A stretch of DNA of 64,000 nucleotides from Aquabacterium sp. GTDB taxonomy: Bacteria; Pseudomonadota; Gammaproteobacteria; Burkholderiales; Burkholderiaceae_C. The first letter of the stretch is position 1, and every line of letters begins with the position of its first letter. The position numbers were made by a program, and so were the translations under genes. Shown piece by piece: positions 1-64,000 of this stretch. The stretch is from positions 124,001-188,000 of the forward strand of contig NZ_JAUSAR010000010.1 of NCBI RefSeq assembly GCF_030652515.1. The letters run 5' to 3'. Under the pieces are notes generated by a model. The model ran no database searches, was not told where the DNA came from, and saw only the letters and a program-made list of their open reading frames with translations.

Positions 1-723
1 GCGCGTGAACCACTTCTGCCGGTTGAGGGTGGTGCCATTGAACTCGTCATTGAAGGCCAGCGTGTAATTGGCGGGCACGTGCGAACCTTGCGACGATGCG
101 ATGGGCTCGGTTTGGCTGATGGTGGCCCGCATCGTGAGTGAGGTGCTGTCGATCACCGTCCGGGTGCCACTGGTGACCAAGGTGATGTCTGCTTTGCCGA
201 CATAGGCTGGCGCCGTGAAGTTGATCTCGTAGTCCTTGAAGGCACTCGAATCGATGGCGACTTTGTAGGTGCGAAAAACCTCCCACCCATTGGCAAGGCG
301 AAAGTTGACGGACGCGGTCGATGCCTGGCCAGCGTTGGCGAGTTTGGCTTTGACCCTCAGGGTGTATGAGCGGCCTGGAACCAGCGTACTGCTGCTCAGC
401 GGCTGCACGGCTTGCCAGCCCAGGTCGAGCGCCTGGCCGCCGGCGCGAAGCAGGCTGGGCGTGAGCACGCCATCCGTCACGCTCCAGAAAGCCAAGCCTT
501 GGCTGAACTGGGGGTTGAGCGCCAACTCCGTGGCTGGAGGAGCTGGCAGGGATGGTGTGGGTGCCGGGGCTGGCGAGGTCACGGCCGCAGGTGTGGCGGG
601 TGGGGTGGCGGATGAGGGGGGCGTGGTGGTTGAGGTGCCACCTCCGCCACCACAAGCCGTGGTCATGGCAACGAGAGAGAGTGCGCACACCCATTTGAAA
701 CCGGTCAAAGATCTGAACAACAT
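1..723 (-). CDS. Secreted lipoprotein, start of a GH16-type glycoside hydrolase (C-terminus cut by window edge)
   Basis: The minus-strand reading frame is open from an ATG at 723 to base 1, giving 241 residues with no stop, so the gene runs off the left edge. The N-terminus is a lipoprotein signal with lipobox MTTAC (Cys24), followed by a Gly run and a Thr/Pro/Ala-rich linker to about residue 60. Residues 65-200 look like a beta-sandwich carbohydrate-binding module (NPQFSQGLAFWSV start, as in CBM4-like domains). The last visible residues, LAFNDEFNGTTLNRQKW, match the start of GH16 laminarinase/lichenase domains; the catalytic ExDxxE motif would lie outside. By inference it is an outer-membrane or periplasmic glucan/EPS hydrolase serving the neighbouring polysaccharide locus. 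A GTG directly before the ATG is an alternative start. Confidence 0.8.
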   Translation of the reverse strand, partial: MLFRSLTGFKWVCALSLVAMTTACGGGGGTSTTTPPSSATPPATPAAVTSPAPAPTPSLPAPPATELALNPQFSQGLAFWSVTDGVLTPSLLRAGGQALDLGWQAVQPLSSSTLVPGRSYTLRVKAKLANAGQASTASVNFRLANGWEVFRTYKVAIDSSAFKDYEINFTAPAYVGKADITLVTSGTRTVIDSTSLTMRATISQTEPIASSQGSHVPANYTLAFNDEFNGTTLNRQKWFTR

Positions 724-847
724 CACAGCCAACTTCTTCAAGAATGGAAAGGGTCCTCCCTAGATTCGGAGGAAAGCCTTGAAGTCTGAAGAGGTGATCG
801 GTAAGCAGGTCACCTGTCTTGCAACCAGATGTGGTGACTGCTTCGGC

Positions 848-863
848 TGGCACAGCTTGTGCG
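848..863 (+). promoter_or_regulatory. Sigma-54 (-24/-12) promoter candidate for the acyltransferase gene
   Basis: The sequence is TGGCACAGCTTGTGCG. It has the invariant GG (849-850) and GC (861-862) at exactly the RpoN spacing and 13 of 16 matches to TGGCACGnnnnTTGCW if the four N positions are counted as matching. Transcription would start near 874, leaving a leader of about 27 nt before the ATG at 901. The GTG at 859 lies inside the -12 element, which argues against it as a start codon. Confidence 0.6.
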
Positions 864-900
864 TACGTCCTGTCGCAAAGCGTTCGTTGTTTCGTCAAGG

Positions 901-2028
901 ATGAGTTCAGTGATCCCTAAAACATTCAGCTCCATTGAAGGCTTGCGAGGGTGGATGGCTTGGTGGGTGGTGATTGGGCACGCCATCCAACTTGCAGGAT
1001 CAACAAGCTGGTTGCCTGTGGAGGCCACAAAAATACTGTTGAAAGGAGATGCTGCTGTCAATGTCTTCATCATCATCAGCGGGTTTGTCATCACGCACCT
1101 TTTGCTCGCCAAACCGGAAAGTTATCGCAAGTACATTGCCCGGCGATTCTTCAGGTTGTTTCCGGTTTATCTGGTTTGTGGTCTTCTGGCAATATACACA
1201 TTGCCAGAATATATTTATGCCTATGCGGAGCTGCCGTTTGCTGACTATCGTGCAACCCGAGCCGAACGAATTCGCCTGACCGAGGCAAATTTTTCTGCTC
1301 ATGTGTTCTGGCATCTCACGATACTGCATGGCGCCATTCCTGAATCCGTGCTCAGGTTTGCCAGTTCAAGCATATTGGCGCCTGCCTGGAGCTTGTCTTT
1401 GGAATGGCAGTTTTATCTGCTGGCGCCATTCATCGTGCCTGTTTTTGCAACTGGGTTTGCTCGCAAAACAAGGCTGCTTGCCACGGCCTTGGTGTGCGGA
1501 TTTTTATTTGTGCTGTCCAAACTGTATTTGAAGGATCAGTATCAATATCCATCAATGCTTTTTCTTTCCATTCATTTCTTCATGTTTGGGATTTTGACGA
1601 GGATTTTCCTGGGCCTGAAAAGGTATCGAGCCTCGGTTTTGTTGATCCCCACCATACTCCTGATCTGGAAACCTCTGGAGGGCATAATCTGGATGGTCTG
1701 GTGTTGCTTCATATTTTGCGAGGCAGGCCTGATCCGCGAGGGGGCGTTGAGCAAGGCGATCGACATCGCTGCTCGGACGTTGGCCACCAACCCCATCAAC
1801 ACAATGCTTGGCCGGTGGTCATTTTCCACTTACTTGGTGCACATTCCCTTGTTTTCTGTGGCTGTTGCCACCCTGCCGCTTTTGCGGCCTACCGTTGCCC
1901 AAGACGATGTTTGGTCTGCGGTGTTGGTGGCGATGCTGATACTCCCCCTGGTGTCCTGGTTTCTCTACCGTTATGTCGAGATGACAGGAATCCGCTGGGG
2001 CGGTAAGGTGGCAGCACGTTTGAATTGA
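901..2028 (+). CDS. Membrane acyltransferase, acyltransferase-3 family (OafA/YrhL-like)
   Basis: This is a 375-residue polytopic inner-membrane protein that probably O-acetylates or otherwise acylates sugar residues of the exopolysaccharide. The family signature is at the N-terminus: SIEGLRGWMAWWVVIGHA, with the conserved Arg16 and catalytic His27, followed by about ten hydrophobic segments. The ATG at 901 is chosen because the upstream in-frame GTG at 859 falls inside a sigma-54-like promoter. The Shine-Dalgarno is poor: AAGG abuts the ATG. The gene is clearly AT-richer than the window average, as is the next gene, suggesting transfer. It is divergent from the GH16 lipoprotein gene and sits 18 nt before the GT25 gene. 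Confidence 0.85.
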   Translation: MSSVIPKTFSSIEGLRGWMAWWVVIGHAIQLAGSTSWLPVEATKILLKGDAAVNVFIIISGFVITHLLLAKPESYRKYIARRFFRLFPVYLVCGLLAIYTLPEYIYAYAELPFADYRATRAERIRLTEANFSAHVFWHLTILHGAIPESVLRFASSSILAPAWSLSLEWQFYLLAPFIVPVFATGFARKTRLLATALVCGFLFVLSKLYLKDQYQYPSMLFLSIHFFMFGILTRIFLGLKRYRASVLLIPTILLIWKPLEGIIWMVWCCFIFCEAGLIREGALSKAIDIAARTLATNPINTMLGRWSFSTYLVHIPLFSVAVATLPLLRPTVAQDDVWSAVLVAMLILPLVSWFLYRYVEMTGIRWGGKVAARLN

Positions 2029-2046
2029 TGAATTCGGAATTCCAAA

Positions 2047-2847
2047 ATGATGAATCTGATTGATTCTGAAGTCAAAACCAAAATATGGGTGATCAGCTTG
2101 ACCAAGGCGACCGAAAGGCGTGCCGCCTTCAAGGCCACCTTGGAGGGGGCGCCGCTGGATTGGGATTTTTATGATGCGCACACCGGGGTCTCCCCGGATT
2201 TGACTTACTCTGAAAAGACCTCAACCCGGCTGAATGGTCGCCCCATGCAGCGAGGGGAGTTGGGGTGTTATTCCAGCCACCACCAATTGTGGAAATGGCT
2301 GATTGACAGCCAAGATTACGATCAAATGCTGGTCATCGAGGATGACGTTCACATGGACTGGAACTACGTGCTTGACATCAAAGGCACTGATTTCGCCAAG
2401 CTGGGCATCGAATATCTTCGCCTCTTTGCAAAAATGCCGGCAGCCTGGCGCTTCATGGCGTCACCCTTCCTGGACAAATACCGCCATCTGGTCCAGTTCA
2501 CAGGCTACCCCCTGGGCACCCAGGTTTACCTGTTGACCAAATCGGGCGCTCGAAAATTTGCGGCCAAAGCCAAGAACCTGGAGGCCCCCATTGATGTCTA
2601 CATGGACCGCACCTGGGAGCACGGTGTGTTGAATCTGGCCATCTTTCCCTTTCCTGCTTTCGAAAGGCACCAGGCTTCCTCCATTGGTGAGGAACGATTC
2701 ACACAAATCAGTCGGCCCTTGCATGAAAAAATACTGGGGGTTCCCCCCAGGGTTCGCCGCAGACTGCAGTCGCTTTGGTTGCAATGGGGCTTCAGTGGTC
2801 TTCAAGCGCGCAGGCTGAAAAAGTCCTTGAAAGCCAGCAGGCCTTGA
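2047..2847 (+). CDS. Glycosyltransferase family 25 (LPS/EPS-type) protein
   Basis: This is a 266-residue cytoplasmic protein. The N-terminal KIWVISLTKATERRAAF is the GT25 (LOS galactosyltransferase, Lex-1/LgtB-like) opening. It is followed by GELGCYSSHHQLW (residues 75-87) and LVIEDDVHMDW (residues 97-107), the family's acidic metal/donor-binding motif. It should add a hexose to a lipid-linked EPS or LPS intermediate; donor and acceptor cannot be read from sequence. Two ATGs (2047, 2050) are possible starts. It shares the AT-rich character of the preceding acyltransferase and probably its transcript. Its stop is one base from the stop of the convergent GT4 gene. Confidence 0.85.
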   Translation: MMNLIDSEVKTKIWVISLTKATERRAAFKATLEGAPLDWDFYDAHTGVSPDLTYSEKTSTRLNGRPMQRGELGCYSSHHQLWKWLIDSQDYDQMLVIEDDVHMDWNYVLDIKGTDFAKLGIEYLRLFAKMPAAWRFMASPFLDKYRHLVQFTGYPLGTQVYLLTKSGARKFAAKAKNLEAPIDVYMDRTWEHGVLNLAIFPFPAFERHQASSIGEERFTQISRPLHEKILGVPPRVRRRLQSLWLQWGFSGLQARRLKKSLKASRP

Positions 2848-2848
2848 A

Positions 2849-4084
2849 TCAGCCCCTTGGCCTTGGCCCCAACGCGTCAATGATGGCCCTGAGGCTCTGG
2901 ATTTTTGTCCGGAACGAAAAGTGTTGTTCCACGTGAGCCCGGCCCCGCTCCGCCCGCTCAGCGGCCGCGGGGGGGTTAGAAAGCGTTTCGATCAGGGCGT
3001 TGGCAAACTCTGCCGCCCCGTTGGCGATGATCAACTCACGGCCATGGGTGACGCCCAGCCCTTCGGCCCCAACTGTGGTGGCCACGACCGGGCAAGCGCT
3101 CGCCAACGATTCAAGCACCTTGATCTTCACGCCTCCGCCAAAGCGGTAGGGGGCGATGGAAACGGCAGCTTCATCCAGAAAGGCATCAAGGCTGTCCACG
3201 AAGCCCAGCATCTCCACGCCCTGCGCCAACAACTCGGGCGTGGCCTTGGGGCATGAGGGGCCTGCCACGCAGAGCCTGGCATGAGGGATGACCTGGCGCA
3301 CCTTCGGCCAGACGTCGGCCAGCAACCAGCGCAAGCCATCCTCATTGGGTGGGTGTTCGAAGTTGCCGACCATCGCCACGTAAGACCCGGTCGTGGCGCG
3401 GGGCTCTGACCTGACGCGGGTGGCCACCGGGCTCAGCACACAAGGTGTGTCGGGCATGAAGGCGCGAAGCACGCCAGCATCGGTTTCGCTCAGCGCCAGC
3501 AACAGGTCGGCCTGCTGATAGTGGCGAAACTCGTACTTCACCCAAGACAACCAGGTGCTGCCCTTGGCGAGGAACTTCTTCCAGCCTTGCGCTTTGCGCC
3601 ACTCCCGATGCGTGGACACGATGGCCACATCTTGCGTGTCCATGATCGTTGGCGCCCCCTCCGCCGCACCAAGGTACTGCGCCACATAAGGAAACTGGAA
3701 AATGACCGCCCGAACGCCCGGGCGCGTCGATCCCAGCTTGACGGCTTCCGCCATGGCCGGTGACCACATTCGCTGGGCCCCCACGGGCGCGCCTCCCAGG
3801 AGCTGGCGGGCCTTCAAGGCCCAGCTTGGCCCATGTTGCGAGGGGGTGATCGTGGTCACGCTGGCACAGAACTCCTTCAGTGCCCGCTTGCCCTCCTCCA
3901 CGTCATTGGAGGTCACGTCGAAAGAGATCCAGTGGATGTCGTAGTGCTCGGCAAGGCCTTGAATGATCCTGAAGCAAAGCACCCCGCCGCCAATGCCGCA
4001 CCTGAGGTGATACACCCAAGGCGCCACGATGACCAGCGCAGGGCGTTGGGTCGTGCGAGCTTCATGACTCAAAACATCGCTCAT
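2849..4084 (-). CDS. Glycosyltransferase family 4 protein
   Basis: This is a 411-residue GT-B fold glycosyltransferase. The N-terminal domain has the glycine-rich acceptor loop (LRCGIGGGVLCFRIIQGLAEH). The C-terminal donor-binding domain contains GNFEHPPNEDGLRWLL and APYRFGGGVKIKVLE, ending in the Glu of the retaining GT4 EX7E region. It transfers a sugar from a nucleotide donor during EPS repeat-unit assembly at the inner face of the membrane. The start is the ATG at 4084, which overlaps the previous stop by one base (TGATG) and has GGAG six bases upstream. It is the last gene of the minus-strand EPS operon. Confidence 0.88.
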   Translation of the reverse strand: MSDVLSHEARTTQRPALVIVAPWVYHLRCGIGGGVLCFRIIQGLAEHYDIHWISFDVTSNDVEEGKRALKEFCASVTTITPSQHGPSWALKARQLLGGAPVGAQRMWSPAMAEAVKLGSTRPGVRAVIFQFPYVAQYLGAAEGAPTIMDTQDVAIVSTHREWRKAQGWKKFLAKGSTWLSWVKYEFRHYQQADLLLALSETDAGVLRAFMPDTPCVLSPVATRVRSEPRATTGSYVAMVGNFEHPPNEDGLRWLLADVWPKVRQVIPHARLCVAGPSCPKATPELLAQGVEMLGFVDSLDAFLDEAAVSIAPYRFGGGVKIKVLESLASACPVVATTVGAEGLGVTHGRELIIANGAAEFANALIETLSNPPAAAERAERGRAHVEQHFSFRTKIQSLRAIIDALGPRPRG

Positions 4085-5253
4085 CAAGGGCTCCGAAGTG
4101 CGGCGGTCAAAGAACCAAGTTGTCGCTCATTCCAGGTGTTGGCCGCTTGCAAGGCCGAGCGCTGGAGTTCTGCCCGTCGCGCTGGTTGGGAGAGCAAGGC
4201 CATCAGTTGCTGGGCAAAGGCGTGAGGGTTCTGGTCGTCAACCACGACCATGGCCACGTCTGCCAACGCTTCAAGTCCACGCGCGCCTGAAGCCGTGGTG
4301 ACGCACGGCATGCCGTGGGCCAGCGCATCCAGCAGCTTGATGTTGACCCCGGTGCCCATTTGCACCGGGTTGATGGCCACCGCACCTTGGCTGAAGGCCT
4401 CCGACAAGTTTTCAACGAAACCCAAGGGATGCAGCAATTTGCTGGCGGTGAAATGATTAGAAACGGACCCTGCCAGGAACAGCTTGAAGCCCGGGAAGGT
4501 GGCCAAGACCATCGGTGCGACTTCGTTGATGAAGTACTCGCAGGCTGCCACGTTGATGGCATTGCTGGAGCCCAGGAACACAGCGCTGGGTGCCTGGCTG
4601 GGCTTGAAAGGCTGGGGCTTGGCGATGAGGTGCCCCACCTCGATGACCCGGGTCGCGGACTTGGGGCCCAACCTTTGCCGAAAATCATCGGCCTCCTGCG
4701 CCTGGATGCCGATCACCAGGTGGGCCCGTCTGAAGCCTCGTAGCTCTTCCTCATCCGAGGTCGAGTACCACTCGGGTTTCTGTCCGGCCTGTATGTAGGA
4801 CCGGTGACGCATGCCGAAGCGGTCGTGTGTGTCCAGGATCTTCATCCCGACATCTTCAAAGGCCTCGAAAGCCTTGGACATGAACACGTACTCCACCATG
4901 ACCACGTCATACCGGTGTTCCGCCTGCAAGCCTTTGAGAAATGCATTGGCCTTGGCGTCGTACCAGTCGTCCAGGCGGTAGGCATGGGCGCGTTCCATCG
5001 ACAAGGATTTGCCAATCTTTTTAAGAGCGCGCCGAAGCCATGGGCCCTTGGTGGCTTGCCAGGGTGGGACATGCAGTCGCCCGGGGCCGAAACGGACCTT
5101 CATGGCGTCAAGGTCCGCTGCTTCCAGCGGCAGGTAGGCAAAGTGAAGCTCATGACCATGGTCTTGCAGTGCGCTGGCGAGCGTTGCAATCCTGGCCCGG
5201 TTGCCCGCGCCTGCGGGGTCTGTGGGAACGGGTGAGATGAGGAGGACCTTCAT
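4084..5253 (-). CDS. Glycosyltransferase family 4 protein (paralogue of its neighbour)
   Basis: This is a 389-residue GT-B glycosyltransferase starting MKVLLISPVPTDPAGAGNR, the typical first beta strand and acceptor loop. The donor-site region NPVQMGTGVNIKLLDALAHG parallels the APYRFGGGVKIKVLESLASA segment of the downstream gene, so the two are probably diverged copies. It likely adds one sugar to the EPS repeat unit. A TTG at 5274, overlapping the nitroreductase stop, would add seven residues. The ATG at 5253 is preferred because it begins the conserved domain, but neither start has a clear Shine-Dalgarno. Confidence 0.87.
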   Translation of the reverse strand: MKVLLISPVPTDPAGAGNRARIATLASALQDHGHELHFAYLPLEAADLDAMKVRFGPGRLHVPPWQATKGPWLRRALKKIGKSLSMERAHAYRLDDWYDAKANAFLKGLQAEHRYDVVMVEYVFMSKAFEAFEDVGMKILDTHDRFGMRHRSYIQAGQKPEWYSTSDEEELRGFRRAHLVIGIQAQEADDFRQRLGPKSATRVIEVGHLIAKPQPFKPSQAPSAVFLGSSNAINVAACEYFINEVAPMVLATFPGFKLFLAGSVSNHFTASKLLHPLGFVENLSEAFSQGAVAINPVQMGTGVNIKLLDALAHGMPCVTTASGARGLEALADVAMVVVDDQNPHAFAQQLMALLSQPARRAELQRSALQAANTWNERQLGSLTAALRSP

Positions 5254-5270
5254 GGACCGGTGTTCAGGGC

Positions 5271-6317
5271 TCAATGCAATTGCACGATCTCTTGGTCGCC
5301 CTTCCTGGCTGAACGAGGCACCATGGCGTCCGCTGCGGCATGCCCAACGGCCAGGTACATCACGATCCTTTCATGCTCCGGTATGGCGCCAACCAAGTGA
5401 GCTTTGACGTCAGTGTCTGGCTTGACGCACCAGTTCAGGCAGCACGAGGAAATGCCATGCGCCTGAAGAGCAAGGATCAAGCTCATGGAAAACAGGCCAC
5501 CATCAATGTAGGGCTCATGGCGTTCCGTGCCGTCAAAGAATGACTTCATGTCAACCGTGATGATGAGCAATCTGGACAGCTGGTGGCCGAAACCATGGTT
5601 GCCATTTTGAAGTTGAAGCAAAGCCGTGATGAGATCAGCTTGGGTGTAGATGTGAACCCTCCAGGGCTGCCGATTGCAGGCACTGGGGCTGTACTGGGCA
5701 CTGTTGATGCACTCGCGCAAGACACCGATGTCGACCTCTTGGGACGTGTACGACCTGACGCTCCTTCGCAGCAGCATGAGTCTGGTGAGTGACTCAAAAT
5801 CCGTCGCTAGTGCAGTGCCGTGGGGCATGGGGGTTCTCAGATCGACAAGGATGTCCAGGTGCTGCTTCAAGAGGGTGTCGATGTCTTGTGCAAGCCCTTG
5901 AGCGCCATCGCTCTGAGGGGGATACAGGTCGATGTGGGCTCGGTATGAACGAAGGGCTTCAATGGCCCCCAGGTAAATGGTGGAGTCTTTTCGAAAGCCT
6001 TGTTCATGCCAGCGACGGATCAAGCTCAGCGTGGCCTTGGCAGGGTCAGCGCCAAAGAAGCGTTTGGGCCCGGGCATGCACAGCCCCTTTTCAAGCTTGT
6101 GATACTGAAATATCAGTTCCGCCCGGAGCTTCTCATGCTCAATCTCAGGGCCTTCCCAGTGCATGTACTTGATGACCAGTCGCGCATCATTGAAATAGTA
6201 AAAGGCCCGCTTCATCAGTTGGCCCTGGCGCAGCAACTTCTCAAAAAAAGGCTTGGAAGACGGCGCGATGGCGGTGACCAACCTTGACGACATGCTGACG
6301 ACTTTGCCGATTGACAT
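5271..6317 (-). CDS. Nitroreductase-family flavoprotein in an EPS locus
   Basis: This is a 348-residue protein. Residues about 180-345 form a nitroreductase/FMN domain: RRSVRSY (184-190) and SACNRQPWR (212-220) are the FMN phosphate- and isoalloxazine-contacting motifs. Residues 1-170 are a separate region with HKLEKGLCMPGPK, seen in polysaccharide-locus nitroreductases rather than in classical NfsB enzymes. The substrate is unknown; the position next to a pyruvyl-transferase-family gene suggests a redox step on an EPS substituent (inference). The start ATG has AAGGA seven bases upstream, and the gene begins one base after the preceding stop. Confidence 0.8.
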   Translation of the reverse strand: MSIGKVVSMSSRLVTAIAPSSKPFFEKLLRQGQLMKRAFYYFNDARLVIKYMHWEGPEIEHEKLRAELIFQYHKLEKGLCMPGPKRFFGADPAKATLSLIRRWHEQGFRKDSTIYLGAIEALRSYRAHIDLYPPQSDGAQGLAQDIDTLLKQHLDILVDLRTPMPHGTALATDFESLTRLMLLRRSVRSYTSQEVDIGVLRECINSAQYSPSACNRQPWRVHIYTQADLITALLQLQNGNHGFGHQLSRLLIITVDMKSFFDGTERHEPYIDGGLFSMSLILALQAHGISSCCLNWCVKPDTDVKAHLVGAIPEHERIVMYLAVGHAAADAMVPRSARKGDQEIVQLH

Positions 6318-6318
6318 T

Positions 6319-7611
6319 TCATTTCCTTGAAGCGCTGACCAAGGGCTTGACGTTCAGTTGAGAGGCTGCAAGCACGCTGGGCAAGAACGAGGCCACTTTC
6401 TGCCTGAGTTCCTGGAGCTGCTCCGTGAATGCAATCAACAGCGCATACAGCTCTTGGGGGTTGGCCACCTTTGCGGGCGACAGCAGCAGTGAATGGGGCA
6501 GCTCGAAGTGGTCCATCAGCCCTTGAAACTTGTCTTGATAGGTCAATGCCGCCACTGGCACGCCCATGCCAAGGCTGGCAATGGCCAAATGCATTCTTCC
6601 GGTGATCACCCCGTCCAGCAGACCGGCCATGGCCTTCAACTCTGCCGCGCTCAAGGGTTCGGTGGTGTACCTGAGCGACTCCGGGAAGTCAGCTTTCAGC
6701 GCCTGATGGATGACGCGCAAGCAGGTGTCGTCGCCATCGGCCCCTCGGTAATCGTGAGAGAGCAACACCACGCTGACCGGGCGCTCCGTCATGAGCCGAT
6801 GCAGTGCCGAGATGGCCGATGCATTGATCTTGGCCAGGGCTTCCTCTGTGCGGTCTTTCAAGAGCATGGGGTGGATGTTGAATGCGACCACCGTGTCGCC
6901 CGTGGCTCGCCTTGATTCGACCCACTGGGCCATGTCCTTGACGCTGGCCGAATCGACGCAGGCCTTGAGCATGAATGCGGAATCAGTCACCAGTTGTGCA
7001 GGTGCTTCGCAGAAATTGTTGAAACGCTTCAATGAAATGTTGTCTCGCACATTGATGGCCAATGTCGGGGTGAGGTTGTTGAAGGGAAACTTCAGATAAG
7101 GGCTGGGGCTTTCATTGAAGCTGAATCCCAGCAACGATGCGCGAACGCCTTGTCGGGCAGAAATGTCTGCGGTGGCCAGCAGCCGCAGGGTGGTGTGAGG
7201 GCTGTAGTAGCCATCCATGCAGTCGGCGCCCAGCAGCACCAAGGCATCCGGATCAAATTGCTCGATGGCATCAATCGTGGCGCTGAATCCGGCGTCCCAG
7301 ATCTCGATGGGAATGAAACCCAGTTTCTTGGCGGCGGCGGAGGCTGGTGCAGTGGCGGTGACGACGCCCACCTCCAGGGGCTGTCCCTGGTTCGACAGCT
7401 GCCCCACCACGGCCTGCATCATTGCTTCATCTCCTTTGGCCCCGGTCAAGGTCCATGGATCGCTGGGGATGATGACCAGGCGTTTTGGGTGACCGCTGAC
7501 CACGTGCGCTTTCTTGGCTTGCAAGGTTCTCAGCCGCCAGCCAATCGTCAGCCGTGTCATCGATTTCCAGAGCAGATAGCGTTCTCGCAAGGGCTTCTTT
7601 TCGATGGTCAT
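6319..7611 (-). CDS. Polysaccharide pyruvyl transferase family (WcaK-like) protein
   Basis: This is a 430-residue protein. The opening RLVIIPSDPWTLTGAKGDEAMMQAVV corresponds to the N-terminal GxxNxGDEA-type motif of the polysaccharide pyruvyl transferase family. The C-terminal half has the family's GRMHLAIASLGMGVPVAALTYQDKFQGLMDHF block, also shared with sialic/polysaccharide GT-B folds. It probably transfers pyruvate from PEP to a sugar of the EPS, giving an acidic ketal. It belongs to the same operon as the nitroreductase (1 nt apart) and the flippase (28 nt upstream). Confidence 0.8.
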   Translation of the reverse strand: MTIEKKPLRERYLLWKSMTRLTIGWRLRTLQAKKAHVVSGHPKRLVIIPSDPWTLTGAKGDEAMMQAVVGQLSNQGQPLEVGVVTATAPASAAAKKLGFIPIEIWDAGFSATIDAIEQFDPDALVLLGADCMDGYYSPHTTLRLLATADISARQGVRASLLGFSFNESPSPYLKFPFNNLTPTLAINVRDNISLKRFNNFCEAPAQLVTDSAFMLKACVDSASVKDMAQWVESRRATGDTVVAFNIHPMLLKDRTEEALAKINASAISALHRLMTERPVSVVLLSHDYRGADGDDTCLRVIHQALKADFPESLRYTTEPLSAAELKAMAGLLDGVITGRMHLAIASLGMGVPVAALTYQDKFQGLMDHFELPHSLLLSPAKVANPQELYALLIAFTEQLQELRQKVASFLPSVLAASQLNVKPLVSASRK

Positions 7612-7639
7612 GGGTGGCAGATTCCTGGTGTTGATGCGA

Positions 7640-9100
7640 TCACACCGAAGCTCGGCGGTTCTTGAAGGCAGTGATCACCGCGATGGCCTGCTGGCGTGCC
7701 AGCAGGCCGACGAGCACGAAGTAGATGGCAAATCCCGCAGAGGTCAACAGCACCAATTGAGCCAGCGCCGATTCAGTCCACAAAGCGACACTGGGGCGTG
7801 CAGCTTGGACAAAAATGACGGCGCAGGTGGATGAAAAAATGAAGGGCCAAAGATTCAAGGCCAGCGTCCGAAGTGATATCCCGATGATTCGTCTGGCCAC
7901 GATGAAGCTGATGGGCGTGATGCTGAGCTGGCTGAGAACAAACACCACCACGATGGTATTGAGCGTTTGATCCTTGGCCGCGTACAAGCACCCCAGGGTG
8001 ATGATGGTTTTGGCCGTGATGAAGATCAGGCCAATGTCGGGGCGCCCCATGGCGTTGTAGGCAATGCCGTTGTAGAACTGCAATACCTGGACGGCGCCCA
8101 ACAGCAGCATCGGCGCCATGATGCTGGCCGCGCTTGTCCATTTGGGGCCGAATACCACCAGCGTCAACTCCGGGGTCACTGCAGACGTGACGCAGAAGAT
8201 GGGGACCGCGATGGCCGCGCTGACATTGATGGCAGCGTAGTAGGCTTTCTGCAGGGCGACCCGGTCATGGGCCAGGCGAGAAAATGCATTGTGGGCGATG
8301 TCCAGAATGGAGGTGCACAGCGTCTGCATCAGGGCTTGATAAATCCTGGTGCCAATGATGTACAGGCCCAAGGCGCTGGCACCCAGCGTGGCCGCGAAGA
8401 ACAATTCGATGAACCGGGTGTTCGCAAAATCCATCAACGCGGTCAGCAACCTTTGAAAGCCATAAGAGACCATTCTCAGGGTGCCGGGGAAGTCGAATGC
8501 GAATGAAAAATTCCATTGAGGGTGGCGCCACAGGATGAGGGCGGTCAAGGCGGATGCGGACAACGACTGCGCGACCAGACTCCATGTGCCATGACCTGCA
8601 GAGGCCATCGCCAAAGCCAAAGCGCCAGAGACCAGGGTGGCGATCAGGGACGCCATGGCCAATGCACGGTATTCAAACTTCCTTCGGTACATCGCGTTCT
8701 GGCCGAAACAAGCTGCGCTGATCAACATGCCCAGACTGCTGATTCTCAGAACCCATGTGAGTTCTGGGAGCTTCATGACTGCCGCGATCATGGGCGAAAA
8801 CAGCCAAAGCCCCAGCACGGCCAACATGGCCAGGCCCAGGTTGATGGCAAAGATGCTGTTGAGCTGGCGGTGATTGACTTCCGGTTGCTGTACCACTGCT
8901 TCACTGAGGCCCGACTCCACGAAGAGCGCGCAGAGCGCGACGACGGTGGTGGCGGCAGCGAACAATCCCAGTTCGCTCGGCGTCAGTACCCGTGCCAGGA
9001 ACATGAACACGATGAGGCCGCCAAAACGCAGGCCCCAGTTCTGGACCAGGGACCACAGCAGCCCACTTTGAACTTTTTGGCGAAAGGTGGTGGAGGACAT
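7640..9100 (-). CDS. Wzx-type polysaccharide flippase (MOP superfamily)
   Basis: This is a 486-residue integral membrane protein with about 12-14 hydrophobic segments. Its N-terminus, FRQKVQSGLLWSLVQNWGLRFGGLIVF, followed by RVLTPSELGLFAAA, is typical of Wzx/RfbX/MviN-like lipopolysaccharide exporters. It would flip the undecaprenyl-linked repeat unit to the periplasm. A longer reading (start 9250) would overlap the upstream glycosyltransferase by 127 bases, so the ATG at 9100, which begins the conserved domain 23 nt after the GT2 stop, is chosen. No Wzy-type polymerase is evident in the window. Confidence 0.85.
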   Translation of the reverse strand: MSSTTFRQKVQSGLLWSLVQNWGLRFGGLIVFMFLARVLTPSELGLFAAATTVVALCALFVESGLSEAVVQQPEVNHRQLNSIFAINLGLAMLAVLGLWLFSPMIAAVMKLPELTWVLRISSLGMLISAACFGQNAMYRRKFEYRALAMASLIATLVSGALALAMASAGHGTWSLVAQSLSASALTALILWRHPQWNFSFAFDFPGTLRMVSYGFQRLLTALMDFANTRFIELFFAATLGASALGLYIIGTRIYQALMQTLCTSILDIAHNAFSRLAHDRVALQKAYYAAINVSAAIAVPIFCVTSAVTPELTLVVFGPKWTSAASIMAPMLLLGAVQVLQFYNGIAYNAMGRPDIGLIFITAKTIITLGCLYAAKDQTLNTIVVVFVLSQLSITPISFIVARRIIGISLRTLALNLWPFIFSSTCAVIFVQAARPSVALWTESALAQLVLLTSAGFAIYFVLVGLLARQQAIAVITAFKNRRASV

Positions 9101-9123
9101 GGGTGATCTTTTCGACAGAGCTG

Positions 9124-10200
9124 CTAGCGCAACACGCCAACTGCTTTGAGGGTCTTGATCAGCAGTGGCGGCCGGGAGCCCGATGCGAATCGCCAAAGGA
9201 TGACTTTGCGGGCCATGTGCTGTGGCAGCGTCAGTACCAGCATGGTCCATGCCGCGATGGCGATCTGCCCGTTGCGCCCCATACCCTGCGGCATGAAGGT
9301 ACCGCGCATCAGATCGGCCAGCATCCGCAAGGCGTGGTCCTGAGGCCAGGGGTGCGTCTGAGGGGCCAGTTTGTAGGAAGCCACGCGGTAAGGCAGCAAG
9401 GTGAGGCTGTAGCGGATGGCCTCTTGATTCACCTCATAACCTGCGTTTTTCGCGATGCGTCTGGCGTAGTCGAACAGCTGTGTGGCCCGGGTCACTTCGC
9501 GTGCAAAGCGCTGCACATCAAGTCCGGAGAAAGCCCCGTCGTTTTTTCCGTGGATGCGGTAAGACACCAACGGTTTGGGAATGGTGATGACATCGCCCAG
9601 GTAAGGTGCGGCGGCAATGCAGCACGAGTCACTCGCGCGTCCACCCGCGTGGTCCAAAGGGAAGATTTTTTCCAGATAGTGGCGGTCATAGACATTGCCC
9701 GACCCTGGTGGCGTCGGGTAGGCGCTGGTGTGCATCACCCATTGACGAATCTGTCCAGGTTCGGGCGTCACATGGAATTGCGGCAGGAACGAGCCAATCG
9801 GGCGTCCGTCTGCACCAACACAGCGCATTTGAAACTGAACTTTGCTGATCCCTGGTCGCCAGACGCCAGCGACCTCGCGGATGACCGATGGTTCCAGGAA
9901 ATCATCAGAATCGAGGAAGATGATGACCTGGCCGGTGCTGGCGGCAAAGCCTGTGTTGCAGGCACCGACCTGGCCCTGGTTGGCCTGGTGGATGACCTGG
10001 ATTCGGTTCGCATGCCCGGCTGCATGGCGAGCGATCACCTCGCGCGAGGCATCGTTGGAGCCATCGTCCACCACGATCACTTCCACGTCCGGCCAATCCA
10101 GTGCCAGTGCGCTGTCGATGGCCTGGCCCACGTACTGTGCGTAGTTGTAGTTGGGGATGATCACCGACACTTTGAAGAGTCGGCTGTTGGAGGCGCTCAT
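9124..10200 (-). CDS. Glycosyltransferase family 2 protein
   Basis: This is a 358-residue GT-A glycosyltransferase. VSVIIPNYNYAQYVGQAIDS (11-30) and VIVVDDGSND (41-50) form the nucleotide-binding half. The metal-binding DxD motif is FLDSDD (95-100). Residues 130-300 are the acceptor-specific part. It is a likely inverting transferase adding a sugar to the growing EPS unit. It lies seven bases after the acyltransferase stop in the minus-strand operon. Confidence 0.9.
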   Translation of the reverse strand: MSASNSRLFKVSVIIPNYNYAQYVGQAIDSALALDWPDVEVIVVDDGSNDASREVIARHAAGHANRIQVIHQANQGQVGACNTGFAASTGQVIIFLDSDDFLEPSVIREVAGVWRPGISKVQFQMRCVGADGRPIGSFLPQFHVTPEPGQIRQWVMHTSAYPTPPGSGNVYDRHYLEKIFPLDHAGGRASDSCCIAAAPYLGDVITIPKPLVSYRIHGKNDGAFSGLDVQRFAREVTRATQLFDYARRIAKNAGYEVNQEAIRYSLTLLPYRVASYKLAPQTHPWPQDHALRMLADLMRGTFMPQGMGRNGQIAIAAWTMLVLTLPQHMARKVILWRFASGSRPPLLIKTLKAVGVLR

Positions 10201-10207
10201 GGGGTGC

Positions 10208-11338
10208 TCACGTGCTGGGTGACCTGACTTTCCCGGCGACCTTCGAGAGGTACCAGTTTTCCAGCGTGGTGAGGATTTGTCGGCGGTCCATCACGGGCTT
10301 CTCGATCAGCCACCAGGAGCAGTAGGCGATCGCGATCGTGCAAGGCGTGGCCAGCAACATGTTGATGTACCACTCGCGATGCTGGGGCAGCAGCGCCACC
10401 ACCATCTGCTGGATGGGGTAGCCATACAGGTAGATGCCGTACGAGTAGTCGCCACCGAGCAAGGTCGCTTGGCGAGGTGGGTTGAGCAAGCCCAGGTACA
10501 CGGTGAAATAGGCGATGGGCAGGGCGGCAAATCGGATGCCATTGGGCAGGGTGATCAGCAGCAGCGACAAGGCGGCCATGGCCAGGGCGCACCGCGCTGA
10601 CCACACCAACTTGTCTCTGAAGCGGTAGACCAGCAGGCCGGCGATGAAGGCCATCACGAGCGTGGTGCCACCGGCACCGTGGTAGTCCAGGTTAGGGCGC
10701 AGGATGGTGTTGCCGATCTGCAAGGCATGGAGCAGGACCATGAACCACAGCAGCCAGATGCGATCTTTGAAGATGCCCAGAACGGCCAGCATGCACAGGA
10801 CGACGTAGCATGCCAGTTCATAAGGCACGGTCCACAGTTGGCCATTCACCGACTGAAGCGGGTTGGTCTCGAACAAACCGGGCAATTCGTAGTGGATGTG
10901 GCCCAGCACGTTCCAGAAGTACATGTGGAAATCGGGGTGGGTCAGGTACTCGCCCAGTGGCAGGGTGGTGAGCAGGGGGCCCAGGATCAGCGCCGACAGC
11001 AGCACTTCAACCGACAGCGCCGGCATGATCCGGAACACGCGCAGCCCCATGAAACTCACCAGCGTGCGAGTGCGCTCCAGGCTGCCTGCGACCAGAAAAC
11101 CGCTCAACGCGAAGAACATGGGCACAATCAGGGTGGTCAGCGAGAAACCCATGTTGGCCAGGCGCCCGTACTGCACATCCGGACCGTAGCTCAGCAAGAA
11201 GGCGTGAGACGCGATCACGCCCAACGCCAGCACGATGCGCATGTAGTCAAAGCCGCTGGGGCGGTTGTTCGTGGCCATGAGCCGGGCCGCCAGGGTGGGT
11301 TGGCCTGCGGTGAAGAACGTGGTGATCGGGTTCGGCAT
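10208..11338 (-). CDS. Second membrane acyltransferase, acyltransferase-3 family
   Basis: This is a 376-residue polytopic membrane protein with the family signature FDYMRIVLALGVIASHAF (Arg33 and His45 in the R-x(10-11)-H spacing) and about ten hydrophobic segments. It is predicted to acylate the EPS, probably by acetylation. It is not a close copy of the other acyltransferase at 901-2028 and has the high GC of the operon. It is immediately preceded by an SGNH hydrolase gene, a pairing seen in O-acetylation systems where one enzyme adds and another removes or transfers acyl groups. Confidence 0.87.
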   Translation of the reverse strand: MPNPITTFFTAGQPTLAARLMATNNRPSGFDYMRIVLALGVIASHAFLLSYGPDVQYGRLANMGFSLTTLIVPMFFALSGFLVAGSLERTRTLVSFMGLRVFRIMPALSVEVLLSALILGPLLTTLPLGEYLTHPDFHMYFWNVLGHIHYELPGLFETNPLQSVNGQLWTVPYELACYVVLCMLAVLGIFKDRIWLLWFMVLLHALQIGNTILRPNLDYHGAGGTTLVMAFIAGLLVYRFRDKLVWSARCALAMAALSLLLITLPNGIRFAALPIAYFTVYLGLLNPPRQATLLGGDYSYGIYLYGYPIQQMVVALLPQHREWYINMLLATPCTIAIAYCSWWLIEKPVMDRRQILTTLENWYLSKVAGKVRSPST

Positions 11339-11350
11339 GGCGGGTTCCCG

Positions 11351-12145
11351 TCAGAGTTTCAAATGGTCGAACAAGGGCTTCAAGGCCGTCCGCCAAACGC
11401 GGTAGCCGGCCTCGTTGATGTGCAACTGGTCAGCGTGGAAGTAACGTTCGTCAGGGCCGCCATCGGCCTTGGCCAGCAAACGGAATAGATCAAACAGGTA
11501 GACCCGCTCATGTTGGGCGGCCACCTGCCGCAGCTTGTCGTTCAGGTCGGCGATGTGGGCCAAGGGCACCTTGGCCTGGGGGTTGTTGCGCGGCGGGATC
11601 GTGCACAGCACCACCGGCACGTTGCTCGATTGCTGGCGCGCCATGTCCAGCATCAGTTGCAGGTTGACCACCGTGTCGGCGGTGGCTTGCTGGGCGCTCA
11701 AGTCGGCCGAACCGATCAGCAGCACGATGGCCTTGGGGTGCAGGGCCAGCACGTCTTCCTGGAAGCGGAACAACAGGCCTCGGCTGACGTCGCCTCCGAC
11801 CCCTCGATTGGCCACTTTCAGGCCAGTGAACGCTTGTTCCAGATCACGCCAGCCTCCGGTCAAGGAGTCACCAGCGAAGACCACGGCGCCTTGCATCTTC
11901 TCCCGCTGCGTCCAGAAGTAGGCCCGGTTCTGGTTCATGTAGTCAAACACACGGATGGCGCCTTGGCCAGGCCAGTCGGCCGCGCGCATCGGATAGGGCG
12001 TGGGCCCACTGGATGCCATGCTGGCGGGCGCGGCATTCAAGGGGGCATGGAAGAGTCCGGCCAGGCTAAGGGCCAACGGCCAAAGTGCCCGGGCGGCCAA
12101 GGTCTTGTTCCGTGGCGTTGATGAGCGGGCTGGGCGCATCATCAA
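11351..12145 (-). CDS. Exported SGNH/GDSL-family hydrolase-like protein
   Basis: This is a 264-residue protein with a membrane/signal segment at residues 18-40. Block I is VVFAGDSLTGGW (nucleophile Ser94), block II is NRGVGGD (Gly117), and block V is DQLHINEAGY (Asp239, His242). In block III the usual G-x-N-D reads GSAD (145-148), so the oxyanion-hole Asn is replaced by Ala. The fold suggests a periplasmic carbohydrate esterase acting on acylated EPS; the missing Asn leaves activity open. Its end overlaps the epsG start by 4 nt (ATGA). Confidence 0.83.
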   Translation of the reverse strand: MMMRPARSSTPRNKTLAARALWPLALSLAGLFHAPLNAAPASMASSGPTPYPMRAADWPGQGAIRVFDYMNQNRAYFWTQREKMQGAVVFAGDSLTGGWRDLEQAFTGLKVANRGVGGDVSRGLLFRFQEDVLALHPKAIVLLIGSADLSAQQATADTVVNLQLMLDMARQQSSNVPVVLCTIPPRNNPQAKVPLAHIADLNDKLRQVAAQHERVYLFDLFRLLAKADGGPDERYFHADQLHINEAGYRVWRTALKPLFDHLKL

Positions 12146-13074
12146 TGCTCGTTCATCACCATGCCCAGCAGCTTGACGGCGCCCTTGTCCAGGCTGGCGG
12201 TAAGCTTCTCAAGCGATTTCATGGTGGAGTGGCCGTTGCGGCCCAGTGCGATCGCCGAGCCGCATTTGGCGGCAATCACCTTGGCATCGGCGCCATGCGC
12301 GGCGGCGGGTGTGTCCACGATCACGTGGTCGAACTTGTTCAGCAACTCCTGCATCAACACATTGAAGCCTGGACGCTGGAGCAACTCCAGGGGATTGGGT
12401 GGAATCGTCCCGGCCGGCAGCACATGCAGGCCGGGCAGGTCGGGCGCCTTGTAGATGGCCTGCACTGTGGTCTCGCGCCCCAGCAGCACGCCGCTGAGAC
12501 CGGCACCATGGGCAATGCCGAACAACTCGCGCTGCCGGGGGGTGCGCAGGTTGGCGTCGATCAGCAGGGTGTGACCCCCCAGTTGGCTCAGCACGATGGC
12601 CAGGTTGGCGGTGAAGAAGGTCTTGCCATCGCCAGGATCGGGGCTGACCACGGCCAGCGCGCGGCGGGTGCCTTCCATGCTCAACGCGTCCGACAGCAAC
12701 TGGCTGCGCAGATCGCGGAACGCTTCGGCCTGCTCGCCGAAGGGGTCTCGCGCGGCGATCAGCTCAGGCGATCGGTCCACGCCATCCTTGGTGTACGAGT
12801 AGTTGAATTGTTGTGAGAGGGCCCACAGCACCTCGTCTGCGCTGGCCAGGCGCAGGGCCACGGCCGCTTCGCCGAAGCGCATCTGGTGACGGCGCTGGTG
12901 CTGCACGATCTGCTCGACCTGAGCCTCCGTCAGGTTTTTGGAGCGGCGCAGCACTTCACCGATGGATTGGTCCTCCAGATTTCTCGGGTCTTCGGCGTTG
13001 TGGTCGGCGCCGGGGTGCTGGATGGGCGTGGAGGTGGCCAGCGTCAGGTTCATCTGAGGAGGGGGGGTGGTCAT
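12142..13074 (-). CDS. epsG: EpsG-type chain-length regulator, BY-kinase-like P-loop ATPase
   Basis: This is a 310-residue cytoplasmic protein. Residues 30-95 form a small helical domain like the type II secretion E N-terminal domain (FGEAAVALRLASADEVLWAL). The ATPase part has Walker A SPDPGDGKT (144-152), Walker A-prime LLIDANLR (170-177) and a Walker-B-like HVIVDTPAA. In BY-kinases Walker A-prime is usually DADxR, so Asn here is a variation. The C-terminus (LLGMVMNEH) has no tyrosine cluster, as in EpsG of methanolan-type loci. It partners with the Wzz-like EpsF encoded 9 nt upstream to control EPS chain length and export. Confidence 0.85.
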   Translation of the reverse strand: MTTPPPQMNLTLATSTPIQHPGADHNAEDPRNLEDQSIGEVLRRSKNLTEAQVEQIVQHQRRHQMRFGEAAVALRLASADEVLWALSQQFNYSYTKDGVDRSPELIAARDPFGEQAEAFRDLRSQLLSDALSMEGTRRALAVVSPDPGDGKTFFTANLAIVLSQLGGHTLLIDANLRTPRQRELFGIAHGAGLSGVLLGRETTVQAIYKAPDLPGLHVLPAGTIPPNPLELLQRPGFNVLMQELLNKFDHVIVDTPAAAHGADAKVIAAKCGSAIALGRNGHSTMKSLEKLTASLDKGAVKLLGMVMNEH

Positions 13075-13083
13075 GGGATCGAT

Positions 13084-14514
13084 TCAGCGCAGCAGGCGCC
13101 AGGGACTGACGTTGGCGGGTTTGACGAAGGACTTGGCCCGCTCGGAGACCTTCTGGGTGCTGGCGGCCGGTAGCACGACCAGCAAGGGGCGCATGAGCCG
13201 CTGTGTGATGTCCTCCTCGCTGCGCAGGTGCGGGGTGATCACCTCCAGGGCCAAGGCCACGCCCACGCCCAGCACCGTGCCCAGGATCAAGCCCATCACG
13301 ATGTTCAGCCCCACGCGGGGCCCCGAGGGGAAGGGCGGCGGCGTGGCTTCTTTCACCACCGACACATTGGTCTGGTTGTTCTGGCTTTCCAGGCTGGTCT
13401 GGCTGACGCGGCTGAGCACGTTGTCGTAGGAGCGCTGCGCGTTCTCCACCTCGCGCTGCAGCACCATCACGTCGTTGCGCTGGCCCTTCAGGCGCAGCAC
13501 CCGGAGGCGTTGTTCAACCAGGGCCGAGCGCACCTCGGCCAGTCGGATCTGGTTGACCTCGCTGTTGATGCCCAGGCTGGCTGACACTTTCTGGGTTTCG
13601 GTGTCGATCCGGGACTTCAGTTGGCGGATGTTGGCGCGCAACTCTTGCACTTGGGGGTGCTGGTCACCAAAACGCTCGCTCATCTCGTCCAGCTTGGCCT
13701 CTTCGCGCGCCAGTGCGGTGGTCACGCCCACGATCACCGGGTTGTTCAGGGCCTCGGTGACGCGTTCACCACCCTTGCCGGTGGCCGCCTGGTGGCGGGT
13801 GGTGGATTCGGTGGCGATGGCCTGCAGGGCGACCAGTTGTGTCGACAGCTCGGACAGCTTGGCGTTCTCGATGTCCAGGCGTTCGTCGGTCGAGGTGATG
13901 CCGGTTTCCTGTTGGTAGGCCGACAGCTTGGCCTGGGCTTTCTCAAGCGCCTCACGGGACAGGCGGGCACGCTCGTCGAAGAAGCTGTTGTACTGCCGGG
14001 CTGGCTCCGTGCGCAACTCCAGCGTGGTCTCTGTGTAGGCCTGGACGATCGCGTTGGCCATGGCCGCCACAAAACGGCGGTCCGGCCCGCTGAATGACAC
14101 GTTGATGACGTTCGACTCGCGGGACGGGCGCACCTCCAGCTTGCTGGCGACCACGCCGGCCAGCCATGACTCGAAGTCACCTTCTCCGCGGGTGACTTGG
14201 GCCCAGCGCTCTTTCAAGGCGGGGTTCTCGGTGGTCTTGACGATGCGCAGGGCGCGCTTGACCACGCGCTCACTGGCGATGACGTCGGCCTGCGTGGCCA
14301 CGAACACCGAAGCCAGGCTGGAGGGCACGGCCACGCCCGCGATCGGGTCGATCGAGCCGGTCTTGCCATCCACCAGCACCGACACCGTGGCGGTGTACTG
14401 TTTGGGCAGCAACAGGCTCCAGGTGGTCACCATCGCCACCACGATCAGCATCAAGGCCGTGACCAGGCGCCACCTGGCTTTGAGGACCAACAAAAACTGT
14501 GCGAAGGACAACAT
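13084..14514 (-). CDS. epsF: EpsF-type chain length determinant (Wzz-like) protein
   Basis: This is a 476-residue inner-membrane protein. An N-terminal membrane segment lies at about residues 16-36, followed by the Wzz domain PKQYTATVSVLVDGKTG. The middle is a long periplasmic coiled coil (ARLSREALEKAQAKLSAYQQ and following), then a C-terminal proline-rich membrane segment PSGPRVGLNIVMGLILG. It sets EPS chain length together with EpsG. The ATG at 14514 is chosen because it begins the conserved domain and sits 39 nt downstream of a near-perfect sigma-54 promoter; a longer reading would run through that promoter. It is the first gene of the minus-strand EPS operon. Confidence 0.9.
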   Translation of the reverse strand: MLSFAQFLLVLKARWRLVTALMLIVVAMVTTWSLLLPKQYTATVSVLVDGKTGSIDPIAGVAVPSSLASVFVATQADVIASERVVKRALRIVKTTENPALKERWAQVTRGEGDFESWLAGVVASKLEVRPSRESNVINVSFSGPDRRFVAAMANAIVQAYTETTLELRTEPARQYNSFFDERARLSREALEKAQAKLSAYQQETGITSTDERLDIENAKLSELSTQLVALQAIATESTTRHQAATGKGGERVTEALNNPVIVGVTTALAREEAKLDEMSERFGDQHPQVQELRANIRQLKSRIDTETQKVSASLGINSEVNQIRLAEVRSALVEQRLRVLRLKGQRNDVMVLQREVENAQRSYDNVLSRVSQTSLESQNNQTNVSVVKEATPPPFPSGPRVGLNIVMGLILGTVLGVGVALALEVITPHLRSEEDITQRLMRPLLVVLPAASTQKVSERAKSFVKPANVSPWRLLR

Positions 14515-14552
14515 GCAGGTAGCCTGTGCGTGGATCGATACAAGTGATCCGA

Positions 14553-14568
14553 AGCACAGCCCGTGCCA
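14553..14568 (-). promoter_or_regulatory. Sigma-54 (-24/-12) promoter of the epsF-led EPS operon
   Basis: Read on the minus strand this is TGGCACGGGCTGTGCT. It agrees with TGGCACGnnnnTTGCW everywhere except one base (G for T at position 12), with GG and GC at exact spacing. Transcription would start about 12 nt beyond the -12 GC, near 14542, giving a 28-nt leader to the epsF ATG. It implies RpoN plus an enhancer-binding activator for the whole EPS operon. Confidence 0.8.
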
Positions 14569-14694
14569 GAGCCGACCTGGTGTTGCAGGCCACCCCCTCA
14601 GTTGCATGGCGCCCCAGCATGGTGCGGTTGATTTCGCAGGCCTGGCGGCCCTGGTCGGCAATTTGACTATCATGCGTGCAACAGTTTTCACACC

Positions 14695-16989
14695 TTGAAG
14701 CCACCTTCCACCCCCCCGGCCGATCCGGCGCGCCGCGTTCCGCTCCAGCGACGCTTGTTCCTGCTGGCCCTTGGCGCCATCCTGCCCCTTGCCGTGGCAT
14801 CGGGCATCGGCTTGCAGGCATTGGTGAACCAGCAACGCCTGCAAGCCGAACGCGCCAGCATTGACCTGGCCCGGGCTTTGAGCATCGCGGTGGGCGGCGA
14901 GTTGCGCCTGAGCATTTCAGCCCTTGAAACCCTGGCCACGACGCCTGGACTGGTCCGGGACCTGGATGCCCCGGGTTTCGAAGCGGTGGCCCGAGACGTT
15001 CTCAAGACGCGGCCCGAGTGGCTGCAGATCATGCTGGCCCGCCCGGACGGTGCGGTGATGGCCTTGGGCAAACCACTGCCGGCTGGCCAGTCATTGGCCC
15101 ATCTGCGCACGGCCGAACCGCGGAGTTTTCAATGGTTGATCGAGCACCGGCAGCCCGTGGTGGGCTACCTCACGGAGGGCTACGGCGGCCGTTGGGGCGT
15201 GCCGGTGCGTGTGCCCGTCATCCGCGATGGCCAATTGGTCTTCGTGTTGACGGCCGTGCTGCAGCCCGAGGCCTTGAAGACCCTGATCGAGCGCCAACAA
15301 GTGCCCCCGAACTGGCTGGTGTCGGTGTGGGACGCCCAGACCAGGCGCGTGGCCCGCTCCCGTGCGCACGATAAATTCCTGGGGTCGGGGCCGTCGGCAA
15401 CCTTGCAGGTGCTGTTGGCCAGTGGGGGCATCGAAGGCATCGGGCCCACGCACACCCTGGAAAGCGAGGACGTCTACACCGCCTTCACCCACCAGCGTGA
15501 TTTCGGGTGGACGGTGTCGGTGGCCGTGCCTGCCAAGGAAATGGCCATGGGCGCCAGCCAGTCCCTCATCGCCTATGGCGGTGGCGTGCTCCTGTCGGTG
15601 GTCATCGGCTTGATGGCCGCTTGGACCATGGCCCGCCGCATCAATGGGCCGATGGGTCAGTTGCGCGACGCCGCGCAAGCCTTGGGCCAGGGGCAAGTGG
15701 TGCAGGTGCCCCGGGGGGACATCAGCGAGATCCAGGAGGTGGGTGATGCCTTGTTCGCCGCGGCCCACCAGCGCGCCCACAGCGAGGCCGAGCGCGAACG
15801 CCTGCTCGCCGCCGAGCGGGTGGCCCATGCCGAGGTGCAGTCCGCCATGCTGCAGGCGCAGACGGCCAACCAGGCCAAGGACGAATTCCTGGCCATGCTG
15901 GGCCACGAGCTGCGCAACCCGCTGTCACCCATCGTCACGGCGCTGCACCTCATGTCGCGCCGCGATGCGCATGCCCATGAGTTCGAGCGGCGCATCATCG
16001 AGCGGCAGGTCAAGCACATGGTCCGCCTGGTTGACGACCTACTCGACGTCTCCCGCATCACGCAGGGCAAGATCGAGCTGCGGCGCGAGCCGGTGGACAT
16101 GAAGGCCGTGGTGGAGCAGGCGGTGGAGCTGACCAAGCCCTTGCTGGATTCGCGCGCCTGCCCCGTCCGTTTTGACATGCCGGATCAGCCGGTCATGGTC
16201 TGGGGCGATTGGGTCCGCCTGGTGCAGGTGGTGGGCAACCTGCTCAGCAACGCGGCCAAGTTCACGCCGCCCGATGGCTTGATCGAGGTGAGCTTGAAGC
16301 AGGGCGTGGATGCCGTGACGTTGTCGGTGCGTGACGAGGGCAATGGCATCGCGCCCGAGTTGCTGCCGCAGGTGTTTGACCTGTTCACCCAAGGCAAGCA
16401 GGCCATCCACCGAGGATCTGGCGGCCTCGGGCTGGGTCTGGCCATTGTCAAGACCATGGTGCAGTTGCACGGCGGGCGTGTGAGTGCGGCCAGCCAGGGG
16501 CCCGGCCTGGGCAGCACATTCACGATCACCTTGTTGCCCATGGATGCCATCGTGGCCTGGGCCCAGCTCGAGGATGTCCGGGACCCGGCCCTGCAAGGCC
16601 AGGAGCGCATCCTGGTGGTCGATGACAACCAGGACGCGGCCGAAACCGTCGCGATGGTCTTGCGCGACATGGGCTACGACGTTCGCACCGCGCACGATGG
16701 CCTGGCCGCTTTGGCGGTGCTGGACGAGTTCGTGCCGGAGTTGGCCATGCTGGACATCGGCTTGCCCTCGATGGACGGGTACGAGCTGGCCAGCCGCCTT
16801 CAGGCGGACCAGCGCACGCGGCACATTCCCTTGATCGCGGTGACGGGCTATGGCGCCGAATCGGACTTGGCGCGTGCCCTGCAGGCGGGTTTCCTGGAGC
16901 GCCTGGTCAAGCCGGTGGCCACGCCGCAGCTGCTGCAGACGATTCGCCGCTTGCTGGCCGCCAAGCCGGTCACGCCACCACGGCCTTGA
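14695..16989 (+). CDS. Hybrid sensor histidine kinase / response regulator
   Basis: This is a 764-residue inner-membrane sensor. Its domains are: membrane segment 21-44, periplasmic dCache-like sensor about 45-285, second membrane segment about 290-312 (AYGGGVLLSVVIGLMAAW), and HAMP region to about 365. These are followed by HisKA with FLAMLGHELRNPLSP (His404), HATPase_c with NLLSNAAKF, and GSGGLGLGLAIVK. The C-terminal receiver domain has ILVVDDNQD and the phosphoacceptor in MLDIGLPSMDG (Asp687). No DNA-binding output is present, so a partner regulator must lie elsewhere. The start is a TTG without a clear Shine-Dalgarno; no in-frame ATG precedes the membrane segment. The stop overlaps the convergent cyclase gene by 20 bases. 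Confidence 0.88.
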   Translation: MKPPSTPPADPARRVPLQRRLFLLALGAILPLAVASGIGLQALVNQQRLQAERASIDLARALSIAVGGELRLSISALETLATTPGLVRDLDAPGFEAVARDVLKTRPEWLQIMLARPDGAVMALGKPLPAGQSLAHLRTAEPRSFQWLIEHRQPVVGYLTEGYGGRWGVPVRVPVIRDGQLVFVLTAVLQPEALKTLIERQQVPPNWLVSVWDAQTRRVARSRAHDKFLGSGPSATLQVLLASGGIEGIGPTHTLESEDVYTAFTHQRDFGWTVSVAVPAKEMAMGASQSLIAYGGGVLLSVVIGLMAAWTMARRINGPMGQLRDAAQALGQGQVVQVPRGDISEIQEVGDALFAAAHQRAHSEAERERLLAAERVAHAEVQSAMLQAQTANQAKDEFLAMLGHELRNPLSPIVTALHLMSRRDAHAHEFERRIIERQVKHMVRLVDDLLDVSRITQGKIELRREPVDMKAVVEQAVELTKPLLDSRACPVRFDMPDQPVMVWGDWVRLVQVVGNLLSNAAKFTPPDGLIEVSLKQGVDAVTLSVRDEGNGIAPELLPQVFDLFTQGKQAIHRGSGGLGLGLAIVKTMVQLHGGRVSAASQGPGLGSTFTITLLPMDAIVAWAQLEDVRDPALQGQERILVVDDNQDAAETVAMVLRDMGYDVRTAHDGLAALAVLDEFVPELAMLDIGLPSMDGYELASRLQADQRTRHIPLIAVTGYGAESDLARALQAGFLERLVKPVATPQLLQTIRRLLAAKPVTPPRP

Positions 16990-18187
16990 CGCGGTTGCGG
17001 CCTTCGCGCTTGGCCTCGTACAAAGCCTTGTCGGCCCGGGAGATCATGACTTGTGGCCCGGCCGATGGGGCTTCGGCACGCACGGTGACCAGCCCCACGC
17101 TGATGGTCACCCAGTCGGCCGTGCTGGAGCGCTCGTGTGGCAGGCGCAGCGCGGCCACGGCCTCGCACACACGCTCGGCGGTGAGTCGCGCGGTCTGTGC
17201 GCTGGCCTGCTGCAACAGCACGCCAAATTCTTCGCCGCCCAGGCGCGCCACCAGGTCGTTCGGGCGCCGCGTGCTGCTGTTCAGGGCCTGGGCAATCGCT
17301 TTCAGGCAGGCATCGCCGGCCTGGTGTCCGTAGAAATCGTTGTAGGCCTTGAAGTGGTCCACGTCGATCATCAGCATGGACAGGGGCGATCCCTCCAGGC
17401 TGGCCCGCGACCAGGCCTGCTGCAGGTGCTCGTCAAAGTGGCGGCGGTTGGCCACCTGGGTCAGCGCATCGCTGCGTGACAGCCGTTGCAGTTCTTCCTG
17501 GGCGGTTTGCAGTTCCGCCAGGATCAGTTGGTCTTGCAGCCCCAGCAGGTAGCGGCGCCGTTGGCGTTTTTCCGCCAGGTAGTTGGCCATCAGGCTGATG
17601 CCCACGGCAAACAGCACCATGTCCACCATGGGGATCAGGATGGCAGTCGGCATGGGCGGGCCATACAGCCCGGCCACGCCATGCATGGCCAGGATGCCTG
17701 TGGCCGTGACCACCGCCACGGCGAAGCGCGTGGACTGGACCAGGGTGGCATACAGCAGCACCACCATCAGGCCCGCATGGTAGAAGTATGCGTGGGGGCT
17801 GTGGCTGGCCAGGAGCAACGCCAACAAGGTGCCCGCCGCCGCCCATCCGCTGATGACCGCGGTCCAGTCCGCGAAAGCGGGGCCGAACAGCGCCACCAGC
17901 CGCGCCATGTGCCGGTGGGCCAGGTGGATGGTCAACAGGCCCAGTGGGGTGATCACGGCCAGCCGCAAGGTCAGCGCCAGCTCGAACACATCGGGCACCA
18001 CCAGCCAATCGACCAAAAGGAAGGACACGTACAGGACCAGGCCGAAGCCGCCACTGGCCAGGGCCGCTTGAGTTCGCTGTGGGCCAAGGTCCTGCTTGAA
18101 CTGGTTTTCCAGCGCGGGCGCAAACCGAAGGCCGACGCGCCGGGTCGACAAGGCGTGCGCCAGTGCGGGCTTCAACGCGCTGTTCAT
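16970..18187 (-). CDS. Membrane diguanylate cyclase (GGDEF)
   Basis: This is a 405-residue protein. Residues about 45-215 contain roughly six membrane segments of a MASE-like sensor. A short coiled coil leads into the GGDEF domain (starting SRSDALTQVANRRHFDEHL). The active-site motif is GGEEF at 317-321, and an allosteric I-site RPND (308-311) sits the canonical five residues before it, so the enzyme should make c-di-GMP and be product-inhibited. Its ATG overlaps the stop of the upstream cyclase gene (ATGA), and the two share architecture and N-terminal sequence (RRVGLRFAPALE versus RRLLGFEPAIE). They are probably a tandem duplication placed beside the EPS operon. Confidence 0.9.
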   Translation of the reverse strand: MNSALKPALAHALSTRRVGLRFAPALENQFKQDLGPQRTQAALASGGFGLVLYVSFLLVDWLVVPDVFELALTLRLAVITPLGLLTIHLAHRHMARLVALFGPAFADWTAVISGWAAAGTLLALLLASHSPHAYFYHAGLMVVLLYATLVQSTRFAVAVVTATGILAMHGVAGLYGPPMPTAILIPMVDMVLFAVGISLMANYLAEKRQRRRYLLGLQDQLILAELQTAQEELQRLSRSDALTQVANRRHFDEHLQQAWSRASLEGSPLSMLMIDVDHFKAYNDFYGHQAGDACLKAIAQALNSSTRRPNDLVARLGGEEFGVLLQQASAQTARLTAERVCEAVAALRLPHERSSTADWVTISVGLVTVRAEAPSAGPQVMISRADKALYEAKREGRNRVKAVVA

Positions 18188-19431
18188 GCAGCAGCCTGGC
18201 CTTGTCGCGCGTTGGCGCAGCGGACGCAGTCTCGGCCATTGCGCTTGGCATCGTACAAAGCCTGGTCGGCGGCGGCCACCCAGTCATGGACCGAGACCCC
18301 GCCACCGTCAATCTGACCGCTGCACAGGCCGACGCTGATCGTCACGTGCAGCTTGGGCGAGTCTTCGTGAGGAATGGCCAGATCACGCACGGCCTGGGCG
18401 ATGCGCTCGGCGGTCCTCAGGGCCTCATCGGGCGGCACGCCGTGCAGCACGGCGATGAATTCTTCGCCGCCATAGCGGGCCAGCAAGTCCCCGGCTCGGC
18501 GCAGGTCGTGCTGCAGTGCCTGGGCCACGGCGCGCAGGCAGGCATCGCCCGCCGGGTGGCCGTGGCGGTCGTTGTAGGCCTTGAAGTGGTCAATGTCGAT
18601 CATCAGCACGGCCAGATGCCCATGGCCATGTTGCGCGCGTTGCCACAGCTGGCCCAGGTGCTCGTCGGCGTGTCGGCGGTTGGCCACCAGCGTCAAAGGG
18701 TCCAGGCGCGCCAACTGGTCCAGCTCGGTGTTGAGGTCGGCCAGGCGTGTCCTCAAGAGCCGATGGCGCAGGCTCATGAGGTAGTTGTGGCGCTCTTCGG
18801 CCTCCAGCTGGTACAGGAAGTAGAGGCTGCAGCTGGCGGTGGCCGCGGTGGCCACCAGCACCGGCAGCAGCCGCCGCAGGTCGCCCATGGCTTCGGTCAG
18901 TGACAAACCGGTCCAGCTCACGGCCAGCAGCATCAAACCAGTGGCCATGGCGGCCAGTTGGAACCGGGGTCGCAAGAGCACGTTGAGGTAGAGGATCACC
19001 ATGGCGCTGCCCAGCAATTGCAATTGCCGCAACGGGCTATCGCTTTGGGACAGCAGGTACAGGTTCAGGCCGACGATGCTCAGGCCGATGCCCACGGCCT
19101 GCCATTCGGGCGCCCGGCGGCCCACCGTCACCTTGAAGGTGAGGGCGGTCAGCAGGGCGACCGTGGCCAGGAATCCCAGCCGCAGCCACAGGGCCAGGGT
19201 GAAAACGTCCGGCGTCATGGCATGGTCCGCCAGCAAGAACAGGCACATGAACGCGCTCATCAGCACCCCGGCCAGTTGCGTGGCCTTGAGCTGTTCACGG
19301 CGCCTGGCATCGCGAAAACGCCGTTCGATGGCGGGCTCGAAGCCGAGCAGTCGGCGTGGTGCGCGCAATGCCGCATCCACCTGCTCGAGCAGGGCGGGCT
19401 CATCGGGGGGCAGGGGCGAAGGAGGCAGCAT
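18184..19431 (-). CDS. Membrane diguanylate cyclase (GGDEF), tandem paralogue
   Basis: This is a 415-residue protein with about six membrane segments between residues 50 and 210, then a GGDEF domain (ARLDPLTLVANRRHADEHL). The active site is GGEEF at 321-325 and the I-site is RAGD (312-315). It is predicted to synthesise c-di-GMP in response to a membrane signal and to feed EPS/biofilm control. It is the first gene of a two-gene transcript with the downstream cyclase (4-nt overlap). An inverted repeat lies 21-42 nt before its start. Both cyclases lack an EAL domain. Confidence 0.9.
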   Translation of the reverse strand: MLPPSPLPPDEPALLEQVDAALRAPRRLLGFEPAIERRFRDARRREQLKATQLAGVLMSAFMCLFLLADHAMTPDVFTLALWLRLGFLATVALLTALTFKVTVGRRAPEWQAVGIGLSIVGLNLYLLSQSDSPLRQLQLLGSAMVILYLNVLLRPRFQLAAMATGLMLLAVSWTGLSLTEAMGDLRRLLPVLVATAATASCSLYFLYQLEAEERHNYLMSLRHRLLRTRLADLNTELDQLARLDPLTLVANRRHADEHLGQLWQRAQHGHGHLAVLMIDIDHFKAYNDRHGHPAGDACLRAVAQALQHDLRRAGDLLARYGGEEFIAVLHGVPPDEALRTAERIAQAVRDLAIPHEDSPKLHVTISVGLCSGQIDGGGVSVHDWVAAADQALYDAKRNGRDCVRCANARQGQAAA

Positions 19432-19451
19432 GCAGTGCAGCTCATGAAAAA

Positions 19452-19473
19452 CATGGAATGGGACTGTTCCATG
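19452..19473. promoter_or_regulatory. Inverted repeat upstream of the diguanylate cyclase pair
   Basis: CATGGAA (19452-19458) and TTCCATG (19467-19473) form a perfect 7-bp inverted repeat with an 8-base spacer. It lies 21 bases before the start codon at 19431. Position and symmetry fit a dimeric regulator site or a short leader hairpin; no regulator can be assigned. Confidence 0.35.
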
Positions 19474-19645
19474 ATCCGCGAAGCGTCGGTCTGAAAACCT
19501 GTGTTGCCCGCCGGCCCGGCCTCAGCTGTGCCAACTATCGCACGGCGCGATGAGCCTACTCCCCTGTTCGCGGGGTGGGCCTTTGCCTAGTCGGCCCATG
19601 AGGATTGCCCTCCTGGCCTCGTGAAGCGCCTTGTGGCGCGCCCAT

Positions 19646-19674
19646 GAAAAAGGCCCCTCCATCACGGAGGGGCC
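19646..19674 (-). terminator. Rho-independent terminator of the secretory lipase gene
   Basis: A perfect 9-bp GC-rich stem (19652-19660 with 19666-19674, loop of five bases) is followed on the minus strand by five T residues (complement of 19647-19651). It lies 33 bases beyond the lipase stop codon and reads in that gene's direction. Confidence 0.88.
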
Positions 19675-19706
19675 CCAGGGCCGACAACGGGGTCAGCCAA
19701 AAATCA

Positions 19707-21503
19707 TCAGAACTTCACGGGGGCAGGTGGCTTCACGGCGAACGAGTAGGTCTGGCCGGGGCCGGACATGAAGGCCGACAGGATGGCCGAGATGCCGCAA
19801 CCCTTGATCTGCGGGAAGGTCGTCGTGCCGGAGAAGCTCAGGCCACCATTGCCCAGCGAGGAGACCGGGCCCGTGAACTTGATGGGGAAGGCCACTGGCG
19901 TGACGGTCTTGCATTCGCCAAAGGAGATGCCCGACAGCGACGTGATGGTGATGTTGGCATAGACGACGCCGTCAATGTTCAACTGGCCTTGGTTGTCCAG
20001 GACCACGGTGCCTGTGGCCTGACCCACTGGCGTGATCCGCAGGCCGACGGCCGAGCCGATGCCCAGGATCTTCAGCGATTGCTTGAAGTCAGGCACCACC
20101 AGGTCACCCGTCAGGCGCTTGGCCGTGACGTCGGCGTTGGCCGAGAAGGTCGAGGTGGCTGGCAAGGTCACCGTTTGCGCCAAGGTCTTCAAGCCCACGG
20201 TCGCGGTCAGTGGCCACTTGTCCAGCGTGACCACGAAGTTGCCGCCGCCTGGATTGGCGGTGGACTGGGGATCTGCGGCCACGGTGTTGCAGGTGCTGGT
20301 GGCAGCCTTGCCTGCGAAGCGGTCGCCCAACCAGGTCAGCACGGTGGGCGCAGCCTGGAACTGGGTCACGATGTGCTCGCTGGGGTACACGTCGAAGCTG
20401 ACGTTGGAGAACTTGCTGCAGTAAGCCTTCTTCAGGTTCACGGCCTGGTCGATCGGGATGAACTCGTCAGCCTTGCCGTGGTACTGGTACAGCGGCACGG
20501 AGACCTTGTCACCACCCAGATCCTGCGCCTTCAAGGTCGCGTTGATGGCGGGGATGGCCGTCAACTGGTCCAGCGTCTGATTGCCCGTGGTGTACTCGGA
20601 CAGGTTGTCGTTCATCAATTCGAACAGGGACTCGAACACGCACTGTGTCTTGCCCTTGGCAATCGCGGCTTGGCCCGCAGCATTGGCCAGGGTGTCCAGC
20701 GGGATGGCGGTGGGGTACTGTTGGGCCAGGCCGATCACGCCGCCGAACAGGAAGGAGGCACCTGCGCTGCCGTCAAGGTAGTCGGCCGTGCGCAGGAAAT
20801 CAGCCGGCACACCGCCAGCGGCCACGCCCACCAGGTTCACGCTCGGTGCATAGGCGGCGTGGCGTTGGGCGGCCCAGGCAGCGCTTTGGCCACCTTGCGA
20901 GTAACCCCAAATGGCGGTCTTGGTGCTGGCGCTGATGCCGCCAAACGGGATCTGGGTGGCGGCGCGGACGATGTCCAGCACGGCATTGCCTTGCGAGGCA
21001 CCGGCCAAGTAGGTGGGGGTGCTGCCCGTGGTGTAACCCTGGTAGTCGGACACCAGCACGGCGTAGCCAGCCTTCAAGGCGGCGGTGATGTTGGCGGCTT
21101 CATAGTCAGTACCACCCACCATTTGCAGCGAAGGTGCGCAATTTTGGGCCAGGCCGTGTGTGCCAACGGCGTAGGAAACGGTGGGGCGTGTGCCGCCACC
21201 CGTCCAAAGGGCGATGGGCACCAGCACGGTGCCGGTGACGACATTGGGGGCGCCGAGCGAGTCGGTCGACTTGTACATGACGGCCCAGGCCTTGGTGCTC
21301 GGCGCGTCGGCGCCCAGCTTGACCGTGGTGCTGCGGTAGGAAATCAGGTCACCGTGGACGCCGCTCGGGGTGGACGCGGGTGCTGTGTAGAAAGCGAGGC
21401 CGGCGGGGCCGACGGATGGGGCAGCATAGGCGCTCGTCATCGCCAAGGTCAATGCGGCCAGGGGCAGGGTCAATGCCCGGATGTTTGAATGGGTGCAGTT
21501 CAT
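19707..21503 (-). CDS. Exported secretory-lipase-type alpha/beta hydrolase with extra C-terminal domain
   Basis: This is a 598-residue protein with a signal peptide ending SAYAA (about residue 28). Residues 40-400 resemble fungal/actinobacterial secretory lipases. The nucleophile is in WGYSQGG (Ser202); the probable acid is Asp346 in HGKADEF and the base His377 in YPSEHIV. Residues about 415-598 are a separate Thr/Gly/Ser-rich, all-beta-looking domain (TLDKWPLTATVGLKTL through FAVKPPAPVKF) that lipases do not need. The ATG at 21503 is chosen because GGAGA lies just upstream and it opens the signal peptide. It likely hydrolyses esters outside the cell, and a strong terminator follows. Confidence 0.85.
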   Translation of the reverse strand: MNCTHSNIRALTLPLAALTLAMTSAYAAPSVGPAGLAFYTAPASTPSGVHGDLISYRSTTVKLGADAPSTKAWAVMYKSTDSLGAPNVVTGTVLVPIALWTGGGTRPTVSYAVGTHGLAQNCAPSLQMVGGTDYEAANITAALKAGYAVLVSDYQGYTTGSTPTYLAGASQGNAVLDIVRAATQIPFGGISASTKTAIWGYSQGGQSAAWAAQRHAAYAPSVNLVGVAAGGVPADFLRTADYLDGSAGASFLFGGVIGLAQQYPTAIPLDTLANAAGQAAIAKGKTQCVFESLFELMNDNLSEYTTGNQTLDQLTAIPAINATLKAQDLGGDKVSVPLYQYHGKADEFIPIDQAVNLKKAYCSKFSNVSFDVYPSEHIVTQFQAAPTVLTWLGDRFAGKAATSTCNTVAADPQSTANPGGGNFVVTLDKWPLTATVGLKTLAQTVTLPATSTFSANADVTAKRLTGDLVVPDFKQSLKILGIGSAVGLRITPVGQATGTVVLDNQGQLNIDGVVYANITITSLSGISFGECKTVTPVAFPIKFTGPVSSLGNGGLSFSGTTTFPQIKGCGISAILSAFMSGPGQTYSFAVKPPAPVKF

Positions 21504-21694
21504 GTTCTCTCCAGAGTCACTAGGAAGCCGGTCAATAAAACGTAAGCCGGTTATCAGCAATCGATTAATCGCTTGCAGGTAGTTTGACAAAGGAGAAAAG
21601 CAGTTTCGCAAAGGGTTTTCCGCTAAAAAGTCACGCCAGGCGGGTGGGGCCCCTTGAACATGGGGTTGGAAAACACCATGGCAAAGGATGAACG

Positions 21695-21714
21695 CCCGCC
21701 AGCTTGCTGGCGGG
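21695..21714 (-). terminator. GC-rich stem-loop after the 233-residue exported protein gene
   Basis: A perfect 8-bp stem CCCGCCAG / CTGGCGGG with a CTTG loop lies 8 bases past the stop of the minus-strand gene at 21722. It has no clear T-tract, so it may be a weak terminator or an mRNA 3-prime stabilising hairpin. Confidence 0.45.
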
Positions 21715-21721
21715 GCCGTGG

Positions 21722-22423
21722 TCAGCGTATTTTGGCCGGCACGAAGGGCAGGTAGAACTCGCTGGCGACAAATTGCTGGCCCTGGCCCGCCGGTCCGGTG
21801 ATGGTCTGGTGGGTCCCCACAGCCAGCACGCCCGTGCTGCCCAAGGCCTGGAAGCCCGCATCCACACGATCAGGCTTGGCCCCTGAAGCGGCCAGGTCCA
21901 GCCCGTGGATGTTGCGGCCGATGGGGTAGTTGAGCACCGTCTCGCGGATGGACGGGCAAGGGGTGGTGATGCAGACGATGCCGCTGTTCTTCAAGGCCGA
22001 GAACACGCCGGAGGGCTTGCTCAAGGCCTGGCCCACCCAGGCCTCGCTGATCACCAGGGTGTCCACCTTGGTGGCGCCGTTTTTCAAGGCCACCAGCTTG
22101 CCCCCGGCCAGCGCGTGTCCGGGCGTGAAAGATTGTTCGAAGGCATCGCGGTCTTCGGGCGACCAGCGCAAGGCGCTCGTATTCAGGGTGGCCACATGGC
22201 AATCCTTTTGCAAAGTGCCATTGGCACAGCGGGTCAGCGCGCGGTTCACCGCCTTGACGAAGTAGCCGCCGCACACCGGGTAAGCGCATTTGCGCAGGTC
22301 CAGGCGCGTCACGATGTAGTGGCTGGAAAAGGGTGTCGGACTGACGATGGGGGCCGATTGAGCCAGGGCCGTGCTGCTCAGCACCAGGCAGGCCAGGGCG
22401 GACGAAGCGAATTTGTTCAACAT
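21722..22423 (-). CDS. Exported protein of unknown function, CGGYFVK motif
   Basis: This is a 233-residue protein with a clear Sec signal peptide (residues 1-22, ending TALAQ). The mature part begins with RKCAYPVCGGYFVKAVNRAL and has further cysteines (ARC, KDC, IVC, TPC), giving a cysteine-rich periplasmic or secreted protein. The CxxPxCGGYFV(K/R)xVN pattern recalls proteins annotated DUF6748, but I hold that only loosely. No catalytic motif is recognisable. The gene stands alone, divergent from the dcw promoter and upstream of the lipase gene on the same strand. Confidence 0.75.
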   Translation of the reverse strand: MLNKFASSALACLVLSSTALAQSAPIVSPTPFSSHYIVTRLDLRKCAYPVCGGYFVKAVNRALTRCANGTLQKDCHVATLNTSALRWSPEDRDAFEQSFTPGHALAGGKLVALKNGATKVDTLVISEAWVGQALSKPSGVFSALKNSGIVCITTPCPSIRETVLNYPIGRNIHGLDLAASGAKPDRVDAGFQALGSTGVLAVGTHQTITGPAGQGQQFVASEFYLPFVPAKIR

Positions 22424-22582
22424 GGCGAATTCCTCAGTTTGTGGGTGATCAACCCCGTGGCAAGGGGCTGGCGCATCTTAGGAACGATCGATTCGCCTGA
22501 ACAAGCCCCAATGTGTGTCAGGACGTGGAAACCCCACCCATTCCGGGGAAATTCTTCATTCATCACTTCCACACCCCTCTGC

Positions 22583-22610
22583 AAGTCCTTATTTCATAAG
22601 GACTTTTTTT
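22583..22610 (+). terminator. Orphan intrinsic terminator upstream of mraZ
   Basis: AAGTCCTTAT (22583-22592) pairs perfectly with ATAAGGACTT (22596-22605) across a TTC loop, followed by a T-run to 22610. It is oriented on the plus strand, although no plus-strand gene ends within 5 kb upstream. It may block read-through into the dcw cluster or end a short unannotated transcript. Confidence 0.75.
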
Positions 22611-22676
22611 CTGAGAATCTTCTTGCAAAAACTTCCTAAGTCTTTGATTTCATTGAAGATTTTTTCACTTCTCCCC

Positions 22677-22705
22677 TTGTTTCAGGGGAGGTGATCGGTT
22701 AAAGT
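22677..22705 (+). promoter_or_regulatory. Candidate sigma-70 promoter of mraZ
   Basis: TTGTTT (22677-22682) and TAAAGT (22700-22705) are spaced by 17 bases, each matching four of six consensus positions. The -10 abuts the first MraZ box, which is the arrangement expected for autorepression. Confidence 0.5.
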
Positions 22706-22738
22706 GGGATTTAGTGCACTTTTGTGGAGTTTTGTGTG
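22704..22738 (+). promoter_or_regulatory. MraZ operator: four GTG repeats at 10-bp spacing
   Basis: GTGGG (22704), GTGCA (22714), GTGGA (22724) and GTGTG (22734) are spaced exactly 10 bp apart, each on the same face of the helix. MraZ binds tandem GTGGG-type repeats with five-base spacers and represses its own operon; the array here overlaps the predicted -10 and ribosome binding site and ends at the mraZ start codon. Confidence 0.85.
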
Positions 22739-23173
22739 AGTCTGGTCTTTCAGGGTGCTTCGGCGTTGGCGTTGGATGCGAAGGGACGGTTGGCCGTGCC
22801 TGCGCGGCACCGCGACGTCCTGCAGGCCCTGTGCGAAGGCCAACTCACCCTGACCAAACACCCTGAAGGCTGCCTGATGGTGTTCCCTCGCCCCGCCTGG
22901 GAAACCTTCCGCGACAAAGTCGCCGCCTTGCCCATGTCCGCCTCCGGCTGGAAGCGCATTTTTTTGGGCAACGCGATGGACGTCGAGATCGACGGCGCCT
23001 CGCGCTTCCTGGTCTCGCCAGAATTGCGCGCCGCTGCCGGTTTGAGCAAGGAAGTGATGTTGCTGGGCATGGGCAGCCATTTTGAACTGTGGGATGCCCA
23101 GCGCTACGCCGCGCACGAGGCCGAAGTCATGGCCCAGGCCATGCCCGACGCCCTGCAAGACTTCACTTTCTGA
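22736..23173 (+). CDS. mraZ: Transcriptional regulator MraZ
   Basis: This is a 145-residue protein with two SpoVT/AbrB-like repeats: [24 protein letters not shown] at the N-terminus and [22 protein letters not shown] in the second half, both with the DxxGR/DxxSR-type DNA-binding signature. It forms a ring and binds GTG repeats upstream of itself. The GTG at 22736 is preferred because GGAG lies six bases upstream and MraZ proteins begin just before FQGASA; a GTG at 22724 would bury that site. It is the first gene of the dcw cluster, five bases before rsmH. Confidence 0.93.
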
Positions 23174-23178
23174 CCGCG

Positions 23179-24210
23179 ATGCACCAGGAGCAAACACCTT
23201 GGCAGCACACCACCGTCCTGCTGCCCGAGGCGGTCAATGCCTTGTGGGGTCCGGAGGTGGGCCCGCATCCGCAAGGTTTGTACGTGGACGCCACCTTCGG
23301 GCGCGGCGGCCATTCGCGTCTGCTGTTGTCTCACCTGGGGCCGCAAGCAAAACTGCTGGCGCTGGACCGCGATCCGGAGGCGATCGCCCATGCGACCGCT
23401 GGTCCGCAAGCCATCACCGACCCGCGTTTTCGCATCGAGCATGCCGCCTTCTCCAATTGGGGCGAAGTGGTCAGCGAGCTGGGCTTGGGGCCTGTGCACG
23501 GTTTGCTGATGGACATCGGCGTGTCGTCGCCGCAGATCGACAACCCCGAGCGCGGGTTCAGCTTCCGCTTCGATGCGCCGCTGGACATGCGCATGGACAC
23601 CACCCAGGGCGAGAGCGTGGCCGACTACCTGGCCCATGCCTCCATCGATGAACTGGCAGAGGTGATACAGACCTATGGAGAAGAACGGTTTGCTCGCCCG
23701 ATTGCAAAGGCGCTTGTGGCTCGCCGCGAGGCAGGGCAGCCCGTGCGAACCACGGCCGAGTTGTCCAACGTCGTGGCTGGTGCGGTCAAAACGCGTGAAG
23801 CCGGCCAGAACCCCGCCACACGCACCTTTCAAGCTCTACGGATTCACGTCAACCGCGAGCTTGGTGAGTTGCAAGACGCGCTGGAGGCAGCCTTGAAGAT
23901 GCTGGCCCCTGGCGGTCGTTTGGCGGTCATCAGTTTTCATTCGCTGGAAGACCGCATCGTCAAGACCTTCATCGCCAAGCACAGCCGCGATGAGGTGGAC
24001 CGCCGCGCGCCGTTTGCGCCACCCAAGGCCAAGTTGCTGCATTCGCTGGGCCGCATCAAGCCGTCTTACGACGAGGTTGATGGCAACCCGCGTTCGCGTT
24101 CTGCCGTGTTGCGCGTGGCCGAGCGCTCTGACGTGCCTTGGTCGCATGAGCTGGCGCAGCCCGAGGGTGCTGGAGCGGGCAAAGGCCGTGGCAAGGGTGG
24201 GCGAAAGTGA
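23179..24210 (+). CDS. rsmH: 16S rRNA m4C1402 methyltransferase RsmH (MraW)
   Basis: This is a 343-residue SAM-dependent methyltransferase that N4-methylates C1402 of 16S r[13 protein letters not shown] (10-19) and the SAM motif [10 protein letters not shown] (37-46) open the protein. [18 protein letters not shown]-like PERGFSFR, and the C-terminal [13 protein letters not shown] are family signatures. The C-terminal tail is Gly/Lys-rich. The ATG at 23179 follows the mraZ stop by five bases; longer readings run into mraZ. The stop overlaps the ftsL start by one base (TGATG). Confidence 0.95.
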
Positions 24211-24500
24211 TGGCGCGGCTCAACCTGCTCCTCGTGGCCATGCTGCTGTGCAGTTGTGTCTGGCTGATCCGCTCCAGCTACGATTCGCGGCGGCTGTTCG
24301 TCGAGCTTGAGCGGGCCCAGAGCCGCGAGCACGAACTGCAAAACGAGCGTGAGCGCTTGTTGTTGGACAAGCGTGCGCAGGCCACGCCTTTGCGCGTTGA
24401 AAAACTGGCCCGAGAAAAGCTGCGCATGTTCAGTGCCACGCCTGCCGTCACGCACTACGTGAACGAGTCGGCTTCTGCGCCGGTGGGGGGGGCGCCATGA
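24210..24500 (+). CDS. ftsL: Cell division protein FtsL
   Basis: This is a 96-residue bitopic membrane protein: a short N-terminus, one membrane segment (LNLLLVAMLLCSCVWLIRSS) and a periplasmic leucine-zipper-like helix (residues 28-60) as in FtsL, which joins FtsB and FtsQ at the septum. Size and position between rsmH and ftsI are diagnostic. It starts at ATG 24210 inside the rsmH stop and ends overlapping ftsI (ATGA). Confidence 0.92.
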   Translation: MARLNLLLVAMLLCSCVWLIRSSYDSRRLFVELERAQSREHELQNERERLLLDKRAQATPLRVEKLAREKLRMFSATPAVTHYVNESASAPVGGAP

Positions 24501-26377
24501 GCCGCGTGGGCGACCTGATCCGCCGGTTGTTCAGCCTGCCGCGCAGGCAGAACGCCTCGGCCATGCCCACGGTGCGCTATGCCACCAGCCCTTTGCTGGC
24601 CTCGCGCACGCCGCCTTGGCGCGTGAAGTTTCTGATCGGTGCCATCGGCCTGGGCTTTGCCGTGCTGATCGGGCGTGCCGCCTGGATCCAGATCATCCAC
24701 AACGATTTCTATTTGCAGCAGGGTGCCAGTCGCTACGAGCGCCGCATCGAGTTGCCGGCCAACCGTGGTCGCATCCTGGACCGCAATGGTGAGTTGCTGG
24801 CCTCCAGCGTGCCCTCGCCCTCGCTGTGGGTCATTCCCAAGGATTTCGAGGCTACACCCGCGCAGTTCAAGGCCTTGGCCAAGCTGCTGAACATGAAGTC
24901 CTCCGAGCTGAAAAAACGCCTGGGCGGCAATCAGAACTTTGCCTGGCTGCGTCGCCAGGTGGATGACAGCGTGGCCCAGCAGGTGGCCGCGCTCGGCATC
25001 AAGGGCGTGCACGAGATCAAGGAAACCAAGCGCCAGTATCCCGAAGGTGAAGCCGCCGCGCACATCGTGGGCTTCACCAACATCGAGGATGAAGGCCAGG
25101 AAGGCATCGAGCTGGCCTACCAGAAGCAGTTGATCGGCCGCGATGGTGTGCGTCACGTCATCAAGGACCGATTGGGCCGGGTGGTCGAATCCGTGGGTGA
25201 CCTGATCCCTGCCGACGACGGCCGCGAGATCCGTTTGTCGATCGACGCCAAGATCCAGTTCTACGCCTACCAGCGCATCCGCGACGCCGTGGCCGCACAG
25301 AAGGCCAAGGCCGGCAGCGTGGTGGTGCTGGACGCGCAGACGGGCGAGATCCTGGCTCTGGCCAATGTGCCCAGCTACACGCCCTCGGATCGTCGCAACC
25401 TGACGGGCGCGCAACTGCGCAACCGTGCCCTGACCGACACCTTCGAGCCCGGCTCGACGATGAAGCCTTTCATCATCTCGTGGGCGCTGGAGACCAACCG
25501 CGTCAAGCCCGAGACCGTGATCAGCACGGGCGCTGGCCGCATGACCATCGATGGCGCCACCATCAGCGATTCGCACCCGCATGGTGACCTGACGGTCGAG
25601 CAAGTCCTCCAGAAGTCCAGCAACATCGGCACGGCCAAGCTGGCGTTGCAGTTCCAGCCCAAGGAAATGTGGGAGCTGTACACCGCGGTGGGCATGGGTC
25701 AGAAGCCGCAGATCGGCTTCCCGGGCGTGGTCACGGGGCGTTTGCGGCCTTACAAGAGTTGGCGCCGCATCGAGCAGGTCACCATGAGCTATGGCTATGG
25801 CCTGTCGGCCAGCTTGCTGCAGCTGGCGCAGGCCTACACCGTGTTCGCTCGCGATGGCGAGCTGATCCCGATCACGCTTCTCAAGCGCGATGATGGCGAT
25901 GAAACTGCGACGCCCCAAAGCCTGGCTTTGCGAACCGACTACAAGCCTGGTCAGGGTATGCCGGCAGGGGAGTTGGTGCCCGTTCGTGGCACGCGCGTGT
26001 TCTCGCCCGAGACCGCACGCGAGGTTCGCAAGATGCTGGCCATGGCCGCCTCCAATGGCGGCACGGCGCCCAAGGCCCAGGCCATGGGCTACAGCGTGGG
26101 CGGCAAGACCGGCACCGCGCACAAGCAAGAAGGCAAGGGCTACTCCGGCAACAAATACCGTTCGTGGTTCGTCGGCATCGCGCCCATCAGCCATCCGCGC
26201 ATCGTGGTCGCGGTGATGGTGGACGAGCCGGGCAATGGCGTTTACTTTGGCGGGGACGTGGCCGCGCCCGTGTTCAGCCAGGTGGTTGAGCAAACCCTGA
26301 ACCGCCTGGGCGTGATGCCCGACCTGGACGTGCGGCCCGACATCACGGCCATGCAAAGCGTGGAGGAAAGCTTCTGA
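24497..26377 (+). CDS. ftsI: Septal peptidoglycan transpeptidase FtsI (PBP3)
   Basis: This is a 626-residue bitopic protein that crosslinks septal peptidoglycan. A membrane segment lies at about 45-62. The PBP dimer domain starts RRIELPANRGRILDRNGELLA. The transpeptidase domain has SxxK in GSTMK (Ser320), SxN at SSN (374-376) and KTGT (Lys537). The length is slightly above the E. coli enzyme. The C-terminus may be processed, as in FtsI. It overlaps ftsL by 4 nt and murEF by 1 nt. Confidence 0.96.
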   Translation: MSRVGDLIRRLFSLPRRQNASAMPTVRYATSPLLASRTPPWRVKFLIGAIGLGFAVLIGRAAWIQIIHNDFYLQQGASRYERRIELPANRGRILDRNGELLASSVPSPSLWVIPKDFEATPAQFKALAKLLNMKSSELKKRLGGNQNFAWLRRQVDDSVAQQVAALGIKGVHEIKETKRQYPEGEAAAHIVGFTNIEDEGQEGIELAYQKQLIGRDGVRHVIKDRLGRVVESVGDLIPADDGREIRLSIDAKIQFYAYQRIRDAVAAQKAKAGSVVVLDAQTGEILALANVPSYTPSDRRNLTGAQLRNRALTDTFEPGSTMKPFIISWALETNRVKPETVISTGAGRMTIDGATISDSHPHGDLTVEQVLQKSSNIGTAKLALQFQPKEMWELYTAVGMGQKPQIGFPGVVTGRLRPYKSWRRIEQVTMSYGYGLSASLLQLAQAYTVFARDGELIPITLLKRDDGDETATPQSLALRTDYKPGQGMPAGELVPVRGTRVFSPETAREVRKMLAMAASNGGTAPKAQAMGYSVGGKTGTAHKQEGKGYSGNKYRSWFVGIAPISHPRIVVAVMVDEPGNGVYFGGDVAAPVFSQVVEQTLNRLGVMPDLDVRPDITAMQSVEESF

Positions 26378-29328
26378 TGGGCCTGATCCTCACGTCCGTC
26401 GATGATGCCCTGGCATGGCTGCGCCAGCAGGGTGTTCGGTCGCTCACGGTGAACAGCCGCGCGGTGGCCGAGCAGGCGCATCAAGGCGTGGGCTTCATCG
26501 CCTGGCCAGGTGCCGCGCGCGATGGCCGTGCTTTCGTGTCGCAAGCCTTGCAGGATGGCGCCCGCGCCTGCCTGGTCGAGGCCGATGGCGTTCAGGCCTT
26601 CGCGTTCAGCGATGCCCGTGTGGCCGCGTTCAAGGGCTTGAAAGCCGCCAGTGCCGAGATCGCCCATGGCTTCTATCACGAGCCCAGTGCGCAGCTGGAC
26701 GTGGTGGCCGTGACGGGCACCAATGGCAAAACATCGACCTCGTGGTGGACGGCGCAGGCGCTCAGCGCCGTGGGCCGCCAATGTGGTGTCATCGGTACCT
26801 TGGGCGTCGGCCAACCTGGGGCGGGCGACTTTGTGCCCACGGGTTTGACCACGCCCGACCCCGTCACCCTGCACGCCACCTTCCGCCACTTTGCGGATCA
26901 AGGCTGCCAGGCCGCGGCCATCGAGGCCTCGTCCATCGGCATCGAAGAGCAGCGCCTGGGCGCCACACGGATCAGCGTGGCCCAGTTCACCAACTTCACT
27001 CAGGACCACCTGGACTACCACGGCAGCATGGCCGCCTACTGGGAAGCCAAGCGGGCCTTGTTCGATTGGCCTGGCCTGCGCGCGGCCGTGGTCAACCTGG
27101 ACGACCCGGCGGGCGGCTCGCTGGCCGATGGCGTGAGTGCACGCGGTCTGGACCTGTGGACCTATGGCCTGGTGCACACGGCACGGTTGCAGGCCACCGG
27201 CCTGACGCACCACGCCGAGGGCATGGCCTTCACCCTGGTCGAGCGCGATGCCGACCTGGACGCCGCGCTGGACCACGTCGAGGTCCACACCCACCTGGTG
27301 GGCGAGTTCAATGCTTCGAACCTGCTGGCGGTGATCGGTGCCTTGCGCGCTTTAGGTGTGCCCTTGAGCCAGGCCGTGGCTGCTTGCGAGAACCTCACGC
27401 CCGTGCCCGGGCGCATGCAGCGGGTGGCTTTGCCGCAGTTGGCGCCAGAAGGCCAACCCGTCGTGGTGGTGGACTACGCCCACACTCCCGATGCCTTGAA
27501 GAAAGCCCTGTGCGCTTTGTCGCCCTTGGCCAAGGCCCGGGGTGGCCAGTTGTGGTGCGTGTTCGGCTGTGGCGGCAACCGCGACCCGATCAAGCGCCCG
27601 CTGATGGGCGCGATTGCCGAGCAGTTCGCCGACCACCTGGTGCTGACCAGCGACAACCCGCGCGACGAGAAGCCCTGCTTCATCCTCTCGCAGATCATGG
27701 CCGGCATCGCGCGCCACGACGACGTCGACGTGCTGGATGATCGCGCTGAAGCGATCGCCGATGCGGTCTCGCGCTGCGACCCGAAAGACGTGGTGCTCAT
27801 CGCGGGCAAGGGCCATGAAACCACCCAGGAAGTGGCGGGCGTCAAAACCCCGTTCTCCGACACCGACCAGGCTACTCAGGCTTTGGGGCGCCGCTTTGGC
27901 GCACCTGTTCAAGGCAGTGCACCCATGATGACCCTTGGTTTGGCCCAACAGCTTTTGCCAGGCTCGACCTTGACGGGTGATCCGGCCACGCCGCTGATGC
28001 GTGCCCACACCGACACCCGCACCCTGCAACACGGCGACCTGTTCGTGGCCCTGCGTGGTGAGCGTTTCGACGCGCACGACTTCTTGCCGCAGGCGCGCGA
28101 AGCCGGAGCGGTGGCTGCCCTGGTGCAGCGCGGACTGGGCAGTTCGGGCTTGCCGGGTTTGACCGTCAGCGACACGCGCGCGGCCCTGGGCTGGCTGGCC
28201 GCGGGCTGGCGTTCGCGCTTTGACATCCCCTTGATCGCCGTCACTGGCAGCAATGGCAAGACCACCGTCACCCAGATGGTCGCCTCGATCCTGCGGGCCT
28301 GGGTGGTTGAGCAAGGTCTGCCCGAGGCGGCCTTGTCCACGCAAGGCAACTACAACAACGAGATTGGCGTGCCGCTGACCTTGTTGCGCTTGCGCGAAGG
28401 CCAGCACCGCTGCGCCGTCGTCGAGTTGGGCATGAACCACCCGGGTGAGATTGCGCAGTTGTCGGCCATCGCGGCCCCCACCGTGGCCCTGGTCAACAAC
28501 GCCCAGCGCGAGCACCAGGAGTTCATGCACACGGTCGAGGCCGTGGCGCGTGAAAACGGCGCGGTGTTGCAGGCTTTGTCGCGCGGCGGCGTGGCGGTTT
28601 TCCCGGCCGATGACGAGCATGCCCCGATTTGGCGCAAGCTGGCCAACGGGTGCCGCGTGCTCGACTTTGCCACCGAAGGCCAGGCGGCGGTGACCGGCCA
28701 GGCCACCTGGCAAAGCCAGCCCTCACCGCATTGGGTGATCGCGCTGAGCACGCCGGCAGGCCAGGCCGATGTCAAGCTGCCCATGGCGGGTGCGCACAAT
28801 GTGCGCAATGCGCTGGCCGCCACCGCTTCCGCCTTGGCGGCAGGCGTGCCTTTGAGCGCCGTGGTTAAGGGCCTGGAGGCCTTCGAGCCGGTCAAAGGCC
28901 GCTCGCAGTTGCATGGCATCCAGCGCCAAGGCCGCGATGTCACCCTGATCGACGACAGCTACAACGCCAACCCGGATTCGGTGCGCGCCGCCATCGACAT
29001 GCTGGCTGGTTTGCCCGGCCCGCACTGGCTGGTGCTCGGCGACATGGGCGAGGTGGGCAACCAGGGCCAGGCCTTCCACGAAGAGGTGGGGCGCTACGCC
29101 CGCGAGCGTGGCATTGAGCAGTTCTGGGCCGCTGGCACTTTGTGCGCCCACGCGGCCCAGGCCTTTGGCGCCAGCGCCCGCCATTTCCACAGCGCCGCCG
29201 ACATCGTGGCCGCGCTCAACACAAAGACCGGTGCGCCTGAAGCCGCTTCGGTCCTGGTCAAGGGGTCTCGCTTCATGAAGATGGAACAAGTCGTCGCCAT
29301 GTTGTTGGGAGGCGCCCATGCTGCTTAG
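26377..29328 (+). CDS. murEF: Bifunctional MurE-MurF fusion ligase
   Basis: This is one uninterrupted 983-codon frame encoding two Mur ligases. Residues 1 to about 505 are MurE: ATP loop VTGTNGKTS (Lys118) and the meso-diaminopimelate motif DNPR (426-429). Residues about 517-983 are MurF: ATP loop VTGSNGKTT (Lys628) and [14 protein letters not shown]. The junction, about [14 protein letters not shown], shows a former MurF start (ATG at 27926). It adds meso-DAP to UDP-MurNAc-L-Ala-D-Glu, then D-Ala-D-Ala to the tripeptide. Such fusions are known in some betaproteobacteria, e.g. Bordetella. It overlaps ftsI by 1 and mraY by 11 bases. Confidence 0.96.
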
Positions 29329-30496
29329 CCTGACCGAATGGCTGCAAGTGTTGCACCCCGAGTGGGGCTTCCTGCGCGTCTTCCAGTACCTGACCTTCCG
29401 CGCGGTGATGGCCGCCATGACCGCTTTGCTGATCGGCCTGGCGCTGGGCCCCACCCTGATCCGCAAGCTCACCGAGCTGAAGATCGGCCAGCCCATCCGC
29501 GACTACGCGATGCAAAGCCACCTGACCAAACGCGGCACGCCCACCATGGGCGGCGCGCTGATCCTGCTGGCCATCGGTGTGTCCACGCTGCTTTGGTTCG
29601 ACTGGTCCAACCGCTTCGTGTGGATCGTGATGATCGTGACCACGGGCTTTGGCGCCATTGGCTGGGCCGACGACTGGCGCAAGGTGGTGCACAAGGACCC
29701 GGAAGGCATGCCCTCGCGCGAGAAGTATTTCTGGCAGTCCATCATTGGCCTGGTCGCGGCGCTGTACCTGGCCTTCAGCGTGTCCGAGACCAACAACCTG
29801 CGCGTGCTGGAGTTGTTCTTCCGCTGGATTGGTTCGGGCTTTTCGAACGACCTGCCGCCCAAGGCCGACCTGATCGTGCCCTTTTTCAAAACCGTGAGCT
29901 ACCCGCTGGGCGTGTGGGGCTTCATCGTGCTGAGCTACATCGTGATCGTGGGCACCAGCAACGCGGTGAACCTGACCGACGGCCTGGATGGCCTGGCCAT
30001 CATGCCGGTGGTGATGGTGGGCTCGGTGATGGGCATCTTCTGCTACGTCACCGGCAACGCCGTGTTCTCCAAGTACCTGCTGCTGCCGCACATCCCGGGG
30101 GCGGGCGAGCTGATGATTTTTTGCGCTGCGATGGCGGGGGCGGGGCTGGCCTTTTTGTGGTTCAACGCCTACCCGGCCGAGGTTTTCATGGGTGATGTGG
30201 GCGCACTGGCCTTGGGCGGCGCGCTGGGCACCATCGCCGTGATCGTGCGCCAGGAGATCGTGCTGGCCCTGATGGGCGGCGTCTTTGTGCTGGAGGCGCT
30301 GTCCGTCATGGTGCAAGTCGGTTACTTCAAGTACACCAAGAAGAAATTTGGCGAGGGCCGTCGCATCTTGCTGATGGCGCCCTTGCACCACCACTTTGAA
30401 AAATCCGGCTGGAAAGAAACGCAGGTCGTGGTCCGCTTCTGGATCATCACCATGCTCTTGTGCCTGCTGGGCCTGTCCTCTTTGAAGCTGCGCTGA
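29318..30496 (+). CDS. mraY: Phospho-N-acetylmuramoyl-pentapeptide transferase MraY
   Basis: This is a 392-residue integral membrane enzyme of about ten segments that makes lipid I from UDP-MurNAc-pentapeptide and undecaprenyl phosphate. Family motifs are [52 protein letters not shown] and [13 protein letters not shown]. It starts inside the end of murEF (11-nt overlap) and is followed by a 20-nt gap before murD. Confidence 0.96.
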
Positions 30497-30516
30497 GCCG
30501 CACCAACACGAAACAC

Positions 30517-32295
30517 ATGCACTACCTCCGCGACATCACCGTGCTGATCCTGGGTCTGGGCGACTCCGGCCTGGCCATGGCGCGCTGGAGTGCTCGCTGC
30601 GGGGCGATCGTGCGCGTGGCCGACACGCGCGAGGCACCACCGCAGGCGGCTACCCTGGCGCAGGACGTGCCGGGCGCGAGCTTGCACGTGGGCTTGGGGC
30701 TTGACTTGCTGAACGGTGTCAAGCTGGTGCTGAAGAGCCCGGGCCTGGCCCCGACTTCGCCCGAGGTGGCCGCCTTGATGGAGAAAGCCGATGAACTGGG
30801 CATCCCGATGCGTGGCGAGTTGTCGCTGTTCGCCTCGGCCCTGGCTGATCTGAAGGCCGATCGGGGTTACGCGCCCAAGGTGATCGCCATCACGGGCACC
30901 AATGGCAAGACCACGACGACCTCGCTGACCGCCCAGTTGATTGAACGGGCGGGCAAGCGCGTGGGCATGGCGGGCAACATCGGCCCGACTTTGCTGGACA
31001 CCTTGGGCGCGGCGCTGGACATGGAGCCTGAGCCGTTGGGCGAGATAGAAGCACCCGTTGCCGAGGTCGCTCCAGCCACCGACGAAGAAGCCGTGGTGGC
31101 CGAATCGCAGCCTGAAGTTGCAGCTGATGCCGAACAGGAACCTGAGCGTGAACTGGACGCCCCCGGCGAAGAGCCCGCGCCCACCGCCATCCCCGACGAT
31201 GCCGATGCACCCCTGATCGTCCTGACCCCACCGCCACCGTCCGCCCCGGTGTTCGAAGTGCTGCCCGAAGTCTGGGTGCTGGAGTTGTCCAGCTTCCAGC
31301 TCGATGGCGTGAGCAACTTCGAGCCCAGCGCGGCCGTGGTGCTGAACATCACGCAGGACCACCTCGACTGGCACGGCACGATGAAAGCCTATGCCGCCGC
31401 CAAGGCCCGCATCTACGGCAAGCACGCCATCATGGTCATCAACCGCGATGACCCGGCTGTGCTGGCCATGGTGCCCGAGCCCGAGGTCATCAAGTCCGGG
31501 GTCAAGGGTCGTCCGGCCAAGGTGGTGCACCGCCATCTCGTTAACTTTGGTCTTGATGCGCCACAGCGCCCCGGCGACTTTGGCCTGGTCACCGAAAGCG
31601 GCATGGCCTGGCTGGTGCGCGCCCTGGAAGCCGATCCCACCATCAAGCGCAAGAAGGGCGACGAGGAAGAAATCATCCTGCAGCGCCTGATGCCGGCTGA
31701 TGCCTTGCGCATCCGCGGGCGCCACAACGCCTCCAATGCCCTGGCGGCACTGGCCTTGGCCACGGCGGTGGGCTGCCCGCTGGCGCCCATGCTGCATGGC
31801 TTGCGCGAGTACCGTGGCGAGCCGCACCGGGTGGAGCACGTGGCCAGCGTGGCAGGCATTGACGCCATCGACGACAGCAAGGGCACCAACGTGGGCGCCA
31901 CCGTGGCCGCGCTGCAGGGCCTGGGTTCCGACCTGTCGCCCGGCAAGCTGGTGCTGATCCTGGGCGGCGATGGCAAGGGCCAGGACTTCGCGCCTTTGGT
32001 CGATCCCGTGGGCCGCTATGCACGCGCCGTGGCCTTGATCGGCCGCGATGGGCCAGCCTTGCAAGAAGTCCTGTCAAGCGCCAGCGGCGCGAACGGTGAG
32101 GCTCTGAGCCTGCAAGGCCACGACAGCCTGGAAGCCGCCACGCGCTGGGCGTTCGAGCAGGCCCGGCCGGGTGATGCCGTGTTGCTCAGCCCCGCTTGTG
32201 CCAGCCTGGACATGTTCCGCAACTACGGCCACCGTGCCCAGGTGTTCATCGACACCGTGCGCGAGTTGGCCATCGAACGGGGAGAGGTCGCATGA
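30517..32295 (+). CDS. murD: UDP-MurNAc-L-alanine:D-glutamate ligase MurD with large acidic insertion
   Basis: This is a 592-residue Mur ligase adding D-Glu. The N-terminal [19 protein letters not shown] loop ITGTNGKTT (126-134), [18 protein letters not shown] and C-terminal [12 protein letters not shown] are all MurD. Between GNIG (153) and LELSSFQL (from 255) there is an extra stretch of about 80 residues, roughly 168-247, rich in Glu, Pro and Ala (e.g. [20 protein letters not shown]) and probably disordered. E. coli MurD is 438 residues. The reading frame and codon use are continuous, so it is not a frameshift. The ATG at 30517 follows mraY by 20 bases; the end overlaps ftsW (ATGA). Confidence 0.94.
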
Positions 32296-33566
32296 ACGTC
32301 AGCGCCTTCAATCCGATGTCCTGGCTGGGTGGTTTGCGCGAGCGCTTGTCGAGCTGGCGTGGCCAGCATGGCGAGGGCCACGGTGCCTTGCCCGTGCGCG
32401 ACCGCATCAACATCCTGGCCCAACCTTCCAAGGTGATGGGCTTTGACCAATCGCTGGTGTGGGTGGTGCTGTCGCTGTTGGCCCTGGGCCTGATCATGGT
32501 CTATTCGGCCTCCATCGCCTTGCCAGACAGCCCCAAGTTCGCCAAGTACACGCCCGCCTATTTCTTCAGCCGCCACCTGTTCTTCCTGGTCCTGTCCTTG
32601 ATGGTCGCCGCCGTGGTCACGCAGATTCCCTTGTCCACCTGGGAGCGTGTGGCGCCGTGGTTGTTCGTCCTGTCCTTGTTGCTGCTGATGCTGGTGTTGA
32701 TCCCGCACGTGGGCAAGGGCGTCAATGGTGCACGCCGCTGGCTACCGCTGGGCGTGATGAACTTCCAGCCCTCCGAGTTGGCCAAGCTGGCCATCACCCT
32801 TTACGCGGCCGACTACATGGTGCGCAAGATGGAGGTGAAGGAACGCTTCTTCCGCGCCGTGGCCCCGATGGCCGTGGCCGTGGCCGTGGTGGGCTTGCTG
32901 CTGCTGGCCGAGCCCGACATGGGCGCCTTCATGGTGATCGCCGTGATCGCCATGAGCATCCTGTTCCTGGGCGGTGTCAACGGGCGCATGTTCTTCCTGA
33001 TCACGGCCGTGCTGGTGGGCGCCTTCGCGCTGATGGTGTCGCTCAGCCCTTGGCGGCGTGAGCGCATCTTTGCCTACCTGGATCCGTGGGATGAAAAGAA
33101 TGCGCTGGGCAAGGCCTACCAGCTGACCCACTCGCTGATCGCCTTCGGGCGTGGTGAGATTTTTGGCGAAGGCCTGGGCTCCAGCCTGGAGAAGCTGCAC
33201 TACCTGCCCGAGGCGCACACCGACTTCCTGCTGGCCGTGATCGGCGAAGAGCTGGGCTTCATTGGCGTGGCCGTCGTCATCGGCGCCTTCTTCTGGCTGG
33301 TGCGCCGCCTGTTCCACATCGGCCGCCAGGCCATCGCGCTGGACCGGGTCTTCTCAGGCCTGGTGGCGCAGGGCGTGGGCGTGTGGATGGGTGGCCAGGC
33401 CTTCATCAACATGGGCGTGAACCTGGGGGTGTTGCCGACCAAGGGCCTGACCTTGCCGCTGATGAGTTACGGCGGCTCGGGTGTCATGCTGAACTGCATC
33501 GCACTGGCCATCGTATTGAGGGTGGACATCGAGAACCGCCAACTCATGAGAGGAGGCCGCGCATGA
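32292..33566 (+). CDS. ftsW: Septal peptidoglycan polymerase FtsW
   Basis: This is a 424-residue SEDS glycosyltransferase with ten membrane segments that polymerises lipid II at the septum with FtsI. Signatures are [23 protein letters not shown], the catalytic-loop region [19 protein letters not shown], and [14 protein letters not shown]. There is a cytoplasmic N-terminal extension of about 45 residues. The start ATG overlaps the murD stop, and the stop overlaps murG (ATGA). Confidence 0.96.
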
Positions 33567-34675
33567 GTGCTCACCACCTCGTGATCATGGCGGCTGGCAC
33601 CGGCGGGCACATCATGCCGGGCCTGGCCGTGGCCAAAGAGCTGCAAGAGCGTGGCTGGACCGTCAGTTGGCTGGGCACCGACACAGGCATGGAAAACCGC
33701 CTGGTGCCGCCCACCGGCATCCCGCTGGACACCATCGCCTTCAGCGGCCTGCGCGGCAAGGGTATGTTGCACACCATGACCGGCGGCATGCGTCTGCTCA
33801 AAGCCTTCACTGAATGCTTCAACATCCTGGGCAAGCGCCGGGCCTCCGCCGTGCTGGGCATGGGTGGCTACGTGTGCTTCCCCGGCGGCATGATGGCCGC
33901 GGCCCGTGGCCTGCCCCTGGTGCTGGTCAATGCCGATGCCGCCATGCTGATGAGCAACCGCGCTTTGCTGCCGGTGGCCGATGCCGTGGCTTTTGGCTTC
34001 GACGGCCCGGCGGCCAATAGCACCAAGCTGGCCCGCGTCACCGGCAACCCGGTGCGCGCCGAGATCGAAGCCATCGCCGTGCCAGCAGAACGCTTCCAGG
34101 GCCGCACCGGGCCGCTGCGCGTTTTGATGGTCGGTGGCAGCCTGGGGGCGGTCACGCTCAACAAGGTCTTGCCGCAAGCCTTGGCGAAGATCCCAGCAGG
34201 CCAGCGCCCCAAGGTCACTCACCAGACCGGCATGGCCAACTTCGACGACGTGAAGGCTGACTACGCGGCTTTGGGCCTCGACACCGTGCGCGATGTCGAG
34301 GTCGTGCCCTTCATCAACAACATGGCGCAGCGCCTGGCCGACTGCGATGTGCTGGTGTGCCGGGCCGGTGCCATCACCGTCAGCGAATTGTGCGCGGCGG
34401 GTGTGGCCAGCATCCTGGTGCCGCTGGTGGTGTCCACCACCTCGCACCAACGCGACAACGCCGCCTACATGGCCGAGCACGGCGCGGCCGTGCACCTGCC
34501 GCAAACCGAGCTGACGGCGGAATCGCTGGCCCAACGCCTGCAGGCCCTGACGCGCGAAGGCCTGCAGGCCATGGCCACCCAGGCCCGCGCCCTGGCCCGC
34601 CCGAACGCGGCGGCCGCCGTCGCCAATGAGATCGAGAAACTTGTGACCACCAGTTCGAAAAGGGCGTCCGCATGA
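33563..34675 (+). CDS. murG: UDP-GlcNAc:lipid I N-acetylglucosaminyltransferase MurG
   Basis: This is a 370-residue GT28 enzyme that turns lipid I into lipid II at the inner membrane face. It starts [20 protein letters not shown] (GTGGH loop at 12-16). It has [13 protein letters not shown], the donor-site [15 protein letters not shown] and [15 protein letters not shown]. The ATG at 33563 is fixed by the 4-nt overlap with ftsW; a longer in-frame reading lies inside ftsW. It ends with an ATGA overlap into murC. Confidence 0.96.
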
Positions 34676-36084
34676 AGCACGCCGTCAAACACATCCACTT
34701 CGTTGGGGTTGGCGGGGCCGGCATGAGCGGCATCGCCGAGATCCTGCACAACCTGGGCTACACCGTGTCCGGCTCGGACCAGAGCGACAGCGCCACCTCG
34801 CGCCGCCTGGCCTCTCTGGGCATCAAGGTGTTCATGGGCCACGACGCCGACCATGTGCTGGGCGCCGAAGCCGTGGTCACGTCCACCGCCGTGCGGGGCG
34901 ACAACCCCGAAGTGATCGCTGCGCGCGCCAAGCGCATCCCCGTGGTGCCGCGCGCGGTCATGCTGGCCGAGCTGATGCGCTTGAAGCGCGGCATCGCCAT
35001 CGCCGGCACGCACGGCAAGACCACCACCACCTCGCTGGTCACCTGCATCCTGGCCGAGGCCGGGGTCGATCCGACCTTCGTGATCGGCGGCAAGCTCAAC
35101 AGCGCTGGGGCCAACTCAGCCTTGGGCAAGGGCGACTACATCGTGGTCGAGGCCGACGAATCAGATGCCTCCTTCCTGAACCTGCTGCCCATCCTGGCCG
35201 TCGTCACCAACATCGACGCCGACCACATGGACACCTACGGCCATGACTTCGCCAAGCTGAAGCAGGCCTTCGTTGATTTCCTGCACCGCATGCCTTTTTA
35301 TGGCGCGGCCATCTTGTGTGCGGATGATCCCGGCGTGCGCTCGATCATTCCGCTGATCTCGCGCCCGGTCATCAGCTACGGTTTTGGTGAAGACGCCCAA
35401 GTGCGCGCGGTCGATGTCGAAGCCCTGCCTGGTGGCCAAATGCGTTTTGTGGTCCAGCGCCGCAACGGCAGCGTCATGCCCGACCTGCCCGTCACCCTGA
35501 ACCTGCCCGGCGTGCACAACGTGCTCAACGCCCTGGCCGCCATCGCCGTGGCCACCGAGATCGAGCTGCCCGACGAGCCCATCGCCAAGGCTTTGTCCGA
35601 GTTCACCGGCGTGGGCCGCCGCTTCCAACGCTATGGCGAGTTGCGCGCCGCCGATGGTGGCCGCTTCACCCTGATCGACGACTACGGCCACCACCCGGTC
35701 GAGATGGCGGCTGTGATCAGCGCGGCTCGCGGTGCCTTCCCAGGCCAACGCCTGGTGCTGGCCTTCCAGCCGCACCGCTACACCCGCACGCGCGATTGCT
35801 TCGAAGACTTTGTGAAGGTGCTGGGCACGGCCGATGCCGTCTTGCTGACCGAGGTTTACTCCGCGGGCGAGCAACCCATCGTGGCCGCCGATGGCCGCGC
35901 CTTGACCCGCGCCGTGCGCGTGGCTGGCAAGGTCGAACCCCTTTTCGTGGATGACATGGCCGAGCTGCCCAGTGCCATCGCGCACAACACGCGCGATGGC
36001 GACGTGGTGATCTGCATGGGCGCCGGCTCCATGGGTGGCGTGCCGCCCAAGGTTGTCGAGCTGTTGAAGGATGTCCAACCATGA
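34672..36084 (+). CDS. murC: UDP-N-acetylmuramate:L-alanine ligase MurC
   Basis: This is a 470-residue cytoplasmic ligase, the first amino-acid-adding step. The Rossmann start is [17 protein letters not shown], the ATP loop is [10 protein letters not shown] (Gly112-Lys116), and central and C-terminal motifs include [30 protein letters not shown] and [11 protein letters not shown]. All catalytic motifs are present and the length is normal. It overlaps murG and ddlB by 4 nt each, implying translational coupling. Confidence 0.97.
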
Positions 36085-37052
36085 GCCTGATGAACTTGCC
36101 TGTCCCCACCATCGATGCCAAGTCGCTGGGCAAGGTCGCCGTGCTTTTCGGCGGCACCTCGGCCGAGCGCGACATCTCGATCATGTCGGGCTCCGGTGTG
36201 CTTCAGGCCCTGCAATCGCAGGGCGTGGACGCGCACGCTTTTGACCCGGCCGACCGGCCCTTGCAAGACCTGAAGACCGAGGGCTTTGACCGTTGCTTCA
36301 TTGCCCTGCACGGACGCGGTGGTGAAGACGGCACGGTGCAAGGTGCGCTCGAACTGCTGGGCATCCCGTACACCGGCTCCGGCGTGATGGCCTCCAGCAT
36401 CGCCATGGACAAGATCATGACCAAGCGCATCTGGCGCTTCGAAGGCTTGCCCACGCCCGACTGGCGCATGGTCTCGTCCGCCGAGGAATGCTCACAGGCT
36501 TTGGCCATCCTGGGCGCGCCCATGATCGTCAAGCCCTCGCGCGAAGGCTCGTCCATTGGCCTGACCAAGGTGACCGACCCAACGCAGTGCGCCACCGCCT
36601 ACGCGGCCGCCGCCCAGCACGACCCTGAAGTGCTGTGCGAGCAGTTCATCGAGGGCGAAGAAACCACCTGCCCGGTGCTGCTGGTACAGGGCGAGGCGCA
36701 GGCCCTGCCGGTGATCCGCATCGTCGCGCCTGGTGGCAATTACGACTACCAGAACAAGTACTTTACCGACGAGGTCAAGTACCTCTGCCCCAGCCAGCTC
36801 GGCGCGGACGAAGAGGTCGAGATCCGGCACCAGGTGCTACGTGCTTTCAAGACACTGGGTTGCCGGGGCTGGGCGCGCGCCGACGTGATGATCCGCCACA
36901 CCGACCGCCAGCCCTTTCTGCTCGAGATCAACACCTCGCCCGGCATGACCAGCCATTCCTTGGTCCCGATGTCGGCCAAGGCGGCGGGTCTGAGCTACGA
37001 ACAACTGTGCCTCACCCTGCTGGCCTCGGCCACGCTGGACTCTGCCAAGTAA
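36081..37052 (+). CDS. ddlB: D-alanine:D-alanine ligase (DdlB)
   Basis: This is a 323-residue ATP-grasp ligase that makes the D-Ala-D-Ala dipeptide used by the MurF half of MurEF. Motifs are [47 protein letters not shown], and the metal-binding [14 protein letters not shown]. It overlaps murC by 4 nt and ends 21 nt before ftsQ. Confidence 0.96.
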
Positions 37053-37073
37053 CCGACAAGACCTGACCTGACC

Positions 37074-37958
37074 ATGTTGGCCAACGCCGCCCTCAACCCC
37101 CACCCCAGCGAGATGCCGCAAGACGTCCGCTGGATGAATGCCGCGTCTGCCGCGCTGGCAGGGTTGGCGCTGGCCGTGGTGTTGGCCTCCGGTCTGGTCA
37201 AGTTGTCGCGCCTGCCATTCTTCAACATCCAGCAGTTGCAGATCGATGGTGAGCTGCAGCGCAACAACCTGGCCACGGTGCGCGCCAATGCCTTGCCGTA
37301 CCTGAGCGGGGGCTTCTTCAACCAGGACCTGTTCAAGGCTAGGGACGCCTTCGAAGCCGTGCCCTGGGTGCGCCGCGCCGTCGTGCGCCGCGTGTGGCCC
37401 AACCAGTTGCGCGTCACGCTGGAAGAGCACCGTCCCGCCGCCTACTGGCGCCACGAAGCACGCGACGACCAACTGGTCAACACCTTCGGCGAGGTTTTCG
37501 ACGCCAACCTGGGCGACGTGGAAGACGAGCCCTTGCCCACGCTGGCCGCGCCTGCCCATCCTTCGCCTGACCAGTCGCGCGTGATGCTGGAGATGCTGCG
37601 CCGCCTGCAACCACTGGTGGCGCCTTTGCAAGCCGAGATCGACACCCTGCGCCTGACCGACCGGGGCTCGTGGAGCCTGGAGTTGGACAGCGGCGCTGGC
37701 ATTGAACTGGGTCGGGGCACCGCCGATGAGTTGGCCGAGCGCCTGCAACGCTTCGTGCGAACCGTGCCCGAATTGCACCGCCAATACCCTGCGCCGCTGG
37801 TGCAAGCCGATTTGCGCTATCCCGAAGGCTATGCCGTCAAGCTGCGTGGCGTGGCCACTTTGCAGGAGGCGGCCAGCAAGGCAGCACTCAAGGCCAAGCT
37901 GGCGGCGCAAAACGCGGCCTGGGCCGCCCGCCAACGTCAGCAGCAAGCACAACATTAA
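37074..37958 (+). CDS. ftsQ: Cell division protein FtsQ
   Basis: This is a 294-residue bitopic protein with a short cytoplasmic part, a membrane segment at about 24-44, a POTRA domain (FFNIQQLQIDGELQRNN through VPWVRRAVVRRVWPNQLRV) and an FtsQ-type beta domain. The C-terminal tail (from about 262) is Ala/Gln-rich and probably helical. It bridges FtsL/FtsB and FtsK at the divisome. It sits 18 nt before ftsA. Confidence 0.94.
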   Translation: MLANAALNPHPSEMPQDVRWMNAASAALAGLALAVVLASGLVKLSRLPFFNIQQLQIDGELQRNNLATVRANALPYLSGGFFNQDLFKARDAFEAVPWVRRAVVRRVWPNQLRVTLEEHRPAAYWRHEARDDQLVNTFGEVFDANLGDVEDEPLPTLAAPAHPSPDQSRVMLEMLRRLQPLVAPLQAEIDTLRLTDRGSWSLELDSGAGIELGRGTADELAERLQRFVRTVPELHRQYPAPLVQADLRYPEGYAVKLRGVATLQEAASKAALKAKLAAQNAAWAARQRQQQAQH

Positions 37959-37976
37959 CCGAACACCACACACACC

Positions 37977-39206
37977 ATGCCCAAGGAATACAAGGATCTG
38001 GTTGTCGGACTCGACATCGGCACCGCCAAAGTGATGGCGGTGGTGGCCGAAGTCATGCCCGGTGGCGAGTTGCGCCTGGCCGGCCTGGGCGTGGCGCCCA
38101 GCCACGGCCTCAAGCGCGGCGTGGTCGTCAACATCGACGCCACGGTGCAGTCCATCCAGCAGGCTTTGAAAGAAGCCGAGCTCATGGCCGACTGCAAGAT
38201 CAGCCGCGTCTGGACCGGCATCACCGGCAGCCACATCCGCGGCCAGAACAGCACCGGCATGGTCATCGTGCGCGACAAGGAAGTGGCGCCCATCGACGTG
38301 CAACGCGTGGTGGAAACCGCCAAGGCCATCAACATCCCCAACGACCAGCGCCTGCTGCTGGTCGAGCCGCAAGAGTTCATCATCGATGGCCACGAGGTCA
38401 AAGAGCCCATCGGCATGAGCGGTGGGCGGCTTGAAGTCAAGGTGCACATCGTGACCGGTGCGCAAAGTGCGGCCGAAAACATCGTCAAGTGCGTGCGCCG
38501 CTGCGGCCTGGAAGCCGAACAACTGGTGCTCAACCCCAGCGCGTCCAGCGCGGCCGTGCTGACCGAAGACGAAAAATCATTGGGCGTGGCCCTGATCGAC
38601 ATCGGCGCTGGTACCACCGACGTGTCCATCTTCACCGATGGCTCGGTGCGGCACACGGCCGTCATCCCGATCGCTGGCGATCTGATCACCAGCGACATCG
38701 CGATGGCCCTGCGCACGCCCACGAAGGACGCCGAGGACATCAAGGTCGACCATGGCGTGGCCAAGCAGATGTTGGCCGATCCGAACGAACAGGTCGAGGT
38801 GCCCGGCCTGGGCGACCGCGCCCCGCGCATGCTCTCGCGCCAGGCTTTGGCCGGTGTGATCGAGCCGCGTGTTGAAGAGATTTTCTCGCTGGTCCACCAG
38901 GTGATCCGCGAGTCTGGATACGAGGAACTGCTGTCATCGGGCATCGTGCTCACCGGCGGCTCGGCGGTCATGCCGGGCATGGTCGAGCTGGCCGAAGACA
39001 TCTTCCTCAAACCCGTGCGCAAGGGCATCCCCTTGTACTCGGGTGCACTGCACGACATGGTGGCCAGCCCGCGCTCGGCCACCGTCATGGGCTTGCTCGA
39101 AGAGGCAAGACTCGCGCGAACGCGCGGGATGAAGGCGGCGCAGAAGGCCGGGTCGGTTCAGACCTGGTTCGGACGCATCCGCGATTGGTTCATTGGTAAT
39201 TTTTAA
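37977..39206 (+). CDS. ftsA: Cell division protein FtsA
   Basis: This is a 409-residue actin-like ATPase that tethers FtsZ to the membrane. Motifs are LVVGLDIGTAKVMAVVAE (phosphate 1), LIDIGAGTTDVSIFTDGSV (phosphate 2), and GIVLTGGSAVMPGM (adenosine). The C-terminal amphipathic helix for membrane binding is WFGRIRDWFIGNF. The next gene, ftsZ, starts 66 nt later, the longest gap in the cluster's second half, so ftsZ may have extra promoter input. Confidence 0.97.
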   Translation: MPKEYKDLVVGLDIGTAKVMAVVAEVMPGGELRLAGLGVAPSHGLKRGVVVNIDATVQSIQQALKEAELMADCKISRVWTGITGSHIRGQNSTGMVIVRDKEVAPIDVQRVVETAKAINIPNDQRLLLVEPQEFIIDGHEVKEPIGMSGGRLEVKVHIVTGAQSAAENIVKCVRRCGLEAEQLVLNPSASSAAVLTEDEKSLGVALIDIGAGTTDVSIFTDGSVRHTAVIPIAGDLITSDIAMALRTPTKDAEDIKVDHGVAKQMLADPNEQVEVPGLGDRAPRMLSRQALAGVIEPRVEEIFSLVHQVIRESGYEELLSSGIVLTGGSAVMPGMVELAEDIFLKPVRKGIPLYSGALHDMVASPRSATVMGLLEEARLARTRGMKAAQKAGSVQTWFGRIRDWFIGNF

Positions 39207-39272
39207 ACAAGAGCTTCACTGGCTCGACTTTATTCATTCACTGGCAACTGCTTGAAATATTGGAGGTACGAC

Positions 39273-40517
39273 ATGGCAATCGAAATGATTGAAAACTTCG
39301 ACCTGGGAACCCAGATCAAGGTGATCGGGGTGGGTGGCGGCGGCGGCAACGCAGTCGACCACATGATCGCCCAGGGTGTTCAGGGTGTGCAGTTCATCTG
39401 CGCCAACACGGATGCACAGGCATTGAACCGCTCCAGCGCGGACATGCAGATGCAGCTGGGCAACAGCGGGCTCGGCGCCGGGTCGAAACCCGAAGCCGGT
39501 CGCGTGGCGGCTGAAGAGGCGGTCGAGCAGATCAAAGCGGCCCTCGATGGCGCACACATGGTCTTCATCACCGCCGGCATGGGCGGCGGCACGGGCACGG
39601 GCGCAGCACCTGTGATCGCGCGCGTGGCCAAGGAAATGGGCATCCTCACCGTCGGTGTGGTGACCAAGCCTTTCGAGTTCGAAGGCGGCCGCCGCATGAA
39701 GCAGGCCGACGCTGGTCTGGCCGAGTTGGAAGCCAACGTCGACTCGCTGATCGTGGTGCTGAACGAGAAGCTGCTGGAAGTCCTGGGCGATGACATCACC
39801 CAGGAAGAAGCCTTCAAGCAAGCCAACGATGTGCTGAAGAACGCCGTCGGCGGCATCAGCGACATCATCCACATCCCGGGCCTGGTGAACGTGGACTTCG
39901 AAGACGTCAAGACGGTGATGAGCGAGCCTGGCAAGGCGATGATGGGCACGGCCACCGCGTCGGGCCCTGACCGCGCCACCAAGGCGGCTGAATCGGCCGT
40001 GGCCTGCCCGCTGCTGGAAGGCATCGACCTGTCGGGCGCGCGTGGCGTGCTGGTGCTGATTGCCGCGGGCAAGAGCAACTTCAAGCTGAGCGAGTCGCGC
40101 AATGCCATGAATACCATCCGCCGCTATGCCGCGGAAGAGGCTCATGTCATCTACGGCACCGCCTACGACGAAAGCCTGGGCGACCAACTGCGCGTGACCG
40201 TGATCGCCACGGGCCTGAGCGCTGGCCGCCGTGCGCAAGCGCCGATGTCGGTGGTGCACAGCGCCGCGCAAGCGCATGGCCAGGTCTTTGCCCGCACGGG
40301 CACGGACAACCTGCCGGTGTTGAACCACCAGGTGCATGGTGGCTCGTCCGGTCTGGGCATGGGCGCCACCTCGGGCCACAACGACTTCAGCGGTTTGAAC
40401 ACGCCCAGCGTGTGGCGCTCTGGTCGCACCCAGGCGGCTGCGAAGGTGGATGCTTTGGCCAGCAATGGCATGGACGAGATCGAGATTCCTGCTTTCCTGC
40501 GCAAGCAGGCGGACTGA
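39273..40517 (+). CDS. ftsZ: Cell division GTPase FtsZ
   Basis: This is a 414-residue tubulin homologue forming the Z ring. The nucleotide-binding start is IKVIGVGGGGGNAVDHM, and the tubulin signature GGGTGTG is at 104-110. The T7 loop is in NVDFEDVKTVM. The C-terminal peptide DEIEIPAFLRKQAD (401-414), for FtsA binding, follows a linker of about 80 residues. The ATG at 39273 has an ideal GGAGG six bases upstream (39262-39266). It is the last dcw gene; lpxC, which often follows ftsZ, is absent here. Confidence 0.98.
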   Translation: MAIEMIENFDLGTQIKVIGVGGGGGNAVDHMIAQGVQGVQFICANTDAQALNRSSADMQMQLGNSGLGAGSKPEAGRVAAEEAVEQIKAALDGAHMVFITAGMGGGTGTGAAPVIARVAKEMGILTVGVVTKPFEFEGGRRMKQADAGLAELEANVDSLIVVLNEKLLEVLGDDITQEEAFKQANDVLKNAVGGISDIIHIPGLVNVDFEDVKTVMSEPGKAMMGTATASGPDRATKAAESAVACPLLEGIDLSGARGVLVLIAAGKSNFKLSESRNAMNTIRRYAAEEAHVIYGTAYDESLGDQLRVTVIATGLSAGRRAQAPMSVVHSAAQAHGQVFARTGTDNLPVLNHQVHGGSSGLGMGATSGHNDFSGLNTPSVWRSGRTQAAAKVDALASNGMDEIEIPAFLRKQAD

Positions 40518-40564
40518 TCTCTACGTTGCTTAGATAGTCAGTCGTACCGAAGTCCAGTGAACTC

Positions 40565-40596
40565 CAAGGCGCCCTGCGAATGCGCAGGGCGCCTTG
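40565..40596. terminator. 14-bp stem-loop between convergent ftsZ and cca
   Basis: CAAGGCGCCCTGCG (40565-40578) and its exact complement CGCAGGGCGCCTTG (40583-40596) flank an AATG loop. It sits between the converging stops of ftsZ (40517) and cca (40615). There is no T-tract on either strand, so it is more likely a bidirectional 3-prime-end hairpin or Rho-assisted terminator than a classical one. Confidence 0.6.
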
Positions 40597-40614
40597 AGTC
40601 CATGGCTCGCTGAA

Positions 40615-41865
40615 TCAATTCTTGCGGCCCTCAGCCCGGGATTTCGCCCACGCGATCTCGATGGCCGTGACGCGCGCATCCTGGATCGCCTTGCCGATGG
40701 CCGGTCCCTGCTTGCCCGTCTCCATGCATTTCGAAGCCACCTTGGCCGTGTCCACGCCCAAGGCGATGTCCAGCGCCGCTTGCAACCGCGCGGCCTGGGG
40801 GTAGGGTTCCTCGTCCATGCCCAGTCGGCCGCGTGCATCGCACTCGCAGGCCAGGAGCACTTGCTTGAAGCGCTGAGGCTTGCGGATGGCATCGCATCGC
40901 TCCAGCAGCCGCAAGGTGGGCGCCGCTTTCAAATCCCCACTGCGGTGGATGTTGCCGTGCTCGCGAGCGACCACGTCGGCCAGCTCCCGGCAATCAACCG
41001 GCGCCCGCAGGCGCTCGCTCACCGCCTTGAGCAGTCGGGCGCTGCGCTCTTCGTGCCCGATGTGGCGCGGCAGGAGGTGCTCGGGTGTGGTGCCCTTGCC
41101 CAGGTCGTGGCCCAGGCAGGCGTAGCGCACGGCCAGGTCGGCTTGCAGGCGGGCGCTCATGTCCAGCACCATCATCAGGTGCACACCGGTGTCGACCTCG
41201 GGGTGGTACTCCGCCCTTTGCGGCACGCCCCACAGGCGTTCGACCTCGGGCAGCAGGCGGGCCAGGGCGCCGCAGGAGCGCAGCACCTCGAACATGCGCG
41301 AGGGCTTGCTTTCCATCAGGCCTCGTGAGAGTTCCTGCCAGACGCGTTCGGGCACCAGGTGGTCCACCTCGCCGTGCTCGACCATGTCCTGCATCAAGGC
41401 CAGGGTTTCGGGCGCCACGCTGAAATCGTCAAAGCGAGCGGCGAAGCGGGCCAGGCGCAGGATGCGGACCGGGTCTTCCGAGAAGGCGGGCGAGACGTGG
41501 CGCAGCACTTTGGCGGCCAGGTCACGTTGGCCACCGTGGGGATCGACCAGTTGCCCGGATTCGTCTTCGGCAATGGCGTTGATGGTCAGGTCACGGCGCG
41601 CCAGGTCTTCTTCCAGGGTCACGTCGGGCGCGGCGTGAACGACGAACCCCCGGTAGCCGGGCGCGGTTTTGCGTTCGGTGCGGGCCAGGGCGCACTCTTC
41701 CTTCGTGTCGGGATGCAGAAAAACCGGGAAATCACGGCCTACCGGGGTGTAGCCCAGCCCGATCAACTCATCGGGCGAGGCGCCCACCAGCACCCAATCC
41801 CGGTCGCCGGCAGGCCGACCCAGGAGTCGGTCGCGAACGGCACCACCCACTAAAAAACGCTTCAT
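40615..41865 (-). CDS. cca: Multifunctional CCA tRNA nucleotidyltransferase
   Basis: This is a 416-residue class II enzyme adding or repairing tRNA 3-prime CCA ends. The N-terminal MKRFLVGGAVRDRLLG, catalytic DRD (21-23), RRDLTINAIA and DPVRILRLARFAARF are class II signatures. A C-terminal HD domain (HPEVDTGVHLMMVLD, GHDLGKG) marks the long, multifunctional type with phosphohydrolase activity. The ATG at 41865 begins the conserved start; the reading frame remains open 33 codons further upstream without resemblance. It is convergent with ftsZ. Confidence 0.95.
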   Translation of the reverse strand: MKRFLVGGAVRDRLLGRPAGDRDWVLVGASPDELIGLGYTPVGRDFPVFLHPDTKEECALARTERKTAPGYRGFVVHAAPDVTLEEDLARRDLTINAIAEDESGQLVDPHGGQRDLAAKVLRHVSPAFSEDPVRILRLARFAARFDDFSVAPETLALMQDMVEHGEVDHLVPERVWQELSRGLMESKPSRMFEVLRSCGALARLLPEVERLWGVPQRAEYHPEVDTGVHLMMVLDMSARLQADLAVRYACLGHDLGKGTTPEHLLPRHIGHEERSARLLKAVSERLRAPVDCRELADVVAREHGNIHRSGDLKAAPTLRLLERCDAIRKPQRFKQVLLACECDARGRLGMDEEPYPQAARLQAALDIALGVDTAKVASKCMETGKQGPAIGKAIQDARVTAIEIAWAKSRAEGRKN

Positions 41866-42013
41866 GGGTGGGAGTGTATCGGGGCGGACGCACCTGTTTG
41901 GAAAGGGGGGGTGAACACATCGTGGTGCCGTTTTACCCCCTCTTTCAAGGGGGCCTTGTGCCATTGCAGTGCAAATATGGCCGATTTTCCGAGCTCAGTG
42001 GCACGTTCAGATT

Positions 42014-42029
42014 TGGCACGCTTCGTGCA
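42014..42029 (+). promoter_or_regulatory. Sigma-54 (-24/-12) promoter of a PEP-CTERM protein gene
   Basis: TGGCACGCTTCGTGCA matches TGGCACGnnnnTTGCW at every fixed base but one (G for T at position 12). The start site is expected near 42040 and the gene starts at 42076. The -12 core GTGC is the same as in the two EPS promoters of this window. Confidence 0.82.
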
Positions 42030-42075
42030 GTTAAAAAAGCACTTGCAGTAGGTATTTTCTCGGAAGGGATTGATC

Positions 42076-42585
42076 ATGAAAATGACTTCATTGGGCAGTT
42101 TGACCAACTCGGCCTTCAAACACACCAAGCGGGTGGCCGCTGTGGTGACGACGGGCCTGGCCTTGGCCACCGCCAGCGTGTCTTCGCAGGCAGCGGTCGA
42201 GGTGGTCACGGGCACCTTGGACGCCACGACGGTGCCGTTCGGGCTGGACTTGCTCGCCTACGATTTCTCGTCGGGCAACTATGCGTTGACGGTGCTTGGT
42301 TCACCGGTGTTGAGTTTGTTCACAACCAGCTATGCACCGGTCAGCCCCATCACTTCAGGCGTGCCGGGTGTCACCACCTACTCGTTCGCCGGACTGTCGG
42401 GCAGCTACCTGATCAGCTTGTTCGGCGTGGCGGACTCACCCTATACCCTGGTGATGTCGGGCACGGGCACGATCACCCCCACGGCCGTGCCTGAACCTGA
42501 AAGCTATGCTTTGGCCTTGGCGGGTCTGGGTGCGGTGGCCGTCTTGATGCGCCGCCGCCGTCACGGCGACGACAAGCGCGACTGA
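42076..42585 (+). CDS. PEP-CTERM sorting domain protein
   Basis: This is a 169-residue exported protein with a signal peptide (residues about 15-38, ending SSQAA), a small Thr/Ser/Gly-rich mature domain, and a C-terminal exosortase signal: VPEPESY, a hydrophobic helix ALALAGLGAVAVLM, then RRRR. The signal directs processing by an exosortase (EpsH/XrtB type) and release or anchoring in an EPS-containing surface layer. The domain between has no recognisable function. GGAAGGG lies upstream of the ATG at 42076. It is driven by its own sigma-54 promoter. Confidence 0.9.
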   Translation: MKMTSLGSLTNSAFKHTKRVAAVVTTGLALATASVSSQAAVEVVTGTLDATTVPFGLDLLAYDFSSGNYALTVLGSPVLSLFTTSYAPVSPITSGVPGVTTYSFAGLSGSYLISLFGVADSPYTLVMSGTGTITPTAVPEPESYALALAGLGAVAVLMRRRRHGDDKRD

Positions 42586-42616
42586 GGGTCTCCCGGCAGT
42601 GGTGCCGGGCATCTTC

Positions 42617-43408
42617 TCAACCCTGGCAATGCTTGGCCAGCGCCAGGTACTCGGCCACCGGCACCTCTTCAGCGCGGCGTGTCACGTTGAACTCGACGCT
42701 CACCCCGCGCGCGGTCAGCCAGGCGCCCAGCGTGTGACGCAGCAATTTGCGCCGCTGAGAAAACGCCACGGTCACGATCTCGCCCAGCAGCTTCTGGTTG
42801 ATGCCCTCAATGGGCGGCAGGGGCACCATGCGTACCACGGCGGAATCCACCCGGGGGGGCGGATCGAAGGCGGTGGGCGGCACGTCCACCACCGACTCCA
42901 TGTGGTAACGCCACTGCAGCATCACGCTCAGGCGCCCGTAGTCTTTGCAGCCCGGCCCGGCCACCATGCGGTCCACCACTTCCTTTTGCAGCATGAAGTG
43001 CTGGTCTTCCACCTGGTCGGCCCAGGGCAGCAGGTGGAACAGGATGGGCGTGGAGATGTTGTAGGGCAGGTTGCCGATCACGCGCAATTTTTGCGGTGCG
43101 TGTGTTTGCGCCAGCGCGCCAAAATCGACCTTGAGCACGTCGGATTCGATGACGGTCAGCTCCGGGCGCTGGCGCAAGCGTTGCACCAGGTCCCGGTCCA
43201 GTTCGATCACGGTGAGGTGCTCGCACTCGGCGACCACGGGGTCGGTCATCGCCCCCAGGCCGGGGCCGATCTCCACCAGTGCCTGGCCCGGCTTGGGCTT
43301 GATGGCGCGCACGATGTCTTCGATGACGCCGACATCGGCCAGGAAATGCTGGCCAAAGCGCTTGCGCGCGAAGTGGCCCTTGTGGCTGCTTTGGCGATCA
43401 GGGGGCAT
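42617..43408 (-). CDS. rsmA: 16S rRNA adenine dimethyltransferase RsmA (KsgA)
   Basis: This is a 263-residue SAM methyltransferase that dimethylates A1518 and A1519 of 16S rRNA. Motifs are [31 protein letters not shown], and the catalytic NLPYNIS; the late [12 protein letters not shown] is also typical. It overlaps the surA end by 11 nt. In many proteobacteria pdxA lies between surA and rsmA; here it is missing. Confidence 0.96.
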
Positions 43409-44825
43409 CGCGCAGTTCCACGTACGCGGCAGCGCGCAGTTCCTTGGCCCATTCTTCGTAGGTGGCCTCGAATTGCTGCTCGCGCAGCACGCTGCGGGCT
43501 GCTTCCTTCTTTTGCTGCTCGCTCAACTCGACTTCCTTGCGCTCGATCAGCTGGATCAGGTGCACGCCGAAACGGGTCACCACGGGTTCGGAGACCTGGC
43601 CGGGCTGCAGGGCCAGCAGCGCTTTCTCGAACTCGGGCACGAACTGGCCGGGGGCCGTCCAGCCCAGGTCGCCACCTCGCATGGCGCTGCCATCTTCGGA
43701 GTATTGGCGGGCCAGCTGCGCGAAGCTGGCCTGGCCGCCCACGATCTGCTTGCGGATGTCGTCCATGCGGCGAGCGGCCATCCTGGCGTCCAGTTGCGGC
43801 GTGGTGCGGATCAGGATGTGGCGGGCCCGTTGCTGGGTGTAGGTGGCCTTGCCCGAGTTCTCGCGCTCGACCAGCTTGACCACGTGGAAACCGGCGCCCG
43901 AGCGGACCAGGGGCGCCACCTTGCCCACGGCCAGGTTCTTGACCGCGTCGACGAACAGGTCGGGCAAGCGACTGGCCGGGCGCATGCCCACCGTGCCGCC
44001 TTGGTCGCGGGTGTTGGTGTCGGCCGAATTGGCCTTGACCAGTTGGGCAAAGTTTTCACCCTTGCTGGCCCGTTGTTGCAGCTCCAGTGCCTTGGCTTGA
44101 AGCGCCTGAACCTGGGCCGGGCTGCTGCCTTCGGGCACGACGATCAACAGGTGGGCGATGTTGTAGGAGGTCTCGCCCAGGCCTTCGGCGCCCTTGGCAT
44201 AGAACTCGGCCACATCGGCATCGCTGACCTGGATGCGCGCGTTGACCTCGCGCTGACGCACCCGCTCCAGCAGGATCTGCTCGCGCAGGCTGTCGCGGTA
44301 GCGTTGATAGTCCAGGCCGTCGGAGCGCATGCGGTCTTTCAGGTCTGCCACGGTGATCTTGTTCTGCGTGGCGATGTTTTCGATCGCCGCGTCCAGTTCG
44401 GCCTCGGGCACCTCCATGCCTGAGGTTCTGGCGAAGGAGAGCTGCACCTTCTCATTGATGAGGGCGTCCAGCACCTGCTGGCGCAGGGCTTCGCCCGCAG
44501 GCAGGCGCGAGCCGGCCGGGGCCGATTCCTGGATGCGGCTGACGCGCTTTTCCACCTCCATGTGGGTGATGGGTTCCTGGTTGACCACGGCCACGATGTA
44601 GTCGGCGGTGCTTTGCACGCCGGCCAGCTTGAGCTCGGTGCTCAGGCCGCGGTTGCCCGAGATGCGTGGCGACACCGAGGGGGCGTCGTTGCGCTTGAAC
44701 CCCTGGGCCTGGGTTTCAGGGCCCGCCATCAGCAGGGCCATGATCAAGCACAGCCCTGGGACAAGCCGGTGGCGACGGGGCTGGCAGGGCGCGGTGTGGG
44801 TGGGGGGCGTGGAGTGGTCAGTCAT
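43398..44825 (-). CDS. surA: Periplasmic chaperone / peptidyl-prolyl isomerase SurA
   Basis: This is a 475-residue exported protein (signal region to about residue 41, ending ETQAQ). It has a SurA N-terminal domain ([37 protein letters not shown]) and two parvulin-type PPIase domains ([13 protein letters not shown] and [13 protein letters not shown] starts). It escorts outer-membrane beta-barrels, including LptD encoded immediately upstream (8-nt overlap). Confidence 0.95.
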
Positions 44826-47328
44826 CAGAGGAGGGGGGCAAGGTGCTCGGGGCCGTCAGCACGCTGTGGTCTTCGCGCAGCAGCCGGTAGCCAGGGATAT
44901 TGTCCTTCAAAGCGCGCAGGGGGCTGGAACCCAGGCGTGACAGGCCGACCAATTCGAGTTGGAACATGAAACGGGTGCTGGCCTGGTCGCGGCCCACCGA
45001 CAGGCGTTCGGCCACGATCCGGCCGATCCAGCAGCCAGCGTCGTACTCGAAACCATACAGGGTGTCGGCGAAACGGCTGTCGCGCAGGCTGTAGTTCAGG
45101 CGGCCCACGCTGTACCAGGTGCCTTTGCAACTCGATCCGCCAGCCGTGGGCTTGTCGAAGTTCATGGCGGTGGTTTCCGCAACGGCCTGCCTGGCCATGT
45201 CGTTCATTGGTGGCTTTTTGCCGAAGATGGGCCATTGCCAGCCCAGGGCCAGTTGCTCACTGCTGTCACGGGTGTAGCGGTAGTCGGCGCTGATGGTCCG
45301 CCAGGCGCCCGGCGAATAGCGCACGCCAATCACCGAGCGTTCGTTGCGGTGCCCTTGGGCGCTGAACTGGGCGGTGCCGCTCAAGGTCCAGTGAGGCGCC
45401 ACGGTGGTGGAGCCCAGCAACAGCAGGTCGGACAGCTTTTGCCGGACCGGGGCTTCGTCGTTGGGCGTGATGCGCTGGGTAGAGAACAGCACCCCTTGCA
45501 CCAGGCCCAGGCGCATGGCTTCGGCGCCGGTCAGCGGGTTCAGCAGGCGGGTGGTCACGCCCAGGTTGATCTTGTTGGCGTCGGAGATCCGGTCAACGCC
45601 AGTGAAGGCGTTTTCGTCGAAGCTGGAGTACTGGTTGAAGTCGCGCGGCGCGCTGTCGAACAAGGGCAGGTCCGACTGGTTGCGGTAGGGCGTGTAGACG
45701 TACTCCACGCGCGGCTCCAGGGTCTGGATCAGGTCTTGCCCGAAGTAGTTCGCCTGGCGTTCCAGCGTGGCGCTGCTGTCCACGCTGAAGGTGGGGATGA
45801 AACGCGAGGCTTCTTTCCGGCCAGTGGCCAACGTGCGGTCCAGCGAATAGCTGACCGCATGCAGGGTGAGGCGGGGCGTGATGGCGATGCCGCTGTCGCC
45901 CATCGGGCGCTCCAGCCTGGCGATGGCGTGCACGCGGTTACCGCTGATGCGGGTGGTGTCTTCGTTGGTGAAGCGGTTGAATTCGCCGGTCAGGTTCCAG
46001 GCCCAGCCGGTCTCGGAGGTGCTGCGGCTGTGCACGCCCAGTTGGGGTTCGCGCCGGTAGGGCGAGATCACCTGGGTCTCGGCATCGGCGGTGGGCGACA
46101 GGTCGCGCAGCGTCTGCCAGGTCTGCACATTGGCGTACAGCGAGGTCTGGCTGTTGCCCAGGCCCCAGTTGCGCGTGTTGAGCTGGCGTTCGATGCTGGC
46201 GTGGCTGTCGTACAGGCGAGGGGTCAGCGAGGGCAGGCCGCGCGGGAAGTCTTTCCAGTAGTCGTCGTCCGAGACGCGGCGCCAGCGCAGTTCATAGTTG
46301 GTCACCGTGGGGTTGCCGCTGGTGTTCAGGTCGCCCTGGTGTCTGAAGTCGACCAGGCCGCGTGAGCGGCCCGCCACGTCGTCATGGGGCAGCATGTAGG
46401 CGTGCAGGGTGCCCGAGTCACTGCGCAACAGGTAGCGGTACTCGCTGTCCAGACCCACGCCACGCCGGGTGGAGATGGTGGGCGTGAGGGTGGCGTCCTG
46501 GTTGGGCGCGATGTTCCAGTAGTAAGGCTCGGCCAGTTCGAAGCCGCTCTTGTTGTCCACGTCGAAACTCGGCGGCAGCCAGCCCGATTTGCGCGCGTCC
46601 GACAGCGGAAAGGTCAGCACGGGTGCGCCCAGGATGGGCACGCCCAGGAAGCGGATCACGGCCCCTTCAGCGCGGCCTTCATTCGCGTCGATGTCCATCG
46701 TCACCTTGCGCGTGCTGAGCACCCAGTCGGGCTCGCCCGGGCTGCCGTCGGCGGTGTTCTCGGGGGTGCAACTGCTGTAGGTGGCGTTGGTGGCGCGCAA
46801 GCGGTTGTTGCCCAGGAACTCGACCAGTTCGGCGTGCCCGCCTGCGTTGGTGCGGGCAAAGCGGTAATTGGGGTTGACGAACTCGCCTTCCAGGGTGTCC
46901 AGCTTGAGGGTGAGCTCAGGGCCGCTGTAGAAATCACCGCGCCGCGTGATGCGCACATTGCCCACCGCCTTGGCCGTGTTGTCGGCATAGGTGTGGGTGA
47001 CTTCGTCGGCACGCACGATCAGGTCGCCTTGCTTGAGCCGCACCGACCCGGTGGCCCGCATGCGGTCATCGGGCTGGCCTTCCAGGTGGTCCGCCTCGAA
47101 AAACAAGGGCAGGGCCGGGTTGCCCTGGCCGGCGATGGGCACGTCCAGGTTGAACGAGAAGCGCAGCGGGTCGGCCGACGCTGATGCCGATGCGGGTGGC
47201 GCGGCATTCGCCGCCGCAGCCTGAGCATGCACGGGCGTTGAGAAACCCAGCGGGGCAGCCACCAGGGCAGCGGCCAGGGCGATCGGGGTCCAGCGGGCGG
47301 ACAGGGGGCGGGCGGTGGATCGGGTCAC
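44818..47328 (-). CDS. lptD: LPS-assembly outer membrane protein LptD
   Basis: This is an 836-residue protein: signal peptide to about residue 37 (PVHAQA), an LptA-like beta-jellyroll domain (residues about 75-210, QGDLIVRADEVTHTYADNTA) and a C-terminal barrel domain. Cysteines SSCTPEN, GSSCKG and DAGCWIG are available for the inter-domain disulfides that mature LptD needs. It inserts LPS into the outer leaflet with LptE. The start is a GTG without an obvious Shine-Dalgarno; no ATG precedes the signal peptide. It is divergent from amgK. Confidence 0.95.
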   Translation of the reverse strand: MTRSTARPLSARWTPIALAAALVAAPLGFSTPVHAQAAAANAAPPASASASADPLRFSFNLDVPIAGQGNPALPLFFEADHLEGQPDDRMRATGSVRLKQGDLIVRADEVTHTYADNTAKAVGNVRITRRGDFYSGPELTLKLDTLEGEFVNPNYRFARTNAGGHAELVEFLGNNRLRATNATYSSCTPENTADGSPGEPDWVLSTRKVTMDIDANEGRAEGAVIRFLGVPILGAPVLTFPLSDARKSGWLPPSFDVDNKSGFELAEPYYWNIAPNQDATLTPTISTRRGVGLDSEYRYLLRSDSGTLHAYMLPHDDVAGRSRGLVDFRHQGDLNTSGNPTVTNYELRWRRVSDDDYWKDFPRGLPSLTPRLYDSHASIERQLNTRNWGLGNSQTSLYANVQTWQTLRDLSPTADAETQVISPYRREPQLGVHSRSTSETGWAWNLTGEFNRFTNEDTTRISGNRVHAIARLERPMGDSGIAITPRLTLHAVSYSLDRTLATGRKEASRFIPTFSVDSSATLERQANYFGQDLIQTLEPRVEYVYTPYRNQSDLPLFDSAPRDFNQYSSFDENAFTGVDRISDANKINLGVTTRLLNPLTGAEAMRLGLVQGVLFSTQRITPNDEAPVRQKLSDLLLLGSTTVAPHWTLSGTAQFSAQGHRNERSVIGVRYSPGAWRTISADYRYTRDSSEQLALGWQWPIFGKKPPMNDMARQAVAETTAMNFDKPTAGGSSCKGTWYSVGRLNYSLRDSRFADTLYGFEYDAGCWIGRIVAERLSVGRDQASTRFMFQLELVGLSRLGSSPLRALKDNIPGYRLLREDHSVLTAPSTLPPSSDD

Positions 47329-47386
47329 GGTGTGGGGCGGGCGCTGTCCTGGATGGAAGGGGCGCCGCTTCGGCAGCGGCCTTGCC

Positions 47387-47392
47387 TACAAT
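47387..47392 (+). promoter_or_regulatory. Candidate -10 element for amgK
   Basis: TACAAT (five of six to consensus) lies 29 bases before the amgK ATG. No convincing -35 hexamer sits 16-18 bases upstream, so this is only a plausible promoter in the lptD/amgK divergent region. Confidence 0.35.
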
Positions 47393-47420
47393 CGGGGGAT
47401 TATTTCACGCGCTCACACCC

Positions 47421-48512
47421 ATGCCTTCTTTTGATTCCATTGTCTGGCTTGAAGCCGATCGCCAGGCGGCGTTTCACCAATGGTTGAACGGGCTGGCGCC
47501 CGTCCATGGCCTGCGGCCCGAGACCTTGCGTTCGGCCAGCGCCGATGCCAGTTTTCGCCGCTACTTCCGGGTGGATGCGCAGGGCGCTGCGGCGTCTTTC
47601 ATCGTCATGGATGCGCCGCCCGCCAAGGAGGATTGCCGCCCCTTCGTGTCGATTGCGCGCCTGTTGCATGCGGGGGGGGTGAACGTGCCCGAGGTGCTGG
47701 CCTGGGATGAGATGCAGGGCTTCATGCTGCTGACCGACCTGGGCGAGCACACCCTGCTGTCGACCCTGAATGCCGGGGTGGAAGTGGGCAACCTGGAAAC
47801 CCCCGACAGCCGGGCCCGCTATGTGGCGGCCCTGGATGAGCTGCTGCGGCTGCAGGCCGTGGCCCCGCCCGCCAACATCCCGCCTTACGACGATGCCCTG
47901 CTGCAGCGCGAGATGGACTTGTTCCCCGATTGGTACCTGACGCAACTGCGCGGCCAGAAGCTCGACGAGATCCAACAGGCGATGCTGGCCAAAACCTTCG
48001 GCCTGATCAAGTCGCAGGTGCTGTCGCAGGCCACGGTGCTGGTCCACCGCGATTACCACAGCCGCAACCTGATGGTGAACGTCGACGACACGAAGGCCCG
48101 CCCTGGCGTCATCGATTTCCAGGACGCCGTGGTGGGCCCCTTGACTTACGACCTGGTCTCCCTGCTGCGAGACGCCTACGTGTTCTGGGATGAAGAAACC
48201 CAGCTGGACCACGCCGTGCGTTACTGGGAGCGGGCGCGCAAGCAGGGCCTGCCCGTGCCCGCAGATTTTGGCGATTTCTGGCGCGATCTGGACTGGATGG
48301 GCCTGCAGCGGCACCTCAAAGTGCTGGGCATCTTTGCTCGATTGGCCTTGCGCGACGGCAAACAGGGGTATTTGGCCGACATTCCCCGGGTCTGGACGCA
48401 TGCGCACAAAGTGTGTACTCGCTATCAAGGATTGGGCCCATTGGCCAAGCTGTTGGAAGCGGCCGAGGCCAGCACCATGGGCATCCAGCGCACGGTGGGC
48501 TACACCTTCTAG
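47421..48512 (+). CDS. amgK: AmgK-type aminoglycoside-phosphotransferase-fold sugar kinase
   Basis: This is a 363-residue cytoplasmic kinase of the APH fold. The catalytic loop is VLVHRDYHSRNLMVN (His209, Asp211) and the metal-binding motif VIDFQDA (Asp232). AmgK phosphorylates MurNAc/GlcNAc at the anomeric carbon in cell-wall recycling, and genes of this family lie divergent from or beside lptD. The usual partner nucleotidyltransferase murU does not follow here. A longer in-frame reading begins inside lptD antisense and is rejected in favour of the ATG at 47421. Confidence 0.88.
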   Translation: MPSFDSIVWLEADRQAAFHQWLNGLAPVHGLRPETLRSASADASFRRYFRVDAQGAAASFIVMDAPPAKEDCRPFVSIARLLHAGGVNVPEVLAWDEMQGFMLLTDLGEHTLLSTLNAGVEVGNLETPDSRARYVAALDELLRLQAVAPPANIPPYDDALLQREMDLFPDWYLTQLRGQKLDEIQQAMLAKTFGLIKSQVLSQATVLVHRDYHSRNLMVNVDDTKARPGVIDFQDAVVGPLTYDLVSLLRDAYVFWDEETQLDHAVRYWERARKQGLPVPADFGDFWRDLDWMGLQRHLKVLGIFARLALRDGKQGYLADIPRVWTHAHKVCTRYQGLGPLAKLLEAAEASTMGIQRTVGYTF

Positions 48513-48520
48513 GCGCTGGC

Positions 48521-48549
48521 TTGCGCTGGGGGTACGCAGAGGGGATAAT
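48521..48549 (+). promoter_or_regulatory. Sigma-70-like promoter overlapping the rhlE start
   Basis: TTGCGC (48521-48526) and GATAAT (48544-48549) are spaced by 17 bases, each with four or five consensus matches. If used, transcription would begin near 48556, just before the in-frame ATG at 48560, making the transcript nearly leaderless. Confidence 0.45.
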
Positions 48550-50146
48550 GTTCGACTTGATGAATCAAAACACACCCCTCGCGGCAGAGTTGCCGCCCAC
48601 GCCCTCGACCGTCCCAGAGACAGTTTCCGCAGAGGCCGCTCCCATCCCCAGCGCATTGTCCGCTGACGTGGCACCCGAAGAACCCCTGCGGTTCGACACG
48701 TTGCCCCTGGACCCGAAACTGCTGCGCGCCATCGTGACGCAGGGTTACCTGTCCATGACGCCCATCCAGGCCAAGGCGATTCCCCTGGTGCTGCAAGGCC
48801 GTGATGTGATGGGCGCCGCCCAGACCGGCACTGGCAAGACCGCCGCGTTCTCGATCCCGCTGCTGCAGAAGATGCTCAAGCACGAGAACCCCAGCATGTC
48901 GCCCGCCCGCCACCCGGTGCGCGCCATCGTGCTGGCCCCCACGCGCGAACTCGCCGTGCAGGTTGCCGCCAACGTCACCAACTACGCCAAGCAGACCAAT
49001 CTGCGCGTGGCCGTGGTGTTCGGTGGCATGAACATGAAAGAGCAGACGCTTGAGCTCAAGGCTGGCGTCGAAGTGCTGATCGCCACCCCAGGCCGTTTGC
49101 TGGACCACATCGAAGCCAAGAACTGCAACCTTGGCCAGGTTGAGTACGTGGTGCTGGACGAAGCCGACCGCATGCTGGACATCGGCTTCCTGCCCGATCT
49201 GCAGCGCATCCTGAGCTACCTGCCCAAGCAGCGGCAGACCTTGTTGTTCTCGGCCACGTTCTCGCCCGAGATCAAGAAGCTGGCGCAAAGCTACTTGCAA
49301 GACCCGATCCTGGTGGAAACCGCCCGCCCCAACGAGACGGCCACCAACGTCGAGCAACGCTTTTACCGCACCACCGACGACGACAAGCGCGCCGTGATCC
49401 GTCAGATCCTGCGCGAACGCGGCATCACGCAAAGCATCGTCTTCGTGAACTCCAAGCTGGGGGCATCGCGCCTGGCCCGTTCCTTCGAGCGCGATGGCCT
49501 GCGCACCTCGGCCCTGCACGGCGACAAGTCGCAAGACGAGCGCCTGAAGGCCCTGGCCGCCTTCAAGGCCGGTGAAGTCGATCTGCTGGTGGCCACCGAT
49601 GTGGCCGCGCGTGGCCTGGACATCGCGGCATTGCCAGCGGTGTTCAACTTCGACATTCCTTTCGGTGCCGAAGACTACGTGCACCGCATTGGTCGCACTG
49701 GTCGCGCTGGTGCCTCCGGTTTGGCCGTGTCGCTGGTCACGTCATCCGATGCCCGCCTGATGGCCGACATCGAAAAGCTGATCAAGAAGAAGATCGAGGT
49801 CGAGCCTTTCGAACTGGAAGCCGAGCGCCGTCCGCGTCGCGAATCGCGCTATGAAGAGCGTTCGGAGTCCTCTCCCGCGCCGTCGTTCTCGCCGGAGGCT
49901 GATCGCGCTGAATCGCCGCGCGAAGCTGGTCGCCCGACGCGCCCTGCGCGCCCGGCCTACCGTCGAGCCGAGTCGGCCGATCCTTTTTTCAACAAGCCCT
50001 ACGAGCCTGCGCCCGACGCCGATCCTGTCTGGGAAGACAAGAACGCCGGCCCCAGCACCAGCGCTGGCAGCAGCGTGTCGCGCTTCATCAAGCCCAAGCG
50101 CAAGGTCGCGGCCTTGCTGGGCGGCCCCGGCTCACTCTGCCGTTGA
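48548..50146 (+). CDS. rhlE: DEAD-box ATP-dependent RNA helicase (RhlE-like)
   Basis: This is a 532-residue helicase. A 50-residue Pro/Ala/Glu-rich N-terminus precedes the Q motif (MTPIQAKAIP). Motif I is AQTGTGKT (91-98), motif II DEAD (204-207), motif III SATF, motif VI HRIGRTGRAG. The C-terminal 120 residues are charged, Pro/Arg-rich and likely disordered, as in RhlE. It unwinds RNA in ribosome assembly or decay. The start is either ATG 48548 or ATG 48560: a sigma-70-like -10 (GATAAT, 48544-48549) overlaps the first. It ends overlapping the convergent AraC-type gene by 15 bases. Confidence 0.9.
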   Translation: MFDLMNQNTPLAAELPPTPSTVPETVSAEAAPIPSALSADVAPEEPLRFDTLPLDPKLLRAIVTQGYLSMTPIQAKAIPLVLQGRDVMGAAQTGTGKTAAFSIPLLQKMLKHENPSMSPARHPVRAIVLAPTRELAVQVAANVTNYAKQTNLRVAVVFGGMNMKEQTLELKAGVEVLIATPGRLLDHIEAKNCNLGQVEYVVLDEADRMLDIGFLPDLQRILSYLPKQRQTLLFSATFSPEIKKLAQSYLQDPILVETARPNETATNVEQRFYRTTDDDKRAVIRQILRERGITQSIVFVNSKLGASRLARSFERDGLRTSALHGDKSQDERLKALAAFKAGEVDLLVATDVAARGLDIAALPAVFNFDIPFGAEDYVHRIGRTGRAGASGLAVSLVTSSDARLMADIEKLIKKKIEVEPFELEAERRPRRESRYEERSESSPAPSFSPEADRAESPREAGRPTRPARPAYRRAESADPFFNKPYEPAPDADPVWEDKNAGPSTSAGSSVSRFIKPKRKVAALLGGPGSLCR

Positions 50147-51073
50147 AGTTTCGCGGGTGCGCTGCTGTCGCCACACCGAGGGTGACACGCCGTACTCGCG
50201 CTTGAAGGCCTGGCTGAACGCAGCCTCCGAGGCATAGCCCACCTGGTCGGCCACGCGGCTGACCGACATGCCGCTGTGGTTGCCCAACTGCCGTGCGGCC
50301 AGCCGCATGCGGTGGCGGGTCAGGTAGGTCAGAGGCGGTTCGCCCAAAGCCTGGCTGAAACGGTCAGCAAAGGCTGACCGAGACAGGCAGGCATGCTGCG
50401 CCAGCTCGGGCACGGTCCAGTTGTGGCGCGGGTTCTGGTGCATCTGCGCCAGGGCCACCGACAGGGCCCGGTCCTTCAAGGCGGCCAGCCAGTTGCCCGA
50501 GTCTTCAGGGATCGACTCCACGTAGTCCCGCAGGCATTCCATGAAGAGGATGTCGCCCAGGCGGTTGATGATGGCCTGCTGTGCAGGTCGGCGCGCGGAC
50601 ACTTCCTGCGCCAGGAACTGCAATCCGATGCCCAGCCAAAGGGGTGGGGCCTCGCCCAGGCCATGCAGGTGCATCAGTGGGGGCAGGGCGGCGATCAAAG
50701 GTGCCGCCATGTCGATGTCAAAGCGTGCATGGCCGCTGATCAGTCGGCACACCGGGCCGCCGCCACCGAGCTTGAGGGCGTCCAGGTCCGAGGTGCTCAG
50801 GTGGGGCACGAGGTCTTCTGTCTGCGCCATGGTGTGGGGCTTGTCCTGCACTTTGTGCGCGCTGCCGGCGGGCAGCACCAGCAGGTCGCCGGTCTGCATC
50901 AGCAAGGGCTCTTCACCCTCGCGGATCAGCCAGCATTGGCCGGCGCCCACCGTGTGGAAGGCTGCCAGGCCGGGCGTGTGCATGTGCAGCGACCACGGCG
51001 CGGTCATCTCGGTGTAGGCAAACACGACACCATTGAAATGCATGTCGTCCAGGATCAGGCTGAGTGGGTCCAT
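50132..51073 (-). CDS. AraC-family transcriptional regulator with cupin domain
   Basis: This is a 313-residue regulator. The N-terminal cupin (residues about 15-185; SLHMHTPGLAAFHTVGAGQCW, GDLLVLPAGSAH) resembles the Cupin_6-type sensor of AraC regulators. The C-terminus has two helix-turn-helix units (ELAQHACLSRSAFADRFSQ and VGYASEAAFSQAFKREYGVSP). It is divergent from alkB, so it is the likely regulator of alkane hydroxylation (inference from position). The ATG at 51073 begins the conserved domain. Confidence 0.9.
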   Translation of the reverse strand: MDPLSLILDDMHFNGVVFAYTEMTAPWSLHMHTPGLAAFHTVGAGQCWLIREGEEPLLMQTGDLLVLPAGSAHKVQDKPHTMAQTEDLVPHLSTSDLDALKLGGGGPVCRLISGHARFDIDMAAPLIAALPPLMHLHGLGEAPPLWLGIGLQFLAQEVSARRPAQQAIINRLGDILFMECLRDYVESIPEDSGNWLAALKDRALSVALAQMHQNPRHNWTVPELAQHACLSRSAFADRFSQALGEPPLTYLTRHRMRLAARQLGNHSGMSVSRVADQVGYASEAAFSQAFKREYGVSPSVWRQQRTRETSTAE

Positions 51074-51186
51074 GGCGTGAGCATGCCATGCTCTGCAAGT
51101 GCCGAGCCGCCGCGGTTTTTGTGCGATCCGCCAGCGTTGAAGCGGCTCAGGGTTAACGTGGATGGGTGGGCGGCGTATCAGTGAAG

Positions 51187-51225
51187 CGAAGCGGCTTTCT
51201 GGTGCTTCACACACAAGCCGCTTCG
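51187..51225. promoter_or_regulatory. 11-bp perfect inverted repeat in the araC-type/alkB intergenic region
   Basis: CGAAGCGGCTT (51187-51197) and AAGCCGCTTCG (51215-51225) are perfect complements 17 bases apart. A second, overlapping pair, GTGAAGC (51181-51187) and GCTTCAC (51204-51210), would form a competing hairpin. The array ends 36 bases before the alkB start codon and is followed by TTGACA (51227-51232). It fits an operator for the divergent regulator or a leader switch. Confidence 0.55.
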
Positions 51226-51260
51226 TTTGACACTGCGGTCAGCTTCTACAGGAGTTCACC

Positions 51261-52436
51261 TTGCAACAACCCACCACCCTCCCCGCCGTCTGGGTCGATT
51301 CAAAGCGCTACATGTGGCTGCTCAGCCCGGCCGTCACCCTGGTCGCGGGCGCTGGCCTGCTGGCTTTCTGGAAGTACGAGCAGACCTGGCTGCTGTGGCT
51401 GGGCTTTGGCATTTTGTATGGCGTGATTCCCGCGCTGGACTGGCTCATTGGCGAAGACCGCAACAACCCTCCCACCGAAGCCTTGGCCGAACTGGAAGCC
51501 GACCGCTACTACAGCTGGGTCACCTACGCCTTCGTGCCCATGCAGATGGCCATCCTGTGCTTGGGTGGCTGGCTCGCCGTCACCCACGACCTACCCTGGT
51601 ACCACCTGCTGGGCCTGAGTCTGAGCGTGGGCATCATCAACGGCATCGGCATCAACACGGCGCATGAGCTGGGCCACAAGAAATCCAAGTTCGACCGCTG
51701 GCTGGCCCGCATCGCGCTGGCGCCCACCCTGTATGGCCACTTCTTTGTCGAGCACAACCGCGGCCACCACAAGAACGTGGCCACGCCGGATGACCCGGCC
51801 AGCTCGCGCTTTGGTGAATCGTTCTACGCCTTCCTGCCCCGCACCGTGATTGGCAGCTTCCGTTCGGCCTGGCACCTGGAGGCCGAGCGCCTGGGGCGCC
51901 TGGGCAAAAGCGCCTGGAGCGTGCAGAACGAGAACCTGCAATCGTGGGCCATGTCGGTGGTGTTGTTCAGCGCCATGGTTGCCGTGCTGGGCTGGGCCGT
52001 GCTGCCCTTCCTGATCATCCAGGCCGTGTATGGGTTCTCGCTGCTGGAGGTGGTGAACTACCTGGAGCACTATGGCCTGCTGCGCCAGAAGGGCAAGGAT
52101 GGCCGCTTCGTGCGTTGCGAGCCCGAGCACTCCTGGAACAGCAACCACATCGTGACGAATCTGTTCCTGTACCACCTGCAGCGCCACTCCGATCACCATG
52201 CCAATCCGACGCGGCACTACCAGTCCTTGCGCCACTTCGACAACAGCCCGCAATTGCCGTCCGGCTATGCCGGCATGATCGTGCTGGCCTACATTCCGCC
52301 ACTGTGGTTTGCCTTGATGAACAAGCGCGTGCTGGCGCACTACAAGGGCGACATGAGTCTGATCAATCTGCAACCGTCCAAGCGCGCCGAGTTGCTGGCC
52401 CGCTACCAGGGGTCGGCCCAGCAGGCCCGCGCTTGA
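51261..52436 (+). CDS. alkB: Alkane 1-monooxygenase AlkB
   Basis: This is a 391-residue integral membrane non-haem di-iron hydroxylase with six membrane segments that oxidises the terminal carbon of medium-chain alkanes. The histidine boxes are HELGH (135-139), EHNRGHH (164-170) and HSDHH (309-313), with the extra NYLEHYG (266-272). All ligands are present. The start is TTG with AGGAG six bases upstream (51250-51254). Electrons would come from the rubredoxin encoded 17 nt downstream. Confidence 0.96.
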   Translation: MQQPTTLPAVWVDSKRYMWLLSPAVTLVAGAGLLAFWKYEQTWLLWLGFGILYGVIPALDWLIGEDRNNPPTEALAELEADRYYSWVTYAFVPMQMAILCLGGWLAVTHDLPWYHLLGLSLSVGIINGIGINTAHELGHKKSKFDRWLARIALAPTLYGHFFVEHNRGHHKNVATPDDPASSRFGESFYAFLPRTVIGSFRSAWHLEAERLGRLGKSAWSVQNENLQSWAMSVVLFSAMVAVLGWAVLPFLIIQAVYGFSLLEVVNYLEHYGLLRQKGKDGRFVRCEPEHSWNSNHIVTNLFLYHLQRHSDHHANPTRHYQSLRHFDNSPQLPSGYAGMIVLAYIPPLWFALMNKRVLAHYKGDMSLINLQPSKRAELLARYQGSAQQARA

Positions 52437-52453
52437 GGAGGAGCGCGCCCATC

Positions 52454-52618
52454 ATGCGATACCGCTGCCCCAATTGCGACCATGTCTATGACGAAGCCCA
52501 AGGCGAGCCTCACGATGGCTTTCCCCCGGGCACAGCCTGGTCCCTGATCCCCGAAGACTGGTCCTGCCCTGGTTGTGCCGTGCGCGACAAAGTGGACTTC
52601 GAGGTGCTGGACACCTGA
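52454..52618 (+). CDS. Rubredoxin (AlkG-type electron carrier)
   Basis: This is a 54-residue protein with the two iron-binding CxxC pairs: CPNC (5-8) near the N-terminus and CPGC (38-41), spaced as in rubredoxins, plus the family DGFPPGTAW and PEDWSCPGC segments. It is a single-domain AlkG-like carrier for AlkB. A strong GAGGAGGAG precedes the ATG. A rubredoxin reductase is not in the window. Confidence 0.95.
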   Translation: MRYRCPNCDHVYDEAQGEPHDGFPPGTAWSLIPEDWSCPGCAVRDKVDFEVLDT

Positions 52619-52674
52619 TCTGCTTGTAAAGTTCGTGGTGATGCCACCCTGAGGTCTGCCAGACCGCGCCACCC

Positions 52675-53295
52675 ATGAGCACCGCTGCTGCTGTCCCGGA
52701 CGACGACCTGCTCGATTCGGGCTACCTGAGTGCGCTGCGCCAGCAAATGGTGAAGTTCGCCCAGATGCACCTGGGCGATGCGCATTTGGCCGAAGACGCC
52801 GTGCAAGAGGCCTTGGCCGGTGCCTTGGTGGGCGCTCAGCGCTTCGCGGGCCGCGCCGCCCTCAAGACCTGGGTGTTCGCCATCCTGAAGAACAAGGTGG
52901 CCGACGTGCTGCGCCACAAGCAGCGCATGGTCGACGCCAGCAGCCTGTGTAAGGAAAACGAGGAAGGCGCGACCAATGATTTATTTGACCAGCGCGGTCA
53001 TTGGTTGTCGGACAGCCGACCCACCGCCTGGGACAACCCGCAGGCCTGCCTGGAGCAGCAGCAGTTCTGGTTGGTCTTTGAGGCGTGCCTGGATGGCGTG
53101 CCCGCCCAGTTGTCGCGCGTGTTCATGATGCGCGAGTTCATGGGCTTCGAGACCGACGAGATCTGCGACACCGTGGGCATCACCCAAGCCAATCTGTTCG
53201 TGATGCTGCACCGGGCGCGCCTGCGTTTGCAGGCTTGCCTGGGCCAGCGCTGGTTCGATGCCAAAGATGCGCCGAAGAAGAAGGGACGTCGATGA
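52675..53295 (+). CDS. ECF-family RNA polymerase sigma factor
   Basis: This is a 206-residue sigma factor: sigma-2 region DAHLAEDAVQEALAGALVGAQRFAGRAALKTWVFAILKN, and sigma-4 region MREFMGFETDEICDTVGITQANLFVMLHRARLRLQ. There is a 45-residue linker, longer than usual, containing the Cys of SSLCKENEE. It is translationally coupled (ATGA) to a ZAS-type anti-sigma and followed by DoxX, an arrangement known from stress-responsive ECF groups (oxidative or heavy metal), so it probably drives its own operon. Confidence 0.92.
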   Translation: MSTAAAVPDDDLLDSGYLSALRQQMVKFAQMHLGDAHLAEDAVQEALAGALVGAQRFAGRAALKTWVFAILKNKVADVLRHKQRMVDASSLCKENEEGATNDLFDQRGHWLSDSRPTAWDNPQACLEQQQFWLVFEACLDGVPAQLSRVFMMREFMGFETDEICDTVGITQANLFVMLHRARLRLQACLGQRWFDAKDAPKKKGRR

Positions 53296-53501
53296 ATTGC
53301 GATCGAGCCACCCGCCTGATGTCCGAGTCACAGGACCGCCCGTTGAGCCGTGGTGAGCGCACGGCGCTGGAGGTCCACGCCTGGATGTGCGTGGGCTGCC
53401 GCAACTTCCGCAAGCAGGTGGGATTTTTGCGCCAGGCCATGCAGGCCTTTGCCAAGCGTCAGGACGATGACGATGAGGAGCCGGGTGCGGGCCGGGTGTA
53501 A
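53292..53501 (+). CDS. ZAS-type zinc-finger anti-sigma factor
   Basis: This is a 69-residue soluble protein with the zf-HC2 signature EVHAWMCVGC (H-x3-C-x2-C) that binds zinc and holds the ECF sigma factor. An acidic tail (DDDDEE) follows. It overlaps the sigma gene by 4 nt, which supports a sigma/anti-sigma pair. It is short and lacks a membrane segment, so redox or metal sensing in the cytoplasm is likely (inference). Confidence 0.88.
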   Translation: MNCDRATRLMSESQDRPLSRGERTALEVHAWMCVGCRNFRKQVGFLRQAMQAFAKRQDDDDEEPGAGRV

Positions 53502-53556
53502 GAAGTCGGCGGCTTGAGCGACTCATGCATGAGCAACATCTTTCAGGAGCCTCGGC

Positions 53557-54027
53557 ATGACCTCACTCATCGAACGCTGGATTGAACCCGCCGTGCAACT
53601 CGCCCAGCGCGCCGAGCCCTGGGCCCAGTCCCTGGCTTTGTTGGCCGCGCGCCTGTACTTGCTGGACGTGTTTTTCAGATCAGGCCTGACCAAGCTGCAG
53701 GATTGGGAGTCGACCTTGTTCCTGTTTGCCGAGGAATACCACGTGCCTGTCTTGCCCCCCGAACTGGCCGCCTGGCTGGGCACGGGCGGTGAGCTGGTCT
53801 TCCCGGTGTTGTTGGCCGTTGGCCTGCTCAGTCGTCCGGCGGCATTGGGCGTTTTCTTCCTCAATGCGGTGGCGGCCTACAGCTACCCGGACATCAGCCT
53901 GGCGGGCATGAAGGACCATGTGCTGTGGGGCGTTCTGAGCTTGGCTCTGGTGCTGTTCGGGCCGGGCCGACTGGCCCTGGACGCGTGGTTGATGCCCCGC
54001 TGGCTGCCTGCTCTGCGCAAGCATTGA
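53557..54027 (+). CDS. DoxX-family membrane protein
   Basis: This is a 156-residue membrane protein with four hydrophobic segments. Features are LLAARLYLLDVFFRSGLTKLQDWE, then GELVFPVLLAVGLLSRPAALGVFFLN, as in DoxX/YphA proteins. CAGGAG precedes the ATG. DoxX genes commonly belong to ECF sigma operons with a DUF692 protein; here the DUF692 gene is missing. The role is unproven; a link to thiosulfate or reactive-oxygen defence is proposed for the family. Confidence 0.88.
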   Translation: MTSLIERWIEPAVQLAQRAEPWAQSLALLAARLYLLDVFFRSGLTKLQDWESTLFLFAEEYHVPVLPPELAAWLGTGGELVFPVLLAVGLLSRPAALGVFFLNAVAAYSYPDISLAGMKDHVLWGVLSLALVLFGPGRLALDAWLMPRWLPALRKH

Positions 54028-54831
54028 TCAGGGCAATTCAACGCCCTGCAATCGCGCCGCGATGGTGGCGCCCCGGCCCGCCACATAAGCGGAATGAGGG
54101 TTCTTTTCAAAGCGTTTGGGAGCCGGCAGCATCACCGCTAGGCGGCCCGCAGGCGTGGCGCTCAACTGGCTGGCATCGACGCGGAAATAGTGGCGTGCGG
54201 CCGCTTGCGCGCCAAAGATGCCCTCGCCCCATTCCACGTTGTTGAGGTAGACGCCCAGGATGCGTTCCTTGCTGAGCAGGCCTTCCAGCATGAAGGTGAT
54301 CGCGAACTCCTGGCCCTTGCGCAGGAAGTTGCGCTCGCCACTCAGGAACAGGTTCTTGGCCAGTTGCTGGGTGATGGTCGAGCCACCGATGACCTTGGGC
54401 GTGGCACCGAGGGCGCGCGCGGGCGGCTCGGGCGGCTTGCGCCCGCGCGCCTGGGCCCGCGCCACGGCCCGTTCATAGCGGGCCTGGGCCTGTGCGCGGG
54501 CCTTGTCCACCCTGGCTTGCGCCTGGTTGTTGCGCTTCCAGGCGTTTTCCAGCGCATCCCATTCGACGCCGCTGTGGTCCGCAAAGTTGGCGTCTTCCGA
54601 GGCGATGACGGCGCGCTTGAGGTTGTCGGAGATCTCGTCATAGGGGCGCCATTCCTGGCTCCACAGCACCTGGTGATTGTCACGCGCCAGCCTGAACACC
54701 TCGCTGCGCTGGAAGGTAGTGGACTGCGGATCGACCACTGTCATCAGCGCGATGCGCGCCAGGAAATACAGCTGCAGCGACAGGCCGCCCAGCACGATCA
54801 GGACCACGATTCGCCAGACGTTGCGCATCAC
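54028..54831 (-). CDS. mtgA: Monofunctional peptidoglycan glycosyltransferase MtgA with a linker insertion
   Basis: This is a 267-residue GT51 enzyme with an N-terminal membrane segment (8-28). The catalytic region is [12 protein letters not shown] (Glu79), followed by [20 protein letters not shown], the second Glu175 in [11 protein letters not shown], and [19 protein letters not shown]. Between residues about 101 and 145 is an Ala/Arg/Gln-rich stretch ([20 protein letters not shown]) of about 35-40 residues absent from E. coli MtgA. It polymerises lipid II without crosslinking. It overlaps aroE by 4 nt and ends adjacent to the DoxX stop. Confidence 0.93.
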
Positions 54832-55700
54832 AGAGGTTTCTTGTTCTGGAGGGTTGAAGGCGCATCGATCTGCGCCCGCAATGCGGCCAGGACCGGCCCC
54901 GTGTCAGGCCGGACGCCGCGCCACAGGGCGAAGCTTTCGGCCGCCTGTTCGACGAGCATGCCCAGGCCATCGCGCGGCACGGCATGGTAGTGGTGCGCCC
55001 ATTGCAAAAAGGGCTGCGCGGCCGGGCCATACATCATGTCCAGGGCCAGGGTGCCGGGGCGCAGTACGCCCGGGCCCACGGGCACGTCACCGCCTGACAG
55101 GCTGGCCGCCGTGCCGTTGATGAAGACGTCGTAGGCTTGGCCGGCGTTGTCCAAGGCGCGGGCGGTCAGGCGCACGCCATGCGCGGCCGCCCAGTCGGCG
55201 TGCCGGTCGACCAGGGCCTGGGCCTTGTCGAAGCTGCGGTTGGCCAGGACGATCTCGGCAGGGCCTGCTTCGATCAGCGGGCCCAGGGCCCCCGCGCTGG
55301 CGCCGCCAGCCCCCAGCAGCAGCACGCGCTGGCCGCTCAGGGCCACGCCCGCGTTGACGGTGATGTCGCGCACCAGGCCCACGCCATCGGTGTTGTCGGC
55401 CAGCCAGCCGCCTTCTGCCTGGGCATCAAAACGCAGGGTGTTGGCGGCCTGGGCCAGCTCGGCGCGCGGTGTGCGTTGCGCGGCCATCTCGAAGGCTTCG
55501 AACTTGAAGGGCACGGTGATGTTGCAGCCCCGCGCGCCGCTGTCGGCAAAGGCTTGCAGCGCGGCCTTGAAACCATCCAGGGGGCACAGCAGGCGCCCAT
55601 AGTCCACGGCCTGCCCCGTTTGTTGGGCGAACTGCTGGTGGATGGCGGGCGAGCGGCTGTGCTCCACCGGGTTGCCAGCGACGGCGTAGCGGTCACTCAT
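54828..55700 (-). CDS. aroE: Shikimate 5-dehydrogenase AroE
   Basis: This is a 290-residue NADPH-dependent enzyme of aromatic amino-acid synthesis. The shikimate-binding start is [21 protein letters not shown]. It also has [16 protein letters not shown], the NADP-binding [13 protein letters not shown], and [11 protein letters not shown]. It overlaps mtgA and tonB by 4 nt on both sides, so it is part of a tight operon with no pathway link to its neighbours. Confidence 0.95.
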
Positions 55701-56593
55701 GGGGCGCTTCCTGAATTGGGCATCACCGCCTGGGTCGAGGCTTCCAGCGCGGCATCGCGCGTGAAACGGAACCGAGACGAGATCAGCAGCAGGTCGCGGC
55801 CCTGGCTCACTTCCAAAGGCACGGCGCCAAAAGGCCCGGCCTTCTTGACGATGGATTGCGCGCGCTTGTCGAGTTGTTTGTTACCCGAGCTTTGGGTCAC
55901 GATCGCCTCGACCACCTGGCCCCTGCGGTCGATCCACGTCTCCATCACCAGCTCGCCATACAGCTTCTTGCCGTTGTTGCCGGTGGGGAAGTGCTCGGTG
56001 CCAGCCCGCTCGATGATGGTGCGGAAGTGGCTGTAGTACATCGCGTCGGTCGACTTCAGCGTGGCCGGGCTGAGGTAGCGCTTCTTGGGGCGCGAGTTTT
56101 CAGCGCGGATGCGTTTGTCGATCTCGGCCAGCAGCTCGGTGAGCTGGCGGCGGCGCTCTTCGTCGGCGCGGTTCTGGGTGCTTTCCAGCTTCTGGCGGGG
56201 TTGTGGCGGTGGCAGGCTTGAGAGCTCGTTCTGGATCTGGGTGAGCAGTTGCTGCTGCTCAACCTGCATCATCTCGACCATGCGCTGCGACTCGTCGAGC
56301 GCCTCGCCCACCTCGGTTTGAAAGGCGGGTGGCAGCGGCGAAGTGGCCCGGCCTTCGCCTTCGCCACCACCGACCAGGTTGTGCTGGGCCAGCGCCTGGG
56401 CCTTGTCAGGCCGCTGCTCGCTGCCGGCGTTGACCAGGATCACTTCCAGCGGCGTGTCCTTGAAGACGCGGTTGAAGCCTTCTGGGTCGACGAAACGCAC
56501 GGTGAGCCCTACGGTATGCACGGCGATGGACACCCCCAGACAAATCTGGAGCAGTGTCAGCTTGACCAGCATTGGCTTCAGGCGTTGCAGCAT
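55697..56593 (-). CDS. TonB-type energy transducer
   Basis: This is a 298-residue protein with one N-terminal membrane segment (about 8-28), a long periplasmic segment with a Gln/Glu-rich coiled coil (residues 100-160, [20 protein letters not shown]), and a TonB C-terminal domain ([25 protein letters not shown]). It couples the proton-motive force to outer-membrane transport. The start is either ATG 56593 or TTG 56617, the latter overlapping the rnb stop; the ATG is used here. The classical Pro/Lys spacer of TonB is replaced by the coiled coil. Confidence 0.85.
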
Positions 56594-56613
56594 GGATGCT
56601 CTTGGGGTTGGCT

Positions 56614-58683
56614 TCAAGCCTCTGGGCTGGCGGGGGCTGGCGCATCGGCGTCGGTCACGTCGATGGCCAGCGTCAGCGGTCCTGCATTGTCCAACGCTTC
56701 GTCGGCATCATCACCCTCGGCATCACCCTGATCGGCGGTGGCCGCAGTTTCATCAATGCGGGCGATGACGCTGGCATGCACGTCCAAGGTCAGCTCGTCC
56801 ACACCGGTGACGCGAACACGCACCCGGGCATTGCGCGGCAGGCTGTCGGCGCCAATGGCCCTGAACACCAGGGGCAGGCTGTCGGCGCGCACCAGGCCGT
56901 TGATCATCACGGCGCAATCCAGCTCGGTGATGTTCTGCTGGCCCAGGTGGCGCAAGGTCCAGTAGCGCTCCAGGTTCGACTGGAAGCCGTTGTAGGTGCT
57001 GTAGGCCGCGTCAAAATTGGAGATGATCGAGAACAGGTCGGCATCCTTCGGCTTGAAGGGCGCCACCAGGGCGGCGGTGCGGCCATGCTTGGCCACGGCG
57101 ATGATCTGCCACTGGTTGACCAGGTCCACATAACGTCGCAGCGGCGAAGTGGCCCAGGTGTATTGCGCCACGCCCATGCCGGCGTGCGGCAGGGCCTTGG
57201 TGCCCATGCGCACCTTGATGCCGGGCTGCAGGCTGGCCTGGCTGCGGTAGATGCCGGGCAGGCCGAAATCGTTGAGCCAGCCGCCCCAGGTGTTGTTGGC
57301 CAAAATCATGGCTTCGGCCACGATCAAATCGAGCGGCGAGCCGCGCTGGCGCGTGCCGATGACGACCTGCTCGGTGCCCGTGGGCTCAGTGCGATCTTCG
57401 GTGGTGTTCTCGCTGCCGTCGGGTTCGACCAGCTTGAAGGTGTAGTCGGGGCGGTTGAAGTTCTCGGGCTTGCCTCGCACCACTTCACGCTGGGCCTTGA
57501 GGTGCTTGGCCAGGCGGAAGGCGAAGGTCAGCTCGGGCGCGAAGGCATAGGTGGCCTCCAGCTCACCGTTGAGCGTGCCTTCGGTCACCACGCCATCGAG
57601 TTTGTCGTGGCGCAGGTTGGCGGCGATCGGCACGGTCTCCAGGCGCGTCTCGCTGCCTTTGACTTCGAGTGTGGCTTCGTCATAAGTGACGTACAGCGAC
57701 ACGGCGGGGCAGTTTCGGCCTTCTTGCAAGGTGTAGCGCTGCACCACCTCGTCGGGCAGCATGGTCAGCTTGTGGCCGGGCATGTAGACGGTGGACATGC
57801 GGCTGCGCGCGACCACGTCCACCGGCGTGCCGGGCGCGATGGCCAGGCCGGGCGCGGCGATGTGGATGCCGTAGATGACCGTGCCCGTGCCCAGGCCTTG
57901 CACCGACAGGGCATCGTCGATCTCGGTGGTGCTGGAATCGTCGATCGAAAATGCCTGCACGGGGGCCAGGGGCAGCTCGTCCTTGATGGGCGGTGCGTCC
58001 AGGGCCGGGAAGCCCGTGCCCTTGGGGAAGTTCTCGAACAAGAAGCGCCGCCAGTGGAACTGGTAGGGGCTGTCGATGGCACCGGCGTCTTTCAGCAAAT
58101 CCAAAGGTGCGCGTTGCGAACGCTTGGAGGCCTCGACCACGGCCTTGTACTCGGCGCCGTTCTTGTCGGGCTTGAAGAGGATTTTGTAGAGCTGCTCGCG
58201 GATGGGCGCGGGGCAACTGCCCTTGACCAGGTCTTCGGTCCACGATTCGATTTGCGCGGCGATTTGCTTTTTGCGCTCGATGGCGACCAGGGCCTGCTTG
58301 AGGATGTCTTCTGGCGCCTTGCGGAAGCGGCCCTTGCCACGGCGGTGGAAATAGTGCGGCGCGTCGTACAGGCGGAACAGCATGGCTGCCTGCTGGATGG
58401 CGTCGGCCTTGTCGCTGAAGTATTCCTTGGCCAGGTCTTCAAACCCGAACTCGTCCTCCGGGGCGACTTCCCAGACCAGGTCCAGGTCGATCTCGCCCGC
58501 CTGGGCGGCGCCCTGGGCCAGCACCTCGGCCGGGTTCGGCTTGGCGAACTTGATCAGCACGTTGGCGGTTTTCGCCTTCACGCGCTTGCCCGAATCAAGC
58601 TCGATTTGCATCGAGCTGTCGGCTTCGGACATCACACGGCCAGCCTGGAATTTTCCGGCGTCGTCAAAAAGGGCAAACATCAA
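56614..58683 (-). CDS. RNB-family exoribonuclease (RNase II/R-like)
   Basis: This is a 689-residue 3-prime to 5-prime exoribonuclease. The RNB catalytic domain begins at about residue 250 with SIDDSSTTEIDDALSV (metal-binding Asp cluster). It continues through YMPGHKLTMLPDEVVQ and TWATSPLRRYVDLVNQWQI. The C-terminal part is a short S1-like region with an acidic tail (DAEGDDADEALD). The N-terminal 240 residues are unlike classical RNase II cold-shock domains and match the betaproteobacterial RNB subfamily usually found beside tonB-aroE. Confidence 0.9.
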   Translation of the reverse strand: MMFALFDDAGKFQAGRVMSEADSSMQIELDSGKRVKAKTANVLIKFAKPNPAEVLAQGAAQAGEIDLDLVWEVAPEDEFGFEDLAKEYFSDKADAIQQAAMLFRLYDAPHYFHRRGKGRFRKAPEDILKQALVAIERKKQIAAQIESWTEDLVKGSCPAPIREQLYKILFKPDKNGAEYKAVVEASKRSQRAPLDLLKDAGAIDSPYQFHWRRFLFENFPKGTGFPALDAPPIKDELPLAPVQAFSIDDSSTTEIDDALSVQGLGTGTVIYGIHIAAPGLAIAPGTPVDVVARSRMSTVYMPGHKLTMLPDEVVQRYTLQEGRNCPAVSLYVTYDEATLEVKGSETRLETVPIAANLRHDKLDGVVTEGTLNGELEATYAFAPELTFAFRLAKHLKAQREVVRGKPENFNRPDYTFKLVEPDGSENTTEDRTEPTGTEQVVIGTRQRGSPLDLIVAEAMILANNTWGGWLNDFGLPGIYRSQASLQPGIKVRMGTKALPHAGMGVAQYTWATSPLRRYVDLVNQWQIIAVAKHGRTAALVAPFKPKDADLFSIISNFDAAYSTYNGFQSNLERYWTLRHLGQQNITELDCAVMINGLVRADSLPLVFRAIGADSLPRNARVRVRVTGVDELTLDVHASVIARIDETAATADQGDAEGDDADEALDNAGPLTLAIDVTDADAPAPASPEA

Positions 58684-58719
58684 ATGTGGTTTTCGGCAAA
58701 GGAATCAGCCGCCATTGTC

Positions 58720-59142
58720 CTACGCCCCGGTGTTGTTCGGAACAGCCCAGTTTTCGACCTTCAGGCCGGGCACGCGCTCGAACTCACGGGTGTTGTTGGT
58801 GACCATGGTGAAGCCCAGGGCCAATGCATGGGCGGCGATCTGGGTATCCAAGGGGCCAATCGGTGTGCCTGAGCGTTCAAGGTGGGCGCGCACGTTGCCG
58901 TAGACGTCTGCCGCTGCTTGGTCAAATGGCAGGATCTGCAGGCTGGACAGGAACTGGGACAAGGCCAGGCGGTTGCGGGCAGAGCCGCTCTTGGCCACGC
59001 CGAAATACAACTCTGCTGCCGTGATGCTGGAGACGGCCAGGGTGTCGGACGCGTGCTGGCGCAACCGCTCGATCACAGCCAGGGGCGTCTGTTTGATGGT
59101 GTAGATGCAAATGTTCGTGTCGAGCAGGAAGCGGGCTGTCAC
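58720..59142 (-). CDS. vapC: VapC-type PIN-domain toxin
   Basis: This is a 140-residue ribonuclease with the PIN acidic residues Asp8 (FLLDTNICIY), Glu44 (ITAAELYFG) and Asp99 (GPLDTQIAAHA), plus TNNTREF as in FitB/VapC toxins. It probably cleaves tRNA(fMet) or another RNA when the antitoxin is degraded. The start overlaps vapB by 4 nt. The pair sits inside the conserved yqiA-rnb gene order. Confidence 0.93.
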   Translation of the reverse strand: MTARFLLDTNICIYTIKQTPLAVIERLRQHASDTLAVSSITAAELYFGVAKSGSARNRLALSQFLSSLQILPFDQAAADVYGNVRAHLERSGTPIGPLDTQIAAHALALGFTMVTNNTREFERVPGLKVENWAVPNNTGA

Positions 59143-59366
59143 AAGTCCTCCCGCGCGTCGGGCTGGGCGGGCTGCTCGCGGTCAGGAAAGTGCTCAAACA
59201 AGGCCAGGGACGCGATCAACCGCTCGACGCGGTTGGAAGATGCCGGGCGCAAGATCAGGTCAGAGCCCACGCGCTCAATCTCGACCTCGTCGCAGGCCAG
59301 CTGGAATTCGAGCGGAATGCGAACCGCCTGCGAGTTGCCGCTTCGAAAAACACGTGTGGTGGTCAT
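59139..59366 (-). CDS. vapB: VapB-type antitoxin (SpoVT/AbrB domain)
   Basis: This is a 75-residue protein. The N-terminal AbrB/MazE-like DNA-binding domain (TTTRVFRSGNSQAVRIP) is the VapB signature, and the C-terminal tail (ASLALFEHFPDREQ) binds and blocks the toxin. The ATG at 59366 begins the conserved domain; upstream reading runs through the operator. It overlaps vapC by 4 nt (ATGA). Confidence 0.93.
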   Translation of the reverse strand: MTTTRVFRSGNSQAVRIPLEFQLACDEVEIERVGSDLILRPASSNRVERLIASLALFEHFPDREQPAQPDAREDL

Positions 59367-59378
59367 GGTGGAATCTTG

Positions 59379-59401
59379 GTATATATATTGCAAGTATATA
59401 C
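59379..59401. promoter_or_regulatory. vapBC operator/promoter inverted repeat
   Basis: GTATATA (59379-59385) and TATATAC (59395-59401) form a 7-bp inverted repeat with a nine-base spacer, 13 bases before the vapB ATG. The TA-rich arms can also act as -10 elements. VapB/VapC complexes usually repress their own promoter at such repeats. Confidence 0.6.
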
Positions 59402-59412
59402 ATGCATGGGCA

Positions 59413-60009
59413 TTACCGCAAGAGGCCTAGAAACCGCGAAACGGCGGGTATGTGCGGGGCGAAATCCGTCAGGGCGTGGTCCCCGCCATCCAGCAAGGTC
59501 ATCGGCGTGCCGGGGTAGTGCGCCACCATTTCGCGCCAGTCCAGCACCTCGTCGCCCTTGGCGATGATGGGCAGGTAGCGCTCGGGGCGGGTGATGGGGT
59601 AGGGCGCTATGGCCTTGAATTCGTCGATGAATTCAGGGCGGAAGAAAAATTTGGCGTCGGGGTCGTGGAAGTTGCTCAGCTCGCCGATGTAGCGGGCCAG
59701 ATCGCGCGCCGGGGCCACGGCTGGGTTGATGAGCACCGCTGGGCAGCCGGTTTTTTCCGCCAGCACCGTGGCGTAGAAACCGCCGAGGGAGGAGCCCATG
59801 ACGGCCATGGTGTGGTGGGGCCAGTCGGCCACTTGCGCCCGGATGTCGGCCCAGGCCTGCTCAGGCGAGGGGGGCAATTGCGGGCAGGCCCAGGTGACGG
59901 ACTGGCCTTGCGCGTTCAAGGCTTCAACGATGGCGGCCATCTGTTGCGCCTTGGCAGAACGCGGCGAGGATCGAAAGCCGTGCAGGTAGAGCAGGTGCGT
60001 GGTGGTCAT
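59413..60009 (-). CDS. YqiA/YcfP-type alpha/beta hydrolase
   Basis: This is a 198-residue serine hydrolase. The start is THLLYLHGFRSSPRSAKAQ, the nucleophile elbow MGSSLGGFYA (Ser74), the acid Asp153 (IAKGDEVLDW) and the base His178 (GGDHAL). It is a short single-domain esterase of unknown natural substrate. It follows a 35-codon micro-ORF by 39 nt, and vapBC lies between it and rnb. Confidence 0.88.
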   Translation of the reverse strand: MTTTHLLYLHGFRSSPRSAKAQQMAAIVEALNAQGQSVTWACPQLPPSPEQAWADIRAQVADWPHHTMAVMGSSLGGFYATVLAEKTGCPAVLINPAVAPARDLARYIGELSNFHDPDAKFFFRPEFIDEFKAIAPYPITRPERYLPIIAKGDEVLDWREMVAHYPGTPMTLLDGGDHALTDFAPHIPAVSRFLGLLR

Positions 60010-60048
60010 GGGCCATCACTATGACACCTGCCAGCGCCGGGGCGCGCG

Positions 60049-60156
60049 TCAATGGTGTCGCTGTTTCGAAAGCTCTGCCGTGCTGTGCAGGCCGCGGGCA
60101 GCCAGGTGGGTGACGACGGTGATCATGACGAGGGACATCAGTGCGATGGTCAGCAT
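60049..60156 (-). CDS. Small single-pass membrane protein (35 residues), unknown function
   Basis: This ATG-to-TGA frame encodes MLTIALMSLVMITVVTHLAA then a 15-residue basic/polar tail ending KQRHH. AGGAGG lies five bases upstream of the ATG (60162-60167), an ideal ribosome binding site. One hydrophobic segment (residues 2-17) predicts a bitopic inner-membrane peptide. It lies upstream of yqiA on the same strand. I do not recognise it; its ribosome binding site is stronger than that of yqiA. Confidence 0.6.
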   Translation of the reverse strand: MLTIALMSLVMITVVTHLAARGLHSTAELSKQRHH

Positions 60157-60292
60157 GGGAGCCTCCTGTTTTGTGAGTGACCAGCATGCGCTCATCCATG
60201 ACCCCGCGAATGAGGGATTTACCTTAATAAAAATGTCATATTGATTTGTTATTGCGTTTTGTGTGGGAAGTGCGCATCAAGCCATGAGCCAT

Positions 60293-60907
60293 TCAGCTCA
60301 TGCGCCGACGCGACAGCAGCATTGCGCTCAGGCCCGCCAGGATCAAAGCGGCCGTGGCAGGCTCTGGCACCGTGGTGGCCGTGTCCACGCCCGACAGGTT
60401 CAAGCGCCAGAAGGTGCCTTTCTGGTCGTTGGCGTTGACGTTGTAGCTGGGCTGCATCCATTGCGAGATCAAGGTCGGTGTGCTGCCGTCCAAGGCAAAG
60501 CCTTGGGACAACTGCGTGCCGTTGGCGTAGTTGGGCGCTGCACCCAGGGTGACCAGGTACTGGCCCGCCATCAGGGTGGCCAGTGACAAACCGGCGTCGT
60601 AGAAGCCTTGGGCCGGGCCGATGGTGTGGTCATCGTCGTTGTCGCCGACCAGGTTGTAGCCGCTGCCGTCCTTGATCCACAAGGTCAGGGTGGGGTCGAA
60701 GTTCAGGCCGTCGGTCCACGAGTCGGTCCACAGGCGGACCTGGCTGCTGGCCGCGTTGAGGGTGAAGGCCACCTGCACCACATCCGTGTTGTAGGCGAGG
60801 TCGCCATCAAAGCTGAAGTTGGCGGCCTGCGCCTGCAGGCTGCTCAAAGCCAGGGCAGCGGCGGCGATGGCCGCAGGGCGAATGAAGGGTGACAGGGCTT
60901 GCATCAT
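60293..60907 (-). CDS. PEP-CTERM protein downstream of phoD
   Basis: This is a 204-residue exported protein with a signal peptide (ending SLQAQA, about residue 27), a mature domain with the pre-peptidase-like pattern FDGDLAYNTDVVQVAF and SGYNLVGDNDDD, similar to DVUA0089-type PEP-CTERM proteins, and a C-terminal sorting signal VPEPATAALILAGLSAMLLSRRR. It is predicted to be exported and processed by an exosortase. It follows phoD by 40 nt with AAAGGA upstream of its ATG, so it is probably cotranscribed. Confidence 0.88.
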   Translation of the reverse strand: MMQALSPFIRPAAIAAAALALSSLQAQAANFSFDGDLAYNTDVVQVAFTLNAASSQVRLWTDSWTDGLNFDPTLTLWIKDGSGYNLVGDNDDDHTIGPAQGFYDAGLSLATLMAGQYLVTLGAAPNYANGTQLSQGFALDGSTPTLISQWMQPSYNVNANDQKGTFWRLNLSGVDTATTVPEPATAALILAGLSAMLLSRRRMS

Positions 60908-60947
60908 CTGGTCCTTTGAAGGGGGGCTGGTGGCCGGGGTGATTCAC

Positions 60948-62633
60948 TCAAGGCGCCAGGGCCGGGGCGTTGGGGCGTGGTGTGGTCTGGGCCGAGGGCG
61001 CCAGTCGGTTGCTGCCGTCCCGCACTTCAAACGCGGTGCCGAAGGTCTGCACATGGCTGATGCTGGCCACGGTGTCCACGAACCACCACTCGGCCACCAC
61101 GCGTTGGGGGTTGGCATCGACCAGCATGTAGCCGCGCTGGTTCAGGTCGATGTATTTGAAGTGGGGGTTGACGCCGCGCAGGAAGGCGGCGGTGCTGCCT
61201 TGCGGGTCGGCGATGCCGGGCGAGGTGATCGAGGTGCCGACGAACTCGACCGCGTGCGAGCCCTCGCCAGTCAAGGGGTTGTAGCCCCCTGCGGCCACGA
61301 TGGGGTTGTTGGGGTCCTGGCTCAGGTCGGCGGCCCAGGAGCTGTGGATGTCTCCTGTGAGCACGACCACGTTGTTGACGGCGGGTTGGCTGTTGCTGCC
61401 CTTGAGGATGTCGTAGACGCGGTTGCGGGCGGGCTGGTAGCCGTCCCATTGGTCCGAGTTCAGGAACAGGCCGCCACCCGCAGCATTGGCCGCCGCGACG
61501 CCTTTGAGCTGGGCGAACATCACGCCTTGGCCCAGGAAGCGCCAGCGCGTGGCCGAGCCGCGCAAGCGTTGGGCCAGCCAGGCTTCCTGAGTGGCGCCGA
61601 GCAGGCTGCGGGCTGGGTCGGTGAAGCTGCCGCTTTGGGTGAAGAGCGTGCCCAGGCCTGGCACCGGGATCGTGGCCTGAAGCTGCTGAGATCGGCCGCT
61701 CAGGCGCTCTTCCAGCATCACCAGGTCGACCAGGTCGCCGTACTGGAAGGCGCGGTGGTTGCGTGCCAGGTCGGTCGGGTCCACCGGTCGCACCGGCATC
61801 CACTCGTAGTAGGCCTGCAAGGCGGCGTTGCGACGGCCAATCCAGGTGCCCTCGGCGCCTTCGGTGTGGTTCTGCGCGCCATCCTTGTAGGCGTCGTTGG
61901 CGGTTTCGTGGTCGTCCCAGATGATGACCCAGGGGTGCTGGCGGTGGGCCTCTTGCAGGTCGGCATCGCGCTTGTATTGGGCGTGGCGTGCACGGTAGTC
62001 GCTCAGGGTGATGATCTCGGTGGCAGGCTCGGTGGGGCGCACGTTGCCGTACTGGCCACTGCCATACTCGTAGAGGTAGTCGCCCAGGTGCATGACCAGG
62101 TCCAGGTCGGCGCGTTCGGCGATGTGTCGATAGGCGTTGAAGTAGCCGTGGGCATGGTTGGAGCAGCTGGCCACGGCCATGCGCAGGCGGTGGGTGCTGC
62201 CCACGGGCAAGGTCTTGGTGCGGCCGACGGGCGAGCTGCTGCCTTCGGCGCTGAATCGATAGTAGTAGGTGGTGTTGGGCTTGAGCGGGCCAGCATCGAC
62301 CTTGACGGTGAAGTCTCTGGCCGGGCTGGTTTTGGTGCTGCCGCGCAGCACGACCTGGGTCAAGGCAGGGTCGGTGGCCACGGTGTAGCTCACGGTGATC
62401 GCCGCGTTGCGGGGCGATGAAACACGGGTCCACAAGATCACGCGGTCGGCGAGTGGGTCACCGCTGGCCACGCCATGCTGAAACAGCGGTCCGGCGTTGG
62501 TGGCCGCCAGGGCTTGGCCGATGGGCAGCGCTGGCGCGGTGGCCAGGATCATGGCGGCCGATCCGGAACGCTTGAAAAAATCGCGGCGATTGGTGCCCTG
62601 GGGGCGTGGCGTTTGGCGTTGTGGGCGGCCCAT
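60948..62633 (-). CDS. phoD: PhoD-type alkaline phosphatase/phosphodiesterase (Tat exported)
   Basis: This is a 561-residue exported metallophosphatase. The N-terminus carries a twin-arginine signal (RRDFFKRSG, Arg16-Arg17). An N-terminal beta domain (residues about 50-150) is followed by the metallophosphatase core with MHLGDYLYEYGSG, IWDDHETANDAY and VVVLTGDIHSSWAADL, the Ca/Fe-binding motifs of PhoD. It releases phosphate from esters outside the cytoplasm. A strong GGAAGG precedes the ATG. Confidence 0.93.
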   Translation of the reverse strand: MGRPQRQTPRPQGTNRRDFFKRSGSAAMILATAPALPIGQALAATNAGPLFQHGVASGDPLADRVILWTRVSSPRNAAITVSYTVATDPALTQVVLRGSTKTSPARDFTVKVDAGPLKPNTTYYYRFSAEGSSSPVGRTKTLPVGSTHRLRMAVASCSNHAHGYFNAYRHIAERADLDLVMHLGDYLYEYGSGQYGNVRPTEPATEIITLSDYRARHAQYKRDADLQEAHRQHPWVIIWDDHETANDAYKDGAQNHTEGAEGTWIGRRNAALQAYYEWMPVRPVDPTDLARNHRAFQYGDLVDLVMLEERLSGRSQQLQATIPVPGLGTLFTQSGSFTDPARSLLGATQEAWLAQRLRGSATRWRFLGQGVMFAQLKGVAAANAAGGGLFLNSDQWDGYQPARNRVYDILKGSNSQPAVNNVVVLTGDIHSSWAADLSQDPNNPIVAAGGYNPLTGEGSHAVEFVGTSITSPGIADPQGSTAAFLRGVNPHFKYIDLNQRGYMLVDANPQRVVAEWWFVDTVASISHVQTFGTAFEVRDGSNRLAPSAQTTPRPNAPALAP

Positions 62634-62661
62634 CTCGTTTCCTTCCTTGCTGGCTGACAGT

Positions 62662-62688
62662 GCGCCAAAGCGGGCATCGCTTTGGCGC
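62662..62688. terminator. 10-bp stem-loop upstream of phoD
   Basis: GCGCCAAAGC (62662-62671) and GCTTTGGCGC (62679-62688) are perfect complements with a 7-base loop. The hairpin lies between the stop of the 98-residue gene (62768) and the phoD start (62633), without a T-tract. It could end the upstream transcript or shape the phoD leader. Confidence 0.5.
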
Positions 62689-62767
62689 CAGGCAAGTATG
62701 GAAACCTTGTTTGACAGGGCGGCGACAGTGGCCAGCCGGAGGGATCATGGGCCGCTGGAGCGGGCCC

Positions 62768-63064
62768 TCACTGAGGCTGTTCGGTGGTTCGCCACGGCGC
62801 CCGCATGCCGTCTTCGTGTCGTCGCTCTCGGGCTTCTTCGATCAGGCCAGACGATTGCAGGATATCCGCCACGTCTTGCGGTCCCTGCTGGAACTTGCAG
62901 ACGCGGGCCAGGGCCTCCAGCGGCGTGAAACCATTGACGAGGAGCAGCAAGCGGCGGTGCTCGTCGTTCATGGTGGGCGTCACCGATGGCATGGCCGCCG
63001 CTTGCCCTTTTGGGGTGCGGCGGTAGACAACATTGGTGCGTGAAGAAGAGACTTGCGGGTTCAT
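62768..63064 (-). CDS. 98-residue conserved-looking protein of unknown function
   Basis: The start at 63064 is preferred: GGAG lies eight bases upstream, while the in-frame ATG at 63070 is too close. The protein has a basic N-terminus with NVVYRRTPKGQAAAM, then a helical segment DEHRRLLLLVNGFTPLEALARVC and DVADILQSSGLIEEARERR, the layout of small winged-helix/HTH-like regulators. I do not recognise a family. It lies 140 nt downstream of the PEP-CTERM gene on the same strand. Confidence 0.65.
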   Translation of the reverse strand: MNPQVSSSRTNVVYRRTPKGQAAAMPSVTPTMNDEHRRLLLLVNGFTPLEALARVCKFQQGPQDVADILQSSGLIEEARERRHEDGMRAPWRTTEQPQ

Positions 63065-63113
63065 GTTCATTACTCCAGTGCATTGGGTGAATGAAGAAGC
63101 ATGGTGGTGCATT

Positions 63114-63143
63114 CCCAGCAGGTGTCCGGGAACACCTGCTGGG
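63114..63143. terminator. 12-bp perfect stem-loop after a PEP-CTERM gene
   Basis: CCCAGCAGGTGT (63114-63125) and ACACCTGCTGGG (63132-63143) pair exactly across a CCGGGA loop. It lies 61 bases beyond the PEP-CTERM stop at 63205 and 50 bases before the next gene's ATG. A smaller hairpin (63180-63197) precedes it. No T-tract is present, so it may be Rho-assisted or a 3-prime protecting structure. Confidence 0.55.
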
Positions 63144-63204
63144 TTAAGCAAGACGCATGCTTGCAAGTCCGCCAAGCCGCGCGTGGGTCAACACGCGGCC
63201 CGGG

Positions 63205-63891
63205 TCATGCCTGGCGACGGCGGCGCAGCAAGGCGATGGTGCCCAGGCCCAGGGCCGCCAGCAGGATGCTTTCGGGTTCGGGCACGGCCTGCGTGTAGGC
63301 GAAGTTGTCCATCACCACGCCATCACCTTGCACGGTGATGTAGGCGATGTCGGCATGGGCCAGGCGGATGCCTTGCGTCACCGAGAAGTTGGTGGAATAG
63401 ATCAACTGGCTGTCATCCAGGTCCACGCCATCGAGCGAGGTCGCGAACGAACCCAGGGTGAAGGTCTCCGAGCTGCCGTCGATGCCGTAGGCCGTGACCG
63501 TGGTCAGGCGGTCGTCACCGGCTTCTTCGTACATGCTCCAGTCGGCCAGGAAGGCGCGGGTCTTCAAGCCGTTGAAGTCGATGCGCAGGGTCATGTCGCC
63601 AATCTTGTCGAACGACAGGAAAGACTTGCCAGCACCCCAGCTGCCATTGATGCCCAGGTCGGTGGCAATGCGTTGGCCAACGGTGAAGTCGCCGTCTTGC
63701 GAGCTGAGCGTGACGGGAGGGACGTTGGCGCTGTAGGACGAGCCGATGCCGATGAACAGGCCGTCTTCCGCGTTGAAGTCAATGACTTGCGCGGGGGCGG
63801 GCAGTTGGCTGGTCTGGTTGATGAGCGCAGCTTGGGCCTGGAAGGCCACAGAGGCCAAACCCAGGGCGGCGATGGTGAAAATGTGACGCAT
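63205..63891 (-). CDS. PEP-CTERM sorting domain protein
   Basis: This is a 228-residue exported protein with a signal peptide (residues 1-21, ending FQAQA), a beta-rich mature domain of about 170 residues including FLSFDKIGDMTLRIDFNG, and the exosortase signal VPEPESILLAALGLGTIALL followed by RRRR. AAGGAG lies seven bases before the ATG. The mature domain contains no catalytic motif I recognise. It follows the truncated right-edge gene by 29 nt, so it may be its downstream operon partner. Confidence 0.88.
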   Translation of the reverse strand: MRHIFTIAALGLASVAFQAQAALINQTSQLPAPAQVIDFNAEDGLFIGIGSSYSANVPPVTLSSQDGDFTVGQRIATDLGINGSWGAGKSFLSFDKIGDMTLRIDFNGLKTRAFLADWSMYEEAGDDRLTTVTAYGIDGSSETFTLGSFATSLDGVDLDDSQLIYSTNFSVTQGIRLAHADIAYITVQGDGVVMDNFAYTQAVPEPESILLAALGLGTIALLRRRRQA

Positions 63892-63920
63892 GTGGATACT
63901 CCTTGATGGGTGCGGATCAA

Positions 63921-64000
63921 TCAGCTGCCGACGATGCCGCCGTTGGTCTTGGTGATGACCACGACGCCCGAGCGGGGGCGGCCGCCGACGACGGTTTGAC
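63921..64000 (-). CDS. C-terminal tail of an unidentified protein (cut by window edge)
   Basis: The minus-strand frame is open from base 64000 to a TGA at 63921-63923, giving about 26 final codons, ending VVVITKTNGGIVGS. It ends 29 bases before the PEP-CTERM gene. The fragment is too short to assign; the frame is supported by the absence of other stops and by its position as an upstream operon partner. Confidence 0.4.
   Translation of the reverse strand, partial: QTVVGGRPRSGVVVITKTNGGIVGS

Follow-up and report, generated by a model that had tools for sequence, protein, structure and literature searches.

Does the sigma-54-type sequence that lies ahead of a PEP-CTERM surface-protein gene in Aquabacterium sp. 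belong to a wide regulon of such genes, or to the single gene and chromosomal position beside which it is found? Sigma-54 control of PEP-CTERM genes has so far been known together with PrsK/PrsR; Haft et al. 2006 (PMC1569441) report sigma-54 sites, with this system, ahead of 99 out of 167 PEP-CTERM genes of proteobacteria. The sequence considered here starts at position 42014 of the 64,000-nt stretch of DNA that we analyzed (hereafter the window). A first-pass annotation related it to PrsK/PrsR control and, through a GTGC variant of the −12 element shared by three cores in the window, joined it with an EPS locus in a single candidate regulon.

The 16-nt core TGGCACGCTTCGTGCA (TGGCACG-CTTC-GTGCA) occupies positions 42014–42029 of the forward strand and has GG at −24 and GC at −12 with standard spacing, as judged from the published consensus; it departs by one base from TGGCACGNNNNTTGCW, the sigma-54 consensus. 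Its first base lies 62 nt, and its end 46 nt, upstream of the ATG at 42076, and transcription is predicted to start at about 42040. The gene behind it (42076–42585, + strand) encodes a 169-aa protein with a C-terminal PF07589 match of 35.7 bits, over the Pfam cut-off of 20.7, and its sorting tail is placed at 42484–42561 by this match and by the comparison of tail DNA. The annotated arrangement of a core ahead of a PEP-CTERM gene was thus correct in position, strand and domain. The protein scores below the cut-off of the floc_PepA model (NF033554; 33.9 bits, cut-off 80), and, with its body included, it scores below that of the FxDxF PEP-CTERM model (NF038126; 43.5 bits, cut-off 50), to which the body without the tail gave no match. 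Its predicted structure had a mean pLDDT of 34.6 and was left out of the reasoning.

The gene stands between two ORFs on the opposite strand. The divergent neighbor (40615–41865, − strand) is, by its sequence, cca (tRNA nucleotidyltransferase), and the other border (42617–43408, − strand) is rsmA/ksgA (16S rRNA dimethyltransferase); we refer to the space between them as the slot. Neither an Rfam match nor sigma-70 hexamers were found at 41800–42700, and a DNA search against plasmids gave no match. An extra TGGCACG is present at 41999–42005, 15 nt upstream of the core, and is unique to this genome among the 23 loci compared.

We asked how far such a core exceeds chance, using a sigma-54 weight matrix based on the published consensus, which also served for choosing sites. 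The pattern itself says little. Although TGGCACN5GTGC occurs three times in the window (848, 14554 on the − strand, and 42014) versus 0.61 expected in shuffles, it has 39 sites in the whole genome (5.42 Mb in 229 contigs, an assembly flagged as 8.99% contaminated), compared with 96 for the pattern read backwards. A genome-wide enrichment of the GTGC pattern was therefore rejected: taken by itself, the pattern is no more frequent in this genome than expected by chance. A stricter form, TGGCACGN5TGCW, gave 20 sites versus 12 in the control. What raises the 42014 site above chance is its place and its conservation. The genome holds 52 PEP-CTERM matches over the cut-off, and when 250 nt upstream of each gene were scored (135 nt for one gene), the 42014 site ranked first with 15.9 bits, the next values being 10.8, 10.3 and 9.5 bits; it is also kept in relatives. 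Chance frequency, the finding that the first-pass annotation had named as telling against it, thus describes the pattern across the genome but not the site itself.

The protein search took in 42 genus and 299 family genomes, plus one scan of named genomes. One close ortholog of the 169-aa protein was obtained, in Aquabacterium sp. LF-bin-187 (82% identity; 83% in genome G313, very likely the same organism), and the core there is TGGCACGCTTCATGC, with one change in 15 and more diverged surroundings. We found cca in 41 of the 42 genus genomes (no match in G309), and 40 of these were readable past its start (the contig ends in G315). A PEP-CTERM-type ORF adjoins cca in 23 of the 40, and 22 of the 23 ORFs match PF07589, the exception being the shortened ORF of G321. 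A sense site of at least 11.5 bits was present in 21 of the 23 genomes with such an ORF, compared with 2 of the 17 without (Fisher test, P = 4e-7, uncorrected for kinship; the counts are not independent, because the genomes are related), whereas the reversed and antisense controls yielded 0/40 and 2/40, respectively. The probability of reaching at least 11.9 bits by chance within 250 nt was 0.02. In the 20 slot ORFs with a well-picked start, the site lies at −49 to −71 relative to the start codon; a further site (15.9 bits) belongs to G321, for whose ORF a wrong start, upstream of the site, had been picked. Both slot ORFs without a site (G317 and G310) encode a different type of protein. The T, GG, A and TGC positions are invariant in all 23 sites, which is partly a selection effect because the sites were chosen at >11.5 bits, and at position 12 there is an A in 16 sites, a G in four and a C in three.

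A sigma-54 promoter is very probably conserved at the cca-rsmA locus. A chance resemblance to the consensus in GC-rich DNA would accord with the genome-wide counts of the pattern, but the difference between genomes with and without the slot ORF, the narrow range of distances and the clean reversed control make it extremely improbable. The transcription of the slot gene would, by these features, depend on sigma-54. Two genomes without the ORF, G327 (locus L225) and G319 (locus L229), keep a strong site between cca and rsmA, in gaps of 121 and 106 nt; these are perhaps promoters left after gene loss, or promoters aimed at the 3′ end of rsmA.

Sigma-54-like sites precede other PEP-CTERM genes too, and it is only at the slot, within the genus, that they are regular. 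Fifteen of the 43 homolog loci obtained from protein searches scored at least 11.5 bits. Nine were cca-slot loci of the genus (L147, the LF-bin-187 locus, and L149 very likely represent one organism), one was an off-slot locus of the genus (L159 in G321, 14.8 bits at −34), and five were in other genera and not beside cca (L118, L119, L130, L132 and L135). The off-slot sites score 12.4–14.8 bits upstream of PEP-CTERM genes, and these loci may possibly encode further RpoN-controlled surface proteins. In other genera, the PEP-CTERM genes that do adjoin cca (L121, L125, L127 and L134) had no site (2.2–4.0 bits).

We considered whether the 42014 site belongs to a large set of PEP-CTERM promoters controlled by PrsK/PrsR and co-regulating EPS, as the published frequency of such promoters and the three cores in the window might suggest. 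A site of at least 11 bits precedes only 1 of the 52 PEP-CTERM genes in this genome, and a PEP-CTERM-wide promoter was rejected on this count. With the PrsR model (TIGR02915), the best score in the genome was 388.6 bits, below the curated cut-off of 502.6, and the same protein scored higher as GlrR (627.1 bits, itself below the GlrR cut-off of 763). Exosortases, whose presence the annotation had proposed to check, were found: five exceed the cut-off, and all pass the XrtB model, two of them narrowly (275.8 and 277.3 bits versus 275). On the XrtA model the five score 127–158 bits, below its cut-off of 208, so that no XrtA was obtained. The TTTACA box of PrsR (motif 1) was found in 0 of 21 intergenic regions (34–168 nt each, with stretches internal to cca excluded), which is an absence of support because 0.3 occurrences were expected by chance. 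Taken with the lack of conservation at epsF described below, these results render a PrsK/PrsR regulon of this kind very improbable; by the evidence here, the 42014 promoter is not PrsR-controlled.

The two other PEP-CTERM genes of the window (60293–60907 and 63205–63891, both − strand) have no notable site upstream, their best scores being 7.6 and −1.9 bits. Two of the XrtB exosortases, L067 and L068, are located on the contig of the window (C56), one on either side of it, and L068 carries a fused EpsI-type domain; an exosortase lies ∼8 kb to the left of the window (C56:115174–115941).

With respect to EPS, the second sigma-54-like core of the window, TGGCACGGGCTGTGCT (14553–14568, − strand, 15.2 bits), lies 54 nt upstream of the ATG of epsF, the chain length determinant of the EPS locus (13084–14514, − strand; TIGR03017, 485.9 bits, cut-off 422.75), and the cluster also contains an EpsG-like kinase. 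Taken alone, this core is a plausible promoter element. However, when 29 further epsF loci from the genus, a part of the listed matches, were scored, none had a site of at least 12.5 bits with GG and GC intact; L161 reached 14.6 bits but without the GC, and L175 reached 12.0 bits. The genome itself has four epsF-like matches. The third pattern match, TGGCACAGCTTGTGCG (848–863, + strand), is weak (11.3 bits) and lies 53 nt upstream of an ATG at 901; the acyltransferase-like ORF starting there had no NCBIfam match. Since the epsF site is not kept and position 12 varies at the slot, the shared GTGC variant gives no support for tying EPS and PEP-CTERM genes into one regulon, and a link of the 42014 promoter with EPS is not demonstrated. 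What endures of the earlier interpretation is therefore a sigma-54-type promoter before a PEP-CTERM gene in a genome with exosortases, and what finds no support is the PrsR link and the EPS regulon.

The locus can be set against two described systems. According to PMC9850573, pepA of Aquincola tertiaricarbonis RN12 is an RpoN1-dependent PEP-CTERM gene of floc formation, with a mapped start, −24/−12 motifs TGGCAC and CTGCTT, and nearly 85 nt of intergenic DNA ahead; it lies upstream of prsT, and the Aquincola genome carries prsK and prsR. The slot gene resembles pepA in being a PEP-CTERM gene with predicted TGGCAC-type −24/−12 motifs, and differs in its location between cca and rsmA, in the XrtB type of the exosortases, in a PrsR score below the cut-off and in the low floc_PepA score of its product. 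Likewise, it shares with the PEP-CTERM cis-site accompanying PrsK/PrsR/PrsT in Haft et al. (PMC1569441) a sigma-54 motif ahead of a single-gene PEP-CTERM unit, and the 46 nt from core to ATG compare with a published proteobacterial mean of 71 (S.D. 38.5). Unlike that system, motif 1, which ends in TTTACA, was not found, and the strong site precedes one gene rather than most. Our literature searches yielded no paper on XrtB with a promoter or on FxDxF, none connecting PEP-CTERM to gene conversion or to recombination and diversification, and nothing relevant on Aquabacterium with PEP-CTERM.

The proteins encoded in the slot differ in their mature bodies. Grouping by BLASTP gave type A (the present genome, G000, with G313 and G334), type B (G328, G312, G333, G324 and G326), type C (10 genomes), type D (G300 and G306) and type E (G310 and G317, without the site), and G321 has a remnant body. 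By hhalign, with profiles of 2–10 sequences, types A, B, C and E were mutually unrelated (probability under 1%), and A and D showed a weak relation (13%, shuffle z about 4). Within a clade of five genomes whose Cca proteins are 93–94% identical to that of G000 (support 99/98), type A is found in G000 and G313, and type B in G328, G312 and G333; type B appears again (48–52% identity) in two genomes with a Cca 72% identical to that of G000, namely G324 and G326. On the tree that gave this support, which holds 33 genomes and from which the slot-ORF genomes G324, G326, G301 and G310 were left out, one change is forced for B, and two are forced for A, by starred branches.

When A and B genomes of this clade were compared in 50-nt blocks, identity was 26–54% in the body, 70–88% in the tail block and mostly 72–98% in rsmA. 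The tail DNA of G328 (type B) is 86% identical to that of G313 (type A, same clade), compared with 65–67% to those of G324 and G326 (type B), and the best other PEP tail of G000 is 72% identical to the G328 tail. Similarly, the core plus leader of G328 is 72% identical to that of G313 versus 56–62% for G324 and G326. The tail of G334 (type A) is 81% identical to those of G300 and G306 (type D), 72% to that of G328 and 62% to that of G000 (type A). The leader of G000 carries no clade signal (56–61% identity with the type B members of its clade versus 59–61% with G324 and G326). For the most part, then, species relationships are mirrored by the promoter and the sorting tail but not by the mature body. 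Away from the slot, both type B bodies that were found (G306 and G334) lack a promoter-placed site, the best scores being 5.4 bits and 11.7 bits, the latter overlapping a start codon.

Because the ends of the gene mostly follow the species while the middle follows the type, we read this pattern as a possible intragenic exchange, and exchange of the displayed protein is likely rather than proven. In its full form, in which the cca-rsmA gap would be a dedicated display slot with a fixed sigma-54 promoter and sorting tail, whose mature domains are exchanged by intragenic recombination, we hold this proposal at even odds or slightly less, since the mosaic evidence consists of short stretches (78 nt in the tail, and 61 nt in the core and leader together). 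If it is true, one regulated surface position shows different proteins in close relatives, like variable surface-antigen loci. An alternative accepts the promoter as real and attributes the differing bodies to fast divergence of one gene. It would account for the match of 22 of the 23 slot proteins, with their tails, to the FxDxF PEP-CTERM model, for the seemingly remote relation of A and D and for the lack of clade signal in the G000 leader, and the small size of the hhalign profiles leaves room for it. However, when the bodies of types A–D were queried without their tails, no family was matched credibly, the best hit being an unrelated receptor at E 0.012, and A and B are unrelated between genomes of 93–94% Cca identity, whereas B recurs where Cca identity is 72%; we consider fast divergence unlikely, though deserving of some weight.

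The reading that we prefer, with a probability of roughly 0.7 for the whole, is that of a sigma-54 promoter of a single-gene cca-rsmA unit with an XrtB-sorted product, the promoter being tied to the slot and the bodies exchanged. Sigma-54 (RpoN) polymerase would bind TGGCACG/TGC ahead of this unit, and an enhancer-binding protein that is not PrsR by the curated model would open the promoter. The product would be exported and then sorted to the surface via an XrtB exosortase, and across the genus the promoter would go with the chromosomal slot, persisting there alongside mature domains of different kinds. A promoter kept while the displayed protein changes suggests selection on regulation and surface position, and not on one protein.

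As the exosortases are XrtB and no protein passes the curated PrsR model, the promoter would require a different activator. One candidate activator site is the half-site GTGGTGC (41922–41928, + strand), 92 nt upstream of the −24 box, which may instead belong to the cca promoter. We counted 22 occurrences of TGGTGC or GCACCA, spread over 16 of the 21 intergenic regions, versus 3.6 in shuffles, and nine of GTGC-N3-8-GCAC, in 9 of the 21, versus 1.0 expected; both patterns were chosen post hoc and may serve cca, and the elements lie near −90 in ten genomes. Palindromes in the NtrC orientation (GCAC..GTGC) occurred twice in the intergenic DNA versus 1.0 expected. Motif discovery upstream returned half-sites and no single positioned dyad, and wider motifs extended into cca. 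A CCCCCT-N6-AGGGGG dyad (41936–41953) is found at the same distance in G313 and G328, and in 3 of the 23 site-bearing loci overall.

Eleven sigma-54 activator genes were read in the genome, two of which (L064 and L192) were profiled over the genus. L192 (C66) was rejected as a common activator, being present in 3 of 42 genomes. Orthologs of L064 (C150:29778–31181; E up to 1e-140) were present in 14 of the 21 genomes with a sigma-54 slot and in 6 of the 19 others (P = 0.056), so that it cannot be the activator in all genomes. L064 is a response-regulator-type sigma-54 activator located <2 kb from a PEP-CTERM gene (C150, about 32565–33060), and the site upstream of that gene, GGGCATGACCTTTGCT (10.8 bits, at −66), ranks second among the 52.
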